The translations under genes and the position numbers were made by a program. The notes below the pieces were generated by a model that saw nothing but the letters and a program-made list of their open reading frames with translations, made no database searches and was not told where the DNA came from. From Nocardioides luteus (lineage in GTDB: Bacteria; Actinomycetota; Actinomycetes; Propionibacteriales; Nocardioidaceae), in the NCBI RefSeq assembly GCF_015752315.1, contig NZ_JADOVJ010000001.1, forward strand, positions 2,658,501 through 2,722,500: a stretch of 64,000 nt of DNA, read 5' to 3'. This document shows positions 1-64,000 of this stretch, one piece after another (the stretch's first letter is position 1; each line of letters starts with the position of its first letter).

Positions 1-477
1 GTTGGTCTCGTCGTCGGGGACGATCACGGTCTCGCCGGCCTTGATGTCGTCGAGGCTCTTGTACTTGGAGGAGTAGAGGCCCAGCGGGTAGGTCGCGGTC
101 GAGCCGAGCGCGACCAGGTCGTCGTCGTTCTGCACGTTGTAGTCAGCGAGGAAGATGATGTGCTGGAACTGGTTGAGGTCCAGCTCGCCCTCGGACAGCG
201 CCGGGTTGGGCTGGTTGTAGTCGCCGAAGTTCTTGACCTCGAGGTCGATGCCCTCCTCACGGGCGGCATCCTGGAAGGTCTTCCAGTAGGGGTCGTCGGC
301 GCCGACGACACCGATGGTGACCTTGGTCAGGTCGCCGGCGGAGTCGTCGTCACGGGTGAGGAAGAAGGCGAGGCCGCCGATCACGATCGCGGCGGCGACG
401 ACGATGCCGATGATCAGCGGGAGCTTGGACTTGGGAGCCTCGATGAGCGGGGTGGGCTCGGGCGTGTTGGAGGACAC
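1..477 (-). CDS. metQ: MetQ/NlpA-family ABC transporter substrate-binding protein, 3' end outside window
   Basis: Partial gene: 159 N-terminal residues are present and the frame stays open to the window edge. A short polar N-terminus is followed by one hydrophobic segment (about residues 18-40), then a periplasmic-type domain with VTIGVVGADDPYW and a D/N-rich NlpA fold continuing through LADYNVQNDDDLVALGSTAT. NlpA-family proteins bind methionine (or other D/L-amino acids) for MetN-MetI importers. The hydrophobic segment lacks a visible lipobox Cys, so it may be a membrane anchor rather than a lipoprotein signal. The GTG start is chosen because GAGG (minus strand, near 484-490) lies at ribosome-binding distance. 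The transporter's ATPase and permease would lie beyond the left edge. Substrate is inferred from family only. Confidence 0.8.
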   Translation of the reverse strand, partial: MSSNTPEPTPLIEAPKSKLPLIIGIVVAAAIVIGGLAFFLTRDDDSAGDLTKVTIGVVGADDPYWKTFQDAAREEGIDLEVKNFGDYNQPNPALSEGELDLNQFQHIIFLADYNVQNDDDLVALGSTATYPLGLYSSKYKSLDDIKAGETVIVPDDETN

Positions 478-493
478 GGGTGGGAACCTCTTC

Positions 494-509
494 TAGACGG
501 AGATGTCTC
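494..509. promoter_or_regulatory. Possible McbR-type operator upstream of metQ
   Basis: TAGAC-N6-GTCTC lies 17 bp before the metQ start. It differs by one base from TAGAC-N6-GTCTA, the operator described for the TetR-type sulfur regulator McbR of Corynebacterium. An adjacent perfect 5-1-5 palindrome, CAACC-T-GGTTG, is at 525-535. The link to methionine control is inference. Confidence 0.4.
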
Positions 510-585
510 GACGTTGAGAGCGGGCAACCTGGTTGTTGTCCACCAAAACAGTAGACTTAACGAGGATCACATCCCGATTGTCGGT

Positions 586-624
586 CACACGCCGAGACGT
601 GTCACGGACCCGCCCCGGCGTGTG
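586..624 (-). terminator. Possible terminator for the ABC exporter transcript
   Basis: An 8-bp inverted repeat (CACACGCC at 586-593, GGCGTGTG at 617-624) with a GC-rich 23-nt loop follows the permease stop codon. There is no T-run. It could equally be a regulatory structure in the metQ upstream region. Confidence 0.3.
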
Positions 625-645
625 CTAGCGACATGTTTCCCGAGG

Positions 646-1521
646 TCAGGCGAGGTCGCGCCGCCTCATCACGACCACCGCGGCAACCACGGCGACCAGG
701 ACGTACGCCGCAACGGTGATCAGCGCGCGCTCGCCGGAGATCGCGTCGAGGACTCCCGGAGTCCCGTTGGGACCGCCGATGATGGCTCCCGCCAGCGAGC
801 CTCCGGCGGTGCCGGGGAGAGCGTCAGTGACGGTCTCGATGCCCGAGAGCAGGCTGCCGACGCCACGCAGCAGGTTCTCGACCACCAGGGACCAGACCAG
901 GCCCAGGCCCACGGCGAGCGCCGGTCCCTTGGCGAGCACGCCGACCAGGAACCCGAGCAGCGCCCACATCTCCAGCACCAGGAACCCGGCACCGAACGAC
1001 TGCGCCAGGTCGCCCAGGGCGGGCATCGTGATCGACTCGCCCTCCGTCGCGGCGATCGCGACCGAGACACCCGCACACAGCGCCAGGGTCGCGGTCATCA
1101 TCGCGACGATGAAGATCGTCACCGCGGCCAGCGAGCCGCCCACGGCGGCGAACCGGCTCGGCCCCTGGGTGAAGACGGTCTTCCAGGTGCCCCAGCCGAA
1201 CCCGTTGCCGGCGACCAGGGCGCCGACCACCATCGCCAGCGCTCCGCCGAACATCGGCAGACCGCTGACGATCACGTCCGGGATCGCGCTCGGCATCAGC
1301 TCGGCCAGCAGCTGGGCGTTGCTGGCACCGTCACCGGCGAAGTTGTCGTCACCGGTCTTGTAGGCGACGTAGTTGAAGACGTACCCGAAGGAGAGCGAGA
1401 GCGCCAGCCAGGCGCCGACGATCACCCAGATGGCCGACCACTTGCGCAGGCGGAGCATCTCGGCGCGGGTGCTGCCGAAGCGGAGCCCGAGGCGATGTGT
1501 GCTGTTGGCGATTGCGTTCAT
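646..1521 (-). CDS. ABC-2 type exporter permease
   Basis: 291 residues with about six hydrophobic segments, the first near residues 29-53 (VIVGAWLALSLSFGYVF), then a long extracytoplasmic stretch and grouped helices from about residue 90 to the end, ending in a basic tail (VVMRRRDLA). This is the layout of ABC-2 exporter membrane subunits. Its ATG overlaps the stop of the upstream ATPase gene by four bases (ATGA), so the two are translationally coupled and form one transporter. Substrate cannot be told from sequence. The divergent histidine kinase/response regulator next door suggests stress- or drug-induced expression, a common arrangement in actinobacteria. Confidence 0.85.
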   Translation of the reverse strand: MNAIANSTHRLGLRFGSTRAEMLRLRKWSAIWVIVGAWLALSLSFGYVFNYVAYKTGDDNFAGDGASNAQLLAELMPSAIPDVIVSGLPMFGGALAMVVGALVAGNGFGWGTWKTVFTQGPSRFAAVGGSLAAVTIFIVAMMTATLALCAGVSVAIAATEGESITMPALGDLAQSFGAGFLVLEMWALLGFLVGVLAKGPALAVGLGLVWSLVVENLLRGVGSLLSGIETVTDALPGTAGGSLAGAIIGGPNGTPGVLDAISGERALITVAAYVLVAVVAAVVVMRRRDLA

Positions 1522-2426
1522 GACACGAGCTCCTTGCTGCTGGTCATCTCGAAGAAGACGTCCTCCAGGGAGCGCTCCGCGACGGTGACCTCGTGGACAT
1601 CGATGGAGTGGGCGACCAGGTGACGTACGACGTCGGGGGCCGCCGTGGCCGGCAGCTCGACCTCGAGCGTCTCGTTGCCGATGCGGCGTACGCCCTCGTC
1701 ACCAGCCAGCCGCATGACGGCGGCCAGCGCGGCGTCCTCCGGGGTGGCCCGGACCCGGAGGGTCGCGCCGCCGCGCAGTTCGGCGACGGTCGACTCGCGC
1801 AGCAGGCGGCCGTTGTCGATCACGCCGACGCGGTCGCAGATCTCCTGCACCTCGGCGAGGATGTGGCTGGAGAGGATCACGGTCTGGCCGGCCCCGGCGA
1901 GCGCGACGACCAGGGCCCGCATGTCGGCCATGCCGGCCGGGTCGAGCCCGTTGGTGGGCTCGTCGAGCACGAGCAGGTCGGGGGAGCCGAGCATCGCGGC
2001 GGCGACACCGAGGCGCTGCTTCATCCCGAGCGAGTAGCCCTTGAAGGCGTCCTTCGCCCGGTCGGCGAGGTCGACCATCTCGAGCACCCGGTCGACCTCG
2101 GTGTTCGGCAGGCCCTGGTAGCGCGCCATCGTGCGCAGGTTGTCGCGGCCGCTCAGGTAGGGGTAGAAGCCGGGGCCTTCGATCAGGGCGCCGATCCGGG
2201 CAGTGACGTCGGGTCGCCCGGCGGGCCGGCCCAGGACGCTGGCCGATCCGGCGGTGGGCCGGATCAGGCCGAGCATCATCCGCAAGGTGGTCGTCTTGCC
2301 GGCCCCGTTGGGGCCGAGGAAGCCGTACACCTCGCCTCGCATGACGGTCATGCTGACCCGGTCGACGGCGAGCCTGTCGCCGTACCGCTTGGTCAGCCCG
2401 TCGGTCTCAACCACGAGTTCGTTCAT
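1518..2426 (-). CDS. ABC exporter ATP-binding protein
   Basis: 302 residues. Walker A GPNGAGKTT is at residues 38-46, an ABC signature-like YSLGMKQ at 131-137, Walker B LLVLDEP at 151-157 and the switch His in ILSSH further on, so the ATPase core is complete. The C-terminal 80 residues form the extra domain usual in drug/lantibiotic-type exporters. The frame is open far upstream, but the ATG at 2424-2426 is chosen because GAGAGG precedes it by five bases and the conserved domain starts directly there. It pairs with the downstream permease (4-bp overlap). Substrate unknown. Confidence 0.93.
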   Translation of the reverse strand: MNELVVETDGLTKRYGDRLAVDRVSMTVMRGEVYGFLGPNGAGKTTTLRMMLGLIRPTAGSASVLGRPAGRPDVTARIGALIEGPGFYPYLSGRDNLRTMARYQGLPNTEVDRVLEMVDLADRAKDAFKGYSLGMKQRLGVAAAMLGSPDLLVLDEPTNGLDPAGMADMRALVVALAGAGQTVILSSHILAEVQEICDRVGVIDNGRLLRESTVAELRGGATLRVRATPEDAALAAVMRLAGDEGVRRIGNETLEVELPATAAPDVVRHLVAHSIDVHEVTVAERSLEDVFFEMTSSKELVS

Positions 2427-2485
2427 GCCTCTCACGCTCTCCTGGCCGCCCCCGGGTCGGCATCGGCGTCGCGGCGGCTCCCGGT

Positions 2486-2501
2486 TACGCAGATCTGCGT
2501 A
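2486..2501. promoter_or_regulatory. 16-bp palindromic operator between the ABC exporter and two-component genes
   Basis: TACGCAGATCTGCGTA is a perfect palindrome, and the symmetry extends to GGT...GCC at the flanks with one mismatch. It lies midway between the divergent start codons (2426 and 2559). It is the natural candidate binding site for the NarL-type regulator encoded at 3791. Confidence 0.6.
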
Positions 2502-2546
2502 GCCGGCTGGCCGCCTGTGTCGTACGTCTCGGACTCCCGCGCGAAC

Positions 2547-2552
2547 TACGGT
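2547..2552 (+). promoter_or_regulatory. Leaderless -10 element of the histidine kinase gene
   Basis: TACGGT ends 6 nt before the ATG at 2559, and no ribosome-binding site is visible, so transcription probably starts at or beside the start codon. Confidence 0.5.
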
Positions 2553-2558
2553 GTGTCC

Positions 2559-3794
2559 ATGTTCCGGATCCGTCGTCATTGGCTCCCGTGGCTGATCATC
2601 GTGGCGGAGCTCGTCGGCTCGCTGGGCAGCAACGCCCAGGCGGACACCCGGGGGCCGGCCGTGCTGCCCGCCCTGATCGCCCTCGTCGCCGTCCTCCCGG
2701 TGCTGCTCAGCCGGCCGGCTGCGTGGGCGGTCGCGGTGAGCGGCGCGTGTGTCGGGGGCTACTTCACGGCGGGCTACGCCGACGGGCCGATTTTCTTGGC
2801 GCTGCCGGTGGTCACCTTCGCGACGGCGTTGTCGCTGCCGCCACGCAGGTGGGTCGGCTGGGCGGTTGCGGGGGCGGCGCTCGTGGCCACTGGGATCATG
2901 CTGAACCCGACCGAGAGTTCGCGGTTCGACGGCGGCCGTGGTCCGTGGGGTCCCGGCGGCGGCCCGGAGGGCGACCTGTCCCAGTGGCAGGCCTTCGGAC
3001 AGGTCGCGCTGATCGCCGCGTGCGGTGCGGTCGCGGCCGCGATGCGCTCCCGCAACGAGGCCCGCGCCCAGCGTCAGCGCCGCGCGGTCAGCGACGAGCG
3101 GGTGCGGATGGCCGCCGACCTGCACGACGGTGTCGGCCACGGGCTCGCGGTGATCGCGATGCAGGCCGGTGCCGCCCTGCACGTGCTCGACCGGGACCCG
3201 GAGGCGGCCCGTCGCAACCTTGAGGCGATCCGGGCCGAGAGCAAGGAGTCGCTCGACCTGCTGCGCCGGCAGCTGGCCCGGCTGACCGACATGGGGCCGG
3301 ATACGGAGGCCGGCGCGGAGGCGGCGCCACGAGCACCGGAGCACGGGCTCGCCGACCTGCCCGCTCTGGTCGAGCGGGTGCGCACCGGCGGTCTGGACGT
3401 CTCGCTCCGGCTCGAGGTGACCTCGGCGTCGGCGGAGGCCGAGCGGGCTGCGTACGCGGTGGTCCAGGAGGGGCTCACCAATGTGCTGCGGCATGCGGGA
3501 GCGTCCCGCGCCGACGTCTCGGTCGTGGTCATCTCGACAAGCTCGATACAACGCTCGACAGGCTCGACCACCGGGGAAACCGCCGAGATGGTCGTGACGG
3601 TGCACGATGACGGGCGGGGATCGGACATTCTGAGCAAAGAAAGGCGCTCTGGGACGGGAATTGTGGGAATGCGGTCGCGCGTGGAGGCACTTGGGGGCAC
3701 CCTAGAGGCGGGGCCGGAGGTACGGGGCTTCCGGCTGCGGGCCTCCATCCCGCTTTCTGGGTCCTCGGCGGGTGGCGCGGAGGGGCTGGCATGA
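2559..3794 (+). CDS. Two-component sensor histidine kinase (NarL/DesK type)
   Basis: 411 residues. Four to five N-terminal transmembrane segments (about residues 9-115) precede a short linker with a helix near 145-163, a HisKA_3 dimerisation domain with the phospho-acceptor His189 in ADLHDGVGH, and an ATPase domain with N-box QEGLTNVLRHA (303-313) and G-box DDGRG (350-354). It should phosphorylate the response regulator encoded 4 bp back (ATGA overlap). There is no large extracellular domain, as in membrane-stress sensors. Odd feature: residues 323-338 are encoded by a palindromic repeat (see 3525-3571), a Ser/Thr-rich insert between N-box and G-box. ATG at 2559 is preferred; an in-frame GTG lies two codons earlier. 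Confidence 0.93.
   Translation: MFRIRRHWLPWLIIVAELVGSLGSNAQADTRGPAVLPALIALVAVLPVLLSRPAAWAVAVSGACVGGYFTAGYADGPIFLALPVVTFATALSLPPRRWVGWAVAGAALVATGIMLNPTESSRFDGGRGPWGPGGGPEGDLSQWQAFGQVALIAACGAVAAAMRSRNEARAQRQRRAVSDERVRMAADLHDGVGHGLAVIAMQAGAALHVLDRDPEAARRNLEAIRAESKESLDLLRRQLARLTDMGPDTEAGAEAAPRAPEHGLADLPALVERVRTGGLDVSLRLEVTSASAEAERAAYAVVQEGLTNVLRHAGASRADVSVVVISTSSIQRSTGSTTGETAEMVVTVHDDGRGSDILSKERRSGTGIVGMRSRVEALGGTLEAGPEVRGFRLRASIPLSGSSAGGAEGLA
3525..3571. repeat. REP-like palindromic repeat inside the kinase coding sequence
   Basis: The element begins GTGGTC and ends GACCAC. It contains two near-identical 14-mers 21 bp apart, CTCGACAAGCTCGA (3533-3546) and CTCGACAGGCTCGA (3554-3567), each nearly self-complementary. 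It resembles short dispersed 'tcgag-cttg-tcgag' repeats that I recall from other actinobacterial genomes. It is read in frame and does not break the kinase. No second copy is seen in this window. Confidence 0.65.
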
Positions 3795-4459
3795 GCAGCA
3801 CGGATCAGATGATCAGAGTTGCTCTGGTCGATGACCAGCCCCTTGTCCGCATGGGCCTGGCGACGATGATCGGCGCCGAGCCCGACCTCGAGGTCGTCGG
3901 CGAGGCCTCCGACGGCAGCGCCGCGCTGCCGATGCTGCGCCGCACCCACCCCGACGTCGTGCTCTGCGACATCCGGATGCCGGTCCTCGACGGTCTCGGC
4001 ATGCTCGAGCAGGTCACCCGCGACGCATCCCTCCAGGACGTTCGGGTGGTGATGCTGACGACCTTCGAGCTCGACGAGTACGTCTTCGAGGCGCTGCGCC
4101 TGGGCGCGAGCGGCTTCCTGCTCAAGGACGCCGAGCCGGTCGCACTGCTCGACGCGATCCGGGTCGTCGCCGACGGCGGCTCGCTGCTCGCCCCGACGGT
4201 GACCAGGCGGGTGATCGAGGAGTTCGGCTCATCACGCCGGGCCGCCAACCCGCATCCGCGTCTCGGTGACCTCACCGAGCGGGAGCGGGAGATGGTCGCC
4301 TGGGTGGCCACCGGCCGTTCCAACGCCGAGATCGCCGCCGAGCTCGTGGTCAGCCCGGACACCGTCCGTACGCACGTCTCGCGCGCCATGGTGAAGCTGC
4401 ATGCCCGTGACCGCGCCCAGCTCGTCGTCTTCGCGATCGAGTCGGGGCTGAAGGTCTAG
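3791..4459 (+). CDS. NarL/FixJ-type response regulator
   Basis: 222 residues. The receiver domain carries the acidic pair in LVDDQ, the phospho-acceptor Asp60 in LCDIRMP, Thr in MLTTFE and the conserved Lys in LLKDAEP. The C-terminal LuxR-type helix-turn-helix (about 160-215) contains LTEREREMVAWVATGRSNAEIA and TVRTHVSRAMVKL. It is translationally coupled to the kinase (ATGA), with GGAGGGG as ribosome-binding site. The likely target is the divergent ABC exporter through the palindrome at 2486-2501, and probably its own operon. Confidence 0.95.
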   Translation: MSSTDQMIRVALVDDQPLVRMGLATMIGAEPDLEVVGEASDGSAALPMLRRTHPDVVLCDIRMPVLDGLGMLEQVTRDASLQDVRVVMLTTFELDEYVFEALRLGASGFLLKDAEPVALLDAIRVVADGGSLLAPTVTRRVIEEFGSSRRAANPHPRLGDLTEREREMVAWVATGRSNAEIAAELVVSPDTVRTHVSRAMVKLHARDRAQLVVFAIESGLKV

Positions 4460-4469
4460 CCAGGCCCGC

Positions 4470-4640
4470 TCAGGCGACCAGCGCGACGCTGCCCGGCATC
4501 ACGACCGGGGCGCAGGGGCAGGTGTCGCTGCAGGCAAGGTAGGTGTGCACCTCGTGGCCGCATCGCGGGCACGGCAGGAAGTGCGACATCGGGAAGCTGC
4601 GTACGTTGGTGTTCTCGGGGTTCTGAACCGTGTCCCACAT
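4470..4640 (-). CDS. Small Cys-rich hypothetical protein
   Basis: A 56-residue gene with an excellent ribosome-binding site (AGGAGA, 6-7 nt before the ATG). The protein has two closely spaced pairs: CPRCGHE near residues 24-30 and CSDTCPC near 37-43, followed by a hydrophobic tail. Five Cys plus two His suggest a zinc- or metal-binding ribbon. I do not recognise a family. It converges on the response regulator (10-nt gap) and is divergent from the AraC gene, sharing a 112-bp upstream region with it. It is shorter than most automatic gene-length cut-offs. Confidence 0.65.
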   Translation of the reverse strand: MWDTVQNPENTNVRSFPMSHFLPCPRCGHEVHTYLACSDTCPCAPVVMPGSVALVA

Positions 4641-4752
4641 GACTTTCTCCTATCCGCGTGTTGTGCCTTCACCTACTCCACGAGTGTGCGCGCCCGATTT
4701 CGACATCTTTACTTCGACACGCGGCAGATTCATCAAATGGGAGGATCGGAGG

Positions 4753-5202
4753 GTGACGAGCAAGCCCGACCAGGAACAGCGCCTTCGTGACCTGAAGCTG
4801 CTGCGGAAGGTCAAGGACCGGATCGACCGGGAGTACGCGCAGCCGCTGGACGTGGAGGCGCTGGCCCGCGGCGTACACATGTCGGCCGGACACCTGAGCC
4901 GGGAGTTCCGCAAGGCCTACGGCGAGCCTCCCTACTCCTACCTGATGACCCGGCGCGTGGAGCGGGCGATGACCCTGCTGCGGCGGGGCGACCTCAGCGT
5001 CACCGACATCTGCTTCGCGGTCGGCTTCGGGTCGCTGGGGACGTTCTCGACCCGGTTCAGCGAGCTCGTCGGGATGTCGCCGCGCGTCTACCGGGACAAG
5101 GCGACGAGTGGCGGGGCCGGCATCCCGCCCTGCGTCTCGAAACAGGTCACCAGACCGGTCAGAAATCGAGAAGCGAAGGTGCCGGACCCCTACATAGGTT
5201 GA
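4753..5202 (+). CDS. AraC-family transcriptional regulator (DNA-binding domain only)
   Basis: 149 residues made almost entirely of the AraC double helix-turn-helix (about residues 12-110), including ALARGVHMSAGHLSREFRKAYG and the second motif DICFAVGFGSLGTFSTRFSELVG. It has no N-terminal ligand domain, so it probably acts with a partner or binds constitutively. The frame opens earlier at 4630, but the GTG at 4753 is preferred because GGGAGG lies 8 nt before it. It is followed within 5 bp by a VOC gene, a common actinobacterial pairing in which the regulator controls the VOC protein. Confidence 0.88.
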   Translation: MTSKPDQEQRLRDLKLLRKVKDRIDREYAQPLDVEALARGVHMSAGHLSREFRKAYGEPPYSYLMTRRVERAMTLLRRGDLSVTDICFAVGFGSLGTFSTRFSELVGMSPRVYRDKATSGGAGIPPCVSKQVTRPVRNREAKVPDPYIG

Positions 5203-5207
5203 GGTCC

Positions 5208-5630
5208 ATGGACATCAACATCTGCCACAGCTACCTTCCGCACACCGACCCGGAGGCCTCGCTGAGGTTCTACCGCGACCTGCTGGGATTCGAGGTCAGG
5301 AAGGACGTCGGGTACGAGGCGATGCGCTGGCTCACCATCGGACCGCCCTCTCAGCCCGGGGTGAGCGTCGTGCTCTACCCGCCGCTCGCCGACCCGAACA
5401 TCACCGAGGACGAGGGCCGGGTGGTCCTGGAGATGATGGCGAAGGGCACCTTCGCCAGCCTGATGCTCTCCTCCCCGGACGTCGACGCCGCCTTCGAGAA
5501 GATCCAGGCCGGCATCGACGCCGCCGGCGGCGAGATCATGTCGGAGCCGACCGACCAGGACTGGGGGATGAGGGACTGCTCGTTCCGCGATCCGGCGGGC
5601 AACACGGTCCGTCTCCAGCAGATCAAGTGA
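5208..5630 (+). CDS. VOC-family (glyoxalase/bleomycin-resistance fold) protein
   Basis: 140 residues with two beta-alpha-beta-beta-beta modules: [21 protein letters not shown] in the first half and [15 protein letters not shown] at the end, where the Glu/His metal ligands are replaced by Arg-Leu-Gln. It may therefore bind a ligand rather than catalyse a metal-dependent reaction. ATG at 5208 follows GAGGT; an in-frame TTG three codons earlier is less likely. It sits directly after the AraC regulator and is probably co-transcribed. Confidence 0.85.
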
Positions 5631-5668
5631 GCCGGGAAAATGTGCACGCCCGGGTTCAATCCTCCGGC

Positions 5669-5674
5669 TAGCCT
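5669..5674 (+). promoter_or_regulatory. Leaderless -10 element of the UvrA-like gene
   Basis: TAGCCT ends 7 nt before the ATG at 5682; the upstream sequence has no ribosome-binding site. Confidence 0.55.
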
Positions 5675-5681
5675 GACCGCC

Positions 5682-8042
5682 ATGAGCGATCCCCGTACGG
5701 CCGCACACGATGCCGACACGCACGATCTGATCCGCGTCCAGGGCGCCCGGCAGAACAACCTCAAGGACGTCTCGGTCGAGATCCCGAAGCGCCGGCTCTC
5801 GGTGTTCACCGGGGTGTCGGGGTCGGGGAAGTCGTCGCTGGTCTTCGGCACGATCGCGGCGGAGTCGCGGCGGCTGATCGACGAGACGTACTCGACGTTC
5901 ATCCAGGGGTTCATGCCCAGCCTGCCGCGGCCGGAGGTCGACGCGATGGAGGGGCTGACCACCGCCATCCTGGTCGACCAGGAGCGGCTCGGCGCCAACC
6001 CGCGCTCGACCCTGGGCACGGTCACCGACGCCCACGCGATGCTGCGCTCGCTGTTCAGCCGGCTCGGCGACCCCTACATCGGCGGCCCGACAGCGTTCTC
6101 CTTCAACATCCCCACCACCCGCGCGAGCGGCGTGATGACCGGCCCCAAGGGCGAGAAGACGATCGTCAAGGACGCGGTCTACCTCGGCGGCATGTGCGCC
6201 GAGTGCGAGGGTCGCGGGACGATCTCCGACCTCGACCTCGCGGTCATCATCGACGAGTCGAAGTCCCTGGTCGACGGGGCGATCCTGGTGCCCGGCTACA
6301 CCGCCGACGGGTGGATGGTCGCGGCGTTCAAGGTGGTCGTGCCGGCCGACGTGCCGATCAAGGACCTGACCGAGGAGCAGCGCCACGACCTGCTCTACGC
6401 CGAGCCGCGCAAGATCAAGCTCGAGGGCATCAACGCGACCTACGAGGGCCTGATCCCGAAGATCCGCAAGTCGATGTTCAGCAAGGACGTCGAGGCGCTG
6501 CAGCCGCACATCAAGAAGTTCGTCGAGGCGGCAGCGGTCTTCAAGCCGTGCCCCGCCTGTGGTGGCACCCGGCTCAACGAGTCGGCGCTCTCCTCCAAGA
6601 TCCGCGGCAAGTCGATCGCCGACGTGTGCGCGATGCAGGTCACCGACGCGGCCGAGTGGCTGCGGAGCATCGACGACCCGGGCGTCGCGCCGCTGGTCGC
6701 CGGTCTGCTGCACCTGTTCGACTCGTTCGTCGAGATCGGTCTGGGCTATCTCTCCCTCGACCGGCCCTCCGGCACCCTGAGCGGCGGTGAGGCGCAGCGT
6801 ACGAAGATGGTCCGTCACCTCGGCTCCGCGCTGACCGACGTGACCTACGTCTTCGACGAGCCGACCGTCGGGCTGCACCCGCACGACATCCAGCGGATGA
6901 ACAAGCTGCTCCTCGACCTGCGCGACAAGGGCAACACCGTCCTGGTCGTCGAGCACAAGCCGGAGACGATCGCGATCGCCGACCACGTCGTCGACCTCGG
7001 CCCGGGTGCGGGCAGCGACGGCGGCACGATCTGCTTCGAGGGCACCTTCGAGGGGCTCGCGAAGGCCGACACCCTCACCGGGCGCCACCTCGGCCACCGG
7101 GCCTCGCTCAAGGAGAGCGTCCGCACGCCGAAGGGGCAGCTGGAGATCCGCGGGGCGACCTCCCACAACCTGCGCAACGTCGACGTCGACATCCCGCTCG
7201 GCGTGCTGACGGTCGTCACCGGCGTCGCCGGTTCGGGCAAGTCGTCCCTGATCCACGGCTCCATCCCCGCGAGCGAGGACGTCGAGTTCGTCGACCAGAG
7301 CGCGATCAAGGGGTCACGCCGGAGCAACCCGGCGACCTACACGGGTCTGCTCGAGCCGATCCGCAAGGCGTTCGCGAAGGCCAACGGGGTGAAGCCGGCG
7401 CTCTTCTCGGCCAACTCCGAGGGTGCCTGCCCGACCTGCAAGGGCAACGGGATGATCTACACCGAGCTCGGGTTCATGGAGACCGTCGCCTCGCCCTGCG
7501 AGGACTGCGGCGGCAAGCGGTTCCAGGCGCTGGTGCTCGAATACCGCCTCGGCGGGCTCAACATCGCCGAGGTGCTCGATCTGTCGGTGGCCAAGGCGCA
7601 CGAGTTCTTCTCCGAAGGTGAGTCGAAGGTGCCGCCGGCTGCCAAGATCCTGGAGCGGATGACCGACGTCGGCCTCGGCTACCTCAAGCTCGGTCAGCCT
7701 CTCAACACCCTCTCCGGCGGTGAGCGGCAGCGGATCAAGCTGGCCATGCACCTGGGGGAGAAGGGCGGGACGTACGTCCTGGACGAGCCGACCACGGGTC
7801 TCCACCTGGCCGACGTCGACAACCTGCTCGCGCTGCTCGACAAGCTGGTCGACGCCGGCAAGTCGGTCATCGTGATCGAGCACCACCAGGCCGTCATGGC
7901 CCACGCCGACTGGATCATCGACCTCGGCCCGGGGGCCGGCCACGACGGTGGCCTGGTCGTCTTCGAAGGTACGCCCGCAGAGCTCGTCGCGAAGAAGTCG
8001 ACGCTGACCGGCGAGCACCTGGCGGCGTACGTCGGGGCCTGA
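5682..8042 (+). CDS. UvrA paralog (UvrA2-like tandem ABC ATPase)
   Basis: 786 residues, shorter than the roughly 950 of canonical UvrA. Two ABC ATPase units are visible: Walker [10 protein letters not shown] (44-52) with signature LSGGEAQR, and a second Walker [10 protein letters not shown] with [12 protein letters not shown], each followed by a DEPT Walker B. Cys pairs CAEC, CPAC, CPTC and CEDC indicate zinc modules. The shorter length fits class II UvrA proteins, which lack part of the UvrB-interaction/insertion region and have been linked to DNA-damage or DNA-intercalating-drug tolerance. No uvrB or uvrC lies nearby. Exact role is unknown. Confidence 0.88.
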
Positions 8043-8157
8043 TCTGACGCGCCGGGTGGTGCGAATCACGTCCGGTTGCGGCCATCTGGATGCGGTCGGG
8101 GTAAAGGGTCGCGCTTAGTGTGCCTTGGTTGCAGTATCAATCAAGGAGCACCCGAGC

Positions 8158-8640
8158 ATGACCCTCCACCTTCCCGAGCACAGGCGGACCACGGCGGTGG
8201 AGATCACGCAGGTCGAGGAGCGGCCGGCGCCGGTATGGCCGCGCGGGCTGGTGGCCACGGCCGTCGCCGCGGTCGCCACGACGGTGATGGCCGTGATCGC
8301 CAAGGCGGCCGGGGTCGACTTCGGCAGCAGCCTCGGCGACGTACCGCTCTCCGCGTTCCCGATGCTCACCATCTACTGCTCGCTGATCGGCATCATCATC
8401 GCCGAGGTGATGATCCGGGTGGCCACGATGCCCCGCTCGACCTTCCAGATCACGATGATCGTGCTCACCGGGCTCTCCCTGGTCCCCGACGTGCTGCCCG
8501 TCTTCGAGTTCGACCTGACCTTCGTCGGTTTCCTCTGTCTGACCCATGTCGTCGCCGCCGCGATCGTGGTGCCGATGATCGCGCTGCGGATGGAGGAGCG
8601 CCGGGGCCTCGGGCTGCCCGGTCCTGCCCATCGCCGATAG
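8158..8640 (+). CDS. DUF6069-type four-helix membrane protein
   Basis: 160 residues. A soluble N-terminus of about 30 residues is followed by four hydrophobic segments (about 33-52, 66-85, 95-112 and 120-140). It matches the small actinobacterial DUF6069 membrane proteins, which have no known function. The ATG at 8158 is chosen because AAGGAG lies 9 nt upstream. A TAGTGT -10-like hexamer at 8116-8121 could be its promoter. Flanking genes give no functional hint. Confidence 0.75.
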   Translation: MTLHLPEHRRTTAVEITQVEERPAPVWPRGLVATAVAAVATTVMAVIAKAAGVDFGSSLGDVPLSAFPMLTIYCSLIGIIIAEVMIRVATMPRSTFQITMIVLTGLSLVPDVLPVFEFDLTFVGFLCLTHVVAAAIVVPMIALRMEERRGLGLPGPAHRR

Positions 8641-8679
8641 CGGACGCAGACTGTCCTGATTCGATGCCATGGTGGAGCC

Positions 8680-9150
8680 ATGGCTCTTGAAACACGAACC
8701 GTCCAGGTCACCTTCGACGCGCACGACCCGCGTGCACTCTCCGAGTTCTGGCGCGACGTGCTCGGTTACGTTCACCCCGGACCTCCGGGAGTCGAGGTTC
8801 CCGAGGGCGTCGATCCCCTCGACGCCTGGGACGAGTTCCTCGAGCGCATCGGCGTCCCCGCCGACCAGCGCAACAACAACTCCGCGATCGTCCACCCCAC
8901 GGGCGACGGCCCGCGCGTTTTCTTCCAGCGCGTCCCCGAGTCGAAGACCGCCAAGAACCGCGTCCACCTCGACGTCCGCGCGGCTCCGGGGCTGCAGGGG
9001 GAGGAGCGGATGGCCGCGTTGGAGGCGGAGTGCGAGCGGGTGGTCGCGCTCGGCGCCACCCGGGTCCGCCGGTTCGAGCCCGAGCCGCCGATGAGCAATG
9101 GCTTCATCGTCATGCAGGACCCCGAGGGAAACGAGTGGTGCCTCGACTGA
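8680..9150 (+). CDS. VOC-family glyoxalase-like protein
   Basis: 156 residues of the glyoxalase-like subclass: VTFDAHDPRALSEFWRDVLGY at the start, FFQRVPESKTAKNRVHLDV in the middle and MQDPEGNEWCLD at the C-terminus. The conserved His of NRVHLDV and terminal Glu of PEGNEW could serve as metal ligands. GGTGGAG precedes the ATG. It is not clearly tied to its neighbours. Proteins of this type are numerous in actinobacteria and mostly uncharacterised. Confidence 0.85.
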   Translation: MALETRTVQVTFDAHDPRALSEFWRDVLGYVHPGPPGVEVPEGVDPLDAWDEFLERIGVPADQRNNNSAIVHPTGDGPRVFFQRVPESKTAKNRVHLDVRAAPGLQGEERMAALEAECERVVALGATRVRRFEPEPPMSNGFIVMQDPEGNEWCLD

Positions 9151-9159
9151 GGTTCTTCC

Positions 9160-9165
9160 TATCCT
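9160..9165 (+). promoter_or_regulatory. Leaderless -10 element of an acetyltransferase gene
   Basis: TATCCT ends 6 nt before the ATG at 9172; no ribosome-binding site is present. Confidence 0.55.
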
Positions 9166-9171
9166 CACCGC

Positions 9172-9654
9172 ATGCTGATCCGAGCGGCTGTCGTCGATGA
9201 CGCCGAGGCGTTGACCGATCTCCACCTCGACGTGTGGGAGGAGGCGTACGCCGGCCTGATGCCGGACTCGATCTTCACCGAACGGCGCTCAGAGCGCGCG
9301 ACCAGGATCGACCGGTGGCGCACCAACCTCGGGACCGGGCCGTTCTCCACCCTGGTCGCCGAGGACGACGAGCCGGGCCGGCTGCTCGGCTTCGCGAGCG
9401 CCGGACCGGGCCGTGACACCGATCCCGGGTTGCCGCCGCTGGAGCTCTCCGCGCTCTACGTCCGCGCGGAGAGGTACGGCACCGGCCTGGGCCATCGACT
9501 GCTCGAGAAGGCGATCGGGTCCTCGTCGGCGTACCTGTGGGTTCTCGACGGCAACCTGCGCGCGATCGGGTTCTACGAGCGCCAGGGATTCCGGTTCGAC
9601 GGGGAGACCAAGCCCGAGTCCGTCGGCCTCCATCGGCGAATGGTCCGCGCCTAG
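9172..9654 (+). CDS. GNAT-family N-acetyltransferase
   Basis: 160 residues with the GNAT core: LSALYVRAERYGTGLGHRLLEKAI (acetyl-CoA pyrophosphate loop, about residues 85-110) and LWVLDGNLRAIGFYERQGFRFDGE near the C-terminus. It should transfer an acetyl group from acetyl-CoA to an unknown amine. Leaderless promoter. Its stop overlaps the convergent methyltransferase gene by four bases. Confidence 0.9.
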   Translation: MLIRAAVVDDAEALTDLHLDVWEEAYAGLMPDSIFTERRSERATRIDRWRTNLGTGPFSTLVAEDDEPGRLLGFASAGPGRDTDPGLPPLELSALYVRAERYGTGLGHRLLEKAIGSSSAYLWVLDGNLRAIGFYERQGFRFDGETKPESVGLHRRMVRA

Positions 9655-10277
9655 GCCTTGCGTCGCGCGAGCAGGGTCGAGTCGTCGATCTCGACCGGGA
9701 TGCCGTCGCGGATGGTCAGGCGGGGGCGCTGCTCGACCACGATGGGCTCGAAGTCCTCCGGTAGCCCGGGGAGCAGGTCCGTGGCGAGGAACATCGCGTC
9801 GTGGTGGCTGTGTCGCGCGAAGACCTCCGAGGGGGCGTGGCCGACGATGAGGAGGTGGCCGCCCGGTGCGACCGCGGTGGCCAGGCGTCCGGCGACGTCG
9901 ACCATGCTGCCGTCGGGCGTGTGCAGGAAGTGGCACGTGACCAGGTCGAACGCTCGACCCTCGGCATCGAAGGTGCGGGCGTCGACCTGCCACCAGGACG
10001 TACGCTCCGCGACCCCGGCCTCCTCGGCATGCCGCTGGGCCCGGGCGAGCCCGTTCGCGGCGAAGTCGGCGCCGGTGACCGTCCAGCCCTGCTGGGCCAG
10101 CCAGATCACGTCGCCGCCCTCCCCGCAGCCGACGTCCAGCGCCGTGCCCGGCGTCAGCGCGGAGATCTCGGCGACGAGCTGAGGGTTCGGGTTGCCGCTC
10201 CAGACCTTCTCCTCACCGGCGTAGCGCTCCTCCCACGACTCCGGCTCGAACATCTCGCGTCCCTCATGCTCGCTCAT
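9651..10277 (-). CDS. Class I SAM-dependent methyltransferase
   Basis: 208 residues. SAM motif I is ALDVGCGEGGDVIWLA (about 45-60), followed by the acidic GADFA loop, the VDARTFD segment and the post-core FDLVTCHFLHT. The N-terminal WEERYAGEEKVWSGNPN is typical of actinobacterial small-molecule methyltransferases related to tellurite/thiopurine types. The substrate is not predictable. The gene has a leaderless promoter and converges on the acetyltransferase with a 4-bp overlap. Confidence 0.9.
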   Translation of the reverse strand: MSEHEGREMFEPESWEERYAGEEKVWSGNPNPQLVAEISALTPGTALDVGCGEGGDVIWLAQQGWTVTGADFAANGLARAQRHAEEAGVAERTSWWQVDARTFDAEGRAFDLVTCHFLHTPDGSMVDVAGRLATAVAPGGHLLIVGHAPSEVFARHSHHDAMFLATDLLPGLPEDFEPIVVEQRPRLTIRDGIPVEIDDSTLLARRKA

Positions 10278-10283
10278 GGCCTC

Positions 10284-10289
10284 AATCTA
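10284..10289 (-). promoter_or_regulatory. Leaderless -10 element of the methyltransferase gene
   Basis: On the minus strand TAGATT ends 6 nt before the ATG at 10277. Confidence 0.55.
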
Positions 10290-10350
10290 GCCCGCACCCC
10301 GACCAAAACCTGGTGCGTTCGGGGCACGCCGCATGGTTGTCTGACCGGCG

Positions 10351-10845
10351 ATGATCACGCTGCCAGAACCACCTCGCCTGGTCCGTCCGACGACGGCCGT
10401 ACGCACCTCCTACCTCACCGGGGAACAGGCCGACTGCCTCCTCCGTGGCACCGATACCGACTGGCTCGGGCCGGCCAGCGAGGACTTCGACGCGTTCGTC
10501 GCGGCCAGGGAGCACGACAAGGAGCGGTGGGAGGTGATGTCGACGGTCTACTGGTACGTCTCCGGCGAGCACTATCTCGGCACCCTGGTCGTGCGCCACA
10601 CGCTGACGCCCGAGCTCGCCGTCGACGGTGGTCACATCGGCTACCACGTCGTCGCCCCGTGGCGGCGCCAGGGTCATGCCACCCGCATGCTCGGGCTCGG
10701 CCTCGAGAGGGCGCGCGAGCACGGCGTCTCCCGTGCGCTGCTCACCTGCGACCCGGCCAACGAGGCGTCGCGCCGTGTGATCGAGAAGAACGGCGGCGTA
10801 CCGGACGAACAGCTCGGGAACGAGCTCCGGTTCTGGATCGGGTAG
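10351..10845 (+). CDS. GNAT-family N-acetyltransferase
   Basis: 164 residues. The acetyl-CoA binding motif is IGYHVVAPWRRQGHATRMLGLGLERA (about 97-122), and ACDPANEASRR-like LTCDPANEASRRVIEKNGG gives the C-terminal helix and strand. It resembles predicted acetyltransferases of the YjdJ/COG3981 kind. The substrate is unknown. It is 13 bp upstream of the DDAH gene on the same strand and may be co-transcribed, but no functional link is evident. Confidence 0.88.
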   Translation: MITLPEPPRLVRPTTAVRTSYLTGEQADCLLRGTDTDWLGPASEDFDAFVAAREHDKERWEVMSTVYWYVSGEHYLGTLVVRHTLTPELAVDGGHIGYHVVAPWRRQGHATRMLGLGLERAREHGVSRALLTCDPANEASRRVIEKNGGVPDEQLGNELRFWIG

Positions 10846-10858
10846 GGATACTTCACCC

Positions 10859-11629
10859 ATGCACGCTCTCGTACGCCGCCCCTCGCCCCGCCTCGCCGAC
10901 GGGCTCGTCACCCACATCGAGCGGAGCCCGGTCGACGTCGACCTCGCCGCCGAGCAGTGGGAGGCGTACGTCGCCGCGATGCGCTCCGCTGGCTGGACCA
11001 CGCACGAGGTCGATCCCGCCGACGACTGCCCGGACTCCGTCTTCGTCGAGGACACGATGGTGGTCTTCGGGGACCTGGCCGTGATCAGCCGTCCGGGTGC
11101 CCTGGAGCGGCGCCCGGAGATCGCCGCGGCCGAGGACGCCGTCCGGGCGCGGGGATACCGGATCGCCCACATCGAGGCGCCCGGAACGCTGGACGGCGGC
11201 GACGTGCTCAAGCACGGCGACACCGTCTGGGTGGGGGAGGGCGGCCGCACGAACGCCGAGGGGATCGCCCAGCTCCGGGCTCTGCTCGCGCCGCTGGGCG
11301 CCGAGGTCGTCGCCGTCCCGGTCTCGAAGGTCCTTCACCTCAAGTCGGCCGTCACCGCGCTTCCCGACGGCACCGTCATCGGCCACGAGCCGCTGGTCGA
11401 CGACCCGAGCGTGTGGGGAGCCCGGTTCCTGCCGGTCCCGGAGGAGTCGGGCTCCCACGTGGTCGTCCTCGAAGACGACACGCTGCTGATGGCCGCCTCG
11501 GCGCCGCTGAGCCGGGCCATCTTCGAGGAGCGTGGCTACACGGTCGTGGCCGTCGACATCTCCGAGTTCGAGAAGCTCGAAGGCTGTGTCACCTGCCTGT
11601 CCGTGCGGCTACGCCGACCTCAGGGCTGA
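10859..11629 (+). CDS. ddaH: Dimethylargininase / amidinotransferase-fold hydrolase (DDAH)
   Basis: 256 residues of the pentein fold. Conserved parts are the N-terminal CPDSVFVEDTMV (Asp/Glu substrate site), the LDGGDVL loop, catalytic His160 in VLHLKSAVTAL and catalytic Cys246 in GCVTCLSVRL. Enzymes of this type hydrolyse N-omega-methylated arginines to citrulline and methylamines. Related penteins act on arginine or other guanidines, so substrate is probable rather than certain. The gene converges on the secreted lipase gene, overlapping it by 10 bp. Confidence 0.88.
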   Translation: MHALVRRPSPRLADGLVTHIERSPVDVDLAAEQWEAYVAAMRSAGWTTHEVDPADDCPDSVFVEDTMVVFGDLAVISRPGALERRPEIAAAEDAVRARGYRIAHIEAPGTLDGGDVLKHGDTVWVGEGGRTNAEGIAQLRALLAPLGAEVVAVPVSKVLHLKSAVTALPDGTVIGHEPLVDDPSVWGARFLPVPEESGSHVVVLEDDTLLMAASAPLSRAIFEERGYTVVAVDISEFEKLEGCVTCLSVRLRRPQG

Positions 11630-12993
11630 CTCGGCAGCGTCGCGCAGGTGGAGCCGGCCGCGACGCCCTTGACCCGGTCGGTGATCCAGTTGACCGCGGC
11701 GGTCTGGTCGACCAGGAGCGGCGTGACGTGGTTGGTGATCAGCCCGTCGCCGAGGTTGGGCAGCACGACCGCCTGGTAGGTCACCTTGGCTCCCTGGCCG
11801 CACCAGTCGACGGCCAGCTGACGGGCCTGCTCGTGCGGGACGATGTCGTCCTCGGTGCCGGTGGCGAGGCGGACCGGGATCCGCGGCGCCAGGTTCCCGA
11901 GCTTCTGCTCGGCCATGATCGCCTGCACCTCGGGCTCGCGCTCGATGATGTCGTCGAGGCTCTCCCCGGTCGTGGTCCAGCTGCTGCTGCGCTGGAACGG
12001 GTAGCGGGCGATGCCGTCGGCGACGCACGCCGTCGACAGGTCCTCGAGCGCCGCCTTCCCCTTGGCGTTGAGGTTCTCGTCGAGGATCGGCCGCAGCTCC
12101 GGGTTGGACTGCGCCAGACCGTTGATGGTCCAGCCGAGCGCCGCCACCAGAGCGGACCCGTCGATGCCCTCCGCCGTCGCGCGCAGGTCGGCGGGCGGTG
12201 CGCCGACATAGGCACCGACGAGGTTGACGTCGGGGGCATATTCCGCGGCGAGCTCGGAGGCCGACCCGGTCGCGCCGCCGCCCTGGCTGTAGCCGTAGAG
12301 CGCCACCCGCGAACCGCTGGTCACCGATGCCTCCGGAACGCTGCGGGCCGCCCGAGCCGCGTCGAGGACGGCGTGACCGCCGTCGACCCGGTCGACATAG
12401 GTGTGCAGCCGGTCGGTGGTGCCGAGGCCGACGTAGTCGGTCACCATCACCGCCACGCCACGCGCCAGCAGGCGGTAGATCCCGATGTCCTCGTAGCCCA
12501 CGGAGACGGTCCTGCCGTTGAAGAAGATCGGTCGCTCGAGGCCGAGCGAGGCCGAGCACTGGTCGCCCTGGCCCATGGTGCCGGGCGCGACGACCACGAG
12601 CGGACGGTCGCCGGGACCGCTCCACGCGGCGAACGGCTCGATGTAGGCGCCGGTCACCGCGGCGGGGGCACCGTTGTTGTCGGTCGTCTTGTACATGACC
12701 CGGGTCGCGGTGCCGGGCAGCGACCCGATGCCGGGGATCGAGAGTCCGAAGCCGAGGCGGAGGGGCTCGGTGCGTACGAGCTCGCCGTTGGCGTCGGGAA
12801 GGGTCGCCGGCGGGTTGTAGAACGGCGGGATCTCGACGCCGCGGGAGACGACGGTGGTGCCGGTGTCGGCGGCTGAGGCGGGGGCTGCGAGGGCGGCCGG
12901 AGTGACCGCGGCGACGGCCAGTGCGGTGGCGAGCACACGTACGGTGTGGCGGCCAGGACGCTTCACGAACATCCTCGATGCGTGCAGAGGCAT
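11620..12993 (-). CDS. Secreted lipase (LIP family, alpha/beta hydrolase)
   Basis: 457 residues. A Sec signal peptide (basic start, hydrophobic 18-40, AxA site near ASA-AD at about 39-43) is followed by the secretory lipase domain. The nucleophile is Ser236 in YGYSQGG; the Asp in GTEDDIVPHEQ and the His in LITNHVTPL complete the likely triad. Such lipases hydrolyse triglycerides or esters outside the cell. GAGGAGAG precedes the ATG. The upstream promoter carries a CRP-like palindrome in its spacer (see 13050-13065), so expression may be catabolite-controlled. Confidence 0.9.
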   Translation of the reverse strand: MPLHASRMFVKRPGRHTVRVLATALAVAAVTPAALAAPASAADTGTTVVSRGVEIPPFYNPPATLPDANGELVRTEPLRLGFGLSIPGIGSLPGTATRVMYKTTDNNGAPAAVTGAYIEPFAAWSGPGDRPLVVVAPGTMGQGDQCSASLGLERPIFFNGRTVSVGYEDIGIYRLLARGVAVMVTDYVGLGTTDRLHTYVDRVDGGHAVLDAARAARSVPEASVTSGSRVALYGYSQGGGATGSASELAAEYAPDVNLVGAYVGAPPADLRATAEGIDGSALVAALGWTINGLAQSNPELRPILDENLNAKGKAALEDLSTACVADGIARYPFQRSSSWTTTGESLDDIIEREPEVQAIMAEQKLGNLAPRIPVRLATGTEDDIVPHEQARQLAVDWCGQGAKVTYQAVVLPNLGDGLITNHVTPLLVDQTAAVNWITDRVKGVAAGSTCATLPSQP

Positions 12994-13042
12994 GGGGGAA
13001 CTCTCCTCACGTGAGCGGGACTGCTCCGTCCCGAGTTACTGA

Positions 13043-13072
13043 AGAGTAATGTGACCGCGCTCACGCCGACAA
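13043..13072 (-). promoter_or_regulatory. Promoter of the secreted lipase gene
   Basis: On the minus strand, TTGTCG (13067-13072) and TACTCT (13043-13048) are separated by 18 bp. The CRP-like palindrome fills the spacer. Confidence 0.5.
13050..13065. promoter_or_regulatory. CRP-like palindrome in the lipase promoter
   Basis: TGTGA-CCGCGC-TCACG matches the CRP-family consensus TGTGA-N6-TCACA at all but one outer position. The inner 14 bases are identical to those of the site at 34678-34693. Confidence 0.55.
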
Positions 13073-13118
13073 GAGTTTCAGTCAACATTCGTACACCGAA
13101 TGACCGGTGCCGCCCCGG

Positions 13119-13736
13119 TCAGGCAGACATGACCGGCTGACGCAGGATAGTCCGCAGCTTCGACGGCTCGACCCGCCGCGGGTCGCCGAGGTAGATCTCG
13201 TGGTGCTTCCCGGTCATCCGCAACCCGTGCTCGGGAATGAAGCGCTCGTGCATCTCCTCGAGGACCGGGCCCTCCTCGTCGTACGGCCCCAGGTGCAGGG
13301 TCTGCACGCAGGTGCCTTCGCTGAGCGTCTCCCAGCGGACCTTGTCCAGGCCGGCCGGCCGGTCCTTGGCAGCGACCTTCTCGATCGCCGCGTCGACCAT
13401 CGACCCGGTGATCCAGTCCGGGGTCATGATCATCGCGGTCCAGTCCCACTGCGACTTGTCCCGCGCACTGGTGAACGCGTCCATGTCCTCGGCCCACCAC
13501 AGCGCCTCCAGCGGCGGCACCACGTAGTCGCGGCCGTCCTCCTTGCTGGCGAACTTCAGCTTGTACGCCACCGGGTAGAGCGCCGCGAGCGCGTCGGCGT
13601 ACTCCTGGGCGGTGTTGGGATCACCGTGCCCGTCGACCATCAGATAGGGGAGTGGCGGCACCTCGAGGACCCGGAACTCGCCCCGCCGCGCCCGGTAGCC
13701 GTCGAGCGTCTTCTTCAGATCCGTCTTCGTCGCCAT
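13119..13736 (-). CDS. GyrI-like small-molecule-binding domain protein
   Basis: 205 residues matching the stand-alone GyrI-like family: an N-terminal FRVLEVPPLPYLMVDGHGDPN strand, a Trp-rich middle (PPLEALWW, SQWDWTAMIM) and the C-terminal TLHLGPYDEEGPVLEEMHERFIPEHG with the GPY-E core. These proteins resemble the ligand domains of BmrR/SbmC-type regulators and bind or hydrolyse hydrophobic cations and cyclopropanoids in some cases. There is no DNA-binding domain here. GGAGGG precedes the ATG. The ligand is unknown. Confidence 0.85.
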   Translation of the reverse strand: MATKTDLKKTLDGYRARRGEFRVLEVPPLPYLMVDGHGDPNTAQEYADALAALYPVAYKLKFASKEDGRDYVVPPLEALWWAEDMDAFTSARDKSQWDWTAMIMTPDWITGSMVDAAIEKVAAKDRPAGLDKVRWETLSEGTCVQTLHLGPYDEEGPVLEEMHERFIPEHGLRMTGKHHEIYLGDPRRVEPSKLRTILRQPVMSA

Positions 13737-13830
13737 GGGGACATGATGGCCCTCCGGACATGGCAGCTGCTCGCCCGGCGAGTCACGGAGGACGCGCCGG
13801 ACGAGCAGCGGTGATGATCAGGCCCGATGA

Positions 13831-14766
13831 TCAGGCGCGGTAGGCCGCCCACATCTGGTCCATCCGGGTGCTCTGACCCAGGGTGAACTGGTTGTAGCAG
13901 CTGTCGTAGCTGTAGTCCATGTAGTTGTGGATCGGGTCGAGGCCGGGCAGGCTGCAGGAGTCACGGCCGGCCGGGCAGCCCGAGGTCGAGCTGGACTGAG
14001 CCGGGGTGTCCGCGACCTCGTCGTTGGTCGTGGTGCAGCCACCCTGGAAGGTGTGGTAGAGCCCGAACCAGTGGCCGGCCTCGTGGGTCGCGGTCTTGCC
14101 CTGGTCGTAGTTGGTGGCCGAGCCGCCAGGAAGCGAGCTGTACTGCACGCGGATACCGTCGATGCCCGGGTTGCGCGCGTAGTCCCAGGGGAACGTCGCG
14201 ATGCCGAGGTAGCCGAAGTCGACGAGCCAGATGTTGAGCGCGTTCTTGCCGCCCAGGCGGGTCTGGCTGCGGTAGGTCGTCGACTGACGGTCCTTGTGCC
14301 ACTGGTTGTTGTAGTAGGTGTCGACGCCGGCGAGCGTGAACGTGAAACCGGTGTCTGCAGCCGTGCCGGCCAGCTCCTGACCTGCGAAGTCCTGGTTGAG
14401 CTCGGCGATCTGCGCGTCGATCTGCGCTTGGGTCACGTCGCCGGAGCCGTCCGTGCCGAGCATCTTGTGGATGTAGACGGGAACGGTGGCCGCGGTGCGC
14501 GCGCTGCTGCTGCCCTTCTTGGCCAGGATCGCCGCCGTGCGGGCCTCGATCCGCTGCTGCTCGGCCGCGGAGATGTCGCGGTGGTCCCCACCGGAGCCGC
14601 CTCGGGCGGCGTCGGCCTCGTCATGGCCGGCGGGCTCGACGCAGGCGGCCTTCGACTCCTGCGGCGCCCACGCCGCCGCCGGGACGGCGGTCATGGCCAC
14701 CGAGGCGGCGCCGAGAGCCAGGCTGATCGCCGTGGCTGCGATGCGAGCTGAACGGGTCAACGTCAT
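13831..14766 (-). CDS. Secreted zinc metalloprotease (M43/pappalysin-like)
   Basis: 311 residues. Signal peptide with AAA-W cleavage region near 30-33, a His/Asp-rich propeptide-like region (48-65), then the catalytic domain. The extended zinc motif HEAGHWFGLYH is at residues 228-238, and a Met-turn NYMDYSYDSC lies near 290. This is the metzincin signature of cytophagalysin/pappalysin-type M43 proteases. Paired Cys residues suggest disulfides after export. It probably degrades extracellular proteins. GAGAGGA is the probable ribosome-binding site. Confidence 0.92.
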   Translation of the reverse strand: MTLTRSARIAATAISLALGAASVAMTAVPAAAWAPQESKAACVEPAGHDEADAARGGSGGDHRDISAAEQQRIEARTAAILAKKGSSSARTAATVPVYIHKMLGTDGSGDVTQAQIDAQIAELNQDFAGQELAGTAADTGFTFTLAGVDTYYNNQWHKDRQSTTYRSQTRLGGKNALNIWLVDFGYLGIATFPWDYARNPGIDGIRVQYSSLPGGSATNYDQGKTATHEAGHWFGLYHTFQGGCTTTNDEVADTPAQSSSTSGCPAGRDSCSLPGLDPIHNYMDYSYDSCYNQFTLGQSTRMDQMWAAYRA

Positions 14767-14936
14767 GTGATGAGGGTCCTCTCACTCAGTCCGGACCCAC
14801 GGGGTCTGGGGCGCGGATTTCGATCGCTGACTCAACACCAAATTTCGTTGCACGGGAATGTAACGTTCGCAGATTTGTCCATCGCCGGAGGGATTTAACT
14901 GATCCGTAACGAACGCCGTCGCCGTTCAGACATGGG

Positions 14937-14942
14937 TACGCT
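14937..14942 (+). promoter_or_regulatory. Leaderless -10 element of the YjbR-like gene
   Basis: TACGCT ends 7 nt before the ATG at 14950. The rest of the 14767-14949 gap shows no convincing operator or hairpin. Confidence 0.5.
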
Positions 14943-14949
14943 CCGGAGC

Positions 14950-15339
14950 ATGGCAACCGTGGAAGATGTCCGGTGGCTCGGCTCCAGTCTCGAGAGATCT
15001 TATGAGGTCTTCGTACGCGGCCGGCTGAAGTTCCGGGTCGGCTCGATCGTCTACGTCGCCTTCTCCCTGGACGAGACCGAGATGGGTTTCGGCTTCCCGA
15101 AGGAGGAGCGGGCCGCACTGGTGGCCGGCGCACCCCACAAGTTCCACCTGCCCCGAGAGTCGGAGATGCGGTTCAACTGGGTCGAGTCGTCCCTCGGTGA
15201 GCTCGACCCGATCGAGGCGTGCGAGTTCGTCGTGGACGCCTGGCGGCTCTGCGTACCGAAGAAGGTCTCCGCGGCCTACGACCTCCTCCACCCCGACGGG
15301 CCCGGGCCCGACCACCCGATGAACCGAGGAGAGCGATGA
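14950..15339 (+). CDS. MmcQ/YjbR-family protein
   Basis: 129 residues, with FKVGSIVYVAFSLDETEMGFGFPKEERAAL-type core (read as FRVGSIVYVAFSLDE, then MGFGFPKEERAAL) typical of the YjbR 'double wing' fold. The family is proposed to bind DNA but has no settled function. The ATG at 14950 is chosen over an upstream ATG at 14932 because the -10 element overlaps the latter. Its stop overlaps the next start (ATGA), so it is coupled to the putative immunity-like gene. Confidence 0.8.
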   Translation: MATVEDVRWLGSSLERSYEVFVRGRLKFRVGSIVYVAFSLDETEMGFGFPKEERAALVAGAPHKFHLPRESEMRFNWVESSLGELDPIEACEFVVDAWRLCVPKKVSAAYDLLHPDGPGPDHPMNRGER

Positions 15340-15848
15340 TCCTGGCGAAGGAGCGCGACCCGCGCCTGATCACGGTCCGCCGCGGCGGGACGCTCACCGA
15401 TGCCGACCACCATCTGCTCGCGCTGTGGGCGGCGACCTGCGCCGAGCACGTGCTCCACCTCTTCGAGTCCGAGTGTCCTGACGACCCGCGTCCGCGCGAG
15501 GCCATCGAGGCCGCCCGCGCCTGGACGCGCGGCGAGCTGAAGATGATGGAGGCCCGTGCGCTGGGCGGTCACGCGATGGGCGCGGCCCGGCCGCTACGTG
15601 GAGCCGCCCGCAACGCCGCGTACGCCGCCGGACAGGCGGGCGTGGTCGCACACGTCGCCGCCCACGACCTGGGCGCGGCTGCGTACGCGATCAAGGCCGT
15701 ACGCGACGCGGCTCCGCCCGGCGAGGCCGTCGAGGCCGGTCGCCGCGAGTGCCGCTGGCAGCGCGAGCAGCTCCCGGAACCCGTCCGCGACCTCGTCCTC
15801 GACGACCAGCGGATCCGCAACGACATCTGTTGGTCGGTCTTCGACTGA
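15336..15848 (+). CDS. Putative Imm5-like immunity-domain protein
   Basis: 170 residues, mostly helical, with DHHLLALWAATCAEHVLHLFE near the start, ALGGHAMGAARPLRGAARNAAYAAGQAGVVAHVAAHDLGAA-type Ala/His-rich repeats in the centre and RRECRWQREQLPEPVRDLVL then RNDICWSVFD at the end. I associate this pattern with actinobacterial proteins labelled Imm5-like, but no toxin gene is visible nearby. GAGGAG is the ribosome-binding site; the start overlaps the YjbR stop, so the two are one operon. Function is uncertain. Confidence 0.6.
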   Translation: MILAKERDPRLITVRRGGTLTDADHHLLALWAATCAEHVLHLFESECPDDPRPREAIEAARAWTRGELKMMEARALGGHAMGAARPLRGAARNAAYAAGQAGVVAHVAAHDLGAAAYAIKAVRDAAPPGEAVEAGRRECRWQREQLPEPVRDLVLDDQRIRNDICWSVFD

Positions 15849-15861
15849 GCGACCGAGCCCG

Positions 15862-16770
15862 CTAAAGGCTGGAAAGGGAGCGCTCGTCCACGGCGCGCTG
15901 AACCGGGGGACTGCCACCTTCGACGGCCGGGCTGCGCCCGCCCGCACGCTCGGCCCCGACCCCAGCCGCGACCACGAGCCCGATCCCGAGCACGGCGACC
16001 AGGTTCGGCACCTGGTGGAGAGCGACGAACCCGATCACCAGCGCCAACGCCGGCTCGAGCGCCATGAGCGTCCCGAAGGCACCGGCGGTGAGACGACGTA
16101 GCGCCATCATCTCCAGAGCGAAGGGCACCACCGGCACCAGGAGGGCCAGACCCAGGCCGGCGAGCAGGAGCTCGGGCGTGAGCCGCTCCACGATGCCAGG
16201 TCCGACCACGACGGTGGCGACCACGGCCGCGACCGGCATGGAGATCGCGAGTCCACCGATGCCACTGACCGCATCGCCGACTCGCTGCGTCAACAGGATG
16301 TAGGACGCCCAGCAGGCGGCCGCGCTCAGAGCGAACGCGACACCGAGCGCGTCCACGGCGCCGTTCCACGGCTGGGTCAGGCACAGCACACCGCCGGCGG
16401 CCACGAGCGCCCACGCACGTGCGGTGCCGCGACTGCGGACGACGGCCACCCCCAACGGCCCGAGGAACTCCAGGGCAGCAGCCGTACCGAGCGGGAGTCG
16501 GGCCAGGGCAGCCATGAACAGCAGGGTCAGACCGGAGGTGACCACACCGAGCGCGACGCCGCACAGGAGCGTCTCGCGGCTGAAGGTCGACGGGCGCGGC
16601 CGGACGAGGACCAGAAGAAGGATGCCCGCCCAGAACAGCCGCAACCAGGCGACTCCCGCCGGGCCGAGCTGGTCGATCAGACCCACCGACGCCGCAAGGC
16701 CCAGCTGTACGCAGAGCATGGCGGCCATCGCCATCGAGGCACCGTTGCGGGCGGAGTGTGAGGTGGTCAT
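15862..16770 (-). CDS. EamA/RhtA-type drug/metabolite exporter
   Basis: 302 residues with ten hydrophobic segments in two EamA repeats: the first about 10-130, the second about 140-275 ([22 protein letters not shown] begins it). The motif [27 protein letters not shown] matches the RhtA subgroup that exports threonine/homoserine and related amino acids. The frame is open farther upstream, but the ATG at 16768-16770 starts the conserved domain. It is divergent from a LysR regulator, which probably controls it. Confidence 0.88.
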
Positions 16771-16821
16771 GCGATCCAGTGAACCCACGGGATCCGTTCG
16801 TGTCCACGTGACATTGCTGGA

Positions 16822-16838
16822 CAATATGTTCGCAATAT
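16822..16838. promoter_or_regulatory. Candidate LysR binding region between exporter and regulator
   Basis: CAATAT occurs twice, at 16822-16827 and 16833-16838, one helical turn apart, in an unusually AT-rich patch between the divergent EamA and LysR genes. LysR sites normally lie in exactly this position. Confidence 0.4.
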
Positions 16839-16853
16839 CGAAACAATGAGCCG

Positions 16854-17717
16854 GTGGACGTACGCAGGCTCCGGATGCTGCTCGAGCTCTCCCGTCTCGG
16901 TTCGATGCACGAGGTCGCCGCCGAGATCGGCACAAGCACGTCCAGCGTCTCGCAAGCCGTCGCAGCGCTCGCGCGAGAGGTCGGAACGGCCCTCGTCGAA
17001 CCCGACGGCCGACGCGTACGCCTCACTCCTGCGGGTCACCGCCTCGCCGAGCACGCCGTCACGATCCTCGCGGCGGTCGAGGCCGCTCGTCTCGACCTCG
17101 ACCCGGACGCCGAGCCCGCCGGCGTGCTTCGGGTGGCCGGCTTCGCCACCGCGATCCGACGATCTCTCATGCCCGCCATCGACGGCCTCCGGCACGACCA
17201 CCCCGGGATCGAGGTGCGGTTGCGCGAGCACGAACCACCCGAGGCACTGGGACTGCTCGCACGCGACGACGTCGACCTGGCGCTCGTCTACGACTACAAC
17301 ATCGCTCCCGCCTCCTGGAGCAGCGACTACGACACCCTCCCGCTGTGGGAAGTCACCTGGGGCCTCGGCATGCCGTCCCATGAGCCACGTGCCCCGTTCG
17401 CGACCTTCGCCGACCGGGACTGGATCGTGAACTCGCGCCACACAGCCGACGAGGAGGTGCTCCGCACACTCGCGTCGATGGCGGGATTCACCCCTCGGGT
17501 CGTTCATCGGGTCGATGCGCTCGAACTGGTGGACGACCTCGTTCTCGCCGGCCACGGACTCGCGCTGTTGCCACGCGGACGCACCTCCCGCCGCGGCGTC
17601 GCCGTACGGCCGTTGACCGATCCCACGGTGCGCCTGCGCGCCTTCGCCATGACCCGCCGCGGGCGCGACCGATGGCCGCCCCTCCGGGCGGTGCTGAACC
17701 GACTGATCCGAACCTGA
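16854..17717 (+). CDS. LysR-family transcriptional regulator
   Basis: 287 residues. The N-terminal winged helix-turn-helix begins [22 protein letters not shown] and includes [18 protein letters not shown] (about 25-45). A periplasmic-binding-like effector domain runs from about 90 to 285 ([42 protein letters not shown]). GTG start. Divergent from the EamA exporter, 83 bp apart, which fits a substrate-sensing regulator of the exporter. Confidence 0.92.
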
Positions 17718-17737
17718 ACGACGAACGGCGGACGCCG

Positions 17738-18982
17738 CTACTGGACAGCCCGGATGGCCTCGACGTCCGCGGCCACGTGCTGATAGCCCCAGGTCTCGTA
17801 GACGACGACCGTCACGTACGGCGCGGCCGCCAGGATCAGCAGCGACCAGCCGAGAGAGACACCGGTTGCCGCCGCGGCCACGCCGAGCACCAGCACCGCG
17901 AGCATGCCGACAGCCAGGTTGACGTGCAGCATGTCGATGCGACCCATCAGCGAGGAGTAGATGCCGAAGTAGGCGATCGTGAAGATCGCCAGCGGGATCG
18001 CGACCGCGAGCGCGGCTCCGAGGACGCCGATATGCGCCTCACCCTCGACGACGTACGCAGCCACGTGGATGCCACCACCGAAGGCCGCCACCGAGGCGAA
18101 GATGAGGATGTGGCCGTAGGCGAACATCCAGGCCCGGTGACGACGACGCTCGATGAAGTGCGCGAACGGGATGATGTAGTAGTCCCACCAGATCCCGAAG
18201 GTCAGCAGCGTGCCGGCGACCACGAGCAGGATCGACTCCTGCGACCAGCCGACGTGCTCGACGGCGGACGCCACCGCTGCGACCGTGCCTAGGATGACCT
18301 CACCCAGCGTGATGATGAGCAGCAGCCCGTAGCGCTCGGCGATGTGTTGGGCGTTCCACGGCATGCCCCAGCGCCGCTTGGCATAGATCGGGCCGATCAT
18401 CTCGACGCCGTAGCAGACGACCGCCGCGAGCACCACCAGCGCCACCGAGCTCGTCTGAGCCACCGCGAGGGCGACCCAGCCGATCTGTGCGACCAGGATC
18501 GAACCGGCGTAGGTGATCGCGGTGCGCCGGTAGGCGGGGGACTGGGACGCCGCTCGGAGCCACTGGGCGACCATCGCGACCCGCATCACGATGTACCCCG
18601 CGACCAGGACGCGGTTGTCGAGGAAGCCACCGTGGTCGACCGACTCGAACAGCGGCGCGACGCCCAGGGCCACGACGATGGCGCCGGCCATCTGCACGAT
18701 GGTGAGAGCACGGAACACCCAGTCGTCGGTGTCGAACCCGGAGGCGAACCAGGCGAAGTTGATCCATGCCCAGCAGATCGCCACCGCGGTGAAGAGAAAC
18801 GCACCGATCGCCGCCGCCAGGTGCTCCTCGGCGACCAGATGGGCGAAGGCCTCGCCGGCCTGCGCGAACGCGACGACGAAGGCGAGATCGAACAACAGCT
18901 CCAGGGGAGTGGCGGAGCGGCCGACCTCGTCCGGGTCGCGCCCGCTCATCCGCATCAGCCGATGAGGTCGTACGGCGGTCAT
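17738..18982 (-). CDS. Low-temperature-requirement A (LtrA) family membrane protein
   Basis: 414 residues with about eleven to twelve transmembrane segments. LELLFDLAFVVAFAQ near residues 28-42 and the central AERYGLLLIITLGEVILGT are the family's signature stretches. LtrA was named from cold-sensitive Listeria mutants; its molecular role is not known. CAGGAT ends 7 nt before the ATG, so it too may be leaderless. It lies convergent to the LysR gene with a 20-bp gap. Confidence 0.9.
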   Translation of the reverse strand: MTAVRPHRLMRMSGRDPDEVGRSATPLELLFDLAFVVAFAQAGEAFAHLVAEEHLAAAIGAFLFTAVAICWAWINFAWFASGFDTDDWVFRALTIVQMAGAIVVALGVAPLFESVDHGGFLDNRVLVAGYIVMRVAMVAQWLRAASQSPAYRRTAITYAGSILVAQIGWVALAVAQTSSVALVVLAAVVCYGVEMIGPIYAKRRWGMPWNAQHIAERYGLLLIITLGEVILGTVAAVASAVEHVGWSQESILLVVAGTLLTFGIWWDYYIIPFAHFIERRRHRAWMFAYGHILIFASVAAFGGGIHVAAYVVEGEAHIGVLGAALAVAIPLAIFTIAYFGIYSSLMGRIDMLHVNLAVGMLAVLVLGVAAAATGVSLGWSLLILAAAPYVTVVVYETWGYQHVAADVEAIRAVQ

Positions 18983-19047
18983 GACGGAGATCCTGCCACC
19001 ACGAAGCCGTCTCGGGGAGGGAGTCGGCCAACCGCTTCTCAGCCGGT

Positions 19048-19053
19048 TACTCT
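19048..19053 (+). promoter_or_regulatory. Leaderless -10 element of the DUF1304 gene
   Basis: TACTCT ends 6 nt before the ATG at 19060; no ribosome-binding site is present. Confidence 0.6.
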
Positions 19054-19059
19054 CAGCCC

Positions 19060-19449
19060 ATGATGGTCGTTGTGGCGTTGGTGCTCGCCGGGCTTGCTGC
19101 GTTGGTGCACGTCTACATCTTCGTGATGGAGTCGCTGACCTGGACGAGCGCGAAGACGCGCGCCGTCTTCGGGACGAGCGCCGAGGAGGCCGAGGCGACC
19201 AAGGAGCTCGCCTACAACCAGGGCTTCTACAACCTGTTCCTGGCGATCGTCACCGGGGTCGGCATCGTCCTGGTCGCCGCGGGCTCGGAGGCCGCGGGTA
19301 CGGCGCTGGTGTTCGCGGGCGCCGGGTCGATGGCAGCGGCCGCGACGGTGCTGCTCGTCTCCTCGCCCGACAAGCGGGGTGCGGCTCTCAAGCAAGGAGT
19401 CGTCCCGCTGCTCGCCGTGGTCGCGCTGCTCGTCGGCTCGCTCGCCTGA
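19060..19449 (+). CDS. DUF1304 membrane protein
   Basis: 129 residues with four hydrophobic segments (about 3-24, 53-72, 77-97 and 110-128). HVYIFVMESLTWTSAKTRAVFG followed by KELAYNQGFYNLFLA is the DUF1304 signature. The function is unknown. The first of two adjacent ATG codons is taken because it fits the leaderless promoter. It is 8 bp upstream of the DksA-type gene and probably in the same transcript. Confidence 0.88.
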   Translation: MMVVVALVLAGLAALVHVYIFVMESLTWTSAKTRAVFGTSAEEAEATKELAYNQGFYNLFLAIVTGVGIVLVAAGSEAAGTALVFAGAGSMAAAATVLLVSSPDKRGAALKQGVVPLLAVVALLVGSLA

Positions 19450-19457
19450 CCTTCCTC

Positions 19458-19802
19458 ATGGAACAGGCTCGCGTACGGCTCGAGGCGGAGCGCCGGCAGA
19501 CGCTCGCGCGCCTGGCAGACCTGAGCGCCGACTTCGACGCAGTCGTCGCGGCCTCGCGTGACACCAACGCCGATGACGAGCACGATCCGGAGGGAGCGAC
19601 GATCGCCTTCGAGCGGTCCCAGGTCCAAGCACTCGTACGTCAGGCGCGAGAGCATCTCGCCGAGATAGACGCGGCCATGGAGCGCCTGGGAGCGGGCACG
19701 TACGGGATCTGCGAGGCATGCGGCCGGCCGATCGCCGAGGGACGGCTCGAGGCGCGTCCGGTGGCCCGCACCTGCATCAGCTGCGCCGGGAAGCCGACGT
19801 GA
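19458..19802 (+). CDS. TraR/DksA-type C4 zinc finger protein
   Basis: 114 residues: a long N-terminal alpha-helical hairpin (about 1-75, RLEAERRQTLARLADL...) and a C-terminal zinc finger, CEACGRPI with CISCAGKP (residues about 85-113). DksA-type proteins enter the RNA polymerase secondary channel, but short actinobacterial members are poorly studied. The start is uncertain: ATG at 19458 has no ribosome-binding site and may rely on coupling to the upstream DUF1304 gene. Its 3' end overlaps the convergent hydrolase by 26 bp. Confidence 0.85.
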   Translation: MEQARVRLEAERRQTLARLADLSADFDAVVAASRDTNADDEHDPEGATIAFERSQVQALVRQAREHLAEIDAAMERLGAGTYGICEACGRPIAEGRLEARPVARTCISCAGKPT

Positions 19803-20778
19803 GGAACTCGAGCAGGAGCTGGTTGGTCTCCTCGGGGCGCTCCTGCTGGACCCAGTGCCCGCAGCGGGGGAGGACCACCGACCGGGTGAGGCCGGGCAGG
19901 GTCGTGTCGAAGCGTTCGATCTGACGGCGACCGGTGATCGCGGGGCCGTCGTACTCGCCAGCGACGAAGAGCGACGGCACGGTGATCGGCACGTCGCTGA
20001 AGGCTGCGAGATCCTCCCAGTCACGATCGATGTTGCGGTAGCGGGCGAGCGGACCGAAGAAGTCGGAGTCGGCGAACTCGCCCGCGTAGAAGTCCACATC
20101 GGCCTCGGTCAGCCACTCGGGCATACCGACGGGGTAGACGAACTGGTCGGAGAGCCGGTGGCCACGAGGCACCAGCCCGAGCGCCCCGCGCGGACCCCTA
20201 CCGGCGGCGAGCACGCCGTCACCCGAGATCGAGTAGTAGATGCCCAGCAGCCAGCGGCGTACGTCGGGCAGGATCTCGGCCTCGACGACACCTGGAGTCT
20301 GGAAGTAGGAGATGTAGAAGTCTTCGTCGTCACCGCCGGCCTGGGCCATCGCCTCGGTCGGCCGACGGCGCCCGGAGGGGCTGAACGGCACCGACAGACC
20401 GGCCACAGCGGTGAAGACGTCCGGCCGCAGCTGCGCCGACGTCCAGGCGATGGGAGCGCCCCAGTCGTGTCCGACGATGGTGGCCGTCTCCGCACCCAGA
20501 GCATGTACCAGGCCGACGTTGTCGCCGACGTGGCGCAGCATCCGGTAGTCCTCGATGGCATCCGGTTTCGAGGAGCCGCCGTATCCACGTACGTCGATCG
20601 CGACCGTCCGGTAGCCCGCATGGGCGAGCGCGGCGATCTGGTGCCGCCACGAGTACCAGGACTCCGGAAACCCGTGCACCAGGAGCACGAGCGGGCCGTC
20701 CGGCGGTCCTGACTCCACCCAGTGCAGATCGATCCCGTTGACGTTCTCGGTGTGGTGGGTGACAGCGGTGTCGGGCAC
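19777..20778 (-). CDS. Epoxide-hydrolase-type alpha/beta hydrolase
   Basis: 333 residues. Oxyanion motif HGFPESW (about 35-41), nucleophile Asp105 in VGHDWGAP and catalytic His in RCGHWVQQE near the C-terminus indicate a hydrolase that uses Asp, as in epoxide hydrolases and haloalkane dehalogenases rather than esterases. A cap domain lies between about 130 and 250. GTG start; the frame continues upstream but the family domain begins here. An operator-like inverted repeat overlaps its promoter (20809-20828). Confidence 0.87.
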   Translation of the reverse strand: MPDTAVTHHTENVNGIDLHWVESGPPDGPLVLLVHGFPESWYSWRHQIAALAHAGYRTVAIDVRGYGGSSKPDAIEDYRMLRHVGDNVGLVHALGAETATIVGHDWGAPIAWTSAQLRPDVFTAVAGLSVPFSPSGRRRPTEAMAQAGGDDEDFYISYFQTPGVVEAEILPDVRRWLLGIYYSISGDGVLAAGRGPRGALGLVPRGHRLSDQFVYPVGMPEWLTEADVDFYAGEFADSDFFGPLARYRNIDRDWEDLAAFSDVPITVPSLFVAGEYDGPAITGRRQIERFDTTLPGLTRSVVLPRCGHWVQQERPEETNQLLLEFLTSASRRS

Positions 20779-20808
20779 GGCTGGAGTCTGCCACCTCGCC
20801 GGAAATCC

Positions 20809-20828
20809 GCGATAGTACCCCCTATCGC
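20809..20828. promoter_or_regulatory. Inverted repeat between hydrolase and recombinase genes
   Basis: GCGATAG (20809-20815) and CTATCGC (20822-20828) form a perfect 7-6-7 repeat. A minus-strand -10 hexamer, TACTAT (20812-20817), lies within it, so a bound protein would block the hydrolase promoter. Confidence 0.5.
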
Positions 20829-20848
20829 AGAAATGTTCGAAAAGACTG

Positions 20849-20854
20849 TAATAT
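20849..20854 (+). promoter_or_regulatory. -10 element of the tyrosine recombinase gene
   Basis: TAATAT ends 8 nt before the GTG at 20863, close to the spacing of the leaderless promoters in this window. Confidence 0.45.
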
Positions 20855-20862
20855 CGGGGGAT

Positions 20863-21882
20863 GTGAGCGTACCTGACGATGGTGTGATGTTCGGCGACGT
20901 CGTCGAGGACTTCCTGACCGACCGTGCCACGCTGACGCGCCGCGGCCTCAACGACAAGTCGCGCAGTGCCTACCGGCAGGACATCGCCGCCTGGGCCCGG
21001 CAGCTGCACGTCGACGCCGGCGGCGAGCCCGACGCCGACGTGCTGGCGCTGGTCCCGATCTCGGCGCTGACCGACCAGAACGTACGCATCGCCTACAGGT
21101 CGCTGCGCGAGAACTCGGCTGCGGCGACCTGTCAGCGCCGGGTCGGCACGCTGCGGCTCTTCACCCACTGGCTGCAGCTCGAGGGACATCTGCTGGTGGA
21201 TCCGACGCTGCGGATCGAGGCACCCGAGCGGCCCAGCCGGCTGCCGGCCGGCTGGAGCGTCGACGAGCTCCGCCGGTTGGCGCGCGTCGCCTCGACGCCA
21301 CGTGAAGGCACCGACCGGCGCCGCTGGCCGACTCGTGACCGGGCGATCTTCGCGGTGCTGGTCACCACTGGCGTACGTGCCGCCGAGCTGTGCGACCTCA
21401 CCGTCGGCTCCATCCGTCGTGAGCCCGACGGCGAGACGCTGGTGCGGGTCATCGGCAAGGGCGACAAGCAGCGCAACCTGCCGCTGCCGCCCGAGGCCGT
21501 GGCTGCGGTCGACGCCTACCTGGCCGAGCTCGAAGCCCGTTTCGGCACTCGCGACCCGGCCGACAACCTCTTTGTGCTGACCTCGGGCAAGCAGCTGCGT
21601 CCGGGCGCGCTCAACCATCTGGTCGAGACCTGGATCCGCCTCGCCGGCGTCCCGAAGCAGCCGGGCGAAGCCGCCCATGCCTTTCGGCACAGCGCCGCCA
21701 AGGGGCTGATCCGTTCCGGCGTACCGGTGCCGGCCGTCCAGGGCCTGCTCGGTCATGAGGACCTCAAGACCACCGGGATCTACGTCAAGGCAACGGCCTC
21801 CGACACCCGCGACGCCGTCCTGCTCTCTCCTGCACGCGAGGTGCTGCGCGAGACGGCTGAGCCGTTCGAGCGTCCGGAGTGA
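20863..21882 (+). CDS. Tyrosine recombinase (XerC/XerD-like integrase)
   Basis: 339 residues with an N-terminal SAM-like core-binding domain (about 8-115) and a catalytic domain carrying Arg172 (TTGVRAAEL), a Lys in the GKGDKQR hairpin, His272-x-x-Arg275 (HAFRH), His298 (LLGHEDL) and the nucleophile Tyr307 (GIYVKA). All catalytic positions are present. It could be a chromosomal Xer-like protein or an orphan integrase. No excisionase, relaxase, phage genes, tRNA or att repeats are seen around it. GTG at 20863 follows a good -10; ATG at 20887 is an alternative. Confidence 0.88.
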   Translation: MSVPDDGVMFGDVVEDFLTDRATLTRRGLNDKSRSAYRQDIAAWARQLHVDAGGEPDADVLALVPISALTDQNVRIAYRSLRENSAAATCQRRVGTLRLFTHWLQLEGHLLVDPTLRIEAPERPSRLPAGWSVDELRRLARVASTPREGTDRRRWPTRDRAIFAVLVTTGVRAAELCDLTVGSIRREPDGETLVRVIGKGDKQRNLPLPPEAVAAVDAYLAELEARFGTRDPADNLFVLTSGKQLRPGALNHLVETWIRLAGVPKQPGEAAHAFRHSAAKGLIRSGVPVPAVQGLLGHEDLKTTGIYVKATASDTRDAVLLSPAREVLRETAEPFERPE

Positions 21883-22668
21883 CTAGGGCTTGAGCGCCCG
21901 GGTCGCGATGTAGGCCGGGAAGTGCTCTGCGGTGACGTCCGCATGGTGCGGGGCTTCGCTCAGGTGCGTCAGGACGAATCCTGCGGCCAGCTGCCCGCCG
22001 ATCTGCTCGGTCAACGAGTGGCTGTACTCGATCGGGCCGTCTCCGTAGGCACGCATCCGGTCGGCCTCGGAGAGATCGAGCGAGCTGAACGGGAGCCGGT
22101 GGCGTACGACCAGCTCCCGCCGGTCGAGCGCCACCTCGTCGAAGATGTAGACGTCCGGATTCATGAATCCCGTCAGGAGCGTCCCGCCAGGACGCAGCAC
22201 CCGGAACGACTCGCTCCACACGGGCGCCAGCTCCGGACTGAAGACGTTCGAGACGGGGTTGACGATGACATCGAAGTCGGCGTCCCCGAAGGCGCCCAGA
22301 TCACGCATGTCGCCCAGCACCGTACGCAGCACCAAGCCCTCACGGGCAGCCACCTCGTCATCACGCGCCAGCTGCTTGGGCGAATTGTCGAAGACGGTCA
22401 CCGTGGCGCCGGCAGCCGCGAGGATCGGGCCCTGCTGACCGCCGCCGGATGCGAGACAGAGCACGCGGACGCCGGTCAGGTCGGCAGGCAGCCAGTCACG
22501 CGGCGTCGGCTGGTGACCGATGAGGACCACGGACCAGTCGCCGTCACGTGCCCGCGCGATGACCTCGGGGCCGACCGGCCGGGACCATTCGTTGTCACTG
22601 TCGACCAGCCCGTCCCAGGCGACGCGGTTGTGAGCAACCGGGTCGAAGTCCTCTGCCACGGAGTGCAC
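21883..22668 (-). CDS. Class I SAM-dependent methyltransferase
   Basis: 261 residues with motif I VLCLASGGGQQGPILAAAG (about 60-78), the acidic VTVFDNSPKQLARD loop, LGDMRDL and VIVNPVSNVFSPELAPVWSE, a pattern seen in actinobacterial methyltransferases of unknown substrate. The frame opens earlier (ATG at 22722), but that codon lies inside a promoter-like -35 and palindrome, so the GTG at 22666-22668 is chosen; a second GTG lies three codons on. Stop is adjacent to the recombinase stop. Confidence 0.82.
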   Translation of the reverse strand: MHSVAEDFDPVAHNRVAWDGLVDSDNEWSRPVGPEVIARARDGDWSVVLIGHQPTPRDWLPADLTGVRVLCLASGGGQQGPILAAAGATVTVFDNSPKQLARDDEVAAREGLVLRTVLGDMRDLGAFGDADFDVIVNPVSNVFSPELAPVWSESFRVLRPGGTLLTGFMNPDVYIFDEVALDRRELVVRHRLPFSSLDLSEADRMRAYGDGPIEYSHSLTEQIGGQLAAGFVLTHLSEAPHHADVTAEHFPAYIATRALKP

Positions 22669-22702
22669 TTTAACGGTCTCAGGACGGTATCGCCGTTCGT
22701 CA

Positions 22703-22732
22703 TCTAGTCGCCGATAATGCACATTATGTCAA
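22703..22732 (-). promoter_or_regulatory. Promoter and palindromic operator of the methyltransferase gene
   Basis: On the minus strand a perfect -35 TTGACA (22727-22732) is followed after 17-18 bp by GACTAG/ACTAGA. ATAATG-CA-CATTAT at 22714-22727, a perfect 14-bp palindrome, overlaps the -35 and spacer. Confidence 0.6.
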
Positions 22733-22776
22733 GTGCTGCTTTGGAGGGACCGCTCCGAGGTCTCCCCTGAGGATGA

Positions 22777-23739
22777 TCAGACGGAAAGGCCGATGACGAC
22801 CTTGCCGCGTACGTGGCGTTCCGCCTGCAGCTCGACGGCCGATCGGATCTCCTCGACCGGAAAGGTCGCCGCGATCGGTACGCGGATGTCGCCGGCATCG
22901 ACGAGCCGCGCGATGCGTCGGAGCGCCTCGGGGCCGGCATTCGCGCCGTTGGCCGCAGGTACGCCCTCGATGGCGGCCGCAACGGTACAGATCCGCTTGT
23001 CCGGGATGCCCAGTTGGCGGGCGACGTCGACCGTGTCTGTCCCGTGGAGGTCCAACGCCGCGGTGACCGGACCGCCGCCCATGGCTCGGACCCGGTCGGC
23101 CAGCCCGTCGCCGTACGCCACCGGCTCGGCACCCAGGCTGCGCAGGTAGTCCGCCGACGAGGCGGAGCCGGTGCCGATGATCCGGGCGCCGGCGATGCGG
23201 GCCAGCTGCACCGCGAAGACGCCTACTCCGCCCCCGGCTCCGCCGATCAGCACTGTGTCATCCGGCCCCAGGTCGAGCACTGCGAGCGCTGCGGCCGCGG
23301 TGCTGCCTGCGATCGACAGCGTCGCGGCGGTGCGGTCATCGACACCGTCGGGAGTGTGGTGCGCGACCCCGGTCGAGATGCTCCCGGCGGACTCGATCAC
23401 GAGGTGATCGGCGAGCGCCCGGGACACAGCGGTCCCGAACACGCGGTCACCGACGGCGTATCCGGTCGAGTCAGGTCCGACCTCGTCGACGACGCCGGCG
23501 TAGTCGGTGCCGAATCCACAGGGCAGACTCAGGCCGAACCGCGCGGCGGTCGCAGCGTCAGAGGTCATCACCCAATCCATCGGGTTCAGTCCCCCGGCGG
23601 TCACCCGGATGCGGATCTGGCCCATGCCTGCATGCGGCTCGGGCACGCTCTGGACGGTCAGGTTCTCCGGCCCCCCGAACTTCTCGAGCAGGACCGCCCG
23701 GCTCGGGCTCTTCTGCCGCTCGTCGCCGTGCTGTGCCAT
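22777..23739 (-). CDS. NADP-dependent quinone oxidoreductase-type (MDR) protein
   Basis: 320 residues of the zinc-free medium-chain dehydrogenase/reductase group: N-terminal catalytic domain with GLNPMDWVM and GTDYAGVVDEVG, and a Rossmann fold with VLIGGAGGGVGVFAVQLA (about 165-182). No catalytic zinc ligands are evident. It ends VRGKVVIGLSV, as in QOR/CrtZ-type enzymes. It probably reduces quinones or enones. GAGAGG precedes the ATG. Divergent from a TetR regulator with a strong palindrome between them, so it is probably induced by the regulator's ligand. Confidence 0.9.
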   Translation of the reverse strand: MAQHGDERQKSPSRAVLLEKFGGPENLTVQSVPEPHAGMGQIRIRVTAGGLNPMDWVMTSDAATAARFGLSLPCGFGTDYAGVVDEVGPDSTGYAVGDRVFGTAVSRALADHLVIESAGSISTGVAHHTPDGVDDRTAATLSIAGSTAAAALAVLDLGPDDTVLIGGAGGGVGVFAVQLARIAGARIIGTGSASSADYLRSLGAEPVAYGDGLADRVRAMGGGPVTAALDLHGTDTVDVARQLGIPDKRICTVAAAIEGVPAANGANAGPEALRRIARLVDAGDIRVPIAATFPVEEIRSAVELQAERHVRGKVVIGLSV

Positions 23740-23785
23740 GAGGCCTCTCCCCTGGTGTCTGCGGATCCAGCCCTATGTGGACTAT

Positions 23786-23818
23786 GCTCCGGTTATCTGT
23801 TGCGACCATAACCGGAGC
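23786..23818. promoter_or_regulatory. TetR-type operator between oxidoreductase and regulator
   Basis: A perfect 11-bp inverted repeat, GCTCCGGTTAT (23786-23796) and ATAACCGGAGC (23808-23818), with an 11-bp spacer. It ends at the GTG of the TetR gene and lies 47 bp from the oxidoreductase start. Confidence 0.8.
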
Positions 23819-24421
23819 GTGATCCGTTTGACAACCCCGACCGGCCGGGCGCTGCGGTCCGACGCCGCTCACAACCGGGATGGACTGCTCGCTGCTGCCA
23901 CCCGCGTGCTCGCCTCGGCCGAGGGCGAGCCCTCGCTGCGTGCCATCGCACGGGAAGCCGGCGTCGGCATCGCGACGCTCTACCGGCACTTTCCCACCCG
24001 GGAGGCGCTCGTGGCGGCCGTCTACCAGGACCAGGTCGATCGCCTCACGAGCGGAGCCCGCGAGCTGCTCGAGCAGGAGAGCCCGTCGGTGGCGCTGCGA
24101 CGGTGGATGGACCTGTTCGGCACCTGGGTTGCGGCGAAGAACGGCATGCTCGCCACTCTGCTGTCGATGATCGACTCCGGCGACCTCGCCCATGCCCAGA
24201 CCAGAGACCAGCTCCTGGCGGCGATCTCGGCCATCCTCGATGCAGGCGTCACAGCAGGAGACCTCCGCCCGGATGTCACTCCTGAGGAAGTCTCTGCCGC
24301 CCTGATCGGCATCTTCACCGTCACCCAGCAGCCCGGCAACCCCGTCGCCGCAGACCGACTGCTCGACATTCTCCTCGACGGTCTCCGACCACAGCAGTCC
24401 CTCCGAGCCCACGGACACTGA
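23819..24421 (+). CDS. TetR-family transcriptional regulator
   Basis: About 200 residues. The helix-turn-helix LRAIAREAGVGIATLYRHFPTREALVAAVYQDQ is at about residues 38-70, and the C-terminal helical ligand domain follows (LRRWMDLFGTWVAAKNGMLATLLSMID). The start is either GTG 23819 or the in-frame TTG 23828; the latter is better spaced from GGAG at 23814-23817. Its promoter lies in the operator shared with the divergent oxidoreductase, so autorepression is likely. Confidence 0.9.
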   Translation: MIRLTTPTGRALRSDAAHNRDGLLAAATRVLASAEGEPSLRAIAREAGVGIATLYRHFPTREALVAAVYQDQVDRLTSGARELLEQESPSVALRRWMDLFGTWVAAKNGMLATLLSMIDSGDLAHAQTRDQLLAAISAILDAGVTAGDLRPDVTPEEVSAALIGIFTVTQQPGNPVAADRLLDILLDGLRPQQSLRAHGH

Positions 24422-24504
24422 CGTAACAGAGGTCGTCTACCGGAACTCGATGATGTCGCCGACCAGGACCGGCTGGTGTCGCAGCCGCGGATGAGGCTGG
24501 CGTC

Positions 24505-25866
24505 ATGACATCCATCGACGAACTTCGCAAACACGTAACCCGGGTCATCACGCCCGACGACGCAGACTACGACGACGCTCGAGGCGTCTGGAACGGGATG
24601 ATCGACCGTCGTCCGGCAGCTGTCGTGCCGGCCGCGAACTCGGACGACGTCATCGCCGCGGTGAACTTCGCACGCGACGCCGGTCTGCCGCTGGCCGTAC
24701 GCGGCGGCGGGCACAGCGCTCCCGGATTCGGGACGATCGACGACGGCCTGGTGATCGACCTCTCCCCCATGCGTTCCGTCGAGATCGACGCCACCGCACG
24801 TACCGCCCGCGTGGGTGGTGGCGCGACGCTCGCGGACCTCAACGACGCGACCCACGCGCACGGCCTCGCGGTGCCCGGCGGGATCGTGTCGACGACGGGC
24901 GTCGGCGGTCTGACGCTCGGCGGAGGCATCGGCTACCTCACCCGAGGTTTCGGGCTCACGATCGACAATCTGCGGTCGGCCGACGTCGTCACCGCGGACG
25001 GACAGCTCCGTCGCGCCAGCGAGTCCGAGAACTCCGACCTGTTCTGGGCGCTCCGCGGCGGCAGCGGCAACTTCGGGGTCGTCACCACCTTCGAGTTCGA
25101 TCTGCACCCCGTGGACCAAGTGGTCGTCGGGCTCTTCTTCTACGAGCTGGAGCACGCCGGTGACCTGCTGCGCCTCTTCCGCACCTGGGTCACCGAGGCC
25201 GACGAGCGCTGCGGGGGCTTCCCGGCGTTTCAGGTCGCTCCTCCCCTGCCCTTCCTTCCGGAGGAGCGCCACGGCGACACCTTCTGCGCCGCCGTCGTCC
25301 ACTGGAGCGGGCCGGTCGAGGAGGGTGAGGCGGCGATGCAGCCGTTCCGCGACCTCGCGCCGCGCGTCGGCGAGCTCGTCGAGCCCATGCCGTATCCGTG
25401 GCTCAACGGCGCGTTCGACGACCTGTTCCCCCGTGGCGTACGCAGCTACTGGAAGGGCAACTACGTCACCGAGCTGACCGACGCGGCCATCGACGTGCAC
25501 CTGGCCCACGGGCCGAAGGCACCCAACGCGAGCTCGACGATGCACCTGTACCCCATCAACGGTGCTGCATCCCGCGTCGGCGCGACGGACACTGCGTTCT
25601 CCTACCGGCACGCGACGTTCTCGACGGTCATCGTCTCCGCATGGTCGGACGCCTCGGACGACGACGCCAACATCGCGTGGGTTCGCGACTACGCCGCCGC
25701 TCTCACGCCGCACTCCGAGCCCGGCGGGTACGTGAACTTCATGTCCGAGGACGACCAGGGCCGTGTCACCGACACCTATGGCAGCAACTACGCGCGCCTC
25801 AGGACGGTCAAGCAGGCGTACGACCCGGAGAACCTGTTCAGCCACAACCAGAACATCAGGCCCTAG
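24505..25866 (+). CDS. FAD-linked oxidase (berberine-bridge-enzyme-like)
   Basis: 453 residues. A FAD-binding PCMH domain (about 35-210) contains GGGHS with His70, the position of covalent FAD attachment, and TTGVGGLTLGGGIGYLTRGFG. The second covalent site, a Cys in this last motif, is absent, so attachment is probably single. The C-terminal BBE motif YGSNYARLRTVKQAYDP is intact. Such enzymes oxidise sugars, alcohols or alkaloid-like substrates with oxygen. The 83-bp region upstream holds no clear promoter. Confidence 0.9.
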   Translation: MTSIDELRKHVTRVITPDDADYDDARGVWNGMIDRRPAAVVPAANSDDVIAAVNFARDAGLPLAVRGGGHSAPGFGTIDDGLVIDLSPMRSVEIDATARTARVGGGATLADLNDATHAHGLAVPGGIVSTTGVGGLTLGGGIGYLTRGFGLTIDNLRSADVVTADGQLRRASESENSDLFWALRGGSGNFGVVTTFEFDLHPVDQVVVGLFFYELEHAGDLLRLFRTWVTEADERCGGFPAFQVAPPLPFLPEERHGDTFCAAVVHWSGPVEEGEAAMQPFRDLAPRVGELVEPMPYPWLNGAFDDLFPRGVRSYWKGNYVTELTDAAIDVHLAHGPKAPNASSTMHLYPINGAASRVGATDTAFSYRHATFSTVIVSAWSDASDDDANIAWVRDYAAALTPHSEPGGYVNFMSEDDQGRVTDTYGSNYARLRTVKQAYDPENLFSHNQNIRP

Positions 25867-25869
25867 GGT
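25864..25869 (+). promoter_or_regulatory. Leaderless -10 element overlapping the oxidase stop codon
   Basis: TAGGGT, whose first three bases are the TAG stop of the oxidase gene, ends 6 nt before the GTG at 25876. Confidence 0.45.
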
Positions 25870-25875
25870 TGGCGC

Positions 25876-26313
25876 GTGCCAGCCACCCCAGACCGTCTCG
25901 ATTCCACCCTGGCCGAGTGCCGCAAGCTCATCGCGTCCCGGTTCGCCGCCGGCGAATCCCGGGGAGCGGCAGCCGTGCTGCTCGACGACGGCACGGTCCT
26001 GACCGGCACCAGCCCTGACTTCCTGAACTCCAGCACGACCTTGTGCCACGAGGCCGAGCCCTACTGTGCCGCCTTCCGGCTCGACCGCAGGATCGTCGCC
26101 TCCGTCTGCCTGCACCGATTCGAGGACGGCCGACATGTCGTCCTCAGCCCGTGCGGCGTCTGCCGCGAGCGGCTCGCCGGGCACGGTCCGGACGTCCTGG
26201 TCGCCGTGCCGGGCAGCTCGGACGGCACCGAGGTCAGATGGGTCACGCTCAGGGAGGCGCTCCCCCACTACTGGCTCAGCGTGATCCCGGAGGAAGTCCC
26301 CGACTGGGTCTAG
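25876..26313 (+). CDS. Cytidine-deaminase-fold zinc enzyme
   Basis: 145 residues. A zinc site is formed by CHEAEPYC (about residues 56-63) and PCGVCRERL (about 92-100), the HxE/CxE plus PCxxC pattern of cytidine and blasticidin-S deaminases. The alpha-beta core (AAVLLDDGTVLTG, HVVLSPCGVC, DVLVAVPG) fits this fold. The substrate could be a nucleoside or an aminohexose-pyrimidine antibiotic. GTG start with a leaderless promoter. Its stop overlaps the convergent membrane-protein gene by 4 bp. Confidence 0.72.
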   Translation: MPATPDRLDSTLAECRKLIASRFAAGESRGAAAVLLDDGTVLTGTSPDFLNSSTTLCHEAEPYCAAFRLDRRIVASVCLHRFEDGRHVVLSPCGVCRERLAGHGPDVLVAVPGSSDGTEVRWVTLREALPHYWLSVIPEEVPDWV

Positions 26314-26681
26314 GACGAACCACCCTCGCCCCGCCTCAGCGCGAGGATGGTGCGGGTGTCGGCGGCGGTGGCGAAGACGAGCGCCGACGCCGCGATCTTG
26401 GGCCCGATGTTGCCCTCGCTGCGCGCGAGATGAGCGCAGTACGCAGCGATCGCCACGTTGAGGCCGGCGCGCGCCGCCATCCACGGCAGTCTGCGCCGAC
26501 CGGCCAGCAGCCCGGGCACGAGCACCAGATCAGCCGCGCCGATGACGCGCAGCGCGGTGGGGTGGTCACCGAACTTCAGTGCCCGACCCACCCGCTCCGG
26601 CGCGAGCAGGATCGCCGCTCCGATCGGCAGGGTGGCCATTCCGACGAAGGCGGCCGAGCGCCGCGCACTCTCAGAGTCCAT
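26310..26681 (-). CDS. Small membrane protein of unknown function
   Basis: 123 residues with four weakly hydrophobic helices (about 10-27, 40-62, 68-88 and 95-113), including GMATLPIGAAILLAPERVGRAL and LRVIGAADLVLVPGLLAGRRR. I do not recognise a named family, though the helix pattern recalls small actinobacterial DUF4267-like proteins. CAAGAT ends 6 nt before the ATG, so it may be leaderless. It is divergent from the M20 hydrolase gene, 47 bp apart. Confidence 0.65.
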   Translation of the reverse strand: MDSESARRSAAFVGMATLPIGAAILLAPERVGRALKFGDHPTALRVIGAADLVLVPGLLAGRRRLPWMAARAGLNVAIAAYCAHLARSEGNIGPKIAASALVFATAADTRTILALRRGEGGSS

Positions 26682-26716
26682 GGAGCCATCTTGTCCGACG
26701 GCTGGTGATCGTCTGA

Positions 26717-26722
26717 TAGTTT
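26717..26722 (+). promoter_or_regulatory. Leaderless -10 element of the M20 hydrolase gene
   Basis: TAGTTT ends 6 nt before the ATG at 26729; no ribosome-binding site is visible. Confidence 0.55.
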
Positions 26723-26739
26723 CTGGACATGGTGTCCAG
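26723..26739. promoter_or_regulatory. TetR-type operator over the M20 start codon
   Basis: CTGGAC-ATGGT-GTCCAG is a perfect 6-5-6 inverted repeat that includes the ATG. With its left flank (GTTTCTGGACA..GTGTC) it is nearly identical to the site at 34654-34670. Confidence 0.55.
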
Positions 26740-27934
26740 CAATGCTGTTCTCCGGGCGCAGATCGTCGCCACCGCCGGCGCGCTCACGCCCGACCTGGTC
26801 GAGCTCCGGCGGAACATCCACGCCGAGCCCGAGCTCGGGCTGCACCTGCCCGCGACCCAGCGCCGCGTGCTCGAGGCGCTGTCCGGCCTGGACCTCGAGC
26901 TCATCGAGGGCCGGTCGCTGACCTCGGTGACCGCGGTCCTGCGCGGCGGGAAGCCGGGCCCGACCGTGCTGCTCCGTGCCGACATGGATGCGCTACCGAT
27001 CACCGAGGCGGTCGACGTGACGTACCGCTCGACCAACGGCGCGATGCATGCGTGTGGTCACGACCTGCACGTCGCCGGGCTGGTCGGCGCCGCCCGCCTG
27101 CTCGCCGAACACCGGGCTGACCTGGCCGGAAACGTCATCCTGATGTTCCAGCCGGGCGAGGAAGGACACGGCGGAGCGAAGCTGATGATCGACGAGGGCG
27201 TCCTCGACGCGGCGGGTAGCCGGCCGGTCGCGGCGTACGCCGTCCATGTCGGCAACGCGCCGCGCGGGATCTTCCTGACCCGGCCGGGCACGGTGACCGC
27301 GAGCTCGACGCACCTGAGGATCGATCTCGCGGGTCGCGGCGGACACGGCTCTCGCCCCCACGAGACCCTCGACCCGGTCCCGGTCGCTGCCGAGATCGTG
27401 CTGGCGCTGCAGTCCTACACCGCGCGTCGCTTCGACTCCTTCGACCCGGTCGTGATCTCGGTGACGAACCTGGCCGCAGGCACCGGGGCCGACAACGTGA
27501 TCCCCGAGTCGGTCGAGATCACCGGCACCGTACGTACCGTCGACCCGAACACGTTGTCCAGGATCGAGCAGGACCTTCCTCGGCTCGTCGAGGGCATCGC
27601 GGCCGCACACGGGCTGGAGGCGACGGTCGCGCTCGACACCGGCTACCCGAGCGTCGTCAACGACGACGCGGTCACTCGACGTGCGATGGAGACACTGCGT
27701 AGCGCCTTCGGGCAGCGCGTGGTCGAGGTGCCCCGGCCGACGATGGGCGCCGAGGACTTCTCCTTCATCAGTCAGCAGGTGCCGACCACAATGGTCCTGC
27801 TCGGAGCCGCCCCGAGCGACGACGCCGCTCCCAACCACTCCCCTGACGCCGCTTTCGACGACAGCGTCCTCGGCGACCAGGCGGCGGCGCTGGCTCTGTT
27901 GACGATCGACACACTGGCAGCTGCGGGCGTTTGA
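26729..27934 (+). CDS. M20-family amidohydrolase (aminoacylase/hippurate-hydrolase type)
   Basis: 401 residues. Metal ligands are seen in RADMDALPI, HACGHDLHVA, QPGEEGHGGAK and AVHVGN, with the dimerisation domain inserted at about 185-300 and a final His in NHSPDAAF. These di-metal enzymes cleave N-acylated amino acids or related amides. Substrate is unassigned. An operator matching the nearby TetR regulon covers its start codon, so it may belong to the same acyl-metabolism response. Confidence 0.92.
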   Translation: MVSSNAVLRAQIVATAGALTPDLVELRRNIHAEPELGLHLPATQRRVLEALSGLDLELIEGRSLTSVTAVLRGGKPGPTVLLRADMDALPITEAVDVTYRSTNGAMHACGHDLHVAGLVGAARLLAEHRADLAGNVILMFQPGEEGHGGAKLMIDEGVLDAAGSRPVAAYAVHVGNAPRGIFLTRPGTVTASSTHLRIDLAGRGGHGSRPHETLDPVPVAAEIVLALQSYTARRFDSFDPVVISVTNLAAGTGADNVIPESVEITGTVRTVDPNTLSRIEQDLPRLVEGIAAAHGLEATVALDTGYPSVVNDDAVTRRAMETLRSAFGQRVVEVPRPTMGAEDFSFISQQVPTTMVLLGAAPSDDAAPNHSPDAAFDDSVLGDQAAALALLTIDTLAAAGV

Positions 27935-28067
27935 GTCCATGTAGTCGTGTTTCAAGCTGTTAGCGCCCATATAGACAGAACGGACTATGGAAGCCTGTCG
28001 AATCGACGTGCCAGACTCCACGCGTCCGGGCAACTGCGCCAGGACATCTCGTCCATGGGGGAAGAGC

Positions 28068-28571
28068 ATGCGCATCCAAGGCTTCGTCACCACGCTCGCG
28101 GCCGCGGCTTCTGCGACGGTCCTGGCCGCCGCGCCGGCCCTCGCGAGCGGCAGCCCGCACTTCATCAAGAACCTGACGAAGGTGACCGACGCCAGGCTGT
28201 CCTCGGTCACCGTCGCGTTCAAGGAGGCCGGCCTCGAGAGCGGAGCGGTCGAGACGATCACCGTGACCGCTCACCTCGACGCGACGTATCAGTGCGTCAA
28301 TCGCGGTGGCCACAATCCGGATGACCCGAAGAAGACCGTGATCAGCGGTGACTACTCGAAGTCGGGCGAGTTCAAGGCTGCCAGGAACGGCAACGTCATC
28401 GGCTCTTTGACGGTGACCGCACCCGCGCCCAGCACCGTCGTCGACTGCCCCAGGGGGCAGACGGCGAAGCACACGGTGTCGACGTGGTCGAACATCTCGG
28501 TCACCGACGAGGACACCCTGGCGACGATCGCCCTCGAGGGCACCTACTCCTTCGGCGAGCCCGTCGACTGA
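28068..28571 (+). CDS. Secreted protein of unknown function
   Basis: 167 residues. A Sec signal peptide (MRIQGFVTT then Ala-rich core, cleavage near ALA-SG at residue 28) precedes an extracellular region rich in Thr, Ser and Val, with beta-strand character and two Cys residues that may form a disulfide (YQCVNRGG, VDCPRGQ). I do not recognise a domain. GGGGAAG precedes the ATG at 28068. The 133-bp upstream gap includes TATAGA at 27970-27975, a possible -10 with no clear -35. Confidence 0.7.
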   Translation: MRIQGFVTTLAAAASATVLAAAPALASGSPHFIKNLTKVTDARLSSVTVAFKEAGLESGAVETITVTAHLDATYQCVNRGGHNPDDPKKTVISGDYSKSGEFKAARNGNVIGSLTVTAPAPSTVVDCPRGQTAKHTVSTWSNISVTDEDTLATIALEGTYSFGEPVD

Positions 28572-28664
28572 CGGAATCGTGAGCCAGGATGTAGAGAACC
28601 TCCGATCGGCTCCGTCCATGGGGTGAGAGCGACCGACCGGGTCGCCCGAACCGAGGAGAGTCCG

Positions 28665-29171
28665 ATGTCCAACACCATGCACGCCGACGAGATCGATGCG
28701 GTCCTGAGCCGTGCGCTGAGCCGCGAGCTCCTGGCCCGAGACCTGACCCGCCTTGCGTACGTCGCCAAGGACGGCACCCCGAGGAACATCCCGATCGCGT
28801 TCACCTGGAACGGCTCGCAGGTGGTCATGTGCACCACCCCCAACTCCCCCAAGCTCATCTCGCTGCGTCACAACCCGGCGGTCGCCCTGACCATCGACAC
28901 CGAGGTGCACCCGCCGAAGATGCTGCTCATCCGCGGGACCGCCGAGCTGGACGCCGTCGACGGGATCCCCGAGGAGTACCTCGAGATGAACGGCTCCTAC
29001 GAGATGACACCGGAGCAGCGGGTCGCCTGGGAGGCGGAGGTACGGTCCTTGTACGACAGCATGGTGCGCATCGTCGTCACCCCGACCTGGGCGAAGCTGA
29101 TCGACTTCGAGACGACCCTTCCGACACAGGTCGAGGAGCTGGTCCGGCAGCGCGCCGAGCGCACGCGGTGA
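28665..29171 (+). CDS. Pyridoxamine-5'-phosphate-oxidase-fold flavoprotein
   Basis: 168 residues. The split-barrel core is seen in LARDLTRLAYVAKDGTPRNIPIAFTWNGSQVVMCT and NPAVALTIDTEVHPPKMLLIRGTAEL; a helical C-terminus follows. It belongs to the flavin/F420-binding PPOX superfamily, whose members reduce diverse small molecules. The cofactor cannot be fixed from sequence. GAGGAG precedes the ATG at 28665. It is 19 bp upstream of the DUF1704 gene on the same strand, close enough for co-transcription. Confidence 0.82.
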   Translation: MSNTMHADEIDAVLSRALSRELLARDLTRLAYVAKDGTPRNIPIAFTWNGSQVVMCTTPNSPKLISLRHNPAVALTIDTEVHPPKMLLIRGTAELDAVDGIPEEYLEMNGSYEMTPEQRVAWEAEVRSLYDSMVRIVVTPTWAKLIDFETTLPTQVEELVRQRAERTR

Positions 29172-29190
29172 GGAATGATCCCATCGGGGT

Positions 29191-30390
29191 GTGGGTACCC
29201 CTGGGGGTGTGACTGCTTCGACTCAGGAGATCGAGCCTGCCCTCAGCATCGACGCCCGACTCACCGCGATCGAGCGCCAGATCGACCTGCTGCTGAACCT
29301 CACCCCGCTCAACGGAGCGGAGGCGTGGGACGACTTCAAACGGACCGACTTCACGGTCGCGCCGACGCTGCGGCTCCGAGAGCTCGACTTCGAACCTGAC
29401 CTGGTGCGTCGTGATCTCTACAACCTCGAGATCGAGGACGTCGCCGACCCGGCCCTGCACTCCTTGTTCCGGGCCAAACGAGATGAGATCGCGCGACAGA
29501 TCACCGCGCTCGAGGACCGTGACACGACGAAGTTCGTGCACGGCTCACGGCAGCTCTTCGGCGACCCCTCCGCCGGTCTCGTGTCGTCGGCCGAGCAGCT
29601 GCTCGCCGACATCCCGCCGCCGCCCCCGGCCCGCGGAAACGTGACGTCCGGGGCGTTCGCTGATGCAGCCCGCGCCGAGCTGGAGCAGTATCAAGCGGCG
29701 TACCCCGGGTTTCCCGCGGATGTCGAGGTGCGTGAGGACGTCTCCGAGCTGATGGTGTCCGCCGGGCAGCTGCTCATCCCTGAGTCGGCGACCTTCCGCG
29801 CCGACCGGGTCGAGCCGCTGCTTCACCACGAGGTCGGTACGCACGTCGTCACCTACCAGAACGGTGCGCGGCAGCCGCTGAAGATGCTGACGATCGGCCT
29901 GCCCGGCTACGACGAGACCCAAGAGGGCCTGGCGCTCATCTCCGAGTACGTCACCGGCGGGCTGGACCCACGGCGGCTGCGGGTGCTGGCGGCGCGGGTC
30001 GTCGCCGTCGACCTGATGCTCGCGGGCGGAAGCTTCATGGAGATCTTCGAGACCTTGACGGGCGAGCACCGGATCCCCCGCGGGACCGCCTGGTCGATCG
30101 CGATCCGAGTGGTCGTCGCCGGCGGGATGGTGCGCGACGCGATCTACCTGCGCGGGATCAGCCGGATCCTCGAGGCCGTTGCCTCGGGAGTCGATCTCGA
30201 CGTGCTCCTGGTCGGCAAGCTCGCGCTGGACCACATCGACCTGGTGCAGGACCTGCTCGAGCGCGGCGTACTCGAGCCTCCATGGGTGCGCCCGCGGTGG
30301 CTCGAGGTGCCCGGCGCGCGCGAGCGCCTTGACCGGATGGCCGGCGGCTTGCAGGTCACCGACCTCTACGAAGGAGATGGAGAGAGATGA
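29191..30390 (+). CDS. DUF1704 / QEGLA-motif metallopeptidase-like protein
   Basis: 399 residues. A helical N-terminal half leads to the zinc-peptidase-like site HEVGTH (residues 213-218) and the family-naming QEGLA (244-248), whose Glu245 would be the third ligand. The family is labelled flavohemoglobin expression-modulating QEGLA protein in bacteria, and its eukaryotic relatives (MATCAP) are tubulin tyrosine carboxypeptidases. GTG at 29191 is taken; GTG at 29209 is equally possible. Its stop overlaps the ATP-grasp start (ATGA), so the two are one unit. The native substrate is unknown. Confidence 0.88.
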   Translation: MGTPGGVTASTQEIEPALSIDARLTAIERQIDLLLNLTPLNGAEAWDDFKRTDFTVAPTLRLRELDFEPDLVRRDLYNLEIEDVADPALHSLFRAKRDEIARQITALEDRDTTKFVHGSRQLFGDPSAGLVSSAEQLLADIPPPPPARGNVTSGAFADAARAELEQYQAAYPGFPADVEVREDVSELMVSAGQLLIPESATFRADRVEPLLHHEVGTHVVTYQNGARQPLKMLTIGLPGYDETQEGLALISEYVTGGLDPRRLRVLAARVVAVDLMLAGGSFMEIFETLTGEHRIPRGTAWSIAIRVVVAGGMVRDAIYLRGISRILEAVASGVDLDVLLVGKLALDHIDLVQDLLERGVLEPPWVRPRWLEVPGARERLDRMAGGLQVTDLYEGDGER

Positions 30391-31376
30391 AGCTTGCGTT
30401 CTTCGTGAACGAGATCGCAGTCGAACACCCCGAGATGGCAACCACGCGACTTGCGAAGGCGGCCGCTGTGGGGGCGCACGAGGTCTGGTACGTCGGTGCA
30501 GGCGATGTCGAGTTCGACACGAGTCAACAGCTCCTCGCCCGCGCGCGCCGTGCCGAGGTCATCGAGGGCGACACGCTCGAGACGTTCTTGGCCCGGATCA
30601 AGGAACGTGATCCGGAGCGACTGGTGATGGACTCGCTGGATGCCCTGTTCCTGCGCAACGAAGAGGCCACCGAGATGCAGGAACGACCATGGGCCGGCCC
30701 GCTCGGCACCGTCTTCGGCCAGATGCTCGCCGCTCGAGGTGTCACGGTGGTCAATGACCCGGTGACGTTGAGCCGTGCGACGAGCAAGCTCTATCTCGAG
30801 GAGTTTCCCCAGTCTGTCCGGCCACGCTCCCTCGTCACCCGCGACGCCGGAGCGATCAGACGGTTCATCGCAGAGGTGGGCAAGTCCGTCGTCAAGCCGA
30901 TCTACGGCGGCAAGGGCCGCAACGTGTTCGTGGTCGCGGACGAGAACGAGACCAACCTGGCGCAGATCATCGAAGCGGTCTTCGAGGACGGATATGCGAT
31001 CGCCCAGGAGTTCGTGAACGGCGGCGAGGAGGGCGACGCCAGGATCTTTCTGCTCGACGGGAAGCTGATCGAGATCGACGGGGCGTACGCCGCGTTCCGG
31101 CGCGTGCCCGACGGCAACGACCCGCGCGCCAACATCAGCAAGGGCGGGCGGATGAAGCCGCTCGAGATCGGCGCACGCGAGAAGGACATCGTCGACACGA
31201 TGGGTCCCAAGCTCGCGGCCGACGGGTTGTTCTTCGTCGGGATCGACGTGGTTGGCGACAAGGTGCTCGAGATCAATGCCGACAGCCCGGGTGGTATCCA
31301 GAGCATCGAGTGGCTCTACGAAACCGACATCTGCCCGGCCATCATCGAGGCCCTCCGGGAGCGCGCCTCCAGCTGA
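30387..31376 (+). CDS. Glutathione-synthetase-like ATP-grasp ligase
   Basis: 329 residues with a GshB-type N-terminal domain (MKLAFFVNEIAVEHPEMATT), an ATP-grasp lysine loop SVVKPIYGGKGRNVF (about 165-180) and the metal-binding end VLEINADSPGG (about 300-310). ATP-grasp ligases join a carboxylate to an amine through an acylphosphate. The partner is the DUF1704 peptidase-like gene (4-bp overlap); this pairing is widespread, and suggests one adds and the other trims a residue on a shared peptide-like substrate. AAGGAG lies upstream of the ATG. Confidence 0.9.
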   Translation: MKLAFFVNEIAVEHPEMATTRLAKAAAVGAHEVWYVGAGDVEFDTSQQLLARARRAEVIEGDTLETFLARIKERDPERLVMDSLDALFLRNEEATEMQERPWAGPLGTVFGQMLAARGVTVVNDPVTLSRATSKLYLEEFPQSVRPRSLVTRDAGAIRRFIAEVGKSVVKPIYGGKGRNVFVVADENETNLAQIIEAVFEDGYAIAQEFVNGGEEGDARIFLLDGKLIEIDGAYAAFRRVPDGNDPRANISKGGRMKPLEIGAREKDIVDTMGPKLAADGLFFVGIDVVGDKVLEINADSPGGIQSIEWLYETDICPAIIEALRERASS

Positions 31377-31384
31377 GTCACGGT

Positions 31385-31906
31385 CTAGGACGCAGCCGAT
31401 CCGCCGGGCCCCTTGGCGCGCACGCGCTCGACGTTGACCAGCGACTCCTGGAGCTCATCGAGCCACTCGCTCGAGTGCTGCTGGACGAGCTTGACGCACC
31501 AGCCGAGCGCGTCGCTCCGGCTCCGGGCGACACCGCCGGATACCAGCAGGTCGAGGACCTTGCGCTCGGGCTGACGCAGTCGGGTCATGACCGGCGCGGA
31601 GACGGTGGTGAACATGTGCCGCTCACCACCGACCTCCACGCCCCACGACACCTTCCGGTCGAACCGTCGCTCGGCCTGCCGCGCCACTGCCATCCGATCC
31701 TCGCGGGTGCGCTCGCGGAACTCGCTCGCTCGCCCTTCGTTGGCTGCTGCCCGCTCTTCGTCCGAAGCGCCCTCGGCGGTCTTCGGCTCCTTGATCCGCC
31801 CGACGACGGTGATCTCCTCGCGGTCGACCACCACATCGACGATCTCGTCGTACACACCATCGGGCAGCCGTCCGCTGAACCACCCGCGCAACTCGTTTGT
31901 AAGCAT
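31385..31906 (-). CDS. Conserved actinobacterial protein with ribbon-helix-helix-like C-terminus
   Basis: 173 residues. The N-terminal part has a beta-rich DEIVDVVVDREEITVVGRIKEP and a charged helical segment (about 45-85). The C-terminal MTRLRQPERKVLDLLVSGGVARSRSDALGWCVKLVQ looks like a ribbon-helix-helix DNA-binding or dimerisation unit. The family is common in actinobacteria but, to my knowledge, unnamed. The ATG at 31906 sits inside a 22-bp palindrome covering its own promoter, which supports autoregulation. It converges on the ATP-grasp gene, 8 bp apart. Confidence 0.65.
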   Translation of the reverse strand: MLTNELRGWFSGRLPDGVYDEIVDVVVDREEITVVGRIKEPKTAEGASDEERAAANEGRASEFRERTREDRMAVARQAERRFDRKVSWGVEVGGERHMFTTVSAPVMTRLRQPERKVLDLLVSGGVARSRSDALGWCVKLVQQHSSEWLDELQESLVNVERVRAKGPGGSAAS

Positions 31907-31941
31907 GTAATCATGCTTACTCGTTAGCGAGTCGAATTCAA
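31899..31941 (-). promoter_or_regulatory. Autoregulatory promoter with nested palindromes
   Basis: GTAAGCATG (31899-31907) and CATGCTTAC (31912-31920) form a perfect 9-4-9 palindrome; ACTCG-TTAG-CGAGT follows at 31919-31932. On the minus strand TTGAAT (31936-31941) and AAGCAT, 17 bp apart, give a promoter whose -10 and start codon are both within the large palindrome. Confidence 0.7.
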
Positions 31942-31947
31942 GGGCGG

Positions 31948-32211
31948 CTACGACGAGCCGACGAGCGCGACCACCTCGACGAGCGCGATCACGGTCGCCA
32001 CCGCGGCGGTGACCAGGACGCGGCGGCGCCCGAGCAACAGGTACGAAGCCAGCGCAGCCACCGCCAGCGCCACACCGAGGCGCCACCACAGCTGACCGTC
32101 AGTCAGTGGATGGCGGACGACGACGAGCGCGGCGACGACGAGCGACAGGTGCGTACGCCGCCAGGCGAGCTCGGTGCGCTCGGGCTGCAGCCCCGGGTCT
32201 CCCCCGCTCAC
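31948..32211 (-). CDS. DUF202 small membrane protein
   Basis: 87 residues: LQPERTELAWRRTHLSLVVAALVVVRH near the start is the DUF202 signature (ERT-AW-RT), followed by two more hydrophobic segments (about 48-64 and 68-86). GTG start overlaps the stop of the upstream DUF202 gene (GTGA), so the pair is translationally coupled. Such tandem DUF202 genes (YidH/YidG type) have no known function. Third gene of the MFS operon. Confidence 0.82.
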   Translation of the reverse strand: MSGGDPGLQPERTELAWRRTHLSLVVAALVVVRHPLTDGQLWWRLGVALAVAALASYLLLGRRRVLVTAAVATVIALVEVVALVGSS

Positions 32212-32576
32212 ACCAGCAGTGCCATCGAGACGAGCGCGACGGAGCCGAGCACGCCGAACACCAGGGGAAGCGGCGCCCGGCGGGTCGGGAGGGCAGCGCG
32301 CCGTCGGATCGCGCGCTCGCTGCGTACCCAGCTCCACCAGGACCAGGCGGCACAGCCCGCCGCGAGGATCGCGAGGCTGAGAGGGGCGAGCACGGCCAGG
32401 GCCGTGCCGCCGCCGACCGCCAGGGTGTCGACGGCGACCGCGACCGCGAGGAACGCCAGCGAGGTGCGGATCCAGGCCAGGAACGTACGCTCGTTGGCCA
32501 GGGTGAACCTGACATCGGGTTCCTCAGTCTCGCTGTAGAGCCAGCTGTCGAGCCGACCGCGGGGCGCGCGGCTCAC
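32208..32576 (-). CDS. DUF202 (YidH-type) membrane protein
   Basis: 122 residues with VRFTLANERTFLAWIRTSLAFLAVAVAVDTLA (about 22-52), the canonical DUF202 start, and three hydrophobic segments in total. The GTG start at 32574-32576 overlaps the MFS stop (GTGA) and the stop overlaps the next GTG. It thus sits between the MFS transporter and the second DUF202 gene in a fully coupled three-gene operon. Confidence 0.85.
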   Translation of the reverse strand: MSRAPRGRLDSWLYSETEEPDVRFTLANERTFLAWIRTSLAFLAVAVAVDTLAVGGGTALAVLAPLSLAILAAGCAAWSWWSWVRSERAIRRRAALPTRRAPLPLVFGVLGSVALVSMALLV

Positions 32577-33892
32577 GACGCAGGCTGCGTGACGGCCTCG
32601 GTGTCCGCGTCGACCCGAGGACGACGAACGGTCACACCGGGGACGAGCGCCGCGGTGACGGCGAACAGGACCGTGGCCACCCACGCGATCGTCATCCAGC
32701 GCTCCCAGCCACCGGTCGCCTCGACCACCCGCGGCGCGAAGAGCACGGTCGCCAGGATGAAGGTGCGGTTGAGCAGGTGGTTGAGGCCGAAGGCACGACC
32801 CTGGATGTCGGGGTGGACCTCCTCGACGTGCTCGGAGAAGCTCGCCATCCACGGACCGAAGGTGGCAGCGAGGGCCACGCCGATGCCGATGAAGAGGACG
32901 ATCACCAGGCTCGAGGACGCCTCGCTCCCCCGGCTCATCAGCGCCAGGAAGGCGCCCAGGAAGACCGACGCGGCGACACCGCCTCCGACCATGAAGGCCT
33001 TGCGCCGCTGCGTACGGTCCGAGAGGCGGGCGAAGACGAGGCTCAGCGCGAGGTTGCTCAGCCAGAAGACCATCGTCATCGCCGAGGCCGCCCGGACCGA
33101 GACGCCGAACTGCTGGACGAGCATGGTCTGGGCGTAGGCGTTCATCGTGGCCAGCAGGACGTAGAGGAACGACATCGCGAGCACGTGCGTCCAGAACGCG
33201 CGGCGCGCCATGAGGAGGCTCAGACCCCTTCGGCCATGCGGCACGTCGACGGTGTGGGCGTCGTGCTCGGTCAGGCGTACGGCGCGGCGGACCTCGGGAG
33301 CGAGGTCACGCAGCGTGAGCGCGACGACGATCGCTCCGACCAGCGCGGCACCGGCCATGATGAACAGCTGCGAGCGCCACTCGTTGCCGAAGACGCCCAG
33401 GGTCGCCGAGGCGACGGCAGCGGCGAAGAAGTTCGCCCCCACGGACCCCCAGCTCCAGAACGCGAAGGCCTGGGCGCGGCCCATCCGCGGGGTGAAGTCG
33501 CGGATGAGCGGCTGGGTGCCGGCGACGGCGACGCCCTCGACGAAGGCGAGCACGATCCGGGCGAGCGCGAAGTGGCCCACCGAGTCCGCGGTGGCCATGA
33601 ACAGGCAGGCGGCGGCGGAGAGGAACATGAACGGGACCAGGATCCTCACCCGGCCGACCCGGTCGGCGAGCTCGCCGCCGAGATAGCCGGCCAGGGCTCC
33701 GAAGATCAGCGACGCGGCCGTGATGAGGCCGTAGGTCTTGAGCGACATCCCGAGGTCGTCGAGCAGCAGCGGCAGGACGGGAGCCAGCTGGCCCTCGAAC
33801 GCCGAGATGAACAGGGCGAGCACGACGACAGCCAGCAGCACGCGGCGGCGTGCTCCGACGGGGTACTCGGTGAGCAGGGTGCGGTAGGACAA
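32573..33892 (-). CDS. Major facilitator superfamily transporter
   Basis: 439 residues with twelve hydrophobic segments. The MFS loop motif GGELADRVGRVRIL lies between helices 2 and 3, and a degenerate copy (ARLSDRTQRRKAFMV) between 8 and 9. The TTG at 33890-33892 is preferred to a TTG at 33910, because the likely -10 (TAGCAT) places the transcript start after the latter, and AAGGGCGG precedes the former. First gene of an operon with two DUF202 genes. A 6-5-6 operator covers its promoter, so the adjacent TetR probably represses it. Substrate unknown. Confidence 0.9.
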   Translation of the reverse strand: MSYRTLLTEYPVGARRRVLLAVVVLALFISAFEGQLAPVLPLLLDDLGMSLKTYGLITAASLIFGALAGYLGGELADRVGRVRILVPFMFLSAAACLFMATADSVGHFALARIVLAFVEGVAVAGTQPLIRDFTPRMGRAQAFAFWSWGSVGANFFAAAVASATLGVFGNEWRSQLFIMAGAALVGAIVVALTLRDLAPEVRRAVRLTEHDAHTVDVPHGRRGLSLLMARRAFWTHVLAMSFLYVLLATMNAYAQTMLVQQFGVSVRAASAMTMVFWLSNLALSLVFARLSDRTQRRKAFMVGGGVAASVFLGAFLALMSRGSEASSSLVIVLFIGIGVALAATFGPWMASFSEHVEEVHPDIQGRAFGLNHLLNRTFILATVLFAPRVVEATGGWERWMTIAWVATVLFAVTAALVPGVTVRRPRVDADTEAVTQPAS

Positions 33893-33911
33893 CGGGGATC
33901 CGCCCTTCAAG

Positions 33912-33931
33912 ATGCTAGACAGAACGTCTAG
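33912..33931 (-). promoter_or_regulatory. MFS operon promoter with TetR-type operator
   Basis: CTAGAC-AGAAC-GTCTAG (33915-33931) is a perfect 6-5-6 inverted repeat. On the minus strand its right half runs into the -10 TAGCAT (33912-33917), the same arrangement as at 34654-34673. Confidence 0.7.
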
Positions 33932-34007
33932 TAACGGTCATCACGTCCGACTGTAGGCCGAGTGACCCGCACCACACAAGACACCGTGTCCACCTCAGCG
34001 CCGCACG

Positions 34008-34613
34008 TCAGCGGCGCTCGGGGTCGAATCCCGTCGCCCAGAAGCGGCCACGGCGCGAGAGCTCGACGAGCGTCTCGACGACCTGGTCGGTGGCGGGCCG
34101 CGGCTCCGGCGCGTCCAGCCACCACAGCAGCACCGCCATCTGCTCGCCGACCCAGGCCCGGGCCAGCACCTGGAGATCCACCCGCGGGCGCACGGCGTTC
34201 GCCTTCACCCGTGCCGTGAAGATCTCGTGGGCGGCCGTGCTCCAGGCGTCCTCGAACGCCCGCAGGCCGCGACCGTCCCCTTCGCCCCGCAGGATCATCC
34301 GGTACGCGTCAGGCTGCTCGCTCGCGTGCCGGAAGACCTCGGCCACCGGCTGCCCGGTGAATCCGGCGTCCTCCGGCGCGAGTACCTCGGCCAGTCGCTC
34401 CTCGAGCTCGCGGAGCACGGAGACCACCACATGGTCGTAGAGCGCCTCCTTGTCCTTGAAGTGCGTGTAGAAGGTCGCCCTGCCGACGTCGGCCGCGGCG
34501 ACGATGTCCTCGACCGTCACCGCGGCGTAGCCACGCTCGAGCACCAGGGAGACGAGCGCGTCACGGAGCGCCCCTCGCGTTCGCCGGCTGCGCCGGTCCT
34601 CAACCACCGTCAT
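34008..34613 (-). CDS. TetR-family transcriptional regulator
   Basis: 201 residues. The DNA-binding domain contains TVEDIVAAADVGRATFYTHFKDKEALYDHVV (about 30-60), followed by a helical ligand domain with a conserved actinobacterial C-terminus (ARAWVGEQMAVLLWWLD). The ATG at 34613 is chosen; the frame extends 16 codons earlier without support. It lies between the MFS operon and the acyl-CoA ligase operon, both of which have a matching operator at the same position relative to the -10, so it is the likely repressor of both. Confidence 0.9.
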   Translation of the reverse strand: MTVVEDRRSRRTRGALRDALVSLVLERGYAAVTVEDIVAAADVGRATFYTHFKDKEALYDHVVVSVLRELEERLAEVLAPEDAGFTGQPVAEVFRHASEQPDAYRMILRGEGDGRGLRAFEDAWSTAAHEIFTARVKANAVRPRVDLQVLARAWVGEQMAVLLWWLDAPEPRPATDQVVETLVELSRRGRFWATGFDPERR

Positions 34614-34653
34614 GCGCACTGTTCTAGCACTTTCCCGAACGGCTGGACTGTTT

Positions 34654-34673
34654 CTGGACACAGTGTCTATGAT
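34654..34673 (+). promoter_or_regulatory. Acyl-CoA ligase operon promoter with TetR-type operator
   Basis: CTGGAC-ACAGT-GTCTAT (34654-34670) runs into the near-perfect -10 TATGAT (34668-34673). It contains the inner palindrome GACAC-A-GTGTC and lies between the divergent TetR and ligase genes. Confidence 0.65.
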
Positions 34674-34677
34674 CTCG

Positions 34678-34693
34678 AGTGACCGCGCTCACA
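34678..34693. promoter_or_regulatory. CRP-like palindrome upstream of the ligase operon
   Basis: AGTGA-CCGCGC-TCACA matches TGTGA-N6-TCACA except for the first base. It lies just downstream of the -10, where a bound protein would repress. Its core equals that of the lipase site. Confidence 0.5.
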
Positions 34694-34723
34694 GCAGCGA
34701 CCCCGACCACCAGGAGGGCACCC

Positions 34724-36292
34724 GTGAATCTCGGTAGCTATCTCACCCGCACCGCGACGTTCACCCCCGACGCCACCGCCCTGGTCTCCGGCACCGACCG
34801 ATGGACCTACCGCCAGCTCGAGGACGACACCAACCGGCTCGCCGCTGCGCTCATCGCCCGCGGCTGCACACCGGGCACTCCCGTCGCCACCCTGGCCACC
34901 AATCGCGGCGAGCTGGTCGTCGCGGAGATGGCGATCTGCAAGGCGGGCGCGCTCCGGGTGCCGATCAGTGCGCGGCTCGCCGCCGCCGAGGTCGAGCACG
35001 TGCTCCTCGACGCCGCTGTCAGGATCGTCTTCACCGGCGGCGCCCACCTCGAGCTGGTCCGCAAGATCGCCGACGCGCACAGCCTGGACTGCCTCGTCGT
35101 CGACCTGGACAACAGCGCCACCCGCGCCGACGGCACCGTCGCGTACGACGCCCTGCTCGCCGAAGGCTCCACCGACCCGGTCTCCGTCGACGTCGACGAG
35201 GACGCCCCGGCCGTCCTCAACTTCACGTCCGGCTCGACCGGCACGCTGAAGGCGGCGGTCCAGACGGTCGGCAACCGGCTGGCCAACATGCGCAAGCTGG
35301 CCATGAACCCCTACGGTTCGCTCTCGGCCGAGGCCGTCTACCTCGCCCCGGGCCCGATCACCCACGCCAGCGGGATGGTGATCCTCGGCTGCTTCTTCCG
35401 CGGCGCTACGGTGGTCGTGCTGCCGGCCTTCGAGGTCGAGGCCTATCTCGACACGCTCGAGCGTGAGCGGGTGACCCACACCTTCGTCGTGCCCGTCATG
35501 CTCAACCTGGTCCTCGCCTCCCCCACGCTGCGCGACCGCGACCTCTCCGCGCTGCAGAGCATCACCGTCGGCGGTGCTCCGGTCAGCCCGGCGCGGCTGC
35601 GTGAGGCCGTCGAGGCGTTCGGTCCCGTGGTCAACCAGGGCTACGGACAGGGCGAGACGACGAGCGCGATCACCTTCCTCAGCTCCGAGGACGTCGTCCG
35701 CGGTATCGAGTCGGACCCGGAGCTGCTGCTCTCCTGCGGCCGTCCCGTCTACGACACCGAGGTGATCGTGGTCGACGAGGACCACAACCCGTTGCCCGCC
35801 GGCGAGATCGGCGAGATCGTGGCGCGCGGCCCCGACTGCGTACGGGAGTACTTCCACGCCCCCGAGGCGACAGCTGAGACCTTCCGCGACGGCTGGGTGC
35901 ACACCGGCGACCTCGGCCGGATCCGCGAGGACGGGTTCGTCTTCATCGTGGACCGGAAGAAGGACATGATCATCTCGGGCGGCTACAACGTCTACTGCTC
36001 CGAGGTCGAGGCCGCGCTCTACGAGCACCCCGCCGTCAGCGAGGCCTGCGTCGTCGGTGTGCCCAGCGAGAAGTGGGGCGAGACCGTGAAGGCGTACGTC
36101 ACGCTCGCCGCCGGCACCACCGCGACCGAGGAGGAGCTGCGCGACTTCTGCCGCACACGGCTCTCGGGGGTGAAGGTGCCGCGGATCATCGAGTTCGCCG
36201 ACACACTGCCCGTCAACCGCAACGGCAAGGTCGACCGGCGGGCGCTGCGTGAGCGCGACTGGGCCGGCACCGCGGAAGGTCGGCTGAGATGA
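34724..36292 (+). CDS. Acyl-CoA synthetase (AMP-binding ligase)
   Basis: 522 residues of the adenylate-forming superfamily: P-loop-like LNFTSGSTGTLKAAV (about 165-180), YGQGETTSA motif, GDLGRIREDGFVFIVDRKKDMI hinge and the catalytic Lys in NRNGKVDRRAL at the C-terminus. It activates a carboxylic acid to its CoA thioester. GTG at 34724 follows AGGAGG by 6 nt; a GTG at 34679, 5 nt after the -10, is an alternative. First gene of a four-gene coupled operon with acyl-CoA dehydrogenase, alkylsulfatase and carboxyltransferase. Confidence 0.92.
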   Translation: MNLGSYLTRTATFTPDATALVSGTDRWTYRQLEDDTNRLAAALIARGCTPGTPVATLATNRGELVVAEMAICKAGALRVPISARLAAAEVEHVLLDAAVRIVFTGGAHLELVRKIADAHSLDCLVVDLDNSATRADGTVAYDALLAEGSTDPVSVDVDEDAPAVLNFTSGSTGTLKAAVQTVGNRLANMRKLAMNPYGSLSAEAVYLAPGPITHASGMVILGCFFRGATVVVLPAFEVEAYLDTLERERVTHTFVVPVMLNLVLASPTLRDRDLSALQSITVGGAPVSPARLREAVEAFGPVVNQGYGQGETTSAITFLSSEDVVRGIESDPELLLSCGRPVYDTEVIVVDEDHNPLPAGEIGEIVARGPDCVREYFHAPEATAETFRDGWVHTGDLGRIREDGFVFIVDRKKDMIISGGYNVYCSEVEAALYEHPAVSEACVVGVPSEKWGETVKAYVTLAAGTTATEEELRDFCRTRLSGVKVPRIIEFADTLPVNRNGKVDRRALRERDWAGTAEGRLR

Positions 36293-37473
36293 CCTTCTCC
36301 CTCACCCCGTCCTACCCCGACAACCCGCGCCTGGACGAGCTGGTCCACCGGCTGCGGGACTACCTCGACGGCGAGCTCGCCGACTACGAGCGCGGCCTCG
36401 GCCTCGGCCCGGAGACGCCCCTGGACCGCTCGATGCTGGAGCCGGTGTGGCAGCGCAGCCGCGAGCTCGGCTTCTACGGCATCCACCTGCCCGAGTCGCT
36501 CGGCGGCCAGGGCCTGAGCTTCACCGAGCTGGCCGCGCTCAAGGAGGAGATCGGCGCGTCCGGCCGCCAGCTCGCCACCAGCGTGCTCGGCGACATGGGC
36601 GGCCCGCTCCGGGTCGGCGCGATCTTCGAACACGCGACCGAGCACCAGATCGAGAAGTACCTGATGCCCGTCGTCCGCGGCGAGCGCGCCTGCTGCTTCT
36701 CGATGACCGAGGACGACGCCGGCTCCGACGTACGCCGGATGCGGACCACCGCCACCCCGACGCCGGGCGGCTTCCTGATCAGCGGGCACAAGGTGTTCAG
36801 CACCGGTGGCACCTTCGCCGACTTCGCGATCCTGGTGGCCCGGATGGCCGGCGAGGAGGAGTCGTACACCGCCTTCTTCATCGACCTCGACTCCCCCGGC
36901 TGCCGGGTGCTGCCCGGCGACCTACCGCTGTCGGGGCAGAACATCGAGAGCGACGTCGTGCTCGAGGACTGCTTCGTGCCGCAGGAGAACCTGCTCGGCG
37001 AGATCGGCCAAGGCCTGCGGATCGCACTCGGCCGGGTCACCGCCAACCGGCTGCTGCACTGCCCGACCGCGCTCGGCGCGGCCCGGCGAGCACTCGCCCT
37101 GGCGCTCGACTTCGCCGCCCACCGCACCGTCTTCGACGGGCTGCTGCTGGAGAAGCAGGCGATCCAGCACAGGCTCGCCGACATGGCCACCGACTACTAC
37201 GCCGCCCGGTCGATGACCTACGACGCTCTGGCCGACCTGGACGCCGGCAGGCGTCCGCGGATCGAGTCGTTCATGTGCAAGCTGTTCGTGGCCGAACGCT
37301 CGTTCGAAATCGCCGATGCGGCGCTGCAGTTGCACGGCAAGGCCGGGATGGTCCGGGGCGCCGAGATCGAGGTGATCTGGCGGCGGCTGCGGATGTTCCG
37401 CGTGCTCACCGGCTCCTCGGAGATCCAGCGCAACGGCGTCATCCGCGATCTCGTGAAGTCGCTGGGGGCATGA
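36289..37473 (+). CDS. Acyl-CoA dehydrogenase
   Basis: 394 residues with the three-domain ACAD fold: helical N-domain, middle beta-domain with CFSMTEDDAGSDVRRMRTTA (FAD/substrate contact) and C-terminal helical domain ending VIWRRLRMFRVLTGSSEIQRN. It introduces the alpha-beta double bond in an acyl-CoA, passing electrons to ETF. The start overlaps the ligase stop (ATGA) and the stop overlaps the alkylsulfatase start, so it is tightly coupled within the operon. Chain length or branching is not readable from sequence. Confidence 0.93.
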   Translation: MTFSLTPSYPDNPRLDELVHRLRDYLDGELADYERGLGLGPETPLDRSMLEPVWQRSRELGFYGIHLPESLGGQGLSFTELAALKEEIGASGRQLATSVLGDMGGPLRVGAIFEHATEHQIEKYLMPVVRGERACCFSMTEDDAGSDVRRMRTTATPTPGGFLISGHKVFSTGGTFADFAILVARMAGEEESYTAFFIDLDSPGCRVLPGDLPLSGQNIESDVVLEDCFVPQENLLGEIGQGLRIALGRVTANRLLHCPTALGAARRALALALDFAAHRTVFDGLLLEKQAIQHRLADMATDYYAARSMTYDALADLDAGRRPRIESFMCKLFVAERSFEIADAALQLHGKAGMVRGAEIEVIWRRLRMFRVLTGSSEIQRNGVIRDLVKSLGA

Positions 37474-39293
37474 TGACCGACGTCCACCAGGAGGAGGCCG
37501 ACGCCCACCGCGGGTTCGTGGGCGCGCTGAAGCCCGGCGTCGTGACCAGGGCCGACGGCACCGTCGTGTTCGACGCCAACGCAGACGCCTTCCTCGACTC
37601 CCCCGCGCCGGAGACCGCACACCCGGGGCTGTGGCAGCACAGCCGGCTCACCTCGCTGCAGGGGCTGTTCGAGGTGACCAACGGCATCTATCAGGTCCGC
37701 GGCCTCGACCTCGCCAACCTCACCATCGTCGAGGGCGAGCGCGGCATCATCGTGATCGACACCCTCACCACGGCCGAGACCGCGGCGGCCGCGCTGGGGC
37801 TCTACCGCGAGCACCGTGGTGACCGGCCCGTCACCGGGGTGGTGCTGACCCATCCTCACGCCGATCACTTCGGCGGGATCGCCGCCGTGCTCGCGGCGGG
37901 CGGCGGTGACGTACCGGTGCTGGCACCGGAGGGGTTCCTGGAGCACGCGGTCTCGGAGAACGTCTACGTCGGTCCCGCGATGAACCGGCGCTCGACCTTC
38001 ATGTACGGCAGCATGCTGCCGGTCTCGCCGGACGGACACGTGGGCTGCGGCCTCGGTCCACGGCTGGCGTCGGGCACCATCGGGCTGGCCGAGCCGACCG
38101 ACTCGATCACCCGGACCGGGGAGACGCGGGTGATCGACGGCGTCGAGATGGAGTTCCAGCTCACGCCGGGCAGCGAGGCGCCGGCGGAGATGAACATCTA
38201 TCTCCCCGGCCGACGGGCACTGCTCCTGGCCGAGAACGCCGTCCACTCCCTGCACAACATCATCACCCTGCGCGGCGCCGAGGTGCGCGACGCCCGGTTG
38301 TGGGCGCACTACCTCACCGAGGCGATCGACCTGTTCGCCTCACGCGCCGACGTCGCCTTCGCGACCCATCACTGGCCGACCTGGGGTGCGGAGCGGATCG
38401 AGGCCTTCCTCGCCGGGCAGCGCGACGTCTACGCCTACCTGCACGACCAGACCGTACGTCTCACCAACCGAGGCCTGACGCCGAAGGAGATCGCCGAGGA
38501 GCTCGTCCTGCCACCGGCGCTCGACGCGCAGCCCTCGACCCGGGGCTACTACGGCTCGCTGAGCCACAACGTGAAGGGGATCTACCAGCGCTACCTGGGC
38601 TGGTACGACGCCAACCCCGCTCACCTGTGGGAGCTGCCACCGGCCGAGGAGGGCGAACGCTGGGTGCGGCTGCTCGGCGGCACGTCCGCGGCGATCGACC
38701 ACGCCGCCGCTCTCGTGGCGAGCGGCGAGAGCGGTGACCTGCGGTTCGCGGCGACCCTGCTCAACCATGTGGTCTTCGCGGACCCGTCGGAGCGAGCGGC
38801 CCGCGAGCTGCTGGCCGAGGTCTACACCCGGCTCGGGCACGGCGCGGAGAACGCCACCTGGCGCAACGTCTACCTCACCGGTGCGCGCGAACTCCTCGAC
38901 GGCCCGCAGGTACCTCCCCGCGGAGGCGGTCGGAGCCTGCTCGCCGCACTCACGGTCCCGCAGCTGCTCGACTCCCTCTCCATCCGGATCGACGGCCCGC
39001 GGGCGTGGGGCCTAGACCTGCGGATCGACTGGCATCTCACCGACCACGACGACACGGCCGCGGGCGGCTGGTGGCACGCCCGGCTCCGCAACGGGGTGCT
39101 GGTGCACCGGCGCGGCAGCGCCCCGGACCCGGCCGCGGGCCTCACCCTGACGCTCACCCGCCCGCAGCTCGCCGGTCTGCTGGGCGCGCGGCGGCTCGAC
39201 GGGATCGAGCACGCGGGTGACCTCGGTCTGCTCCAGCGGCTGCTGGGGGTGCTCGAGGCTCCCGACCCGGCATTCCCTATCGTGACCGCGTGA
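37470..39293 (+). CDS. Metallo-beta-lactamase-fold alkyl sulfatase (SdsA1-like)
   Basis: 607 residues. The binuclear zinc motif HPHADH is at residues 128-133; AENAVHSLHNIITLRGAEVRDA and FATHHWPTWG carry further family residues. The middle helical dimerisation domain and a C-terminal SCP2-like lipid-binding domain (from about 480) complete the SdsA1/BDS1 architecture. These enzymes release sulfate and an alcohol from alkyl sulfates such as SDS. No signal peptide is seen, so it is probably cytoplasmic. It is embedded, with 4-bp overlaps on both sides, in the acyl-CoA operon. Confidence 0.93.
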   Translation: MMTDVHQEEADAHRGFVGALKPGVVTRADGTVVFDANADAFLDSPAPETAHPGLWQHSRLTSLQGLFEVTNGIYQVRGLDLANLTIVEGERGIIVIDTLTTAETAAAALGLYREHRGDRPVTGVVLTHPHADHFGGIAAVLAAGGGDVPVLAPEGFLEHAVSENVYVGPAMNRRSTFMYGSMLPVSPDGHVGCGLGPRLASGTIGLAEPTDSITRTGETRVIDGVEMEFQLTPGSEAPAEMNIYLPGRRALLLAENAVHSLHNIITLRGAEVRDARLWAHYLTEAIDLFASRADVAFATHHWPTWGAERIEAFLAGQRDVYAYLHDQTVRLTNRGLTPKEIAEELVLPPALDAQPSTRGYYGSLSHNVKGIYQRYLGWYDANPAHLWELPPAEEGERWVRLLGGTSAAIDHAAALVASGESGDLRFAATLLNHVVFADPSERAARELLAEVYTRLGHGAENATWRNVYLTGARELLDGPQVPPRGGGRSLLAALTVPQLLDSLSIRIDGPRAWGLDLRIDWHLTDHDDTAAGGWWHARLRNGVLVHRRGSAPDPAAGLTLTLTRPQLAGLLGARRLDGIEHAGDLGLLQRLLGVLEAPDPAFPIVTA

Positions 39294-40789
39294 CCGACGA
39301 CACACCTGTGACCGGACTGGCCGAGCTGCACGCCCGCCGCTTCCTGACCACGGACGCGGCTCGCGCCGACAAGGTCGCCCGCTGGCACGGGAAGGGGCGG
39401 CGTACGGCTCGGGAGAACATCGCCGACCTGGTCGACCCGGGCTCGTTCGTCGAGTACGGGAGGTTCATCACCGCGGCCCAGGAGCAGCGTCGCGACCTGG
39501 CCGAGCTCGTCGTCGAGACTCCCGCCGACGGGATCATCGGCGGCACCGCCACCATCGGCGGCAAGCCGTGCGCGGTGCTGTCCTACGACTACCTGGTGAT
39601 GGCCGGTACGCAGGGCATGCGCGGGCATCGCAAGTCGGACCGGCTCATCGAGATCATCGGGCGGATGCGGCTCCCGACCGTCTTCTTCACCGAGGGCGGC
39701 GGCGGTCGCCCGGGCGACACCGACATCCCGCTCGTCTCCGCGCTCGATGTCGGCTCGTTCGCGCTGTGGGGCGAGCTCGAGGGCGTCGTGCCGCGGATCG
39801 CCGTCGTCTCCGGGCGCTGCTTCGCGGGCAACGCGGTCCTCGCCGGCTGTGCCGACCTCCGCATCGCCACGCCGGACGCCAACCTCGGCATGGCCGGCCC
39901 GGCGATGATCGCCGGCGGCGGGCTCGGCACCTTCGCCCCGGAGGACATCGGACCGGTGAAGGACCAGGCCGCCAACGGCGTCATCGACCTGGTCGTCGAG
40001 GACGAGGCCGCAGCCGTCGAGGCCGTACGCAGCATCCTCGCCTGTCTCGAGCCGGCCGCGGATGGCGGCGAGGCCGTCGACCAGACCGACCTGCGCACGA
40101 TCCTCCCCCACAACGACCGGGAGGCCTTCGACGTACGCCCTGTCGTCGAGACGCTCGCCGACGTCGACTCGGTCGTCTGGCTCCGCGAGGCGTTCGCTCC
40201 GGAGCTCGTCACCGCGCTGGCACGGATCGACGGGATCGCGGTCGGCGTGGTCGCCAACCAGTCGACGCACCTGGCCGGAGCGCTCACCGGCGACGCCTCG
40301 GTCAAGGCAGCCGACTTCCTCGCGCTGTGCGACCGCTGGGGTCTCCCGGTGGTGTCACTGGTCGACACCCCGGGGTTCATGGTCGGCCCCGAGGCCGAGC
40401 GGGGCGGCCTGGTCCGGCACGCCTCCCGGATGGTCGTCGCCGGCGCCCAGCTCTCGACACCGCTCGTCGGGGTGATCCTGCGCCGCGGCTACGGCCTCGG
40501 GGCGCAGGCGATGCTCGGCGGCAGCACCCACCGCCCGCTGCTCACCGTCGCCTGGCCCGACGCCCACCTCGGCCCGATGGGCCTGGAGGGCGCCGTACGC
40601 CTCTCCATGGCCGCCGAGCTCGCCGCGATGCCCGACGCGGAGCGTGAGGCGCGCGTCGCCGCGCTCACCGAGGAGTACCGCAAGCAGGCCAGCGCCCTCA
40701 ACGCCGCACGCGTGTTCGAGATCGACGACGTCATCGACCCCGCCGAGACACGTGCCGTCGTGGCGGCGACCCTCCAGCGGGCCCGATAA
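39290..40789 (+). CDS. Acyl-CoA carboxylase carboxyltransferase (beta) subunit-like
   Basis: 499 residues with two crotonase-fold carboxyltransferase halves: PADGIIGGTATIGGKPCAVLSYDY and FFTEGGGGRPGDTD in the first, VDTPGFMVGPEAERGGLVRHA and RRGYGLGAQAMLGG in the second. It would transfer CO2 from biotin to an acyl-CoA, as in propionyl- or methylcrotonyl-CoA carboxylase. No biotin carboxylase/BCCP subunit lies in the window, so it must borrow one. GTG start overlaps the sulfatase stop (GTGA). Last gene of the operon. Confidence 0.9.
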   Translation: MTDDTPVTGLAELHARRFLTTDAARADKVARWHGKGRRTARENIADLVDPGSFVEYGRFITAAQEQRRDLAELVVETPADGIIGGTATIGGKPCAVLSYDYLVMAGTQGMRGHRKSDRLIEIIGRMRLPTVFFTEGGGGRPGDTDIPLVSALDVGSFALWGELEGVVPRIAVVSGRCFAGNAVLAGCADLRIATPDANLGMAGPAMIAGGGLGTFAPEDIGPVKDQAANGVIDLVVEDEAAAVEAVRSILACLEPAADGGEAVDQTDLRTILPHNDREAFDVRPVVETLADVDSVVWLREAFAPELVTALARIDGIAVGVVANQSTHLAGALTGDASVKAADFLALCDRWGLPVVSLVDTPGFMVGPEAERGGLVRHASRMVVAGAQLSTPLVGVILRRGYGLGAQAMLGGSTHRPLLTVAWPDAHLGPMGLEGAVRLSMAAELAAMPDAEREARVAALTEEYRKQASALNAARVFEIDDVIDPAETRAVVAATLQRAR

Positions 40790-40808
40790 GCCCGCGAGCC
40801 CGCTGCGA

Positions 40809-40820
40809 TGACGTAGCCTC
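40809..40820. repeat. Direct repeat copy 1 flanking the DUF3592 gene
   Basis: TGACGTAGCCTC is repeated exactly at 41298-41309. The following 30-40 bases are also related in both copies (GCTCT, CTCGGGC and ATGGGAG in the same order). Confidence 0.6.
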
Positions 40821-40862
40821 CTGCCATCAGGCGGCTCTCGCCTCGGGCGATGGGAGACTTGG

Positions 40863-41300
40863 ATGTTCTTCGGCTGGCTCTTCGCGGGGATGGGCCTGCT
40901 GTTCGCGGGCATCGGGGTGTGGATCGTAGTCTGGTCGATCATCAGCCGCCAGCGGCTCTCGACCTGGACACCGTGGCAGGCCACGATCCGCGAGGTCGAG
41001 ACGAAGACGACCTCGAGCGGCGACCACGGCAGCCGTACCCGGCTGATCGCGCACTATGAGTATCGCGGTCCCGACGGCGGCACCTATGCGAGCTCGGGTA
41101 CGCTGCCCGACCGCCGGTTCCGGCTGGACGGGACGGTGCCGCCGTTGGACATCGTGGTCAACCCGCTCGACCCGTCGAAGTCGATGATCGCGGGATCCGG
41201 CGGAGGCACCGGCTGCGCGATCGTCTTCGGGATCATCTTCGGTGGGATGGGGCTGCTGTTCGCGTGCGTCGGCCTCGGGCTCGCCCGGGCTCCGATGTGA
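40863..41300 (+). CDS. DUF3592-type two-helix membrane protein
   Basis: 145 residues. N-terminal helix (FFGWLFAGMGLLFAGIGVWIVV), an extracytoplasmic-like beta domain with WQATIREVETKTTSSGDHGSRTRLIAHYEYRGPDGG, and a C-terminal helix (GCAIVFGIIFGGMGLLFACVG). This is the DUF3592 layout, function unknown. The two helices share the near-identical phrase GMGLLFA. A GGGAG sits 7 nt before the ATG. The gene is bracketed by a 12-bp direct repeat. Confidence 0.82.
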   Translation: MFFGWLFAGMGLLFAGIGVWIVVWSIISRQRLSTWTPWQATIREVETKTTSSGDHGSRTRLIAHYEYRGPDGGTYASSGTLPDRRFRLDGTVPPLDIVVNPLDPSKSMIAGSGGGTGCAIVFGIIFGGMGLLFACVGLGLARAPM

Positions 41301-41309
41301 CGTAGCCTC
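41298..41309. repeat. Direct repeat copy 2 flanking the DUF3592 gene
   Basis: TGACGTAGCCTC begins with the TGA stop codon of the DUF3592 gene. The downstream 50 bases align loosely to the gene's own 5' region but no gene follows on that strand. Confidence 0.6.
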
Positions 41310-41378
41310 TCAGCCGCGCCGCTCTGCTCGGGCCGCCACCTCGGCATGGGAGGCACAGGTCGATCAGGGACCGGACAG

Positions 41379-41879
41379 CTAATGGGCGCCGTCGTTGTCC
41401 CAGATCTGCTGACCGATGTGGCTCTGGTCGGGGCCATCGAGGCCCAGCAGCTGCGCCGGGCGCTGGGTGTTCCGGTCGTCTGCCGCCTGTTCCATGATCT
41501 CCTCGGCACGCTCGGCGTCGGTGTCGTGAGGCACCACCAGCAGGCGTAGCCGATAACCGGAGGCCATCGACAGCACCACGAGGTGGGTGTCGTCGGACGG
41601 GAATGAGCCCACCTTCACGAACCCGCGTGCGGCGCGGATCTTGTGGGCGCTCGACGCTCCCCCGCCCGAGTCCCAGTCGGGCCGGGAGTACAACAGCCGC
41701 GAGATCCGGCCCACGCGATGGGGAAAGTGGTCGATCAGGTCAGCGGCCTCCTCCTGGAGGTCGCGTGACTGTGGCCACCAAGCGCCATCGAGCGGCCCCG
41801 AGCTGAAGCTGTTGTCGAGGCGGATCCGAAGCCCGACCCGAACTGCGGTCGTGTGCTCCTCTGTCGGCGACGTCGTCAT
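41379..41879 (-). CDS. DUF5994 family protein
   Basis: 166 residues with RVGLRIRLDNSFSSGPLDGAWWPQSRDLQEEAADLIDHFPHRVGRISRLLYSRPDW-type sequence (PLDGAWWPQSRDL is the key motif), followed by beta strands VKVGSFPSDDTHLVVLSM and RLRLLVVPHDTD. DUF5994 proteins are frequent in actinobacteria and uncharacterised. The ATG at 41879 is chosen because AAAGG lies 9 nt upstream; an in-frame GTG lies three codons earlier. It seems to be a single-gene unit. Confidence 0.85.
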   Translation of the reverse strand: MTTSPTEEHTTAVRVGLRIRLDNSFSSGPLDGAWWPQSRDLQEEAADLIDHFPHRVGRISRLLYSRPDWDSGGGASSAHKIRAARGFVKVGSFPSDDTHLVVLSMASGYRLRLLVVPHDTDAERAEEIMEQAADDRNTQRPAQLLGLDGPDQSHIGQQIWDNDGAH

Positions 41880-41975
41880 GACGATCACCTTTCGTGCTGC
41901 CCTGCGAACTCGACGAGCCCGGCTGGAAGCGTGGTTAGAACAAGTGTACGCCTCTGGCCAACCGGAGCGGGCCTT

Positions 41976-42854
41976 CTAGATCTCCTTCAGCCGCGGCACC
42001 AGGTCGACGGCCGCGGTGGCCCACGGGACCGGGTCGACGTACGGCGTCGGCATCAGCCCGACGAGCGTGATGCCGAGGGCGGCGTACTCCTCCATCGACT
42101 TCAGGAACGTGTCCGGGTCCTCGACCGCGGGACCCTGGAAGAGCATGGTCTTCTCGATCGCGTCGTAGTCGGTGCCGAGGTCGTCGCAGTGGCCGCGCAA
42201 CACGTCGAGCTTGTGCTTGACGGTCTCGACCGCCTCGGGACTGGCGGCGCCGAAGAGGTTGGTGCCCTGGCCGTACTTGGCGACCAGGCGGAGCGTCTTC
42301 TTCTCCCCGCCCCCACCGATCAGGACCGGCACCGTCCCGTTGACCGGCTGCGGCAGCGAGATCGTCTCGGCGAGCTGGTAGTGCTTGCCCTCGTAGGCGC
42401 CGTCGTTGTCCGACCACATCTGGCGGCAGATCTCGATGGTCTCCTCCAGGCGCTCGAACCGCTCGGCGGTCGGCGGGTAGGGCACGCCGAGGCCCTGGTG
42501 CTCGCGCTCGTACCAGGCCGCGCCGATGCCCAGCAGCGCGCGGCCGCCGGAGAGCCGGTCGAGGGTCGTGACGGTCTTGGCGAGCAGCCCGGGGTGACGG
42601 TAGGTCACTCCGGTGACGAGCAGGCTGAGGCGTACGTTGTCGGTGATCCCGGCCAGGTAGCCCAGCGTGGTGTAGCCCTCGAGCATCGGCTCGAAGGGGC
42701 CGCCGGCCTGCTCCATCTGGAACCAGTGGTCCATGACGGTGAGCAGGTCGACGCCACCCTCGTCTGCGATGCGGGCGGTCTCGGTCAGCTTGTCGGCGAG
42801 CGTGGTCTCCCACTCGGGGTGGGTGAACGTGAAGTAGTGGAGTCCAAGATCCAT
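41976..42854 (-). CDS. LLM-class F420-dependent oxidoreductase
   Basis: 292 residues of the luciferase-like monooxygenase TIM barrel: IADEGGVDLLTVMDHWFQME (about 29-48), LLVTGVTYRHPGLLAKTVTTLDRLSGGRALLGIGAAWYEREH (about 79-120) and VPVLIGGGGEKKTLRLVAKYG. The GIGAAW and IGGGGEKKTL elements match actinobacterial F420-dependent members, which oxidise or reduce diverse substrates. The promoter is leaderless and overlapped by an inverted repeat (42866-42886). Confidence 0.88.
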   Translation of the reverse strand: MDLGLHYFTFTHPEWETTLADKLTETARIADEGGVDLLTVMDHWFQMEQAGGPFEPMLEGYTTLGYLAGITDNVRLSLLVTGVTYRHPGLLAKTVTTLDRLSGGRALLGIGAAWYEREHQGLGVPYPPTAERFERLEETIEICRQMWSDNDGAYEGKHYQLAETISLPQPVNGTVPVLIGGGGEKKTLRLVAKYGQGTNLFGAASPEAVETVKHKLDVLRGHCDDLGTDYDAIEKTMLFQGPAVEDPDTFLKSMEEYAALGITLVGLMPTPYVDPVPWATAAVDLVPRLKEI

Positions 42855-42861
42855 ACCTCAG

Positions 42862-42867
42862 ACGCTA
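42862..42867 (-). promoter_or_regulatory. Leaderless -10 element of the LLM oxidoreductase gene
   Basis: On the minus strand TAGCGT ends 7 nt before the ATG at 42854. Confidence 0.5.
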
Positions 42868-42886
42868 GAGCTTCGAGCGCGCTCTA
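42866..42886. promoter_or_regulatory. Inverted repeat at the LLM oxidoreductase promoter
   Basis: TAGAGC (42866-42871) and GCTCTA (42881-42886) are separated by 9 bp; a second perfect palindrome, GAGCGCGCTC, is at 42875-42884. The first arm touches the -10, so it is a candidate repressor site. Confidence 0.5.
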
Positions 42887-42918
42887 AGACAAGACCCTTT
42901 CCTCGACTCGGTGGCAAC

Positions 42919-44340
42919 TCACGGACGCATCCGCCGCTCCTCACGCAGGTCGCGCTTGTCGAGCTTCGCGTCGTACGCCGCCAGCGGCTTCGCCTTCGTC
43001 GCGTCGGCCTCGACCGCGGCGGTCGCGACGCCGGCCCACTCCAGGATCCGGGCGGTGGCGAGCTCACGCTCGTCGGCGACCAGACCGGCGACGTTGGCAC
43101 CGTGGTTCATGCCCGGGGCGGTGAAGACGTAGGAGTCGGTAGCGAAGAATCCCGGGCGGAAGCGCTCGGCGCCCCACGGGTCGGCCTCGCCGTAGACGAA
43201 GAGCATCTGGTGGGCGTGCTTGCGCACCCACGAGTCGACGTCACGCATGGCGGAGGGGTCGAACCGCATGTCGATGTCGCGCGGGACGAAGCTGCGCGGC
43301 GGCTGGTAGCCGTAGCGGATCAGCTCGTCCTCGATGTGCGGGAAGCCGATCGTCGGCGCGCCCAGCTCGGTGCCGGCCTGGTAGTAGTAGGGCGTGTAGG
43401 GGCTCAGGCCCTGGTCGGTGTAGAAGCTGAAGCCCGAGTAGTAGTCGATCGAGTCCCAGATCGCCTGGTCGGTGGCGGTCGCCGCGTCGGCGGGGATGTT
43501 CGAGCACTGGGAGGTGCCGGCGTACTGCCAGAAGGCCCACACGTAGTCGAGCACCACCATCTCGTACGCAGCGTCCAGGCTGCCCACGGTGTCGAAGGTG
43601 TAGCCCTCGGCTGCCGCCAGGTCGGCGTACTTCGCCTTCAGCGCCTCGCGTCGGACGAGCGCCTCGCGCTGCACACCGTTGAGCCGGTCGCGGCAGTCCT
43701 CGGTGCCGACGGTGGCGAAGAACTCGTCGTAGGCGGAGTCTTCACGGTTGACCACGTCGTTCGGCGCGACGTAGGCGACGATGCCGTCCATGTCGCGGGG
43801 GTAGAACCGCTCGAAGTAGGTGGCCGTCATGCCGCCCTTGGAGCCGCCGGTGGCGAGCCAGTTCGCGGAGTAGATCGGCTTCAGCGCCTTGAAGATGGCG
43901 TGCTGGTCGCTGGCCGCCTGCCAGATGTCGAGGTCGTCCCAGTCGGCGGGGTCGGGACGCGAGGGGGTGAAGAAGCGGTACTCCATCGAGACCTGGTTGC
44001 CGTCCACGATCCGGGTCGGCTCGCTGCGGCCCGGGTTGGTCGAGACGTTGTAGCCACTGGTGTGGAACACGGTCGGGCGGGCGGTGTCCTTGTGGAGCAC
44101 GGTGAAGCGCTGCTGGAAGGTGTCGCCGTCGGGACGCCGGTGGTCGACCGGCTGGGTGAAGCTCAGGACGAAGTAGCGGTAGCCGGTGACCGGCTTCTCC
44201 TGGATCAGGCTGACGCCCTCGATGGCGAGGAGGCGGTCGAGGATGTCGTCCTCGGCGGCGGTCGCGGGGTTGGCGGGTGTGACGAGGAGCAGGGACACCA
44301 GCCCCATCGCCACCAGAATCCGGCCGATCAATGCACGCAT
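42919..44340 (-). CDS. Secreted S28-type serine peptidase (tripeptidyl aminopeptidase-like)
   Basis: 473 residues. A signal peptide (residues 1-29, TAA-ED cleavage) precedes an alpha/beta hydrolase of the S28/PS-10 type found in Streptomyces. Ser167 in GGSKGG is the nucleophile, with Asp in YGEADPWGAE and His in PGMNHGAN. FTQPVDHRRPDGDTFQQRF is a hallmark of the group. It would remove short peptides from the N-termini of extracellular peptides. AAGGAGA precedes the ATG. Confidence 0.88.
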   Translation of the reverse strand: MRALIGRILVAMGLVSLLLVTPANPATAAEDDILDRLLAIEGVSLIQEKPVTGYRYFVLSFTQPVDHRRPDGDTFQQRFTVLHKDTARPTVFHTSGYNVSTNPGRSEPTRIVDGNQVSMEYRFFTPSRPDPADWDDLDIWQAASDQHAIFKALKPIYSANWLATGGSKGGMTATYFERFYPRDMDGIVAYVAPNDVVNREDSAYDEFFATVGTEDCRDRLNGVQREALVRREALKAKYADLAAAEGYTFDTVGSLDAAYEMVVLDYVWAFWQYAGTSQCSNIPADAATATDQAIWDSIDYYSGFSFYTDQGLSPYTPYYYQAGTELGAPTIGFPHIEDELIRYGYQPPRSFVPRDIDMRFDPSAMRDVDSWVRKHAHQMLFVYGEADPWGAERFRPGFFATDSYVFTAPGMNHGANVAGLVADERELATARILEWAGVATAAVEADATKAKPLAAYDAKLDKRDLREERRMRP

Positions 44341-44493
44341 GTGGGGTCTCCTTCGGTGCGGGGTGCTCGGCAACCTAGCCGACCCGCGCGGGGCGCACCT
44401 CCGAATTAGGAAGGCGGGAAGGAAGTCGCGTGCCGGTGCCTTCTAGAAGGCAACGACCATCTGGGCAACGCCCGCCAAAGGAGGCGCTTCACC

Positions 44494-44916
44494 ATGACGT
44501 TCGACCCGCATGAGCTGCTCGCCACGACCCGCCACGGGATCCTTGCCACGATCAAGGCGAACGGGCTCCCACAGCTCTCGCCGGTGTGGCAGTACTACGA
44601 CCGTGAGCGCGGCGAGATCCTGATCTCGACCCGCGAGGGGCTGGTGAAGACGAAGAACCTCCGCCGCGACCCGCGGGCGGCGATCGAGGTCGACGGTCCC
44701 GGCGGGCGCTCCTGGGCCACGGCCGAAGGCACGGTCACGCTGACCGGACCGGGCACCGCTCCCGACGGACCGGAGGTCGACGCGCTCGTCGACTACTACC
44801 GGCGCGGTGCCGGCGAGCATCCCGACTGGGACGAGTACCGAGAGGTGATGGTCAAGGACCGCCGGGTGCTCATCACGATCGCCGTGACGAAGGTCTACGG
44901 CGCGGACCTCGGCTGA
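44494..44916 (+). CDS. PPOX-class F420-dependent oxidoreductase
   Basis: 140 residues of the split beta-barrel fold: TRHGILATIKANGLPQLSPVWQYYD, ILISTREGLVKTKNLRRDPRAAIEV and WATAEGTVTLTG. The KTKNLRRDPR stretch is typical of the F420-binding PPOX subgroup in actinobacteria. The substrate is unknown. AAAGGAGG precedes the ATG at good distance. Transcription appears to end in the strong hairpin at 44943-44969. Confidence 0.88.
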   Translation: MTFDPHELLATTRHGILATIKANGLPQLSPVWQYYDRERGEILISTREGLVKTKNLRRDPRAAIEVDGPGGRSWATAEGTVTLTGPGTAPDGPEVDALVDYYRRGAGEHPDWDEYREVMVKDRRVLITIAVTKVYGADLG

Positions 44917-44942
44917 ACCCGGTCGCCCGAATCCACCTGAGG

Positions 44943-44969
44943 CCGGCCGAGCGCTCCTCGCTCGGCCGG
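44943..44969. terminator. Bidirectional hairpin terminator
   Basis: CCGGCCGAGCG and CGCTCGGCCGG form a perfect 11-bp stem with the loop CTCCT. There is no T-run, as is usual in actinobacteria. It lies between the convergent PPOX and SPW-repeat genes. Confidence 0.8.
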
Positions 44970-44994
44970 TCGATTCGGGACGATTCCGCGAGCG

Positions 44995-45429
44995 CTACCT
45001 ACGCGGATTGAAGAACGTGCCGAACCCGGACGAGCCGAGCCCGCACAGCATGATGACGGCCCCAACGATGACGTTGGAGGCGATCATCCCCCCGGTCGTG
45101 TCGACGCCGTTCATGAGCCACGGCGAGACGATCGCCCATGCCCCCATGAGCGGAACGGTCCAGGCCAGACCGTGTGTGCGGCCGAACGCCGACGCGAACC
45201 CGAGCGCCAGCAGTGCAACCGTGAGACCGATGATCAGGTTGCTCATCATCAGTGGCGATGCCGTGGTGTTGAAGCCCACGATCCACGGCGATACGGCCAG
45301 ATAGAGGCCGGCCAGCATCGTGACACCATCGACCACCTGAGCGGTGGCGGAGGATCCGGTCAGATCGAACCGGTCCCGAAGTGCCGCGATGTCGGGGTGT
45401 TCCTGAATGGACAGGTTTTCAGACGACAT
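44995..45429 (-). CDS. SPW-repeat membrane protein
   Basis: 144 residues with four hydrophobic segments in two repeats, each containing the SPW motif: LYLAVSPWIVGF (about 42-53) and WAIVSPWLMNGV (about 98-109). The N-terminus has a short acidic, soluble segment. The family is found in actinobacteria and some proteobacteria without known function. GGAGGTG lies before the ATG. Confidence 0.9.
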   Translation of the reverse strand: MSSENLSIQEHPDIAALRDRFDLTGSSATAQVVDGVTMLAGLYLAVSPWIVGFNTTASPLMMSNLIIGLTVALLALGFASAFGRTHGLAWTVPLMGAWAIVSPWLMNGVDTTGGMIASNVIVGAVIMLCGLGSSGFGTFFNPRR

Positions 45430-45566
45430 TTGTATTTCACCTCCTCAGCCCCATGCCAAAGGAAGAACGACTGTCCTCGGCCAACATTCTAGGCCTGCCG
45501 TCTCGCATTTGACCCACCGGAAATCGCGACCCACGACGACGCGCTGGCGGTGGCAGGATGGGCGCC

Positions 45567-45932
45567 ATGGACGTGACCTCGCTGCAGGCCTACTGCCTCG
45601 CCAAGCCCGGCGCCTGGCCCGACAACCCGTGGGATCACGAGCATCCGGTGATCAAGGTCGGGCTGGGTGAGCGCGGCAAGATCTTCGCGTTCCTCGGGGC
45701 CTCGAAGGTCGGGCTCAAGTGCGGTCCGTCGCGCGAGGTCGCCGACGAGTGGCTGCTGCGCTATCCCGGCGACGTGACGGTCACCGGCTACATCGGGCGG
45801 TCGGGGTGGAACGACCTGTCCTGGGGCGGTGAGATCCCGGACGAGGAGATCCTGGAGGCGGTCGACGAGTCGTACGCCGCGGTGGTCTCAAAGCTCCCGA
45901 AGAGCCTTCGCCCGGAGGGCTGGGACACCTGA
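45567..45932 (+). CDS. MmcQ/YjbR-family protein
   Basis: 121 residues with the YjbR core LAKPGAWPDNPWDHEHPVIKVG, KIFAFLGASKVGLKCGPSREVADEWLLRYPG and the final EILEAVDESYAAVVSKLPKSLRP. The PWDHEHPVIKV phrase is the family's most recognisable element. Function is unknown; DNA binding is only suggested. ATG at 45567 is preferred over the in-frame ATG at 45558 on spacing. The two YjbR proteins in this window (with 14950) are only distantly alike. Confidence 0.85.
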   Translation: MDVTSLQAYCLAKPGAWPDNPWDHEHPVIKVGLGERGKIFAFLGASKVGLKCGPSREVADEWLLRYPGDVTVTGYIGRSGWNDLSWGGEIPDEEILEAVDESYAAVVSKLPKSLRPEGWDT

Positions 45933-46027
45933 TCCCGGGCGACCCGCGGCCCCGCGGGCTTGAACGAGGCCGATCGGTGAGGAATGGTGGAGCGGGTACT
46001 CCGTACCCAACCATGGAAGATCTCGAC

Positions 46028-46303
46028 ATGCTTCAGCTGACCGAGAACGCCACCACGATCGTCCGCTCGATCTCCGAGCAGTCCCAGGGCGCCGGCCTTC
46101 GCCTCGCCTCCAACGCAGAACCGGACGGTGCGTTGAGCGCCGCACTGGTCCCCGAGGCCGAGGCCCAGGACCAGGTCATCGAGCAGGAGGGCGCACGCGT
46201 CTTCCTCGACCAGGGCGCCGCCGCCGAGCTCGACGACAAGGTCCTCGACGCCGGGATGGATGCCTCCGGCAACGTACAGTTCGGGATCTCCCAGCAGGGC
46301 TGA
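46028..46303 (+). CDS. HesB/IscA-fold-like protein without cysteines
   Basis: 91 residues: MLQLTENATTIVRSISEQS, a GAGLRLA strand, EAQDQVIEQEGARVFLDQGAAAELDDKVLDA and NVQFGISQQG. The order and length match A-type iron-sulfur scaffold domains, but the three Cys that hold the cluster are all absent. Actinobacterial proteins of this kind are often named HesB-like. GGAAG lies 8 nt before the ATG; the frame also opens at 45977. A very strong terminator follows. Confidence 0.68.
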   Translation: MLQLTENATTIVRSISEQSQGAGLRLASNAEPDGALSAALVPEAEAQDQVIEQEGARVFLDQGAAAELDDKVLDAGMDASGNVQFGISQQG

Positions 46304-46315
46304 TCCCCGACTCTC

Positions 46316-46359
46316 GACACGCCGGGGCGCGCCGCACTCGCGGTGCGCCCCGGCGTGTC
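46316..46359 (+). terminator. Strong intrinsic-type hairpin
   Basis: A 15-bp perfect outer stem (46316-46330 with 46345-46359, GACACGCCGGGGCGC) continues through a G-T wobble and CCGC/GCGG to a 4-nt loop, about 20 bp in total, starting 13 bp after the HesB-like stop. Confidence 0.85.
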
Positions 46360-46427
46360 TCATTCAGTCCCCGCGAGTCTCCTCGTGCGCCTGCGCGGGC
46401 CTCGTCGCACGCGTAGGGTCGACAGAC

Positions 46428-47177
46428 ATGAGCACCGCTGGCGTACCTGCCTGGTTCCATCTCTTCCTCGACGTGCCGCGCCCGCGTTGGGAGGAGGCGG
46501 TCGCGTTCTGGTCGGCCGCGACCGGCTGGGCGATCTCGCCGCCGCGGGGCGAGGACAAGCAGTTCGTCACCCTGGTGCCGCAGACGGGTGATGCCTGGCT
46601 GAAGCTCCAGGCCCTCGAGGACGGCGAGCCGCGGGTCCACATCGATCTTGACGCGGCCGATCGCGAGGCCGCCGTCGAGCGGTCGACGTCTTTCGGCGCG
46701 CACCCGGCATGGACGTACGACGAGGTGCCGGTCATGCGCTCCCCCGGTGGGCTGCCCTTCTGCCACACCCTCGGCGACAGCTCCGCGCCCCGCTTCGCGC
46801 GCTCGGAGCCCGAGCGGGTGGTCGACCAGATCTGCATCGACATCCCCCGCGGTCGCTGGGACGAGGAGGTCGCCTTCTGGGCCGCGGTCACCGGACGGAC
46901 GGCGGAGCCGGCCAAGACCCCTGAGTTCGTACGCCTCGCCGACCCCGACGCTCACGGCGGCCTCCGGATCCTGCTGCAGCGGCTCGAGGACGAGGACGGC
47001 GAGGTGCGGGCACACCCGGACGTCGCGGTCGCCCACCGCGCCTCCGAGACCTGCCGTCACGAGGCGCTCGGCGCCGAGACCGTCGGGGTCTTCGAGTGGT
47101 GGACGGTCATGCGTGCTCCGTACGGGCAGGTCTACTGCCTCACCGATCGCGACCCGCTGACCGGTCGGGTGTCCTAG
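46428..47177 (+). CDS. Two-domain VOC-family protein
   Basis: 249 residues formed by two glyoxalase-like VOC domains (about 6-115 and 130-245). Each begins with a similar phrase: VPRPRWEEAVAFWSAATGW and IPRGRWDEEVAFWAAVTGR, showing internal duplication. Metal-ligand positions are only partly kept. The substrate is unknown. The ATG at 46428 has a TAGGGT hexamer 8 nt upstream and no ribosome-binding site. Confidence 0.85.
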   Translation: MSTAGVPAWFHLFLDVPRPRWEEAVAFWSAATGWAISPPRGEDKQFVTLVPQTGDAWLKLQALEDGEPRVHIDLDAADREAAVERSTSFGAHPAWTYDEVPVMRSPGGLPFCHTLGDSSAPRFARSEPERVVDQICIDIPRGRWDEEVAFWAAVTGRTAEPAKTPEFVRLADPDAHGGLRILLQRLEDEDGEVRAHPDVAVAHRASETCRHEALGAETVGVFEWWTVMRAPYGQVYCLTDRDPLTGRVS

Positions 47178-47180
47178 CCT
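47175..47180 (+). promoter_or_regulatory. -10 element of the EEP-family gene
   Basis: TAGCCT ends 6 nt before the ATG at 47187. The intervening six bases are GGAGGT, so either leaderless or short-leader initiation is possible. Its first T and A belong to the VOC gene's TAG stop. Confidence 0.45.
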
Positions 47181-47186
47181 GGAGGT

Positions 47187-48311
47187 ATGCGGCTCGCATC
47201 CTTCAATGTCGAGAACCTCTTCGCCCGGCCGAAGGCGATGGACACCGACGCGGCCGACGCCAAGACGCGGCGGACGGTCCTGACCGCTCACTCCCGCGTC
47301 TCCACCCTCCTCGCCCAGCCCAGCTATGCGGGCGACGAGCAGGAAATCCTGGACAACCTCGCGAAGCTCGGCCTGCTCAGGAGCGACGAGGGCGAGTTCG
47401 CGCGGCTGCGGAAGCTGCGGGGCGCGCTGCTGAAGCGGCCGCGGTCGGGCGACGTGCAGCTGGTCGCGAAGGGGCGCAACGACTGGGTCGGCTTCGTCGA
47501 GCTCAAGACGACCGCCGTCGACGAGGTCGCCACCGAGAACATCGCGCGCGTCTTCGCCGAGCTGCGTGCCGAGGTCGCGGTGGTCGTCGAGGCCGACGAC
47601 CGGCCGGGGCTGCACATGTTCTCCGAGACGCTGCTGCCGGAGGTCGGCGCCGAGGCGTACGAGCAGGTGATGGTCGTCGAGGGCAACGACGAGCGCGGCA
47701 TCGACGTCGGCGTGATGGTCGGCGACGGCTACCGCCTCGTCCAGCTCCGCACGCACATCTTCGACCGCGACGAGGAGGGCGTGATCTTCTCCCGCGACTG
47801 CTGCGAGTACCACCTCGAGGCGCCCAGCGGGGCGCGGATCGTGGTGCTGGCCAACCACTTCAAGTCCAAGGGCTACTCGGAGAAGGGTGATCCCCAGGGC
47901 GCCAAGCGGCGCGGACGGCAGGCGGCACGGGTCGCGGAGATCTACCGCGGGCTGCTCGAGGAGGGCATCGAGCACATCTGCATCGCCGGCGACCTCAACG
48001 ACTCCCCCGCCAGCGAGTCGCTGAAGCCCCTCCTCTCCGTCGACGGCCTCGTCGACGCCAGCGAGCACGAGCACTGGGACTGGAACCACCGCCGCGGAAC
48101 GTACGGTTCCGGCAACGAGGACGACAAGATCGACTACCTGCTCCTCTCCCCCGCGTTGCGCGCCAAGCAGACCGGCGGAGGCGTCTTCCGCAAGGGCGTC
48201 TGGCACGGGCCGCGCACCAAGGACCCGTGGGACCTCTTCCCCACGTTGACCGCCGAGCAGCACGCGGCCTCCGACCACGCGTGTCTCTACGCCGACTTCA
48301 CCGACCTGTGA
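47187..48311 (+). CDS. Endonuclease/exonuclease/phosphatase-family protein
   Basis: 374 residues. The EEP fold is shown by RLASFNVENLF (N-terminal Asn and Glu), VVVEADDRPGL, ANHFKSKGY, CIAGDLNDSPAS and the terminal SDHACLYADF, covering the catalytic Asn, Glu, Asp-x-Asn and Asp-His positions. Such proteins hydrolyse phosphodiesters in DNA, RNA or lipids. There is no signal peptide. The long helical insert at about 30-85 is unusual compared with minimal EEP enzymes. Actinobacterial members are mostly unstudied. Confidence 0.87.
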   Translation: MRLASFNVENLFARPKAMDTDAADAKTRRTVLTAHSRVSTLLAQPSYAGDEQEILDNLAKLGLLRSDEGEFARLRKLRGALLKRPRSGDVQLVAKGRNDWVGFVELKTTAVDEVATENIARVFAELRAEVAVVVEADDRPGLHMFSETLLPEVGAEAYEQVMVVEGNDERGIDVGVMVGDGYRLVQLRTHIFDRDEEGVIFSRDCCEYHLEAPSGARIVVLANHFKSKGYSEKGDPQGAKRRGRQAARVAEIYRGLLEEGIEHICIAGDLNDSPASESLKPLLSVDGLVDASEHEHWDWNHRRGTYGSGNEDDKIDYLLLSPALRAKQTGGGVFRKGVWHGPRTKDPWDLFPTLTAEQHAASDHACLYADFTDL

Positions 48312-48414
48312 TCGGCGAGCCCCGTTCCTGAGAAGGCGGCCCGCAGCCTGAAGATGCGCTGAAGGCGGGCGTCCAGGCGGTGGTTTCGGCCCCGGACTGT
48401 GGCACGCTGGCCGC

Positions 48415-48606
48415 GTGAACGAGGTGTGGTACGTCGCCGGGCTGGTCGCGCTCTCCGTGGCCGTCCTGGCGCTCGGGGTGTGGTTCGTGCGGCGCGAGAT
48501 CCGGGACGAGGTCTCGCCCGCGCCGCTGCTGTGGACCGGCTACGCGGTCGTGGCCGCGTTCGTCGTCTTCGGAGTCCTGCGCACGTCGTGGGTGGTGCTC
48601 TCATGA
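48415..48606 (+). CDS. Small two-helix membrane protein
   Basis: 63 residues: helix 1 VWYVAGLVALSVAVLALGVWFV (about 4-25), a charged loop RREIRDEVSPAP and helix 2 LLWTGYAVVAAFVVFGVL (about 39-56). I do not recognise a family. GTG start with CACGCT 6 nt upstream. The stop overlaps the ATG of the MauE-like gene, so the two are coupled and may form one membrane assembly. Confidence 0.7.
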   Translation: MNEVWYVAGLVALSVAVLALGVWFVRREIRDEVSPAPLLWTGYAVVAAFVVFGVLRTSWVVLS

Positions 48607-49145
48607 GGACCCGCGCAGCCATTCTCAACGAGCACAGCCTGGGCTGGATCGGCCTCGCCGGCCGCCTCTACCTCGGCTTCGTGTTCCTCGCCGCCGGGCT
48701 CGCCAAGCTGCCCGAGCCGACCATCACCGAGCAGGCGGTGCGTGGTTACCAGCTGCTGCCGTGGCAGCTGGCGCCTGCGTACGCCATCGCGATGCCGATC
48801 GCCGAGATCGTGCTCGGCGTGCTGCTCATCCTCGGCCTGTTCACCCGGACGGCGGCGGTGGCGACGGCGCTCGGCCTGTGCTCGTTCCTCCTCGGGATCA
48901 CCTCGGCCTGGGCGCGCGGGCTCAACATCGACTGCGGCTGCTTCGGCGGTGGAGGCGCCTCGGCCGACCCCAGCTACCTCGCCGACACCTTCCGCGACCT
49001 GGGCTGGCTGGCGATCGCCGTCTACCTGATCCTCGTACGCCGCACCAAGCTCGCTCTCGACGACCTGCTGTTCCGACGGAGCACTCCGTCGGTCGAGGAC
49101 TACAGCGAGAGCTCGAAGAAGACCGAGTTGGGGTCGAGCACGTAG
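48603..49145 (+). CDS. MauE/DoxX-type redox membrane protein
   Basis: 180 residues with four hydrophobic segments (about 14-35, 55-78, 83-102 and 130-150). The motif LNIDCGCFGGGG between helices 3 and 4 carries the CxC typical of MauE-type membrane proteins, which help disulfide formation or redox enzyme maturation. A thioredoxin/DsbA partner, often adjacent in relatives, is missing here. It is coupled to the small upstream membrane protein. The last 46 bp overlap the convergent acetyltransferase gene. Confidence 0.87.
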   Translation: MRTRAAILNEHSLGWIGLAGRLYLGFVFLAAGLAKLPEPTITEQAVRGYQLLPWQLAPAYAIAMPIAEIVLGVLLILGLFTRTAAVATALGLCSFLLGITSAWARGLNIDCGCFGGGGASADPSYLADTFRDLGWLAIAVYLILVRRTKLALDDLLFRRSTPSVEDYSESSKKTELGSST

Positions 49146-49570
49146 CTGCCGAAGGGTGGGCGCTCGGTGAAGCCGTTTCCCGCGTAGAGCCGTCGGGCGG
49201 GCTCGTAGAAGGCCTCCGTCCCGGTCTCCAGGAGCACCCGGCGACCGCCCTGTGACCTGGCCTGCTCGATCAGGTGGCGAAGCATCGCGGTCGCGATGCC
49301 GCGGCCACGGGCGGCGGCCGTCGTGCGCATCGACTTGAGCTCGTAGTCGCCCTCGCCGAGCGACTTCAGCGCACCGCAGCCGACGAGCTCCGTGTCCTCC
49401 CAAGCCGACCAGAACGCGATCTCGGGCACCTTCAGCGCCTCGAGGTCGAGCGCGTGCACCGACTCGGCCGGCGTCACCGCGTACATGTCCTCGAGATGCT
49501 CCTCGAGGATCCGGATCACCTCGGGACGGGTCAGATCGTCGAGCTCGAAGCGCAGCGAGAGCAGTGGCAC
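49100..49570 (-). CDS. GNAT-family N-acetyltransferase
   Basis: 156 residues. The acetyl-CoA binding motif is LKSMRTTAAARGRGIATAMLRHLIEQAR (about 78-105), and LLETGTEAFYEPARRLYAGNGFTERPPFGSY forms the C-terminal part. It resembles the YsnE/PhnO-like subgroup that acetylates auxin-type or other small amines. GTG start with a leaderless promoter. The tail overlaps the MauE-like gene tail by 46 bp, leaving no room for a terminator between them. Confidence 0.88.
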   Translation of the reverse strand: MPLLSLRFELDDLTRPEVIRILEEHLEDMYAVTPAESVHALDLEALKVPEIAFWSAWEDTELVGCGALKSLGEGDYELKSMRTTAAARGRGIATAMLRHLIEQARSQGGRRVLLETGTEAFYEPARRLYAGNGFTERPPFGSYVLDPNSVFFELSL

Positions 49571-49576
49571 GGCTGG

Positions 49577-49582
49577 AGGCTA
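49577..49582 (-). promoter_or_regulatory. Leaderless -10 element of the acetyltransferase gene
   Basis: On the minus strand TAGCCT ends 6 nt before the GTG at 49570. Confidence 0.5.
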
Positions 49583-49697
49583 GCCGAGCCCTCCCCTGTC
49601 GTGGCGTTTCGGGGTGCGGTGAGGCTGGTGCAGTATCGCGGCACGCAACCAGGATGTGCGATAGTGCGCGGCACCGATGCTGGTGACGGATGTCGGT

Positions 49698-49709
49698 GGC
49701 ACCGGTGCC
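49698..49709. repeat. 12-bp palindrome in the gap upstream of the cyclophilin gene
   Basis: GGCACCGGTGCC is a perfect palindrome within the 188-bp region between divergent acetyltransferase and cyclophilin genes. It may be an operator, but GC-rich palindromes of this size also arise by chance. Confidence 0.3.
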
Positions 49710-49746
49710 GCAGGGGTCGGTCGCGAGTGGATTCGGACGGCTCCCC

Positions 49747-49752
49747 TAGCAT
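49747..49752 (+). promoter_or_regulatory. Leaderless -10 element of the cyclophilin gene
   Basis: TAGCAT ends 6 nt before the ATG at 49759; no ribosome-binding site is present. Confidence 0.55.
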
Positions 49753-49758
49753 CTGGGC

Positions 49759-50487
49759 ATGCTGACTCGTATGCTCCCGGCCGCTGCCGCCGCTGCCCTG
49801 CTTCTGACGCTCTCCGCCTGTGGCTCCTCCAGCGGTTCCGGGGACTCGGGTGAGGCTCAGGAGAGCAAGGGCCCGAAGTCGAGCGAGTCGAGCGACTGGA
49901 AGTCGATCGTGAAGGCCGGCTCCACCAGCTGCGACTACGCCGAGGACCCGATGGGCGCCTCGAAGGAGGTGGGCGCGCCGGAGAAGACCGCGCAGTACAC
50001 CGGCAAGGTCGCCGCCACCATCAACACCTCCGTCGGGCCGCTCGCGGTGACCCTCGACGCCGACAAGGCGCCGTGCACCGTCAACTCGTTCCTCTCGCTG
50101 GCCTCGCAGGACTACTACGACGGCACCAGCTGCCACCGCCTCGGCGCCAACCCGGGCTTCGAGCTGCTGCAGTGCGGCGACCCGACCGGCCAGGGCACCG
50201 GCGGCCCGGGCTACACCATCCCCGACGAGTTCAAGCCCAGTGACACCTTCCCGGCCGGCACGCTCGCCATGGCCAACACCGGTCAGCCCGACTCCGGCGG
50301 CAGCCAGTTCTTCATGGTCTTCGGCGACACCCAGCTCCCGCCCGCCTACACCGTCTTCGGCACCCTCGACGAGGCCGGCATCAAGACTCTCCAGGAGGTC
50401 GGCAAGGCAGGCGTGGCCGAGGCCGGCGGCGACGGCACCGGTGCTCCCAAGACTCCCGTCGAGTTCGAGACGATCACCGTCGGCTGA
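49759..50487 (+). CDS. Exported lipoprotein cyclophilin (peptidyl-prolyl isomerase)
   Basis: 242 residues. A lipoprotein signal with lipobox LSAC places the lipidated Cys at residue 21, followed by a Ser/Gly-rich linker to about 55. The cyclophilin domain (about 80-240) includes VNSFLSLASQDYYDGTSCHRL, GTLAMANTGQPDSGGSQFFMVF and YTVFGTLDEAG. It would assist proline isomerisation of exported proteins on the outer face of the membrane. A perfect 17-bp hairpin follows the gene. Confidence 0.93.
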   Translation: MLTRMLPAAAAAALLLTLSACGSSSGSGDSGEAQESKGPKSSESSDWKSIVKAGSTSCDYAEDPMGASKEVGAPEKTAQYTGKVAATINTSVGPLAVTLDADKAPCTVNSFLSLASQDYYDGTSCHRLGANPGFELLQCGDPTGQGTGGPGYTIPDEFKPSDTFPAGTLAMANTGQPDSGGSQFFMVFGDTQLPPAYTVFGTLDEAGIKTLQEVGKAGVAEAGGDGTGAPKTPVEFETITVG

Positions 50488-50509
50488 TCACCCTCGCGCC
50501 GAATCGGTG

Positions 50510-50547
50510 GTTGTGGGCGACGAAACTGTTGTTTCGTCGCCCACAAC
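50510..50547. terminator. Perfect 17-bp hairpin, terminator or dispersed repeat
   Basis: GTTGTGGGCGACGAAAC and its exact complement flank a TGTT loop. A second, outer repeat GCCGAA/TTCGGC surrounds it. It lies between the convergent cyclophilin and SoxR genes. Confidence 0.75.
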
Positions 50548-50585
50548 TGCATTCTCGGCTCGCCGGTTCGGCTGATTCGGCGGGA

Positions 50586-51059
50586 TCAGGCGCGGCGGCG
50601 GGGAGGGTCGCGGCGCAGGACCTTGGGGAGGTACGCGGCGCCGGCGCTCTGGGCGGCAGCGGCGTCGCCGGGATTGGAGATGCGGCAGCGCTGGAGCGAG
50701 AGACAGCCGCAGCCGATGCAGGAGTCGAGGTTGTCGCGAAGACGCTCCAGGGCGTGGATCTGCTCCTCGAGGCGGCGGCGCCAGTGCTTCGACATCCGGG
50801 CCCAGTCGGCCTTGGTCGGGGTCCGGTCCCCTGGCAGGCAGTCGAGCTCGGCCTTGATCTCGTCCAGGGAGAGCCCGACGTTGGCGGCCGCCCGGATGAA
50901 GGCGAGGCGGCGCAGGACGCTGCGCTCGAACGTACGCTGTCCCCCGGCCGATCGCTCGGCCTGGATCAGGCCCTGGCTCTCGTAGTAGCGGACCGCGGAG
51001 GCCGCGTAGCCGCTGCGGCGGGTCACCTCGCCCATCGTGAGCTGGTCGTGGGTGTTCAT
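50586..51059 (-). CDS. soxR: SoxR redox-sensitive MerR-family activator
   Basis: 157 residues: MerR winged helix-turn-helix with GEVTRRSGYAASAVRYYESQGLI (about 10-32), a dimerisation helix and the [2Fe-2S] ligand set CIGCGCLSLQRC with Cys114, 117, 119 and 125 in the CX2CXCX5C pattern of SoxR. In actinobacteria SoxR responds mainly to redox-active small molecules and induces a few oxidoreductases and transporters. The ATG at 51059 is chosen on family length. It is divergent from an SDR gene with a near-consensus SoxR box between them. Confidence 0.93.
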   Translation of the reverse strand: MNTHDQLTMGEVTRRSGYAASAVRYYESQGLIQAERSAGGQRTFERSVLRRLAFIRAAANVGLSLDEIKAELDCLPGDRTPTKADWARMSKHWRRRLEEQIHALERLRDNLDSCIGCGCLSLQRCRISNPGDAAAAQSAGAAYLPKVLRRDPPRRRA

Positions 51060-51086
51060 CTCACTCTTTTCTGTCGCAGCCCTTGA

Positions 51087-51104
51087 TCTCAAGTTCACTT
51101 TAGG
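51087..51104. promoter_or_regulatory. SoxR box
   Basis: TCTCAAGTTCACTTTAGG agrees with the known CCTCAAGTT-NN-CTTGAGG pattern at 14 of 16 fixed positions. It lies between soxR and the divergent SDR gene. Confidence 0.75.
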
Positions 51105-51119
51105 TTGAATCCTAGCGGC

Positions 51120-51818
51120 ATGAACCGATCACACAACCACGTTGCCGTCATCACCGGCGGCTCCGCCGGCCTGGGCCTCGCCCTGGCCACGGCGCTCCTC
51201 GAATCAGGGTGGAGCGTCGTCACCGACGCCCGCCACGCCGACCGCCTCCACGCCGCCCTGCCGGACAGCGCTCGGGTGACGACGCTGGCCGGCGACGTAC
51301 GCGACCGGGACCACCAGGACGCCATCGCCGCCGCCGTCGCGCGGCACGGGCGCCTGGACCTGCTCGTGCACAACGCCAGCGAGCTCGGCCCGATGCTTCC
51401 CCTGGCCGAGGTCCCCGAGAGCCTCTTCTCCCGCGTGCTCGAGACGAACCTGCTCGCTCCGCTGGCGCTCACCCAGCGGCTCCTCCCCTACCTGATCGCC
51501 TCCCGAGGCACCCTCGTCGGCATCTCCAGCGACGCGGCCGTCGAGCACTACCCGACCTGGGGCACGTACGCAGCCAGCAAGGCCGCCCTCGACCACGTTC
51601 TCCTCACCCTCGGTGAGGAGAACGGGGTCCGCGCCTATGCCGTCGACCCCGGCGACATGCGCACCGCGATGCACCAGGCCGCCTTCCCCAGCGAGGACAT
51701 CTCCGACCGCCCGCTCCCGGAATCGGTCGTTCCGCACCTGCTCGCACTGCTCACGAGCACGCAGCCCTCAGGGCGCTACCGCGCCACCGACCTCGCACCC
51801 GCAGGAGCAAGCCGATGA
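51120..51818 (+). CDS. Short-chain dehydrogenase/reductase
   Basis: 232 residues. Cofactor motif TGGSAGLGLALA (about 12-23), VHNASELG for the NAG-like loop, catalytic Ser in GISSDAA and the Tyr-x-x-x-Lys pair in TYAASKAALDH. It is an NAD(P)-dependent oxidoreductase of unknown substrate. The ATG at 51120 is preferred to a TTG at 51105. Expression is probably induced through the SoxR box just upstream, and the downstream QueA-like gene overlaps it by ATGA. Confidence 0.9.
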   Translation: MNRSHNHVAVITGGSAGLGLALATALLESGWSVVTDARHADRLHAALPDSARVTTLAGDVRDRDHQDAIAAAVARHGRLDLLVHNASELGPMLPLAEVPESLFSRVLETNLLAPLALTQRLLPYLIASRGTLVGISSDAAVEHYPTWGTYAASKAALDHVLLTLGEENGVRAYAVDPGDMRTAMHQAAFPSEDISDRPLPESVVPHLLALLTSTQPSGRYRATDLAPAGASR

Positions 51819-52876
51819 CGATGCTCGCCGAACGGCCCACGACCACCTTCCCCGCACCCGACGACACGACCGCTCCCGCGCCCGCGGAGTGGCGCGGCCT
51901 GGAGCGCGACGGCGTGCGCCTGCTCGTGGCGACTCCGGGCGGCGTACGACATGCGCGGTTCCGCAATCTTGCCGACCACCTCTCCCTCGGCGACCTGGTC
52001 GTGGTCAACGACTCGATCACCGAGGCGCGTCAGCTCGATGCCGACACGGTCGGTCGTGGCCGGGTCGTGCTCCACCTCGCCCAGCGCCTCGACACCGGCT
52101 GGGCGGTGGAGATCCGCTCGGCGCCGGACGCCGCCCGGTCCGTGCTCGACGCGGCCGAGGGCGACGTGGTCGTGACCGCGGGGCTCCGGGTCACGCTGCT
52201 CGAGCCGTACCCCGACGGCCGCCCCTCCTCCCCCACGGGCAAGGGAAACCGGCTGTGGCGCGCGGAGGTCACCGGCGACGTGACCGCCGAGCTGGCGCGG
52301 GCCGGCCGGCCGATCGCGTACGGCTATCTCGACCGGCGCTACCCGCTCGACGCCTACCAGACGGTCTTCGGGCACCGCCCCGGGAGCGCCGAGATGCCCT
52401 CAGCCGCGCGACCGTTCACCCATCCCCTGGTCACCGAGCTGGTCACGCACGGCATCCAGATCGCACCGGTCACCCTGCACACCGGCGTCTCCTCCCAGGA
52501 GGCCGGCGAGGCCCCCGGCGCGGAGTGGTTCGAGGTCTCCGAGACCACGGCCAGGCTGGTGGAGCAGACCAGGTACGCCGGTGGCCGCATCGTCGCGGCC
52601 GGCACCACCGTCACCCGGGCGCTGGAGTCGGCGGTTGTCCCGGCGACCGGTGCGGTGAGAGCAGCCAGCGGTTGGACCGACCGGGTGATCACGCCCGCCA
52701 ACCCGCCGTACGTCGTCAACGGGCTGATCACCGGCTGGCACGACCCGCAGGCCAGCCACCTGCTGCTCGTCGAGGCGGTGGCGGGTCCCGAGCTCACCCA
52801 GGCGGCCTACGACGCCGCGGTCGCCGAGGGCTACCTGTGGCACGAGTTCGGCGACTCCGCCCTCCTGCTCCCCTGA
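51815..52876 (+). CDS. QueA-like S-adenosylmethionine:tRNA ribosyltransferase-isomerase homolog
   Basis: 353 residues following the QueA fold: DLVVVNDSITEARQL, ERRYPLDAYQTVFG-like DRRYPLDAYQTVFGHRPGS, RPFTHPLVTEL, APVTLHTGVSSQ and PPYVVNGLITGWH...SHLLLVEAVAG. QueA adds the epoxycyclopentanediol part of queuosine to tRNA. Many actinobacteria carry such a homolog without the queuosine pathway, so the substrate here is doubtful. It is translationally coupled to the SDR and so falls in the same SoxR-linked operon. Confidence 0.85.
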   Translation: MTMLAERPTTTFPAPDDTTAPAPAEWRGLERDGVRLLVATPGGVRHARFRNLADHLSLGDLVVVNDSITEARQLDADTVGRGRVVLHLAQRLDTGWAVEIRSAPDAARSVLDAAEGDVVVTAGLRVTLLEPYPDGRPSSPTGKGNRLWRAEVTGDVTAELARAGRPIAYGYLDRRYPLDAYQTVFGHRPGSAEMPSAARPFTHPLVTELVTHGIQIAPVTLHTGVSSQEAGEAPGAEWFEVSETTARLVEQTRYAGGRIVAAGTTVTRALESAVVPATGAVRAASGWTDRVITPANPPYVVNGLITGWHDPQASHLLLVEAVAGPELTQAAYDAAVAEGYLWHEFGDSALLLP

Positions 52877-52886
52877 ACGCCGAGTG

Positions 52887-53324
52887 CTAGGACAGGGCGC
52901 CCTCGCCGTAGGTGACGGGGGTGCCGACCGCGACGGTGCGGCCGACGGTGCACAGCCGGGTCTCGGACTTCTTGATCGCGTCCGGGAGGACGGTGCGGGC
53001 AGCGTCGCCGGCCTCACCCTCGGGGAAGGTGATGTCGAAGGTGACCGAGATGTCGACCAGGCGGTTGCCCTGCTCGTCGCGGATCTTGGTGGCCGCGGCG
53101 AGGGCCTCGAAGGTCTCCATCGGCGACCGCTTTCCGGTGATGAAGTCGACGTCCAGGGCGCTGCAGCCGGCCAGGGCGGCGAGGAGCAGCTCGACCGGGG
53201 TGAAGTCGGGGTCGTCCCCGTGGCCGATCACCACGGTGCCACCTCGCTCGTTGGTGGCACGGAAGCGGTGCTCGCCGATCTTCTCCAGAGATACCGAGCG
53301 CTGGTCTGCCGCATCAGAAGTCAT
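52887..53324 (-). CDS. OsmC/Ohr-family protein
   Basis: 145 residues with the OsmC fold: DFTPVELLLAALAGCSALDVDFITGKR holds the first Cys, and SETRLCTVGRTV the second, the pair that reduces organic hydroperoxides in OsmC/Ohr proteins. The ATG at 53324 starts the conserved domain; the frame is open upstream without support. CACTCT ends 6 nt before it. Convergent with the QueA-like gene and divergent from pepN. Confidence 0.88.
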   Translation of the reverse strand: MTSDAADQRSVSLEKIGEHRFRATNERGGTVVIGHGDDPDFTPVELLLAALAGCSALDVDFITGKRSPMETFEALAAATKIRDEQGNRLVDISVTFDITFPEGEAGDAARTVLPDAIKKSETRLCTVGRTVAVGTPVTYGEGALS

Positions 53325-53348
53325 GGGGTAAGAGTGCCACTCGCCCGT

Positions 53349-53354
53349 TAGCCT
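53349..53354 (+). promoter_or_regulatory. Leaderless -10 element of pepN
   Basis: TAGCCT ends 7 nt before the GTG at 53362; no ribosome-binding site is present. Confidence 0.55.
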
Positions 53355-53361
53355 GTGCGAC

Positions 53362-55812
53362 GTGACCACCCAGAGCCTGCCCCTACGCCGTGACGAGGCC
53401 ATCGCCCGTGCCGGACTGCTGAAGATCGAGGACTACGACGTACGTCTCGACCTGGCCTCCAGCGAGGAGACCTTCCACTCGGTGACGACGATCCGGTTCA
53501 CCTCGAAGGGCGGGTCGACGTTCGTCGACCTGAAGCCGGTCTCGGTGGCTCGGATCAGCCTCAACGGCAGCCCGGTGGACCCGGCCACGCTCGCCAAGGG
53601 GCGCCTCCCGATCACCACGGTGGAAGGCACCAACGAGCTCGTCGTCGAGGCCACGATGCCGTTCCGCAACGACGGCGAGGGGCTGCACCGCAGCGTCGAC
53701 CCGGCCGACGGGCGGGCCTACGTCTACGGGATGTGCTTCATGGACGCCGCCCCGACGATCTTCGCCTGCTTCGACCAGCCCGACCTGAAGGCGCCCTACA
53801 CCTTCCACGTCACCGCGCCGCGCGACTGGACGGTGATCGGCAATGCGCCCGGCAGCCAGACCTCGCCGGGCGAGTGGGAGTTCGAGCGGAGCCAGCCGCT
53901 CTCGACCTACTTCGTCACGCTCGTCGCCGGACCGTGGCACATGATCCACGACGAGCACGACGGGATCCCGCTGTCGCTGAGCTCGCGGCAGAGCATCTCC
54001 GCCGACCTCGACAAGGACGCCGAGGAGCTCTTCACCCTCACCAAGCAGTGCTTCGACGAGTTCCACCGGCTCTTCGGCATCCGCTACCCGTTCGGCAACT
54101 ACCACCAGGCCTTCGTGCCGGAGTTCAACGCCGGCGCGATGGAGAACCCGGGCTGCGTGACCTTCCGGGATCCGCTGGTGTTCACCTCGCGGGTGACCCG
54201 TGGCATGCGGATCCAGCGCGCCACCACCGTCGCCCACGAGATGGCCCACCAGTGGTTCGGCGACCTGGTCACCCCGCAGTGGTGGGACGACCTGTGGCTC
54301 AACGAGTCGTTCGCCGAATACATGGGCAACCGGGTCACCGCCGACGTGACCCAGTACGACGACGCCTGGGCCGACATGTCCTACGCCCGCCGCCAGTGGG
54401 GGCTCACCGCCGACCAGCGTGGCTCGACCCACTCGGTCGCCGGCAACGGCGCCGAGGACGCGGTCTCCGCGCTGCAGAACTTCGACGGCATCTCCTACTC
54501 CAAGGGCTCCGCGATCCTGCGCCAGCTCGCCGCCTCGCTGGGCGACGACGTCTTCTTCGCCGGCGCGATCGACCACTTCACCCGGCACCGGTTCGGCAAC
54601 GCGACGATGCACGACCTGTTCGCGTCCTGGGCCTCGGCCGCGGACGAGGCGGGCGTCGACTTCGACCTCGACACCTTCACCTCCCAGTGGCTGCTCACCG
54701 CCGGCCCCGACACCCTCTCCTGGGACCCGGCGAAGATGGTCGTCAACCGCACCGCGCCGTCGCTGCACCCCGCCGACCGCCCCCACACGTTCCGCGCGGC
54801 GATCCTCAACGGGACCCGGTGGACCACCGAGGAGATCACCGTGGCCGGCGACCAGACGCCGCTGAAGGTCGCCGCCAACGCGGTCGTGCTCGACCCGTAC
54901 GACGACACCTGGGCCGCGGCGATCCCCGACTGGGAGACGGTCCAGGCGCTCAAGGCGGCACTGCCGGGCGTCACCGACGGCGGCCTGCGCGCGGGCGTGT
55001 GGAACAACCTGCGCAGCGCCTGGTTCAACGCCGCGGTCGACCCGGCCGACGTCATCGACATCGCCGAGGCGTCGCTGCCGATCGAGGACGTCGAGGACAG
55101 CCCGCGGCGCACCATGCCGTGGCTCTTCGGCTCGGTGGTGCCGCTGGCGCCCGCCGGGGCTCGCGAGCGGCTCCACCAGGCCGCTCTCCGCAAGCTCGAG
55201 GAGGTCGCCCCCGGGTCGGAGCTGCAGCTGTCGGCCTTCCGTGCGGCGATCCGCTCGGCGACCTCCGAGACGCTGCTGCGCGAGTGGCTGGCCGCTCCCC
55301 CGGCCGGCATCGAGACCGACCTCGACCTGCGCTGGCGCATCCTCGCCAAGCTCGCCGAGAACGGCTTCGCGTCTCGTGAGGAGCTGCGGGCGGCCTATGA
55401 CGCCGAGCCGGCCAACGACGCCCGCATCCACCTCAACGGCGCCCTGGTCAGCATCCCCGACGCGGAGGCGAAGGCGTACGGCTGGTCGGTGTTCACCGGT
55501 GAGACCGACCTGCCCAACTACGACATCCTGGCCGCCGGGCGGGCGTTCTGGACCGGTCCGGCCGAGCTCACCGCGGGCTATCTCGAGCGCTACTTCGCCG
55601 AGCTTCCCGCCACCGCCGAGAAGCGCTCGGGCTGGAGCCTGGCCGAGGCCGCCGAGGCGTTCTTCCCGAGCGGGTCGGTGACCGAGGAGACCCTCGCGGC
55701 CGCGAGGGCCGTCATCGAGCTGGATCTCGACCCGGGCGTACGCCGCCGGGTGTCCGATGCCGCCGACAACCTGCAGCGTCAGCTCGCGGTGAAGGTGACC
55801 TATCCCGCGTAG
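53362..55812 (+). CDS. pepN: Aminopeptidase N (M1 family)
   Basis: 816 residues. The M1 layout is complete: N-terminal beta domain, GAMENPG substrate motif (about 257-263), zinc site HEMAH (292-296) with Glu315 in LWLNESFAEY, the Tyr in GISYSKGSA, and a long helical C-terminal domain (ERAP1_C type) from about 500. It removes N-terminal residues from peptides in the cytoplasm. Leaderless GTG start. It precedes sbcD by 60 bp, but sbcD has its own promoter. Confidence 0.95.
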   Translation: MTTQSLPLRRDEAIARAGLLKIEDYDVRLDLASSEETFHSVTTIRFTSKGGSTFVDLKPVSVARISLNGSPVDPATLAKGRLPITTVEGTNELVVEATMPFRNDGEGLHRSVDPADGRAYVYGMCFMDAAPTIFACFDQPDLKAPYTFHVTAPRDWTVIGNAPGSQTSPGEWEFERSQPLSTYFVTLVAGPWHMIHDEHDGIPLSLSSRQSISADLDKDAEELFTLTKQCFDEFHRLFGIRYPFGNYHQAFVPEFNAGAMENPGCVTFRDPLVFTSRVTRGMRIQRATTVAHEMAHQWFGDLVTPQWWDDLWLNESFAEYMGNRVTADVTQYDDAWADMSYARRQWGLTADQRGSTHSVAGNGAEDAVSALQNFDGISYSKGSAILRQLAASLGDDVFFAGAIDHFTRHRFGNATMHDLFASWASAADEAGVDFDLDTFTSQWLLTAGPDTLSWDPAKMVVNRTAPSLHPADRPHTFRAAILNGTRWTTEEITVAGDQTPLKVAANAVVLDPYDDTWAAAIPDWETVQALKAALPGVTDGGLRAGVWNNLRSAWFNAAVDPADVIDIAEASLPIEDVEDSPRRTMPWLFGSVVPLAPAGARERLHQAALRKLEEVAPGSELQLSAFRAAIRSATSETLLREWLAAPPAGIETDLDLRWRILAKLAENGFASREELRAAYDAEPANDARIHLNGALVSIPDAEAKAYGWSVFTGETDLPNYDILAAGRAFWTGPAELTAGYLERYFAELPATAEKRSGWSLAEAAEAFFPSGSVTEETLAAARAVIELDLDPGVRRRVSDAADNLQRQLAVKVTYPA

Positions 55813-55859
55813 CCGAGGCGTCGCGGTGAGTCGGCGGCAAGAGTGTCCGTGCTCACCGA

Positions 55860-55865
55860 TAGTTT
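55860..55865 (+). promoter_or_regulatory. Leaderless -10 element of sbcD
   Basis: TAGTTT ends 7 nt before the ATG at 55873; no ribosome-binding site is visible. Confidence 0.55.
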
Positions 55866-55872
55866 TCGTTTC

Positions 55873-57072
55873 ATGCGGATCCTGCACACCTCCGACTGGC
55901 ACCTGGGCCGGTCCTTCCACCGGGAGGGCATGCTCGGGCACCAGGCGGCGTACGTCGACCATCTCCTCTCCGTGGTGGAGCAGGCAGAGGTCGACGTGGT
56001 GTGCGTCTCCGGTGATGTGTACGACCGCGCGCTTCCGCAGGTCGATGCCGTGCGGCTGGCCTCGGAGGCTCTTGCGCGCCTGGCCGCCTCGCGGGCGAAG
56101 GTGGTCATCACCAGCGGCAACCACGACTCCGCCCAGCGGCTGGGCTTCGGCTCCGAGCTGATCGACGCCGCCGGCATCTTCATCCGCACCGACCTGGCCG
56201 GCGTCGGCCGCCCGGTGATCCTCCCCGACGAGCACGGCGAGGTCGCCTTCTACGGCCTCCCCTATCTCGACCCCGACGCCGCCAAGGCGTCCTGGGGCCT
56301 GGAGTCGCGCTCCCACCAGGCGGCGCTGGGCGAGGCGATGCGCCGGGTGCGTGCGGACGTCGACCGGCGGGGTGCCCGCAACGTGGTGATGGCGCATGCC
56401 TTCGTCACCGGGGCCGAGCCCTCCGACTCCGAGCGCGACATCTCCGTCGGTGGTGTCTCGATGGTGCCGGCCAGCCTCTTCGAGGACATCTCCTACGCCG
56501 CCCTCGGCCACCTCCACGGCCGCCACACGATCACCGAGACGGTGCGCTACAGCGGCTCGCCGCTGGCCTACTCCTTCTCCGAGGCCAACCACCTCAAGGG
56601 CTCCTGGCTCATCGACCTCGACGAGTCCGGGTTCGTCGCCAGCGAGTTCGTGGAGGCGCCGGTCCCGCGCGCGCTGGCCCGGCTGCGCGGCACCCTCGAG
56701 GAGCTGCTGAGCGACCCGCGCCACGAGGCCCACGAGCAGTCGTGGCTGCAGATCACCCTGACCGACCGGATCCGCCCGGCCCAGGCGATGGAACGGCTGC
56801 GGAGGCGCTTCCCGCACACCCTCGTGCTGGGCTTCGAGTCCACCGCGCCGGTCCTGGGCGCGCTGTCCCAGCCCGACCCGGCCCGGCCGCGGCGTGACAT
56901 CGACCTGGTCACCGAGTTCGTGACCGAGCTGCGCGGCGAGCCCGCGGCCAAGGCCGAGCTCGCGCTGCTGCAGACCGCCGTCGACGCCTGCTGCGAGGAC
57001 CCCGAGGTCGACTCCCTCGACTCACGCGCCGGTGCGGCCGAGGAAGAGGAGTGGCTCGAGGTGCTCTTCTGA
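55873..57072 (+). CDS. sbcD: SbcD nuclease subunit (Mre11 type)
   Basis: 399 residues. Calcineurin-like phosphoesterase motifs are in order: SDWHLGRSF, SGDVYDRALP, TSGNHDSAQRL, VMAHAFVTG and LGHLHGRHT, giving the two-metal nuclease site. The C-terminal capping domain follows from about 270. With SbcC it forms the ATP-dependent nuclease that opens hairpins and processes protein-blocked DNA ends. The ATG at 55873 is taken on its promoter and family start. The stop overlaps the sbcC start by one base (TGATG). Confidence 0.95.
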   Translation: MRILHTSDWHLGRSFHREGMLGHQAAYVDHLLSVVEQAEVDVVCVSGDVYDRALPQVDAVRLASEALARLAASRAKVVITSGNHDSAQRLGFGSELIDAAGIFIRTDLAGVGRPVILPDEHGEVAFYGLPYLDPDAAKASWGLESRSHQAALGEAMRRVRADVDRRGARNVVMAHAFVTGAEPSDSERDISVGGVSMVPASLFEDISYAALGHLHGRHTITETVRYSGSPLAYSFSEANHLKGSWLIDLDESGFVASEFVEAPVPRALARLRGTLEELLSDPRHEAHEQSWLQITLTDRIRPAQAMERLRRRFPHTLVLGFESTAPVLGALSQPDPARPRRDIDLVTEFVTELRGEPAAKAELALLQTAVDACCEDPEVDSLDSRAGAAEEEEWLEVLF

Positions 57073-60005
57073 TGCGCCTCCACCACCTCGAGGTCACCGC
57101 GTTCGGCCCGTTCACGGGCACGGTGACCGTCGACTTCGACCAGCTCTCCGAGGCGGGGCTCTTCCTGCTCTCGGGCGCCACCGGCGCGGGCAAGACGAGC
57201 GTCCTCGACGCGGTCTGCTTCGCGCTCTACGGCGACGTTCCCGGCGACCGTTCGGTCGCGAAGCGACTGCGCAGCGACCGGGCCCCGGCCGAGGTCGCCA
57301 CGCGGGTCGTCCTCGACGCGACGCTCGCCCAGCGGCGCTTCCGGATCACCCGCTCACCGTCGTGGGAGCGCCCCAAGCGACGCGGCTCCGGCACCACGAC
57401 CCAGCAGGCGTCCGTCGTGCTGATGGAGCTGGTCGGCGAGGAGTGGCGCACGCTCACCAACCGCCTCGACGAGGCCGGCCACCTGGTCTCCGACCTCCTC
57501 GGCATGACACTGACCCAGTTCGTGCAGGTCGCGATGCTCCCCCAGGGCCGCTTCCAGGCCTTCCTCCGCTCCAGCGCCGAGGAGCGCAAGCGGCTGCTGG
57601 AGCGGCTCTTCCGCACCGAGCGGTTCGCCGACGTGGAGCGGTGGCTCCGTGAGCGCCGTGTCGAGCTCCGCCGTCGTTCCGAAGAGCTCAACGCCGGCGT
57701 CGCCGAGGTGGTCAGCAGGATCAGCGAGACGGCTGCCGTGACGCTCCCCGATGACTGGGACGTCCACGACCTCGGCCTGCCCGCCGGCGACGGCGCGATC
57801 GCCACCTGGGCCCGCACCCTCACCGAGGAGGCCACCGAGGCGCAGGCCGTCACCTCCGGCGCCGCGATGGAGGCCCTGGCCGCGGAGTCGGAGACCCTGG
57901 CCGCCCTCGACGCCGCCCGCGCGATGGCCGAGAAGCAGCGTGGCCTCCGCGCCGCCGCCGCGGCCGAGAGCCGTCTCGTCGCGACGGCCGAGGAGCAGGC
58001 CGAGCGCCTACGCCGCGTCGAGGCCGCGCAGCGCGCCGAGGCCGTCGCCGGGGTCAGCGACCTCGCCGAGCAGGCGCGCCGCGAGCACGCCCGGGCGGTC
58101 GCCCTGGCGCCGAGCGACCTGACCCTGACCGAGGCCAAGGCAGCCGTCGACCGGATCGCGGCGCGCCTGGCCCAGGCCCGCGCCCTCGTGCCGGTCCAGC
58201 GCCGGCTCAGCGAGGTCGTCCGTGAGCTCGCGACGACCGGCGCACAACGCGACCGCGTGGTCGCCCAGACGCAGGAGCAGGCACGGCTCACCGAGCAGCT
58301 CCCGCAGCAGACCGAGGCCCTCGCTGCCGAACTGGTGGCGGCCACCGAGGCGGCCGCGGAGATCCCGGTGCTCCGCGCTCAGGTCGCGGCCGTGACCGAG
58401 GTCGGCCGGCTGACCCGGGAGCTCGCCGATGCCCGAGCCCGGCACGAGTCGGCCAGGACGGCCGCCATGGAGGCGCGCACCCACTATCTCGACGTACGCC
58501 AGGCACGGCTCGACGGCATCGCGGCCGAGCTCGCCGGCGCCCTCGCCGTCGGCGCGGACTGCCCGGTGTGCGGCTCCCACGAGCACCCGCACAAGGCCTC
58601 TCCTGCCGAGGGAGCGCCGGACGCTGCGGCGGAGAAGGCCGCCCAGACGGTCTACGACAACGCCAGCGCCGAGGAGCACGCCCGCGACCAGCACGTGCGC
58701 GACCTCAGCACGCGTCTACAGCTCGCCCAGGAGGCCGCCGGTGAGACCGATGAGCCTGTCGAGTCGCTGGCCGAGCGCCTCGCCGGGCTGGAGCGTACGG
58801 CTGCCCGGGAGGCCGACCTCCGCGCCAAGCTCACGTCCGCCGAGCAGGCGCGGGAGCGCTCGGTCGCGCTCCGTGCCGAGCTCGAGACGCGCGCTGCCGA
58901 GCTGGAGACCACGCTGCGTCACCTCACCGAGGAGCGCGAGCGTCTCGAGGAGCAGCTGAGCGACGTCCGCGACGAGCACCCCGATGTCGACGCCCTGCTC
59001 ACCGCGCTCGACCGCGACCACCGGTCGGCAGCCACCGCCCTCGAGCGGCTCGAGGCGGCCACGCGCGCCGCCGAGGCGCTCGCCGGGGCCGAGCGCACGC
59101 TCACCGCCACCGCCGACCGGGCGGGCTTCGACAGCCCGGAGAGCGCCCTCGCCGCCGCACTCCCGCCCGAACGGGTCGCGGCGTTGAACAGCCAGATCAA
59201 GACGTACGCCGACAGCCTTGCGGCCGCCCGCGCGACCCTCGACTCGCCCGGCGCCGCCGAGATCCTGGCCACGGACGAGCCCGACCTGCGGGCGCTCTCC
59301 GACGCCCACCGCAAGGCCGCCGACGCCGCCGACGCCGCCCGCTCGGCGGCCGACACCGCCGCCAACCGAGCCGCGCGTCTCGACTCGCTGCAGCGCGATC
59401 TGACCCGCGCGCTCTCGACCTGGGCGCCCGTACGCGACGACCTCGAGGTCGCAGCCCGGATCGCCGCCTTCGCCGAGGGGAAGAGCAGCGACAACCAGCT
59501 CCAGATGAGCCTGTCGGCCTACGTCGTCGCCTACCGCCTCACTCAGGTCGTCGCCGCCGCCAACGAACGGCTGGCGAAGATGAGCGACCAGCGCTACGCC
59601 CTGGAGCACTCCGCGGCCAAGGGCGCCGGTGACCGTCGCGGGGGACTCGCGCTGATGGTCCGCGACGACTGGTCGGGCGAGTCGCGGGACCCCGCCACCC
59701 TCTCGGGCGGCGAGACCTTCGTGGTCTCCCTCGCCCTGGCGCTCGGCCTGGCCGACGTGATCATGAACGAGGCCGGCGGCCAGATGCTCGACACCCTCTT
59801 CGTCGACGAGGGTTTCGGCTCCCTCGACGCGGACACCCTCGACGACGTGCTCGACGTCCTCGACACGCTCCGCGAGGGCGGCCGGATCATCGGCGTGGTC
59901 AGCCACGTCACCGAGATGCGCGAGCGCATCCCCACCCAGCTGGCGGTCACCAAGGGCCGCGAGGGCTCCACCCTCCACGTCCTCGGCACCCGACCCGAAA
60001 ATTAA
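57072..60005 (+). CDS. sbcC: SbcC ATPase subunit (Rad50 type)
   Basis: 977 residues. The N-terminal ATPase half has Walker A LLSGATGAGKTSVLDA (about 36-51) and a Q-loop; two long coiled coils (about 190-490 and 510-800) flank the zinc hook CPVC at residues 497-500. The C-terminal half has signature LSGGETFVVSLALALGLA and Walker B LDTLFVDEGFGSLD. It is the partner of SbcD and is co-translated with it. The coiled coils are unusually rich in Ala, Glu and Arg, as normal for high-GC genomes. Confidence 0.95.
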   Translation: MRLHHLEVTAFGPFTGTVTVDFDQLSEAGLFLLSGATGAGKTSVLDAVCFALYGDVPGDRSVAKRLRSDRAPAEVATRVVLDATLAQRRFRITRSPSWERPKRRGSGTTTQQASVVLMELVGEEWRTLTNRLDEAGHLVSDLLGMTLTQFVQVAMLPQGRFQAFLRSSAEERKRLLERLFRTERFADVERWLRERRVELRRRSEELNAGVAEVVSRISETAAVTLPDDWDVHDLGLPAGDGAIATWARTLTEEATEAQAVTSGAAMEALAAESETLAALDAARAMAEKQRGLRAAAAAESRLVATAEEQAERLRRVEAAQRAEAVAGVSDLAEQARREHARAVALAPSDLTLTEAKAAVDRIAARLAQARALVPVQRRLSEVVRELATTGAQRDRVVAQTQEQARLTEQLPQQTEALAAELVAATEAAAEIPVLRAQVAAVTEVGRLTRELADARARHESARTAAMEARTHYLDVRQARLDGIAAELAGALAVGADCPVCGSHEHPHKASPAEGAPDAAAEKAAQTVYDNASAEEHARDQHVRDLSTRLQLAQEAAGETDEPVESLAERLAGLERTAAREADLRAKLTSAEQARERSVALRAELETRAAELETTLRHLTEERERLEEQLSDVRDEHPDVDALLTALDRDHRSAATALERLEAATRAAEALAGAERTLTATADRAGFDSPESALAAALPPERVAALNSQIKTYADSLAAARATLDSPGAAEILATDEPDLRALSDAHRKAADAADAARSAADTAANRAARLDSLQRDLTRALSTWAPVRDDLEVAARIAAFAEGKSSDNQLQMSLSAYVVAYRLTQVVAAANERLAKMSDQRYALEHSAAKGAGDRRGGLALMVRDDWSGESRDPATLSGGETFVVSLALALGLADVIMNEAGGQMLDTLFVDEGFGSLDADTLDDVLDVLDTLREGGRIIGVVSHVTEMRERIPTQLAVTKGREGSTLHVLGTRPEN

Positions 60006-60046
60006 CCGTCGAGGCGAAGGTTATTACCCAGCAGTAGTTCCCCGGG

Positions 60047-60067
60047 AGTGACGTACGTCACTAGCCT
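60047..60067 (+). promoter_or_regulatory. Promoter of the GDSL esterase gene with CRP-like palindrome
   Basis: AGTGA-CGTACG-TCACT (60047-60062) is a perfect 16-bp palindrome of the GTGA-N6-TCAC type. It runs straight into the -10 TAGCCT (60062-60067), so it fills the spacer, as in the secreted lipase promoter. Confidence 0.55.
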
Positions 60068-60116
60068 GAGGCGGCTCCGCGTCGCGGAAGCCGTCCCAGA
60101 CCACCCGGAGGTTTCC

Positions 60117-61340
60117 GTGCCACGTCTCACCACCCGTGTCGCCCAGGTCGCCGCAGCCCTTCTCCTACCCGCGTCCCTGCTCTCAGCAACGACGATCCTG
60201 GCCTCACCCGCACACGCCGACGGCCCCGGCAGCGGCACGCCGTGGATCGTCACCGTCGGTGACAGCTACGTCTCCGGCGAGGCCGGGCGCTGGGCCGGCA
60301 ACAGCAACTCCGGCGAGTCGCTGATCGACGCGGGCGGCAGCGCGACGTACTTCGACAACGCCACCCACACCGCCGAGACGATCAACCGCTGCCACCGCAG
60401 CACGGCCGCCGAGGCGTACGTCGGCGGTGGCGTGAACGGGCTCAACCTGGCCTGCTCGGGCGCGAAGGTCGCCACGACCACGACCAGCGAGGGCTACTTC
60501 AAGCCCGGCATCGACTTCTACTCCAGCGGCGGCAACCAGGGCCAGGCCCTCATGCTGCAGAGCTTCGCGGCGAGCCACAACGTCAAGGCGGTGACGATCG
60601 GCATCGGCGGCAACGACTTCAACTTCGCCGCCATCGTCACCCAGTGCGTCCAGGACTTCCTGGCCTCGCCCTCCTGGTTCAAGGACTACTGCAAGGACGA
60701 CGCGGTCGTCACCAACGCCATGGCGGCAAGCAACGTCGCCGCGGTGCGCGCAAGGATCGCCACCGCCTTCCAGAACGTACGCACCGCCATGCGCAACGCG
60801 GGCTACGCCGACGGCGCCTGGACCCTGATCGTCCAGAACGTGCCCTCGCCGCTGGCCACCTCCTCGGTCTACCGCTACAGCGAGTCCGGCTACACCCGTC
60901 AGAACACCGGCGGCTGCGGCTTCTGGAACGCGGATGCCGACTACGCGTACAACACCATCCTGCCGACGATCAACAACGCGATCGCGGGGGCGGCGACCGA
61001 CTCCGGGCTGACCAACATCAAGAAGGTCGACGTCACCGGCGCATTCGCCGGCCGCCGTCTGTGCGAGAACACCGTGGGCCTGCTCGAGGAGAAGGGGCTC
61101 TCGAGCTGGCGGGCCTCCGGTGCGGTCGACAAGACCGAGTGGGTCAACCAGATCCGCACCGTGTCCACCGCGAGCGGCAACTACTACATCCAGGAGAGCC
61201 TGCACCCCAACTACTGGGGACAGCTCGCCCTGCGCAACTGCCTGCGCCAGGCCTACAACGGGGGCACACCGAGGTCCGGCACCTGCACCCACGGCACCGG
61301 GCTCAACGCCAACGGCGAGCCCGTCATGACCCTGAACTGA
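60117..61340 (+). CDS. Secreted SGNH/GDSL-type esterase
   Basis: 407 residues. A signal peptide (1-38, cleavage near AHA-DG) precedes an SGNH hydrolase domain: block I VTVGDSYVSGEAGRW with the nucleophile Ser, IGIGGNDFNFA (Gly and Asn blocks) and the terminal SLHPNYWGQLA with the Asp/His-site His. Many Cys residues suggest disulfides. It probably cleaves lipid or carbohydrate esters outside the cell. GTG start with GGAGG 5-6 nt upstream. Confidence 0.92.
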   Translation: MPRLTTRVAQVAAALLLPASLLSATTILASPAHADGPGSGTPWIVTVGDSYVSGEAGRWAGNSNSGESLIDAGGSATYFDNATHTAETINRCHRSTAAEAYVGGGVNGLNLACSGAKVATTTTSEGYFKPGIDFYSSGGNQGQALMLQSFAASHNVKAVTIGIGGNDFNFAAIVTQCVQDFLASPSWFKDYCKDDAVVTNAMAASNVAAVRARIATAFQNVRTAMRNAGYADGAWTLIVQNVPSPLATSSVYRYSESGYTRQNTGGCGFWNADADYAYNTILPTINNAIAGAATDSGLTNIKKVDVTGAFAGRRLCENTVGLLEEKGLSSWRASGAVDKTEWVNQIRTVSTASGNYYIQESLHPNYWGQLALRNCLRQAYNGGTPRSGTCTHGTGLNANGEPVMTLN

Positions 61341-61365
61341 CCCGCCGAGCCGTCACTCCGGTCGC

Positions 61366-61393
61366 CCGAGCCGTCACCTGGGTGACGGCTCGG
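61366..61393. terminator. Bidirectional hairpin terminator
   Basis: CCGAGCCGTCACC and GGTGACGGCTCGG form a 13-bp perfect repeat with a 2-nt gap (about 12 bp of stem and a 4-nt loop in practice). The left arm is repeated nearly intact at 61345-61356. It lies between the convergent esterase and gcvP genes. Confidence 0.8.
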
Positions 61394-61416
61394 CCGACGT
61401 ACGTGACGCCTCGCGC

Positions 61417-64000
<2,584 letters not shown>

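Follow-up and report, generated by a model that had tools for sequence, protein, structure and literature searches.

The DNA analysed here is a 64,000-nucleotide stretch of the Nocardioides luteus contig NZ_JADOVJ010000001.1 (assembly GCF_015752315.1, positions 2,658,501 to 2,722,500), referred to below as the window, in which a gene for a MATCAP-family protein (MAT) is directly followed by a gene for a GshB-like ATP-grasp ligase. The genes and features of the locus are the following, numbered from the first letter of the window:

26729-27934, upstream of the pair and in the same direction: M20 amidohydrolase/carboxypeptidase (CpsA-like, below that model's cut-off)
28068-28571, upstream of the pair and in the same direction: small putative secreted protein without a Pfam match
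28665..29171, + strand: PPOX-class flavin/F420 protein (PF01243, 32.5 bits, cut-off 28.1)
29191..30390, + strand: MAT, a MATCAP/DUF1704 (PF08014) gluzincin metallocarboxypeptidase-like protein of 399 aa
29827..29844, + strand: HEVGTH (HExxxH) metal-site helix of MAT, codons 213-218
29920..29934, + strand: QEGLA motif of MAT, residues 244-248, with Glu245 as the presumed third metal ligand
30387..30390, + strand: ATGA stop/start overlap between MAT and the ligase (ATG 30387-30389, TGA 30388-30390)
30387..31376, + strand: GshB-like (PRK12458-like) ATP-grasp amide ligase of 329 aa (PF02955, 156 bits; PF02951, 27.8 bits)

Elsewhere in the window, positions 32001-34000 show a strong AT skew (0.305) and positions 58001-60000 a GC peak (75%). 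An alkylsulfatase-type metallo-beta-lactamase gene lies within 36289-39293; as its frame, open from 36447, overlaps an acyl-CoA dehydrogenase gene (36289-37473) and its domains begin only from about residue 419, the true start is probably later.

The start of MAT is a GTG at 29191, with a second in-frame GTG at 29209 corresponding to a protein of 393 aa. MAT scores 288.7 bits against PF08014 (MATCAP, formerly DUF1704; Pfam gathering cut-off 27), which places it in the family, and 298.5 bits against the QEGLA hypothetical equivalog TIGR02421, which is under the NCBIfam cut-off of 338.65; one protein from a three-gene locus and one encoded without a ligase reach 339.8 and 344.7, respectively. 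The residues H213, E214 and H218 are invariant in all 45 sequences of alignment A1 and in the nine ligase-coupled proteins of alignment A5, as is E245, and the equivalents of all four are invariant in nine of nine MATCAP proteins encoded without a ligase (alignment A4, from which L061 was left out). A regular expression for the third-ligand glutamate failed in three of 26 proteins (L059, L070 and L071) and matched at an implausible place in L053, although the residue of all four aligned in A4 or A5. Structural matches were taken among the chains ranked highest by Foldseek, and by these MAT has the MATCAP fold. The complete HEVGTH...QEGLA site and the MATCAP-type resemblance reported in a first-pass annotation are thus borne out by coordinates and motifs, and by family, fold and metal-site residues, respectively. 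The eukaryotic members of the family, MATCAP and TMCP1-2 (KIAA0895L, KIAA0895; PF08014), are tubulin detyrosinases and deglutamylases; MAT differs from eukaryotic MATCAP in being bacterial and ligase-coupled, and shares 22% identity with it. MATCAP relatives of established activity act on protein C-termini (PMC10499314), and the characterised enzymes found in the literature act on tubulin tails.

The source genome (5.82 Mb, one contig) contains one PF08014 and one PF02955 match at E ≤ 0.001, and three GCS2-type (glutamate-cysteine-ligase-like) matches were observed at G000:C1 4754505, 1468849 and 1559437. The closest named loci by MAT identity are from N. luteus (95%) and N. turkmenicus (90%).

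The coupling of the two genes is real and, within the genomes sampled, exclusive for the ligase. The ATGA junction, already described at first pass, suggests translational coupling and is preceded by AAGGAG at 30371-30376, ahead of the ligase ATG. Counting the window, 32 of 38 loci share this 4-nt overlap, while in five of the remainder the distance from MAT stop to ligase start ranges from a 1-nt overlap to 14 nt, and in Photobacterium L049 the gene order is reversed, with the ligase first. The ligase directly follows MAT in 30/30 related loci. These were retrieved by a search with MAT and come mostly from close relatives; they cover Nocardioides, Kribbella, Terrabacter, Agromyces, Actinoplanes, Cellulomonas, Intrasporangium, Propionibacteriaceae and actinobacterial MAGs, together with one Acidobacteria MAG at 41% identity. 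The co-occurrence analysis proposed with the first-pass annotation was carried out on 296 actinobacterial genomes, of which 12 encode MAT and seven the ligase subfamily (E ≤ 1e-25). All seven are MAT-positive with the genes adjacent, an overlap beyond chance (hypergeometric 2e-11, or 5e-10 without the own genome, relatedness ignored). Two of these genomes (G032 and G046) look like the same assemblies as loci L027 and L025, so the locus and genome sets overlap. A promoter and terminator scan returned no promoter-like site and one terminator-like site (1.4 expected), which lies inside the ligase gene, and hence does not delimit the operon.

Pairing is not obligate for the peptidase, as five of the 12 MAT-positive actinobacterial genomes lack this ligase subfamily. 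Among 149 Acidobacteria-phylum genomes MAT was found in six, comprising two three-gene loci (L031, L073) and four loci without the ligase. MATCAP without ligase is therefore common (5/12 and 4/6 of the MAT genomes in the two groups), which indicates that the peptidase can work on its own. Beyond what was noticed at first pass, there is a second bacterial clade of the MATCAP family that lacks an adjacent ligase. MATCAP genes without a ligase beside them were seen in ten loci:

L050-L053, L055, L061 and L069-L072: MATCAP-family proteins without an adjacent ligase

No ligase, FGA or pseudo-FGA (see below) was found nearby in any of these ten loci. Several of their proteins carry motifs such as HEGWIH, HEAYVH or HEGHVH in place of the HE(V/I/L/M)G(T/V)H of the coupled proteins. 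In the MAT tree L061 falls on the coupled side, on a long branch that makes its placement unsure. The gene upstream of the Pseudoalteromonas member (L050) is annotated as a redoxin family protein.

The ligase has the fold of E. coli GshB (PDB 1gsa, E 7e-29), and equivalents of nine residues of its ATP/Mg and phosphate machinery (K125, K160, R210, R225, R233, N235, D273, E281 and N283) are kept in 18/18 module ligases, as expected of an ATP-grasp amide ligase; the roles of Glu281, Asn283, Asp273 and Arg210 are described in PMC10979984. Despite this common machinery, the module ligases are set apart from canonical GshB in several ways. The window ligase scores below both GshB equivalogs (NF003573, 195.5 versus 272; TIGR01380, 183.5 versus 299), of which the first is passed by the E. 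coli control (496 versus 272). Two residues invariant in five canonical GshBs differ, namely Asp19, kept in 2/18 module ligases (Tyr in 14), and Thr288, kept in 0/18 (Gly in 17; E. coli numbering). In the ligase tree, one branch (93/93; 94% of 200 bootstrap trees) parts the five canonical GshBs from the 18 module ligases. With RimK as outgroup the two Photobacterium ligases stand apart and the 18 are not secured as one clade, and the long-branch rows RimK and L077 are placed unsurely. The best NCBIfam match of the window ligase is NF009110 (PRK12458, 'glutathione synthetase'), yet its 326 bits are below the cut-off of 408, which both ligases tested from three-gene loci pass (475 and 501). An ordinary glutathione synthase was the outcome that the first-pass annotation had set against its own proposal, and equivalog scores, tree and the two residues all point away from it; databases that call this subfamily 'glutathione synthase' are probably in error. 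One ligase relative (P0360) is 498 aa long, about 170 aa over the usual length, and is a possible fusion.

A fuller form of the module, not recognised at first pass, has a third component, an amidohydrolase of the N-formylglutamate amidohydrolase family (FGA, PF05013), and the Nocardioides pair is a reduced two-gene form. The order FGA-MAT-ligase was found in Sinorhizobium meliloti, Shinella, an Acidobacteria MAG and several Actinobacteria, and records of Mesorhizobium, Aminobacter and Roseateles are annotated with the same order. Genome-wide, FGA matches occur in 6/6 genomes with the three-gene form and in 2/30 with the two-gene form, both Actinoplanes (154.6 and 139.7 bits), whose module flanks gave no match to module FGAs; the window genome has no PF05013 match. 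Six residues (H44, E67, E68, D93, H158 and N161, S. meliloti numbering), which we take to include active-site residues, are invariant in 11 module FGA stretches. Against the equivalog of HutG/FGase (PF05013; structure 2q7s) a single module FGA was tested, that of the Acidobacteria MAG; it scores 21.8 with a cut-off of 278.75 and so is not a typical HutG.

In seven of 11 FGA-containing loci the peptidase itself carries an N-terminal domain of about 250 aa that is a degenerate FGA without Pfam annotation, and in Photobacterium megaplasmids FGA and MATCAP are fused in one frame:

L031:5949-7868 (sense codons), L047:8257-10143 and the P0121-P0240 list (55 aligned, alignment A2): long MATCAP proteins with the degenerate FGA N-terminal domain
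L049:8119-10104 and L079:5007-7001: FGA-MATCAP fusions of Photobacterium

The identity of the N-terminal domain rests on hhalign, an HMM cross-hit and structure. Pfam detected MATCAP in all 55 long proteins and otherwise one weak Syntaxin match, while the domain HMM matched the FGA domain of the two Photobacterium fusions and none of nine stand-alone FGAs (E ≤ 1e-4). Unlike HutG/FGase, the domain has no aligned HSxNH motif, and it is probably dead as an enzyme. The chains ranked highest by Foldseek for the FGA-like domain include M14 carboxypeptidases, presumably the fold class of the CCP deglutamylases. The Photobacterium fusions adjoin a divergent GshB-like ligase, which in L049 is 29-31% identical to the module ligases used as queries.

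No further gene appears to belong to the module. The first-pass annotation had placed a PPOX flavoprotein 19 bp upstream of the pair; the gene does end at 29171, 19 bp before 29191, and is possibly co-transcribed with the pair here, but it is rejected as a component, being present in 2/30 related loci, both from close Nocardioides. All four of its PPOX matches in NCBIfam are under cut-off. The M20 peptidase and the secreted protein (2/30 and 1/30 loci, close Nocardioides only) were rejected likewise. An all-against-all comparison of ORFs of at least 40 aa from 38 loci in 20 lineages, with flanks of up to 8-9 kb (less at contig ends), recovered MAT and ligase from every lineage and FGA from eight of them. 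Beyond these three, the top eight ORFs in 15 loci were shadows (antisense or frame-shifted copies of module genes) or ORFs matching at most four other lineages, one such ORF overlapping the gene for an ABC-transporter ATP-binding protein in S. meliloti. In the lists inspected, the module was accompanied by no conserved transporter, regulator or tailoring enzyme. When the 1.5-kb flanks of 30 two-gene loci were compared by tblastx, the matches were weak and scattered (best E 2.5e-7, best per genus pair); neither this nor the ORF clustering yielded a hidden nearby substrate gene, although very short or variable peptides could escape BLAST. The module had no match among 50,697 phage records, and the three proteins had no match to PADLOC defence models at E ≤ 0.01.

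Our leading explanation, which we hold tentatively, is that ligase and MAT make and hydrolyse the same C-terminal amide of one peptide-like substrate. The pair would then represent a self-contained amide-bond module in its reduced, actinobacterial form, in which the ligase would phosphorylate the terminal carboxylate of a peptide-like acceptor and couple an amino acid to it, and MAT, as a MATCAP-type metallocarboxypeptidase, would hydrolyse the C-terminal bond so formed, which would make the modification reversible. Where the fuller form occurs (rhizobia, the Acidobacteria MAG and other Actinobacteria), the FGA-type amidohydrolase would act on the same substrate, with the probably dead FGA domain on the peptidase aiding substrate binding or complex assembly. 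We infer the opposing activities, the C-terminal position of the bond and the roles of the FGA parts, and the acceptor may be a peptide or protein whose gene lies elsewhere in the genome. Because the two-gene form does without FGA, the module does not have to be a single cycle of three enzymes.

Ligation followed by trimming is an equally workable way for a ligase and a peptidase to make a product, and the closest competitor, possible but the less likely of the two, is a sequential biosynthesis in which a small peptide or conjugate is lengthened by the ligase and then trimmed by MAT, with FGA where present, to a mature metabolite. Ligases of this ATP-grasp fold often make small molecules, FGA and MAT are both of hydrolase families, as would suit stepwise trimming, and the absence of any further conserved gene in the lists inspected and of a nearby protein substrate by ORF clustering and tblastx is consistent with this course. 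The lack of a conserved transporter, regulator or tailoring enzyme in those same lists would, however, be unusual for a biosynthetic cluster. Opposing action is favoured over ligation followed by trimming, since no such gene was seen to accompany the module and the MATCAPs of established activity target protein ends.

We consider it quite unlikely that the module belongs to an amino-group-carrier or scaffold-peptide pathway, in which the ligase would load the C-terminus of a carrier, other enzymes would modify the amino acid and MAT would release it. The logic of a ligase that loads a carrier and a peptidase that releases the product is that of LysX/LysW/LysK, and the window ligase is remotely similar to the LysX and MptN models. 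Comparable scaffold-peptide logic is found in PEARL pathways (PMC10979984). Against such a pathway, LysW was not detected in the own genome (0/1; control genomes positive 4/14), and no conserved carrier or modifying enzyme was seen beside the module.

Very unlikely, in our judgement, is an ordinary glutathione synthase, or one for a gamma-glutamylcysteine-dependent thiol, beside a peptide-salvage peptidase. Database names of glutathione synthase or synthetase suggest this reading, and the GCS2 family, which includes gamma-glutamyl-cysteine ligases and also covers other ligases, is present in 34/35 genomes, so that the precursor could exist. Among the literature matches listed, PRK12458 appeared only as a genome-screening marker for GshB in lactic acid bacteria (PMC3462692). 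The equivalog scores, tree and residues given above argue against it, as do Sinorhizobium C101, whose canonical gshB and module ligase are carried on separate replicons, and the genome of the Acidobacteria MAG, a possibly incomplete assembly without a GCS2 match. Finally, a role in regulation or stress that involves no opposing chemistry, such as the TIGR02421 name 'flavohemoglobin expression-modulating QEGLA motif protein' (reportedly derived from Pseudomonas fhp work) would imply, is highly improbable, with active-site residues kept in both proteins, MAT under the TIGR02421 cut-off and no conserved regulator seen nearby in the lists inspected.

The opposing-enzyme explanation has a eukaryotic parallel in the tubulin-tail cycle of TTL/TTLL ligases and MATCAP/CCP carboxypeptidases, which likewise combines an ATP-grasp ligase with a MATCAP-type carboxypeptidase. 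The module differs in that its ligase is of glutathione synthase type, with no TTL domain among the Pfam families matched by the window ligase at E ≤ 0.001. An unlikely but more far-reaching version of that explanation is that the module is a bacterial writer and eraser of protein C-termini drawn from the tubulin-tail enzyme classes, its set consisting of the ATP-grasp ligase, the M14-like amidohydrolase FGA with a dead FGA domain as scaffold, and the MATCAP carboxypeptidase, and that the eukaryotic detyrosinase descends from, or is sister to, the ligase-coupled clade.

The association of FGA, DUF1704 and GshB may have been noticed computationally before. In the literature searched, 'N-formylglutamate amidohydrolase' was absent among the matches listed and no substrate was found for bacterial MATCAP relatives. 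The tightly coupled ligase narrows the function of bacterial MATCAP proteins to making and cutting an amide bond, which is directly testable in tractable bacteria. The findings also expose a likely over-annotation, in that ligases called glutathione synthase probably are not, and they point to a possible bacterial origin for the eukaryotic detyrosinase.
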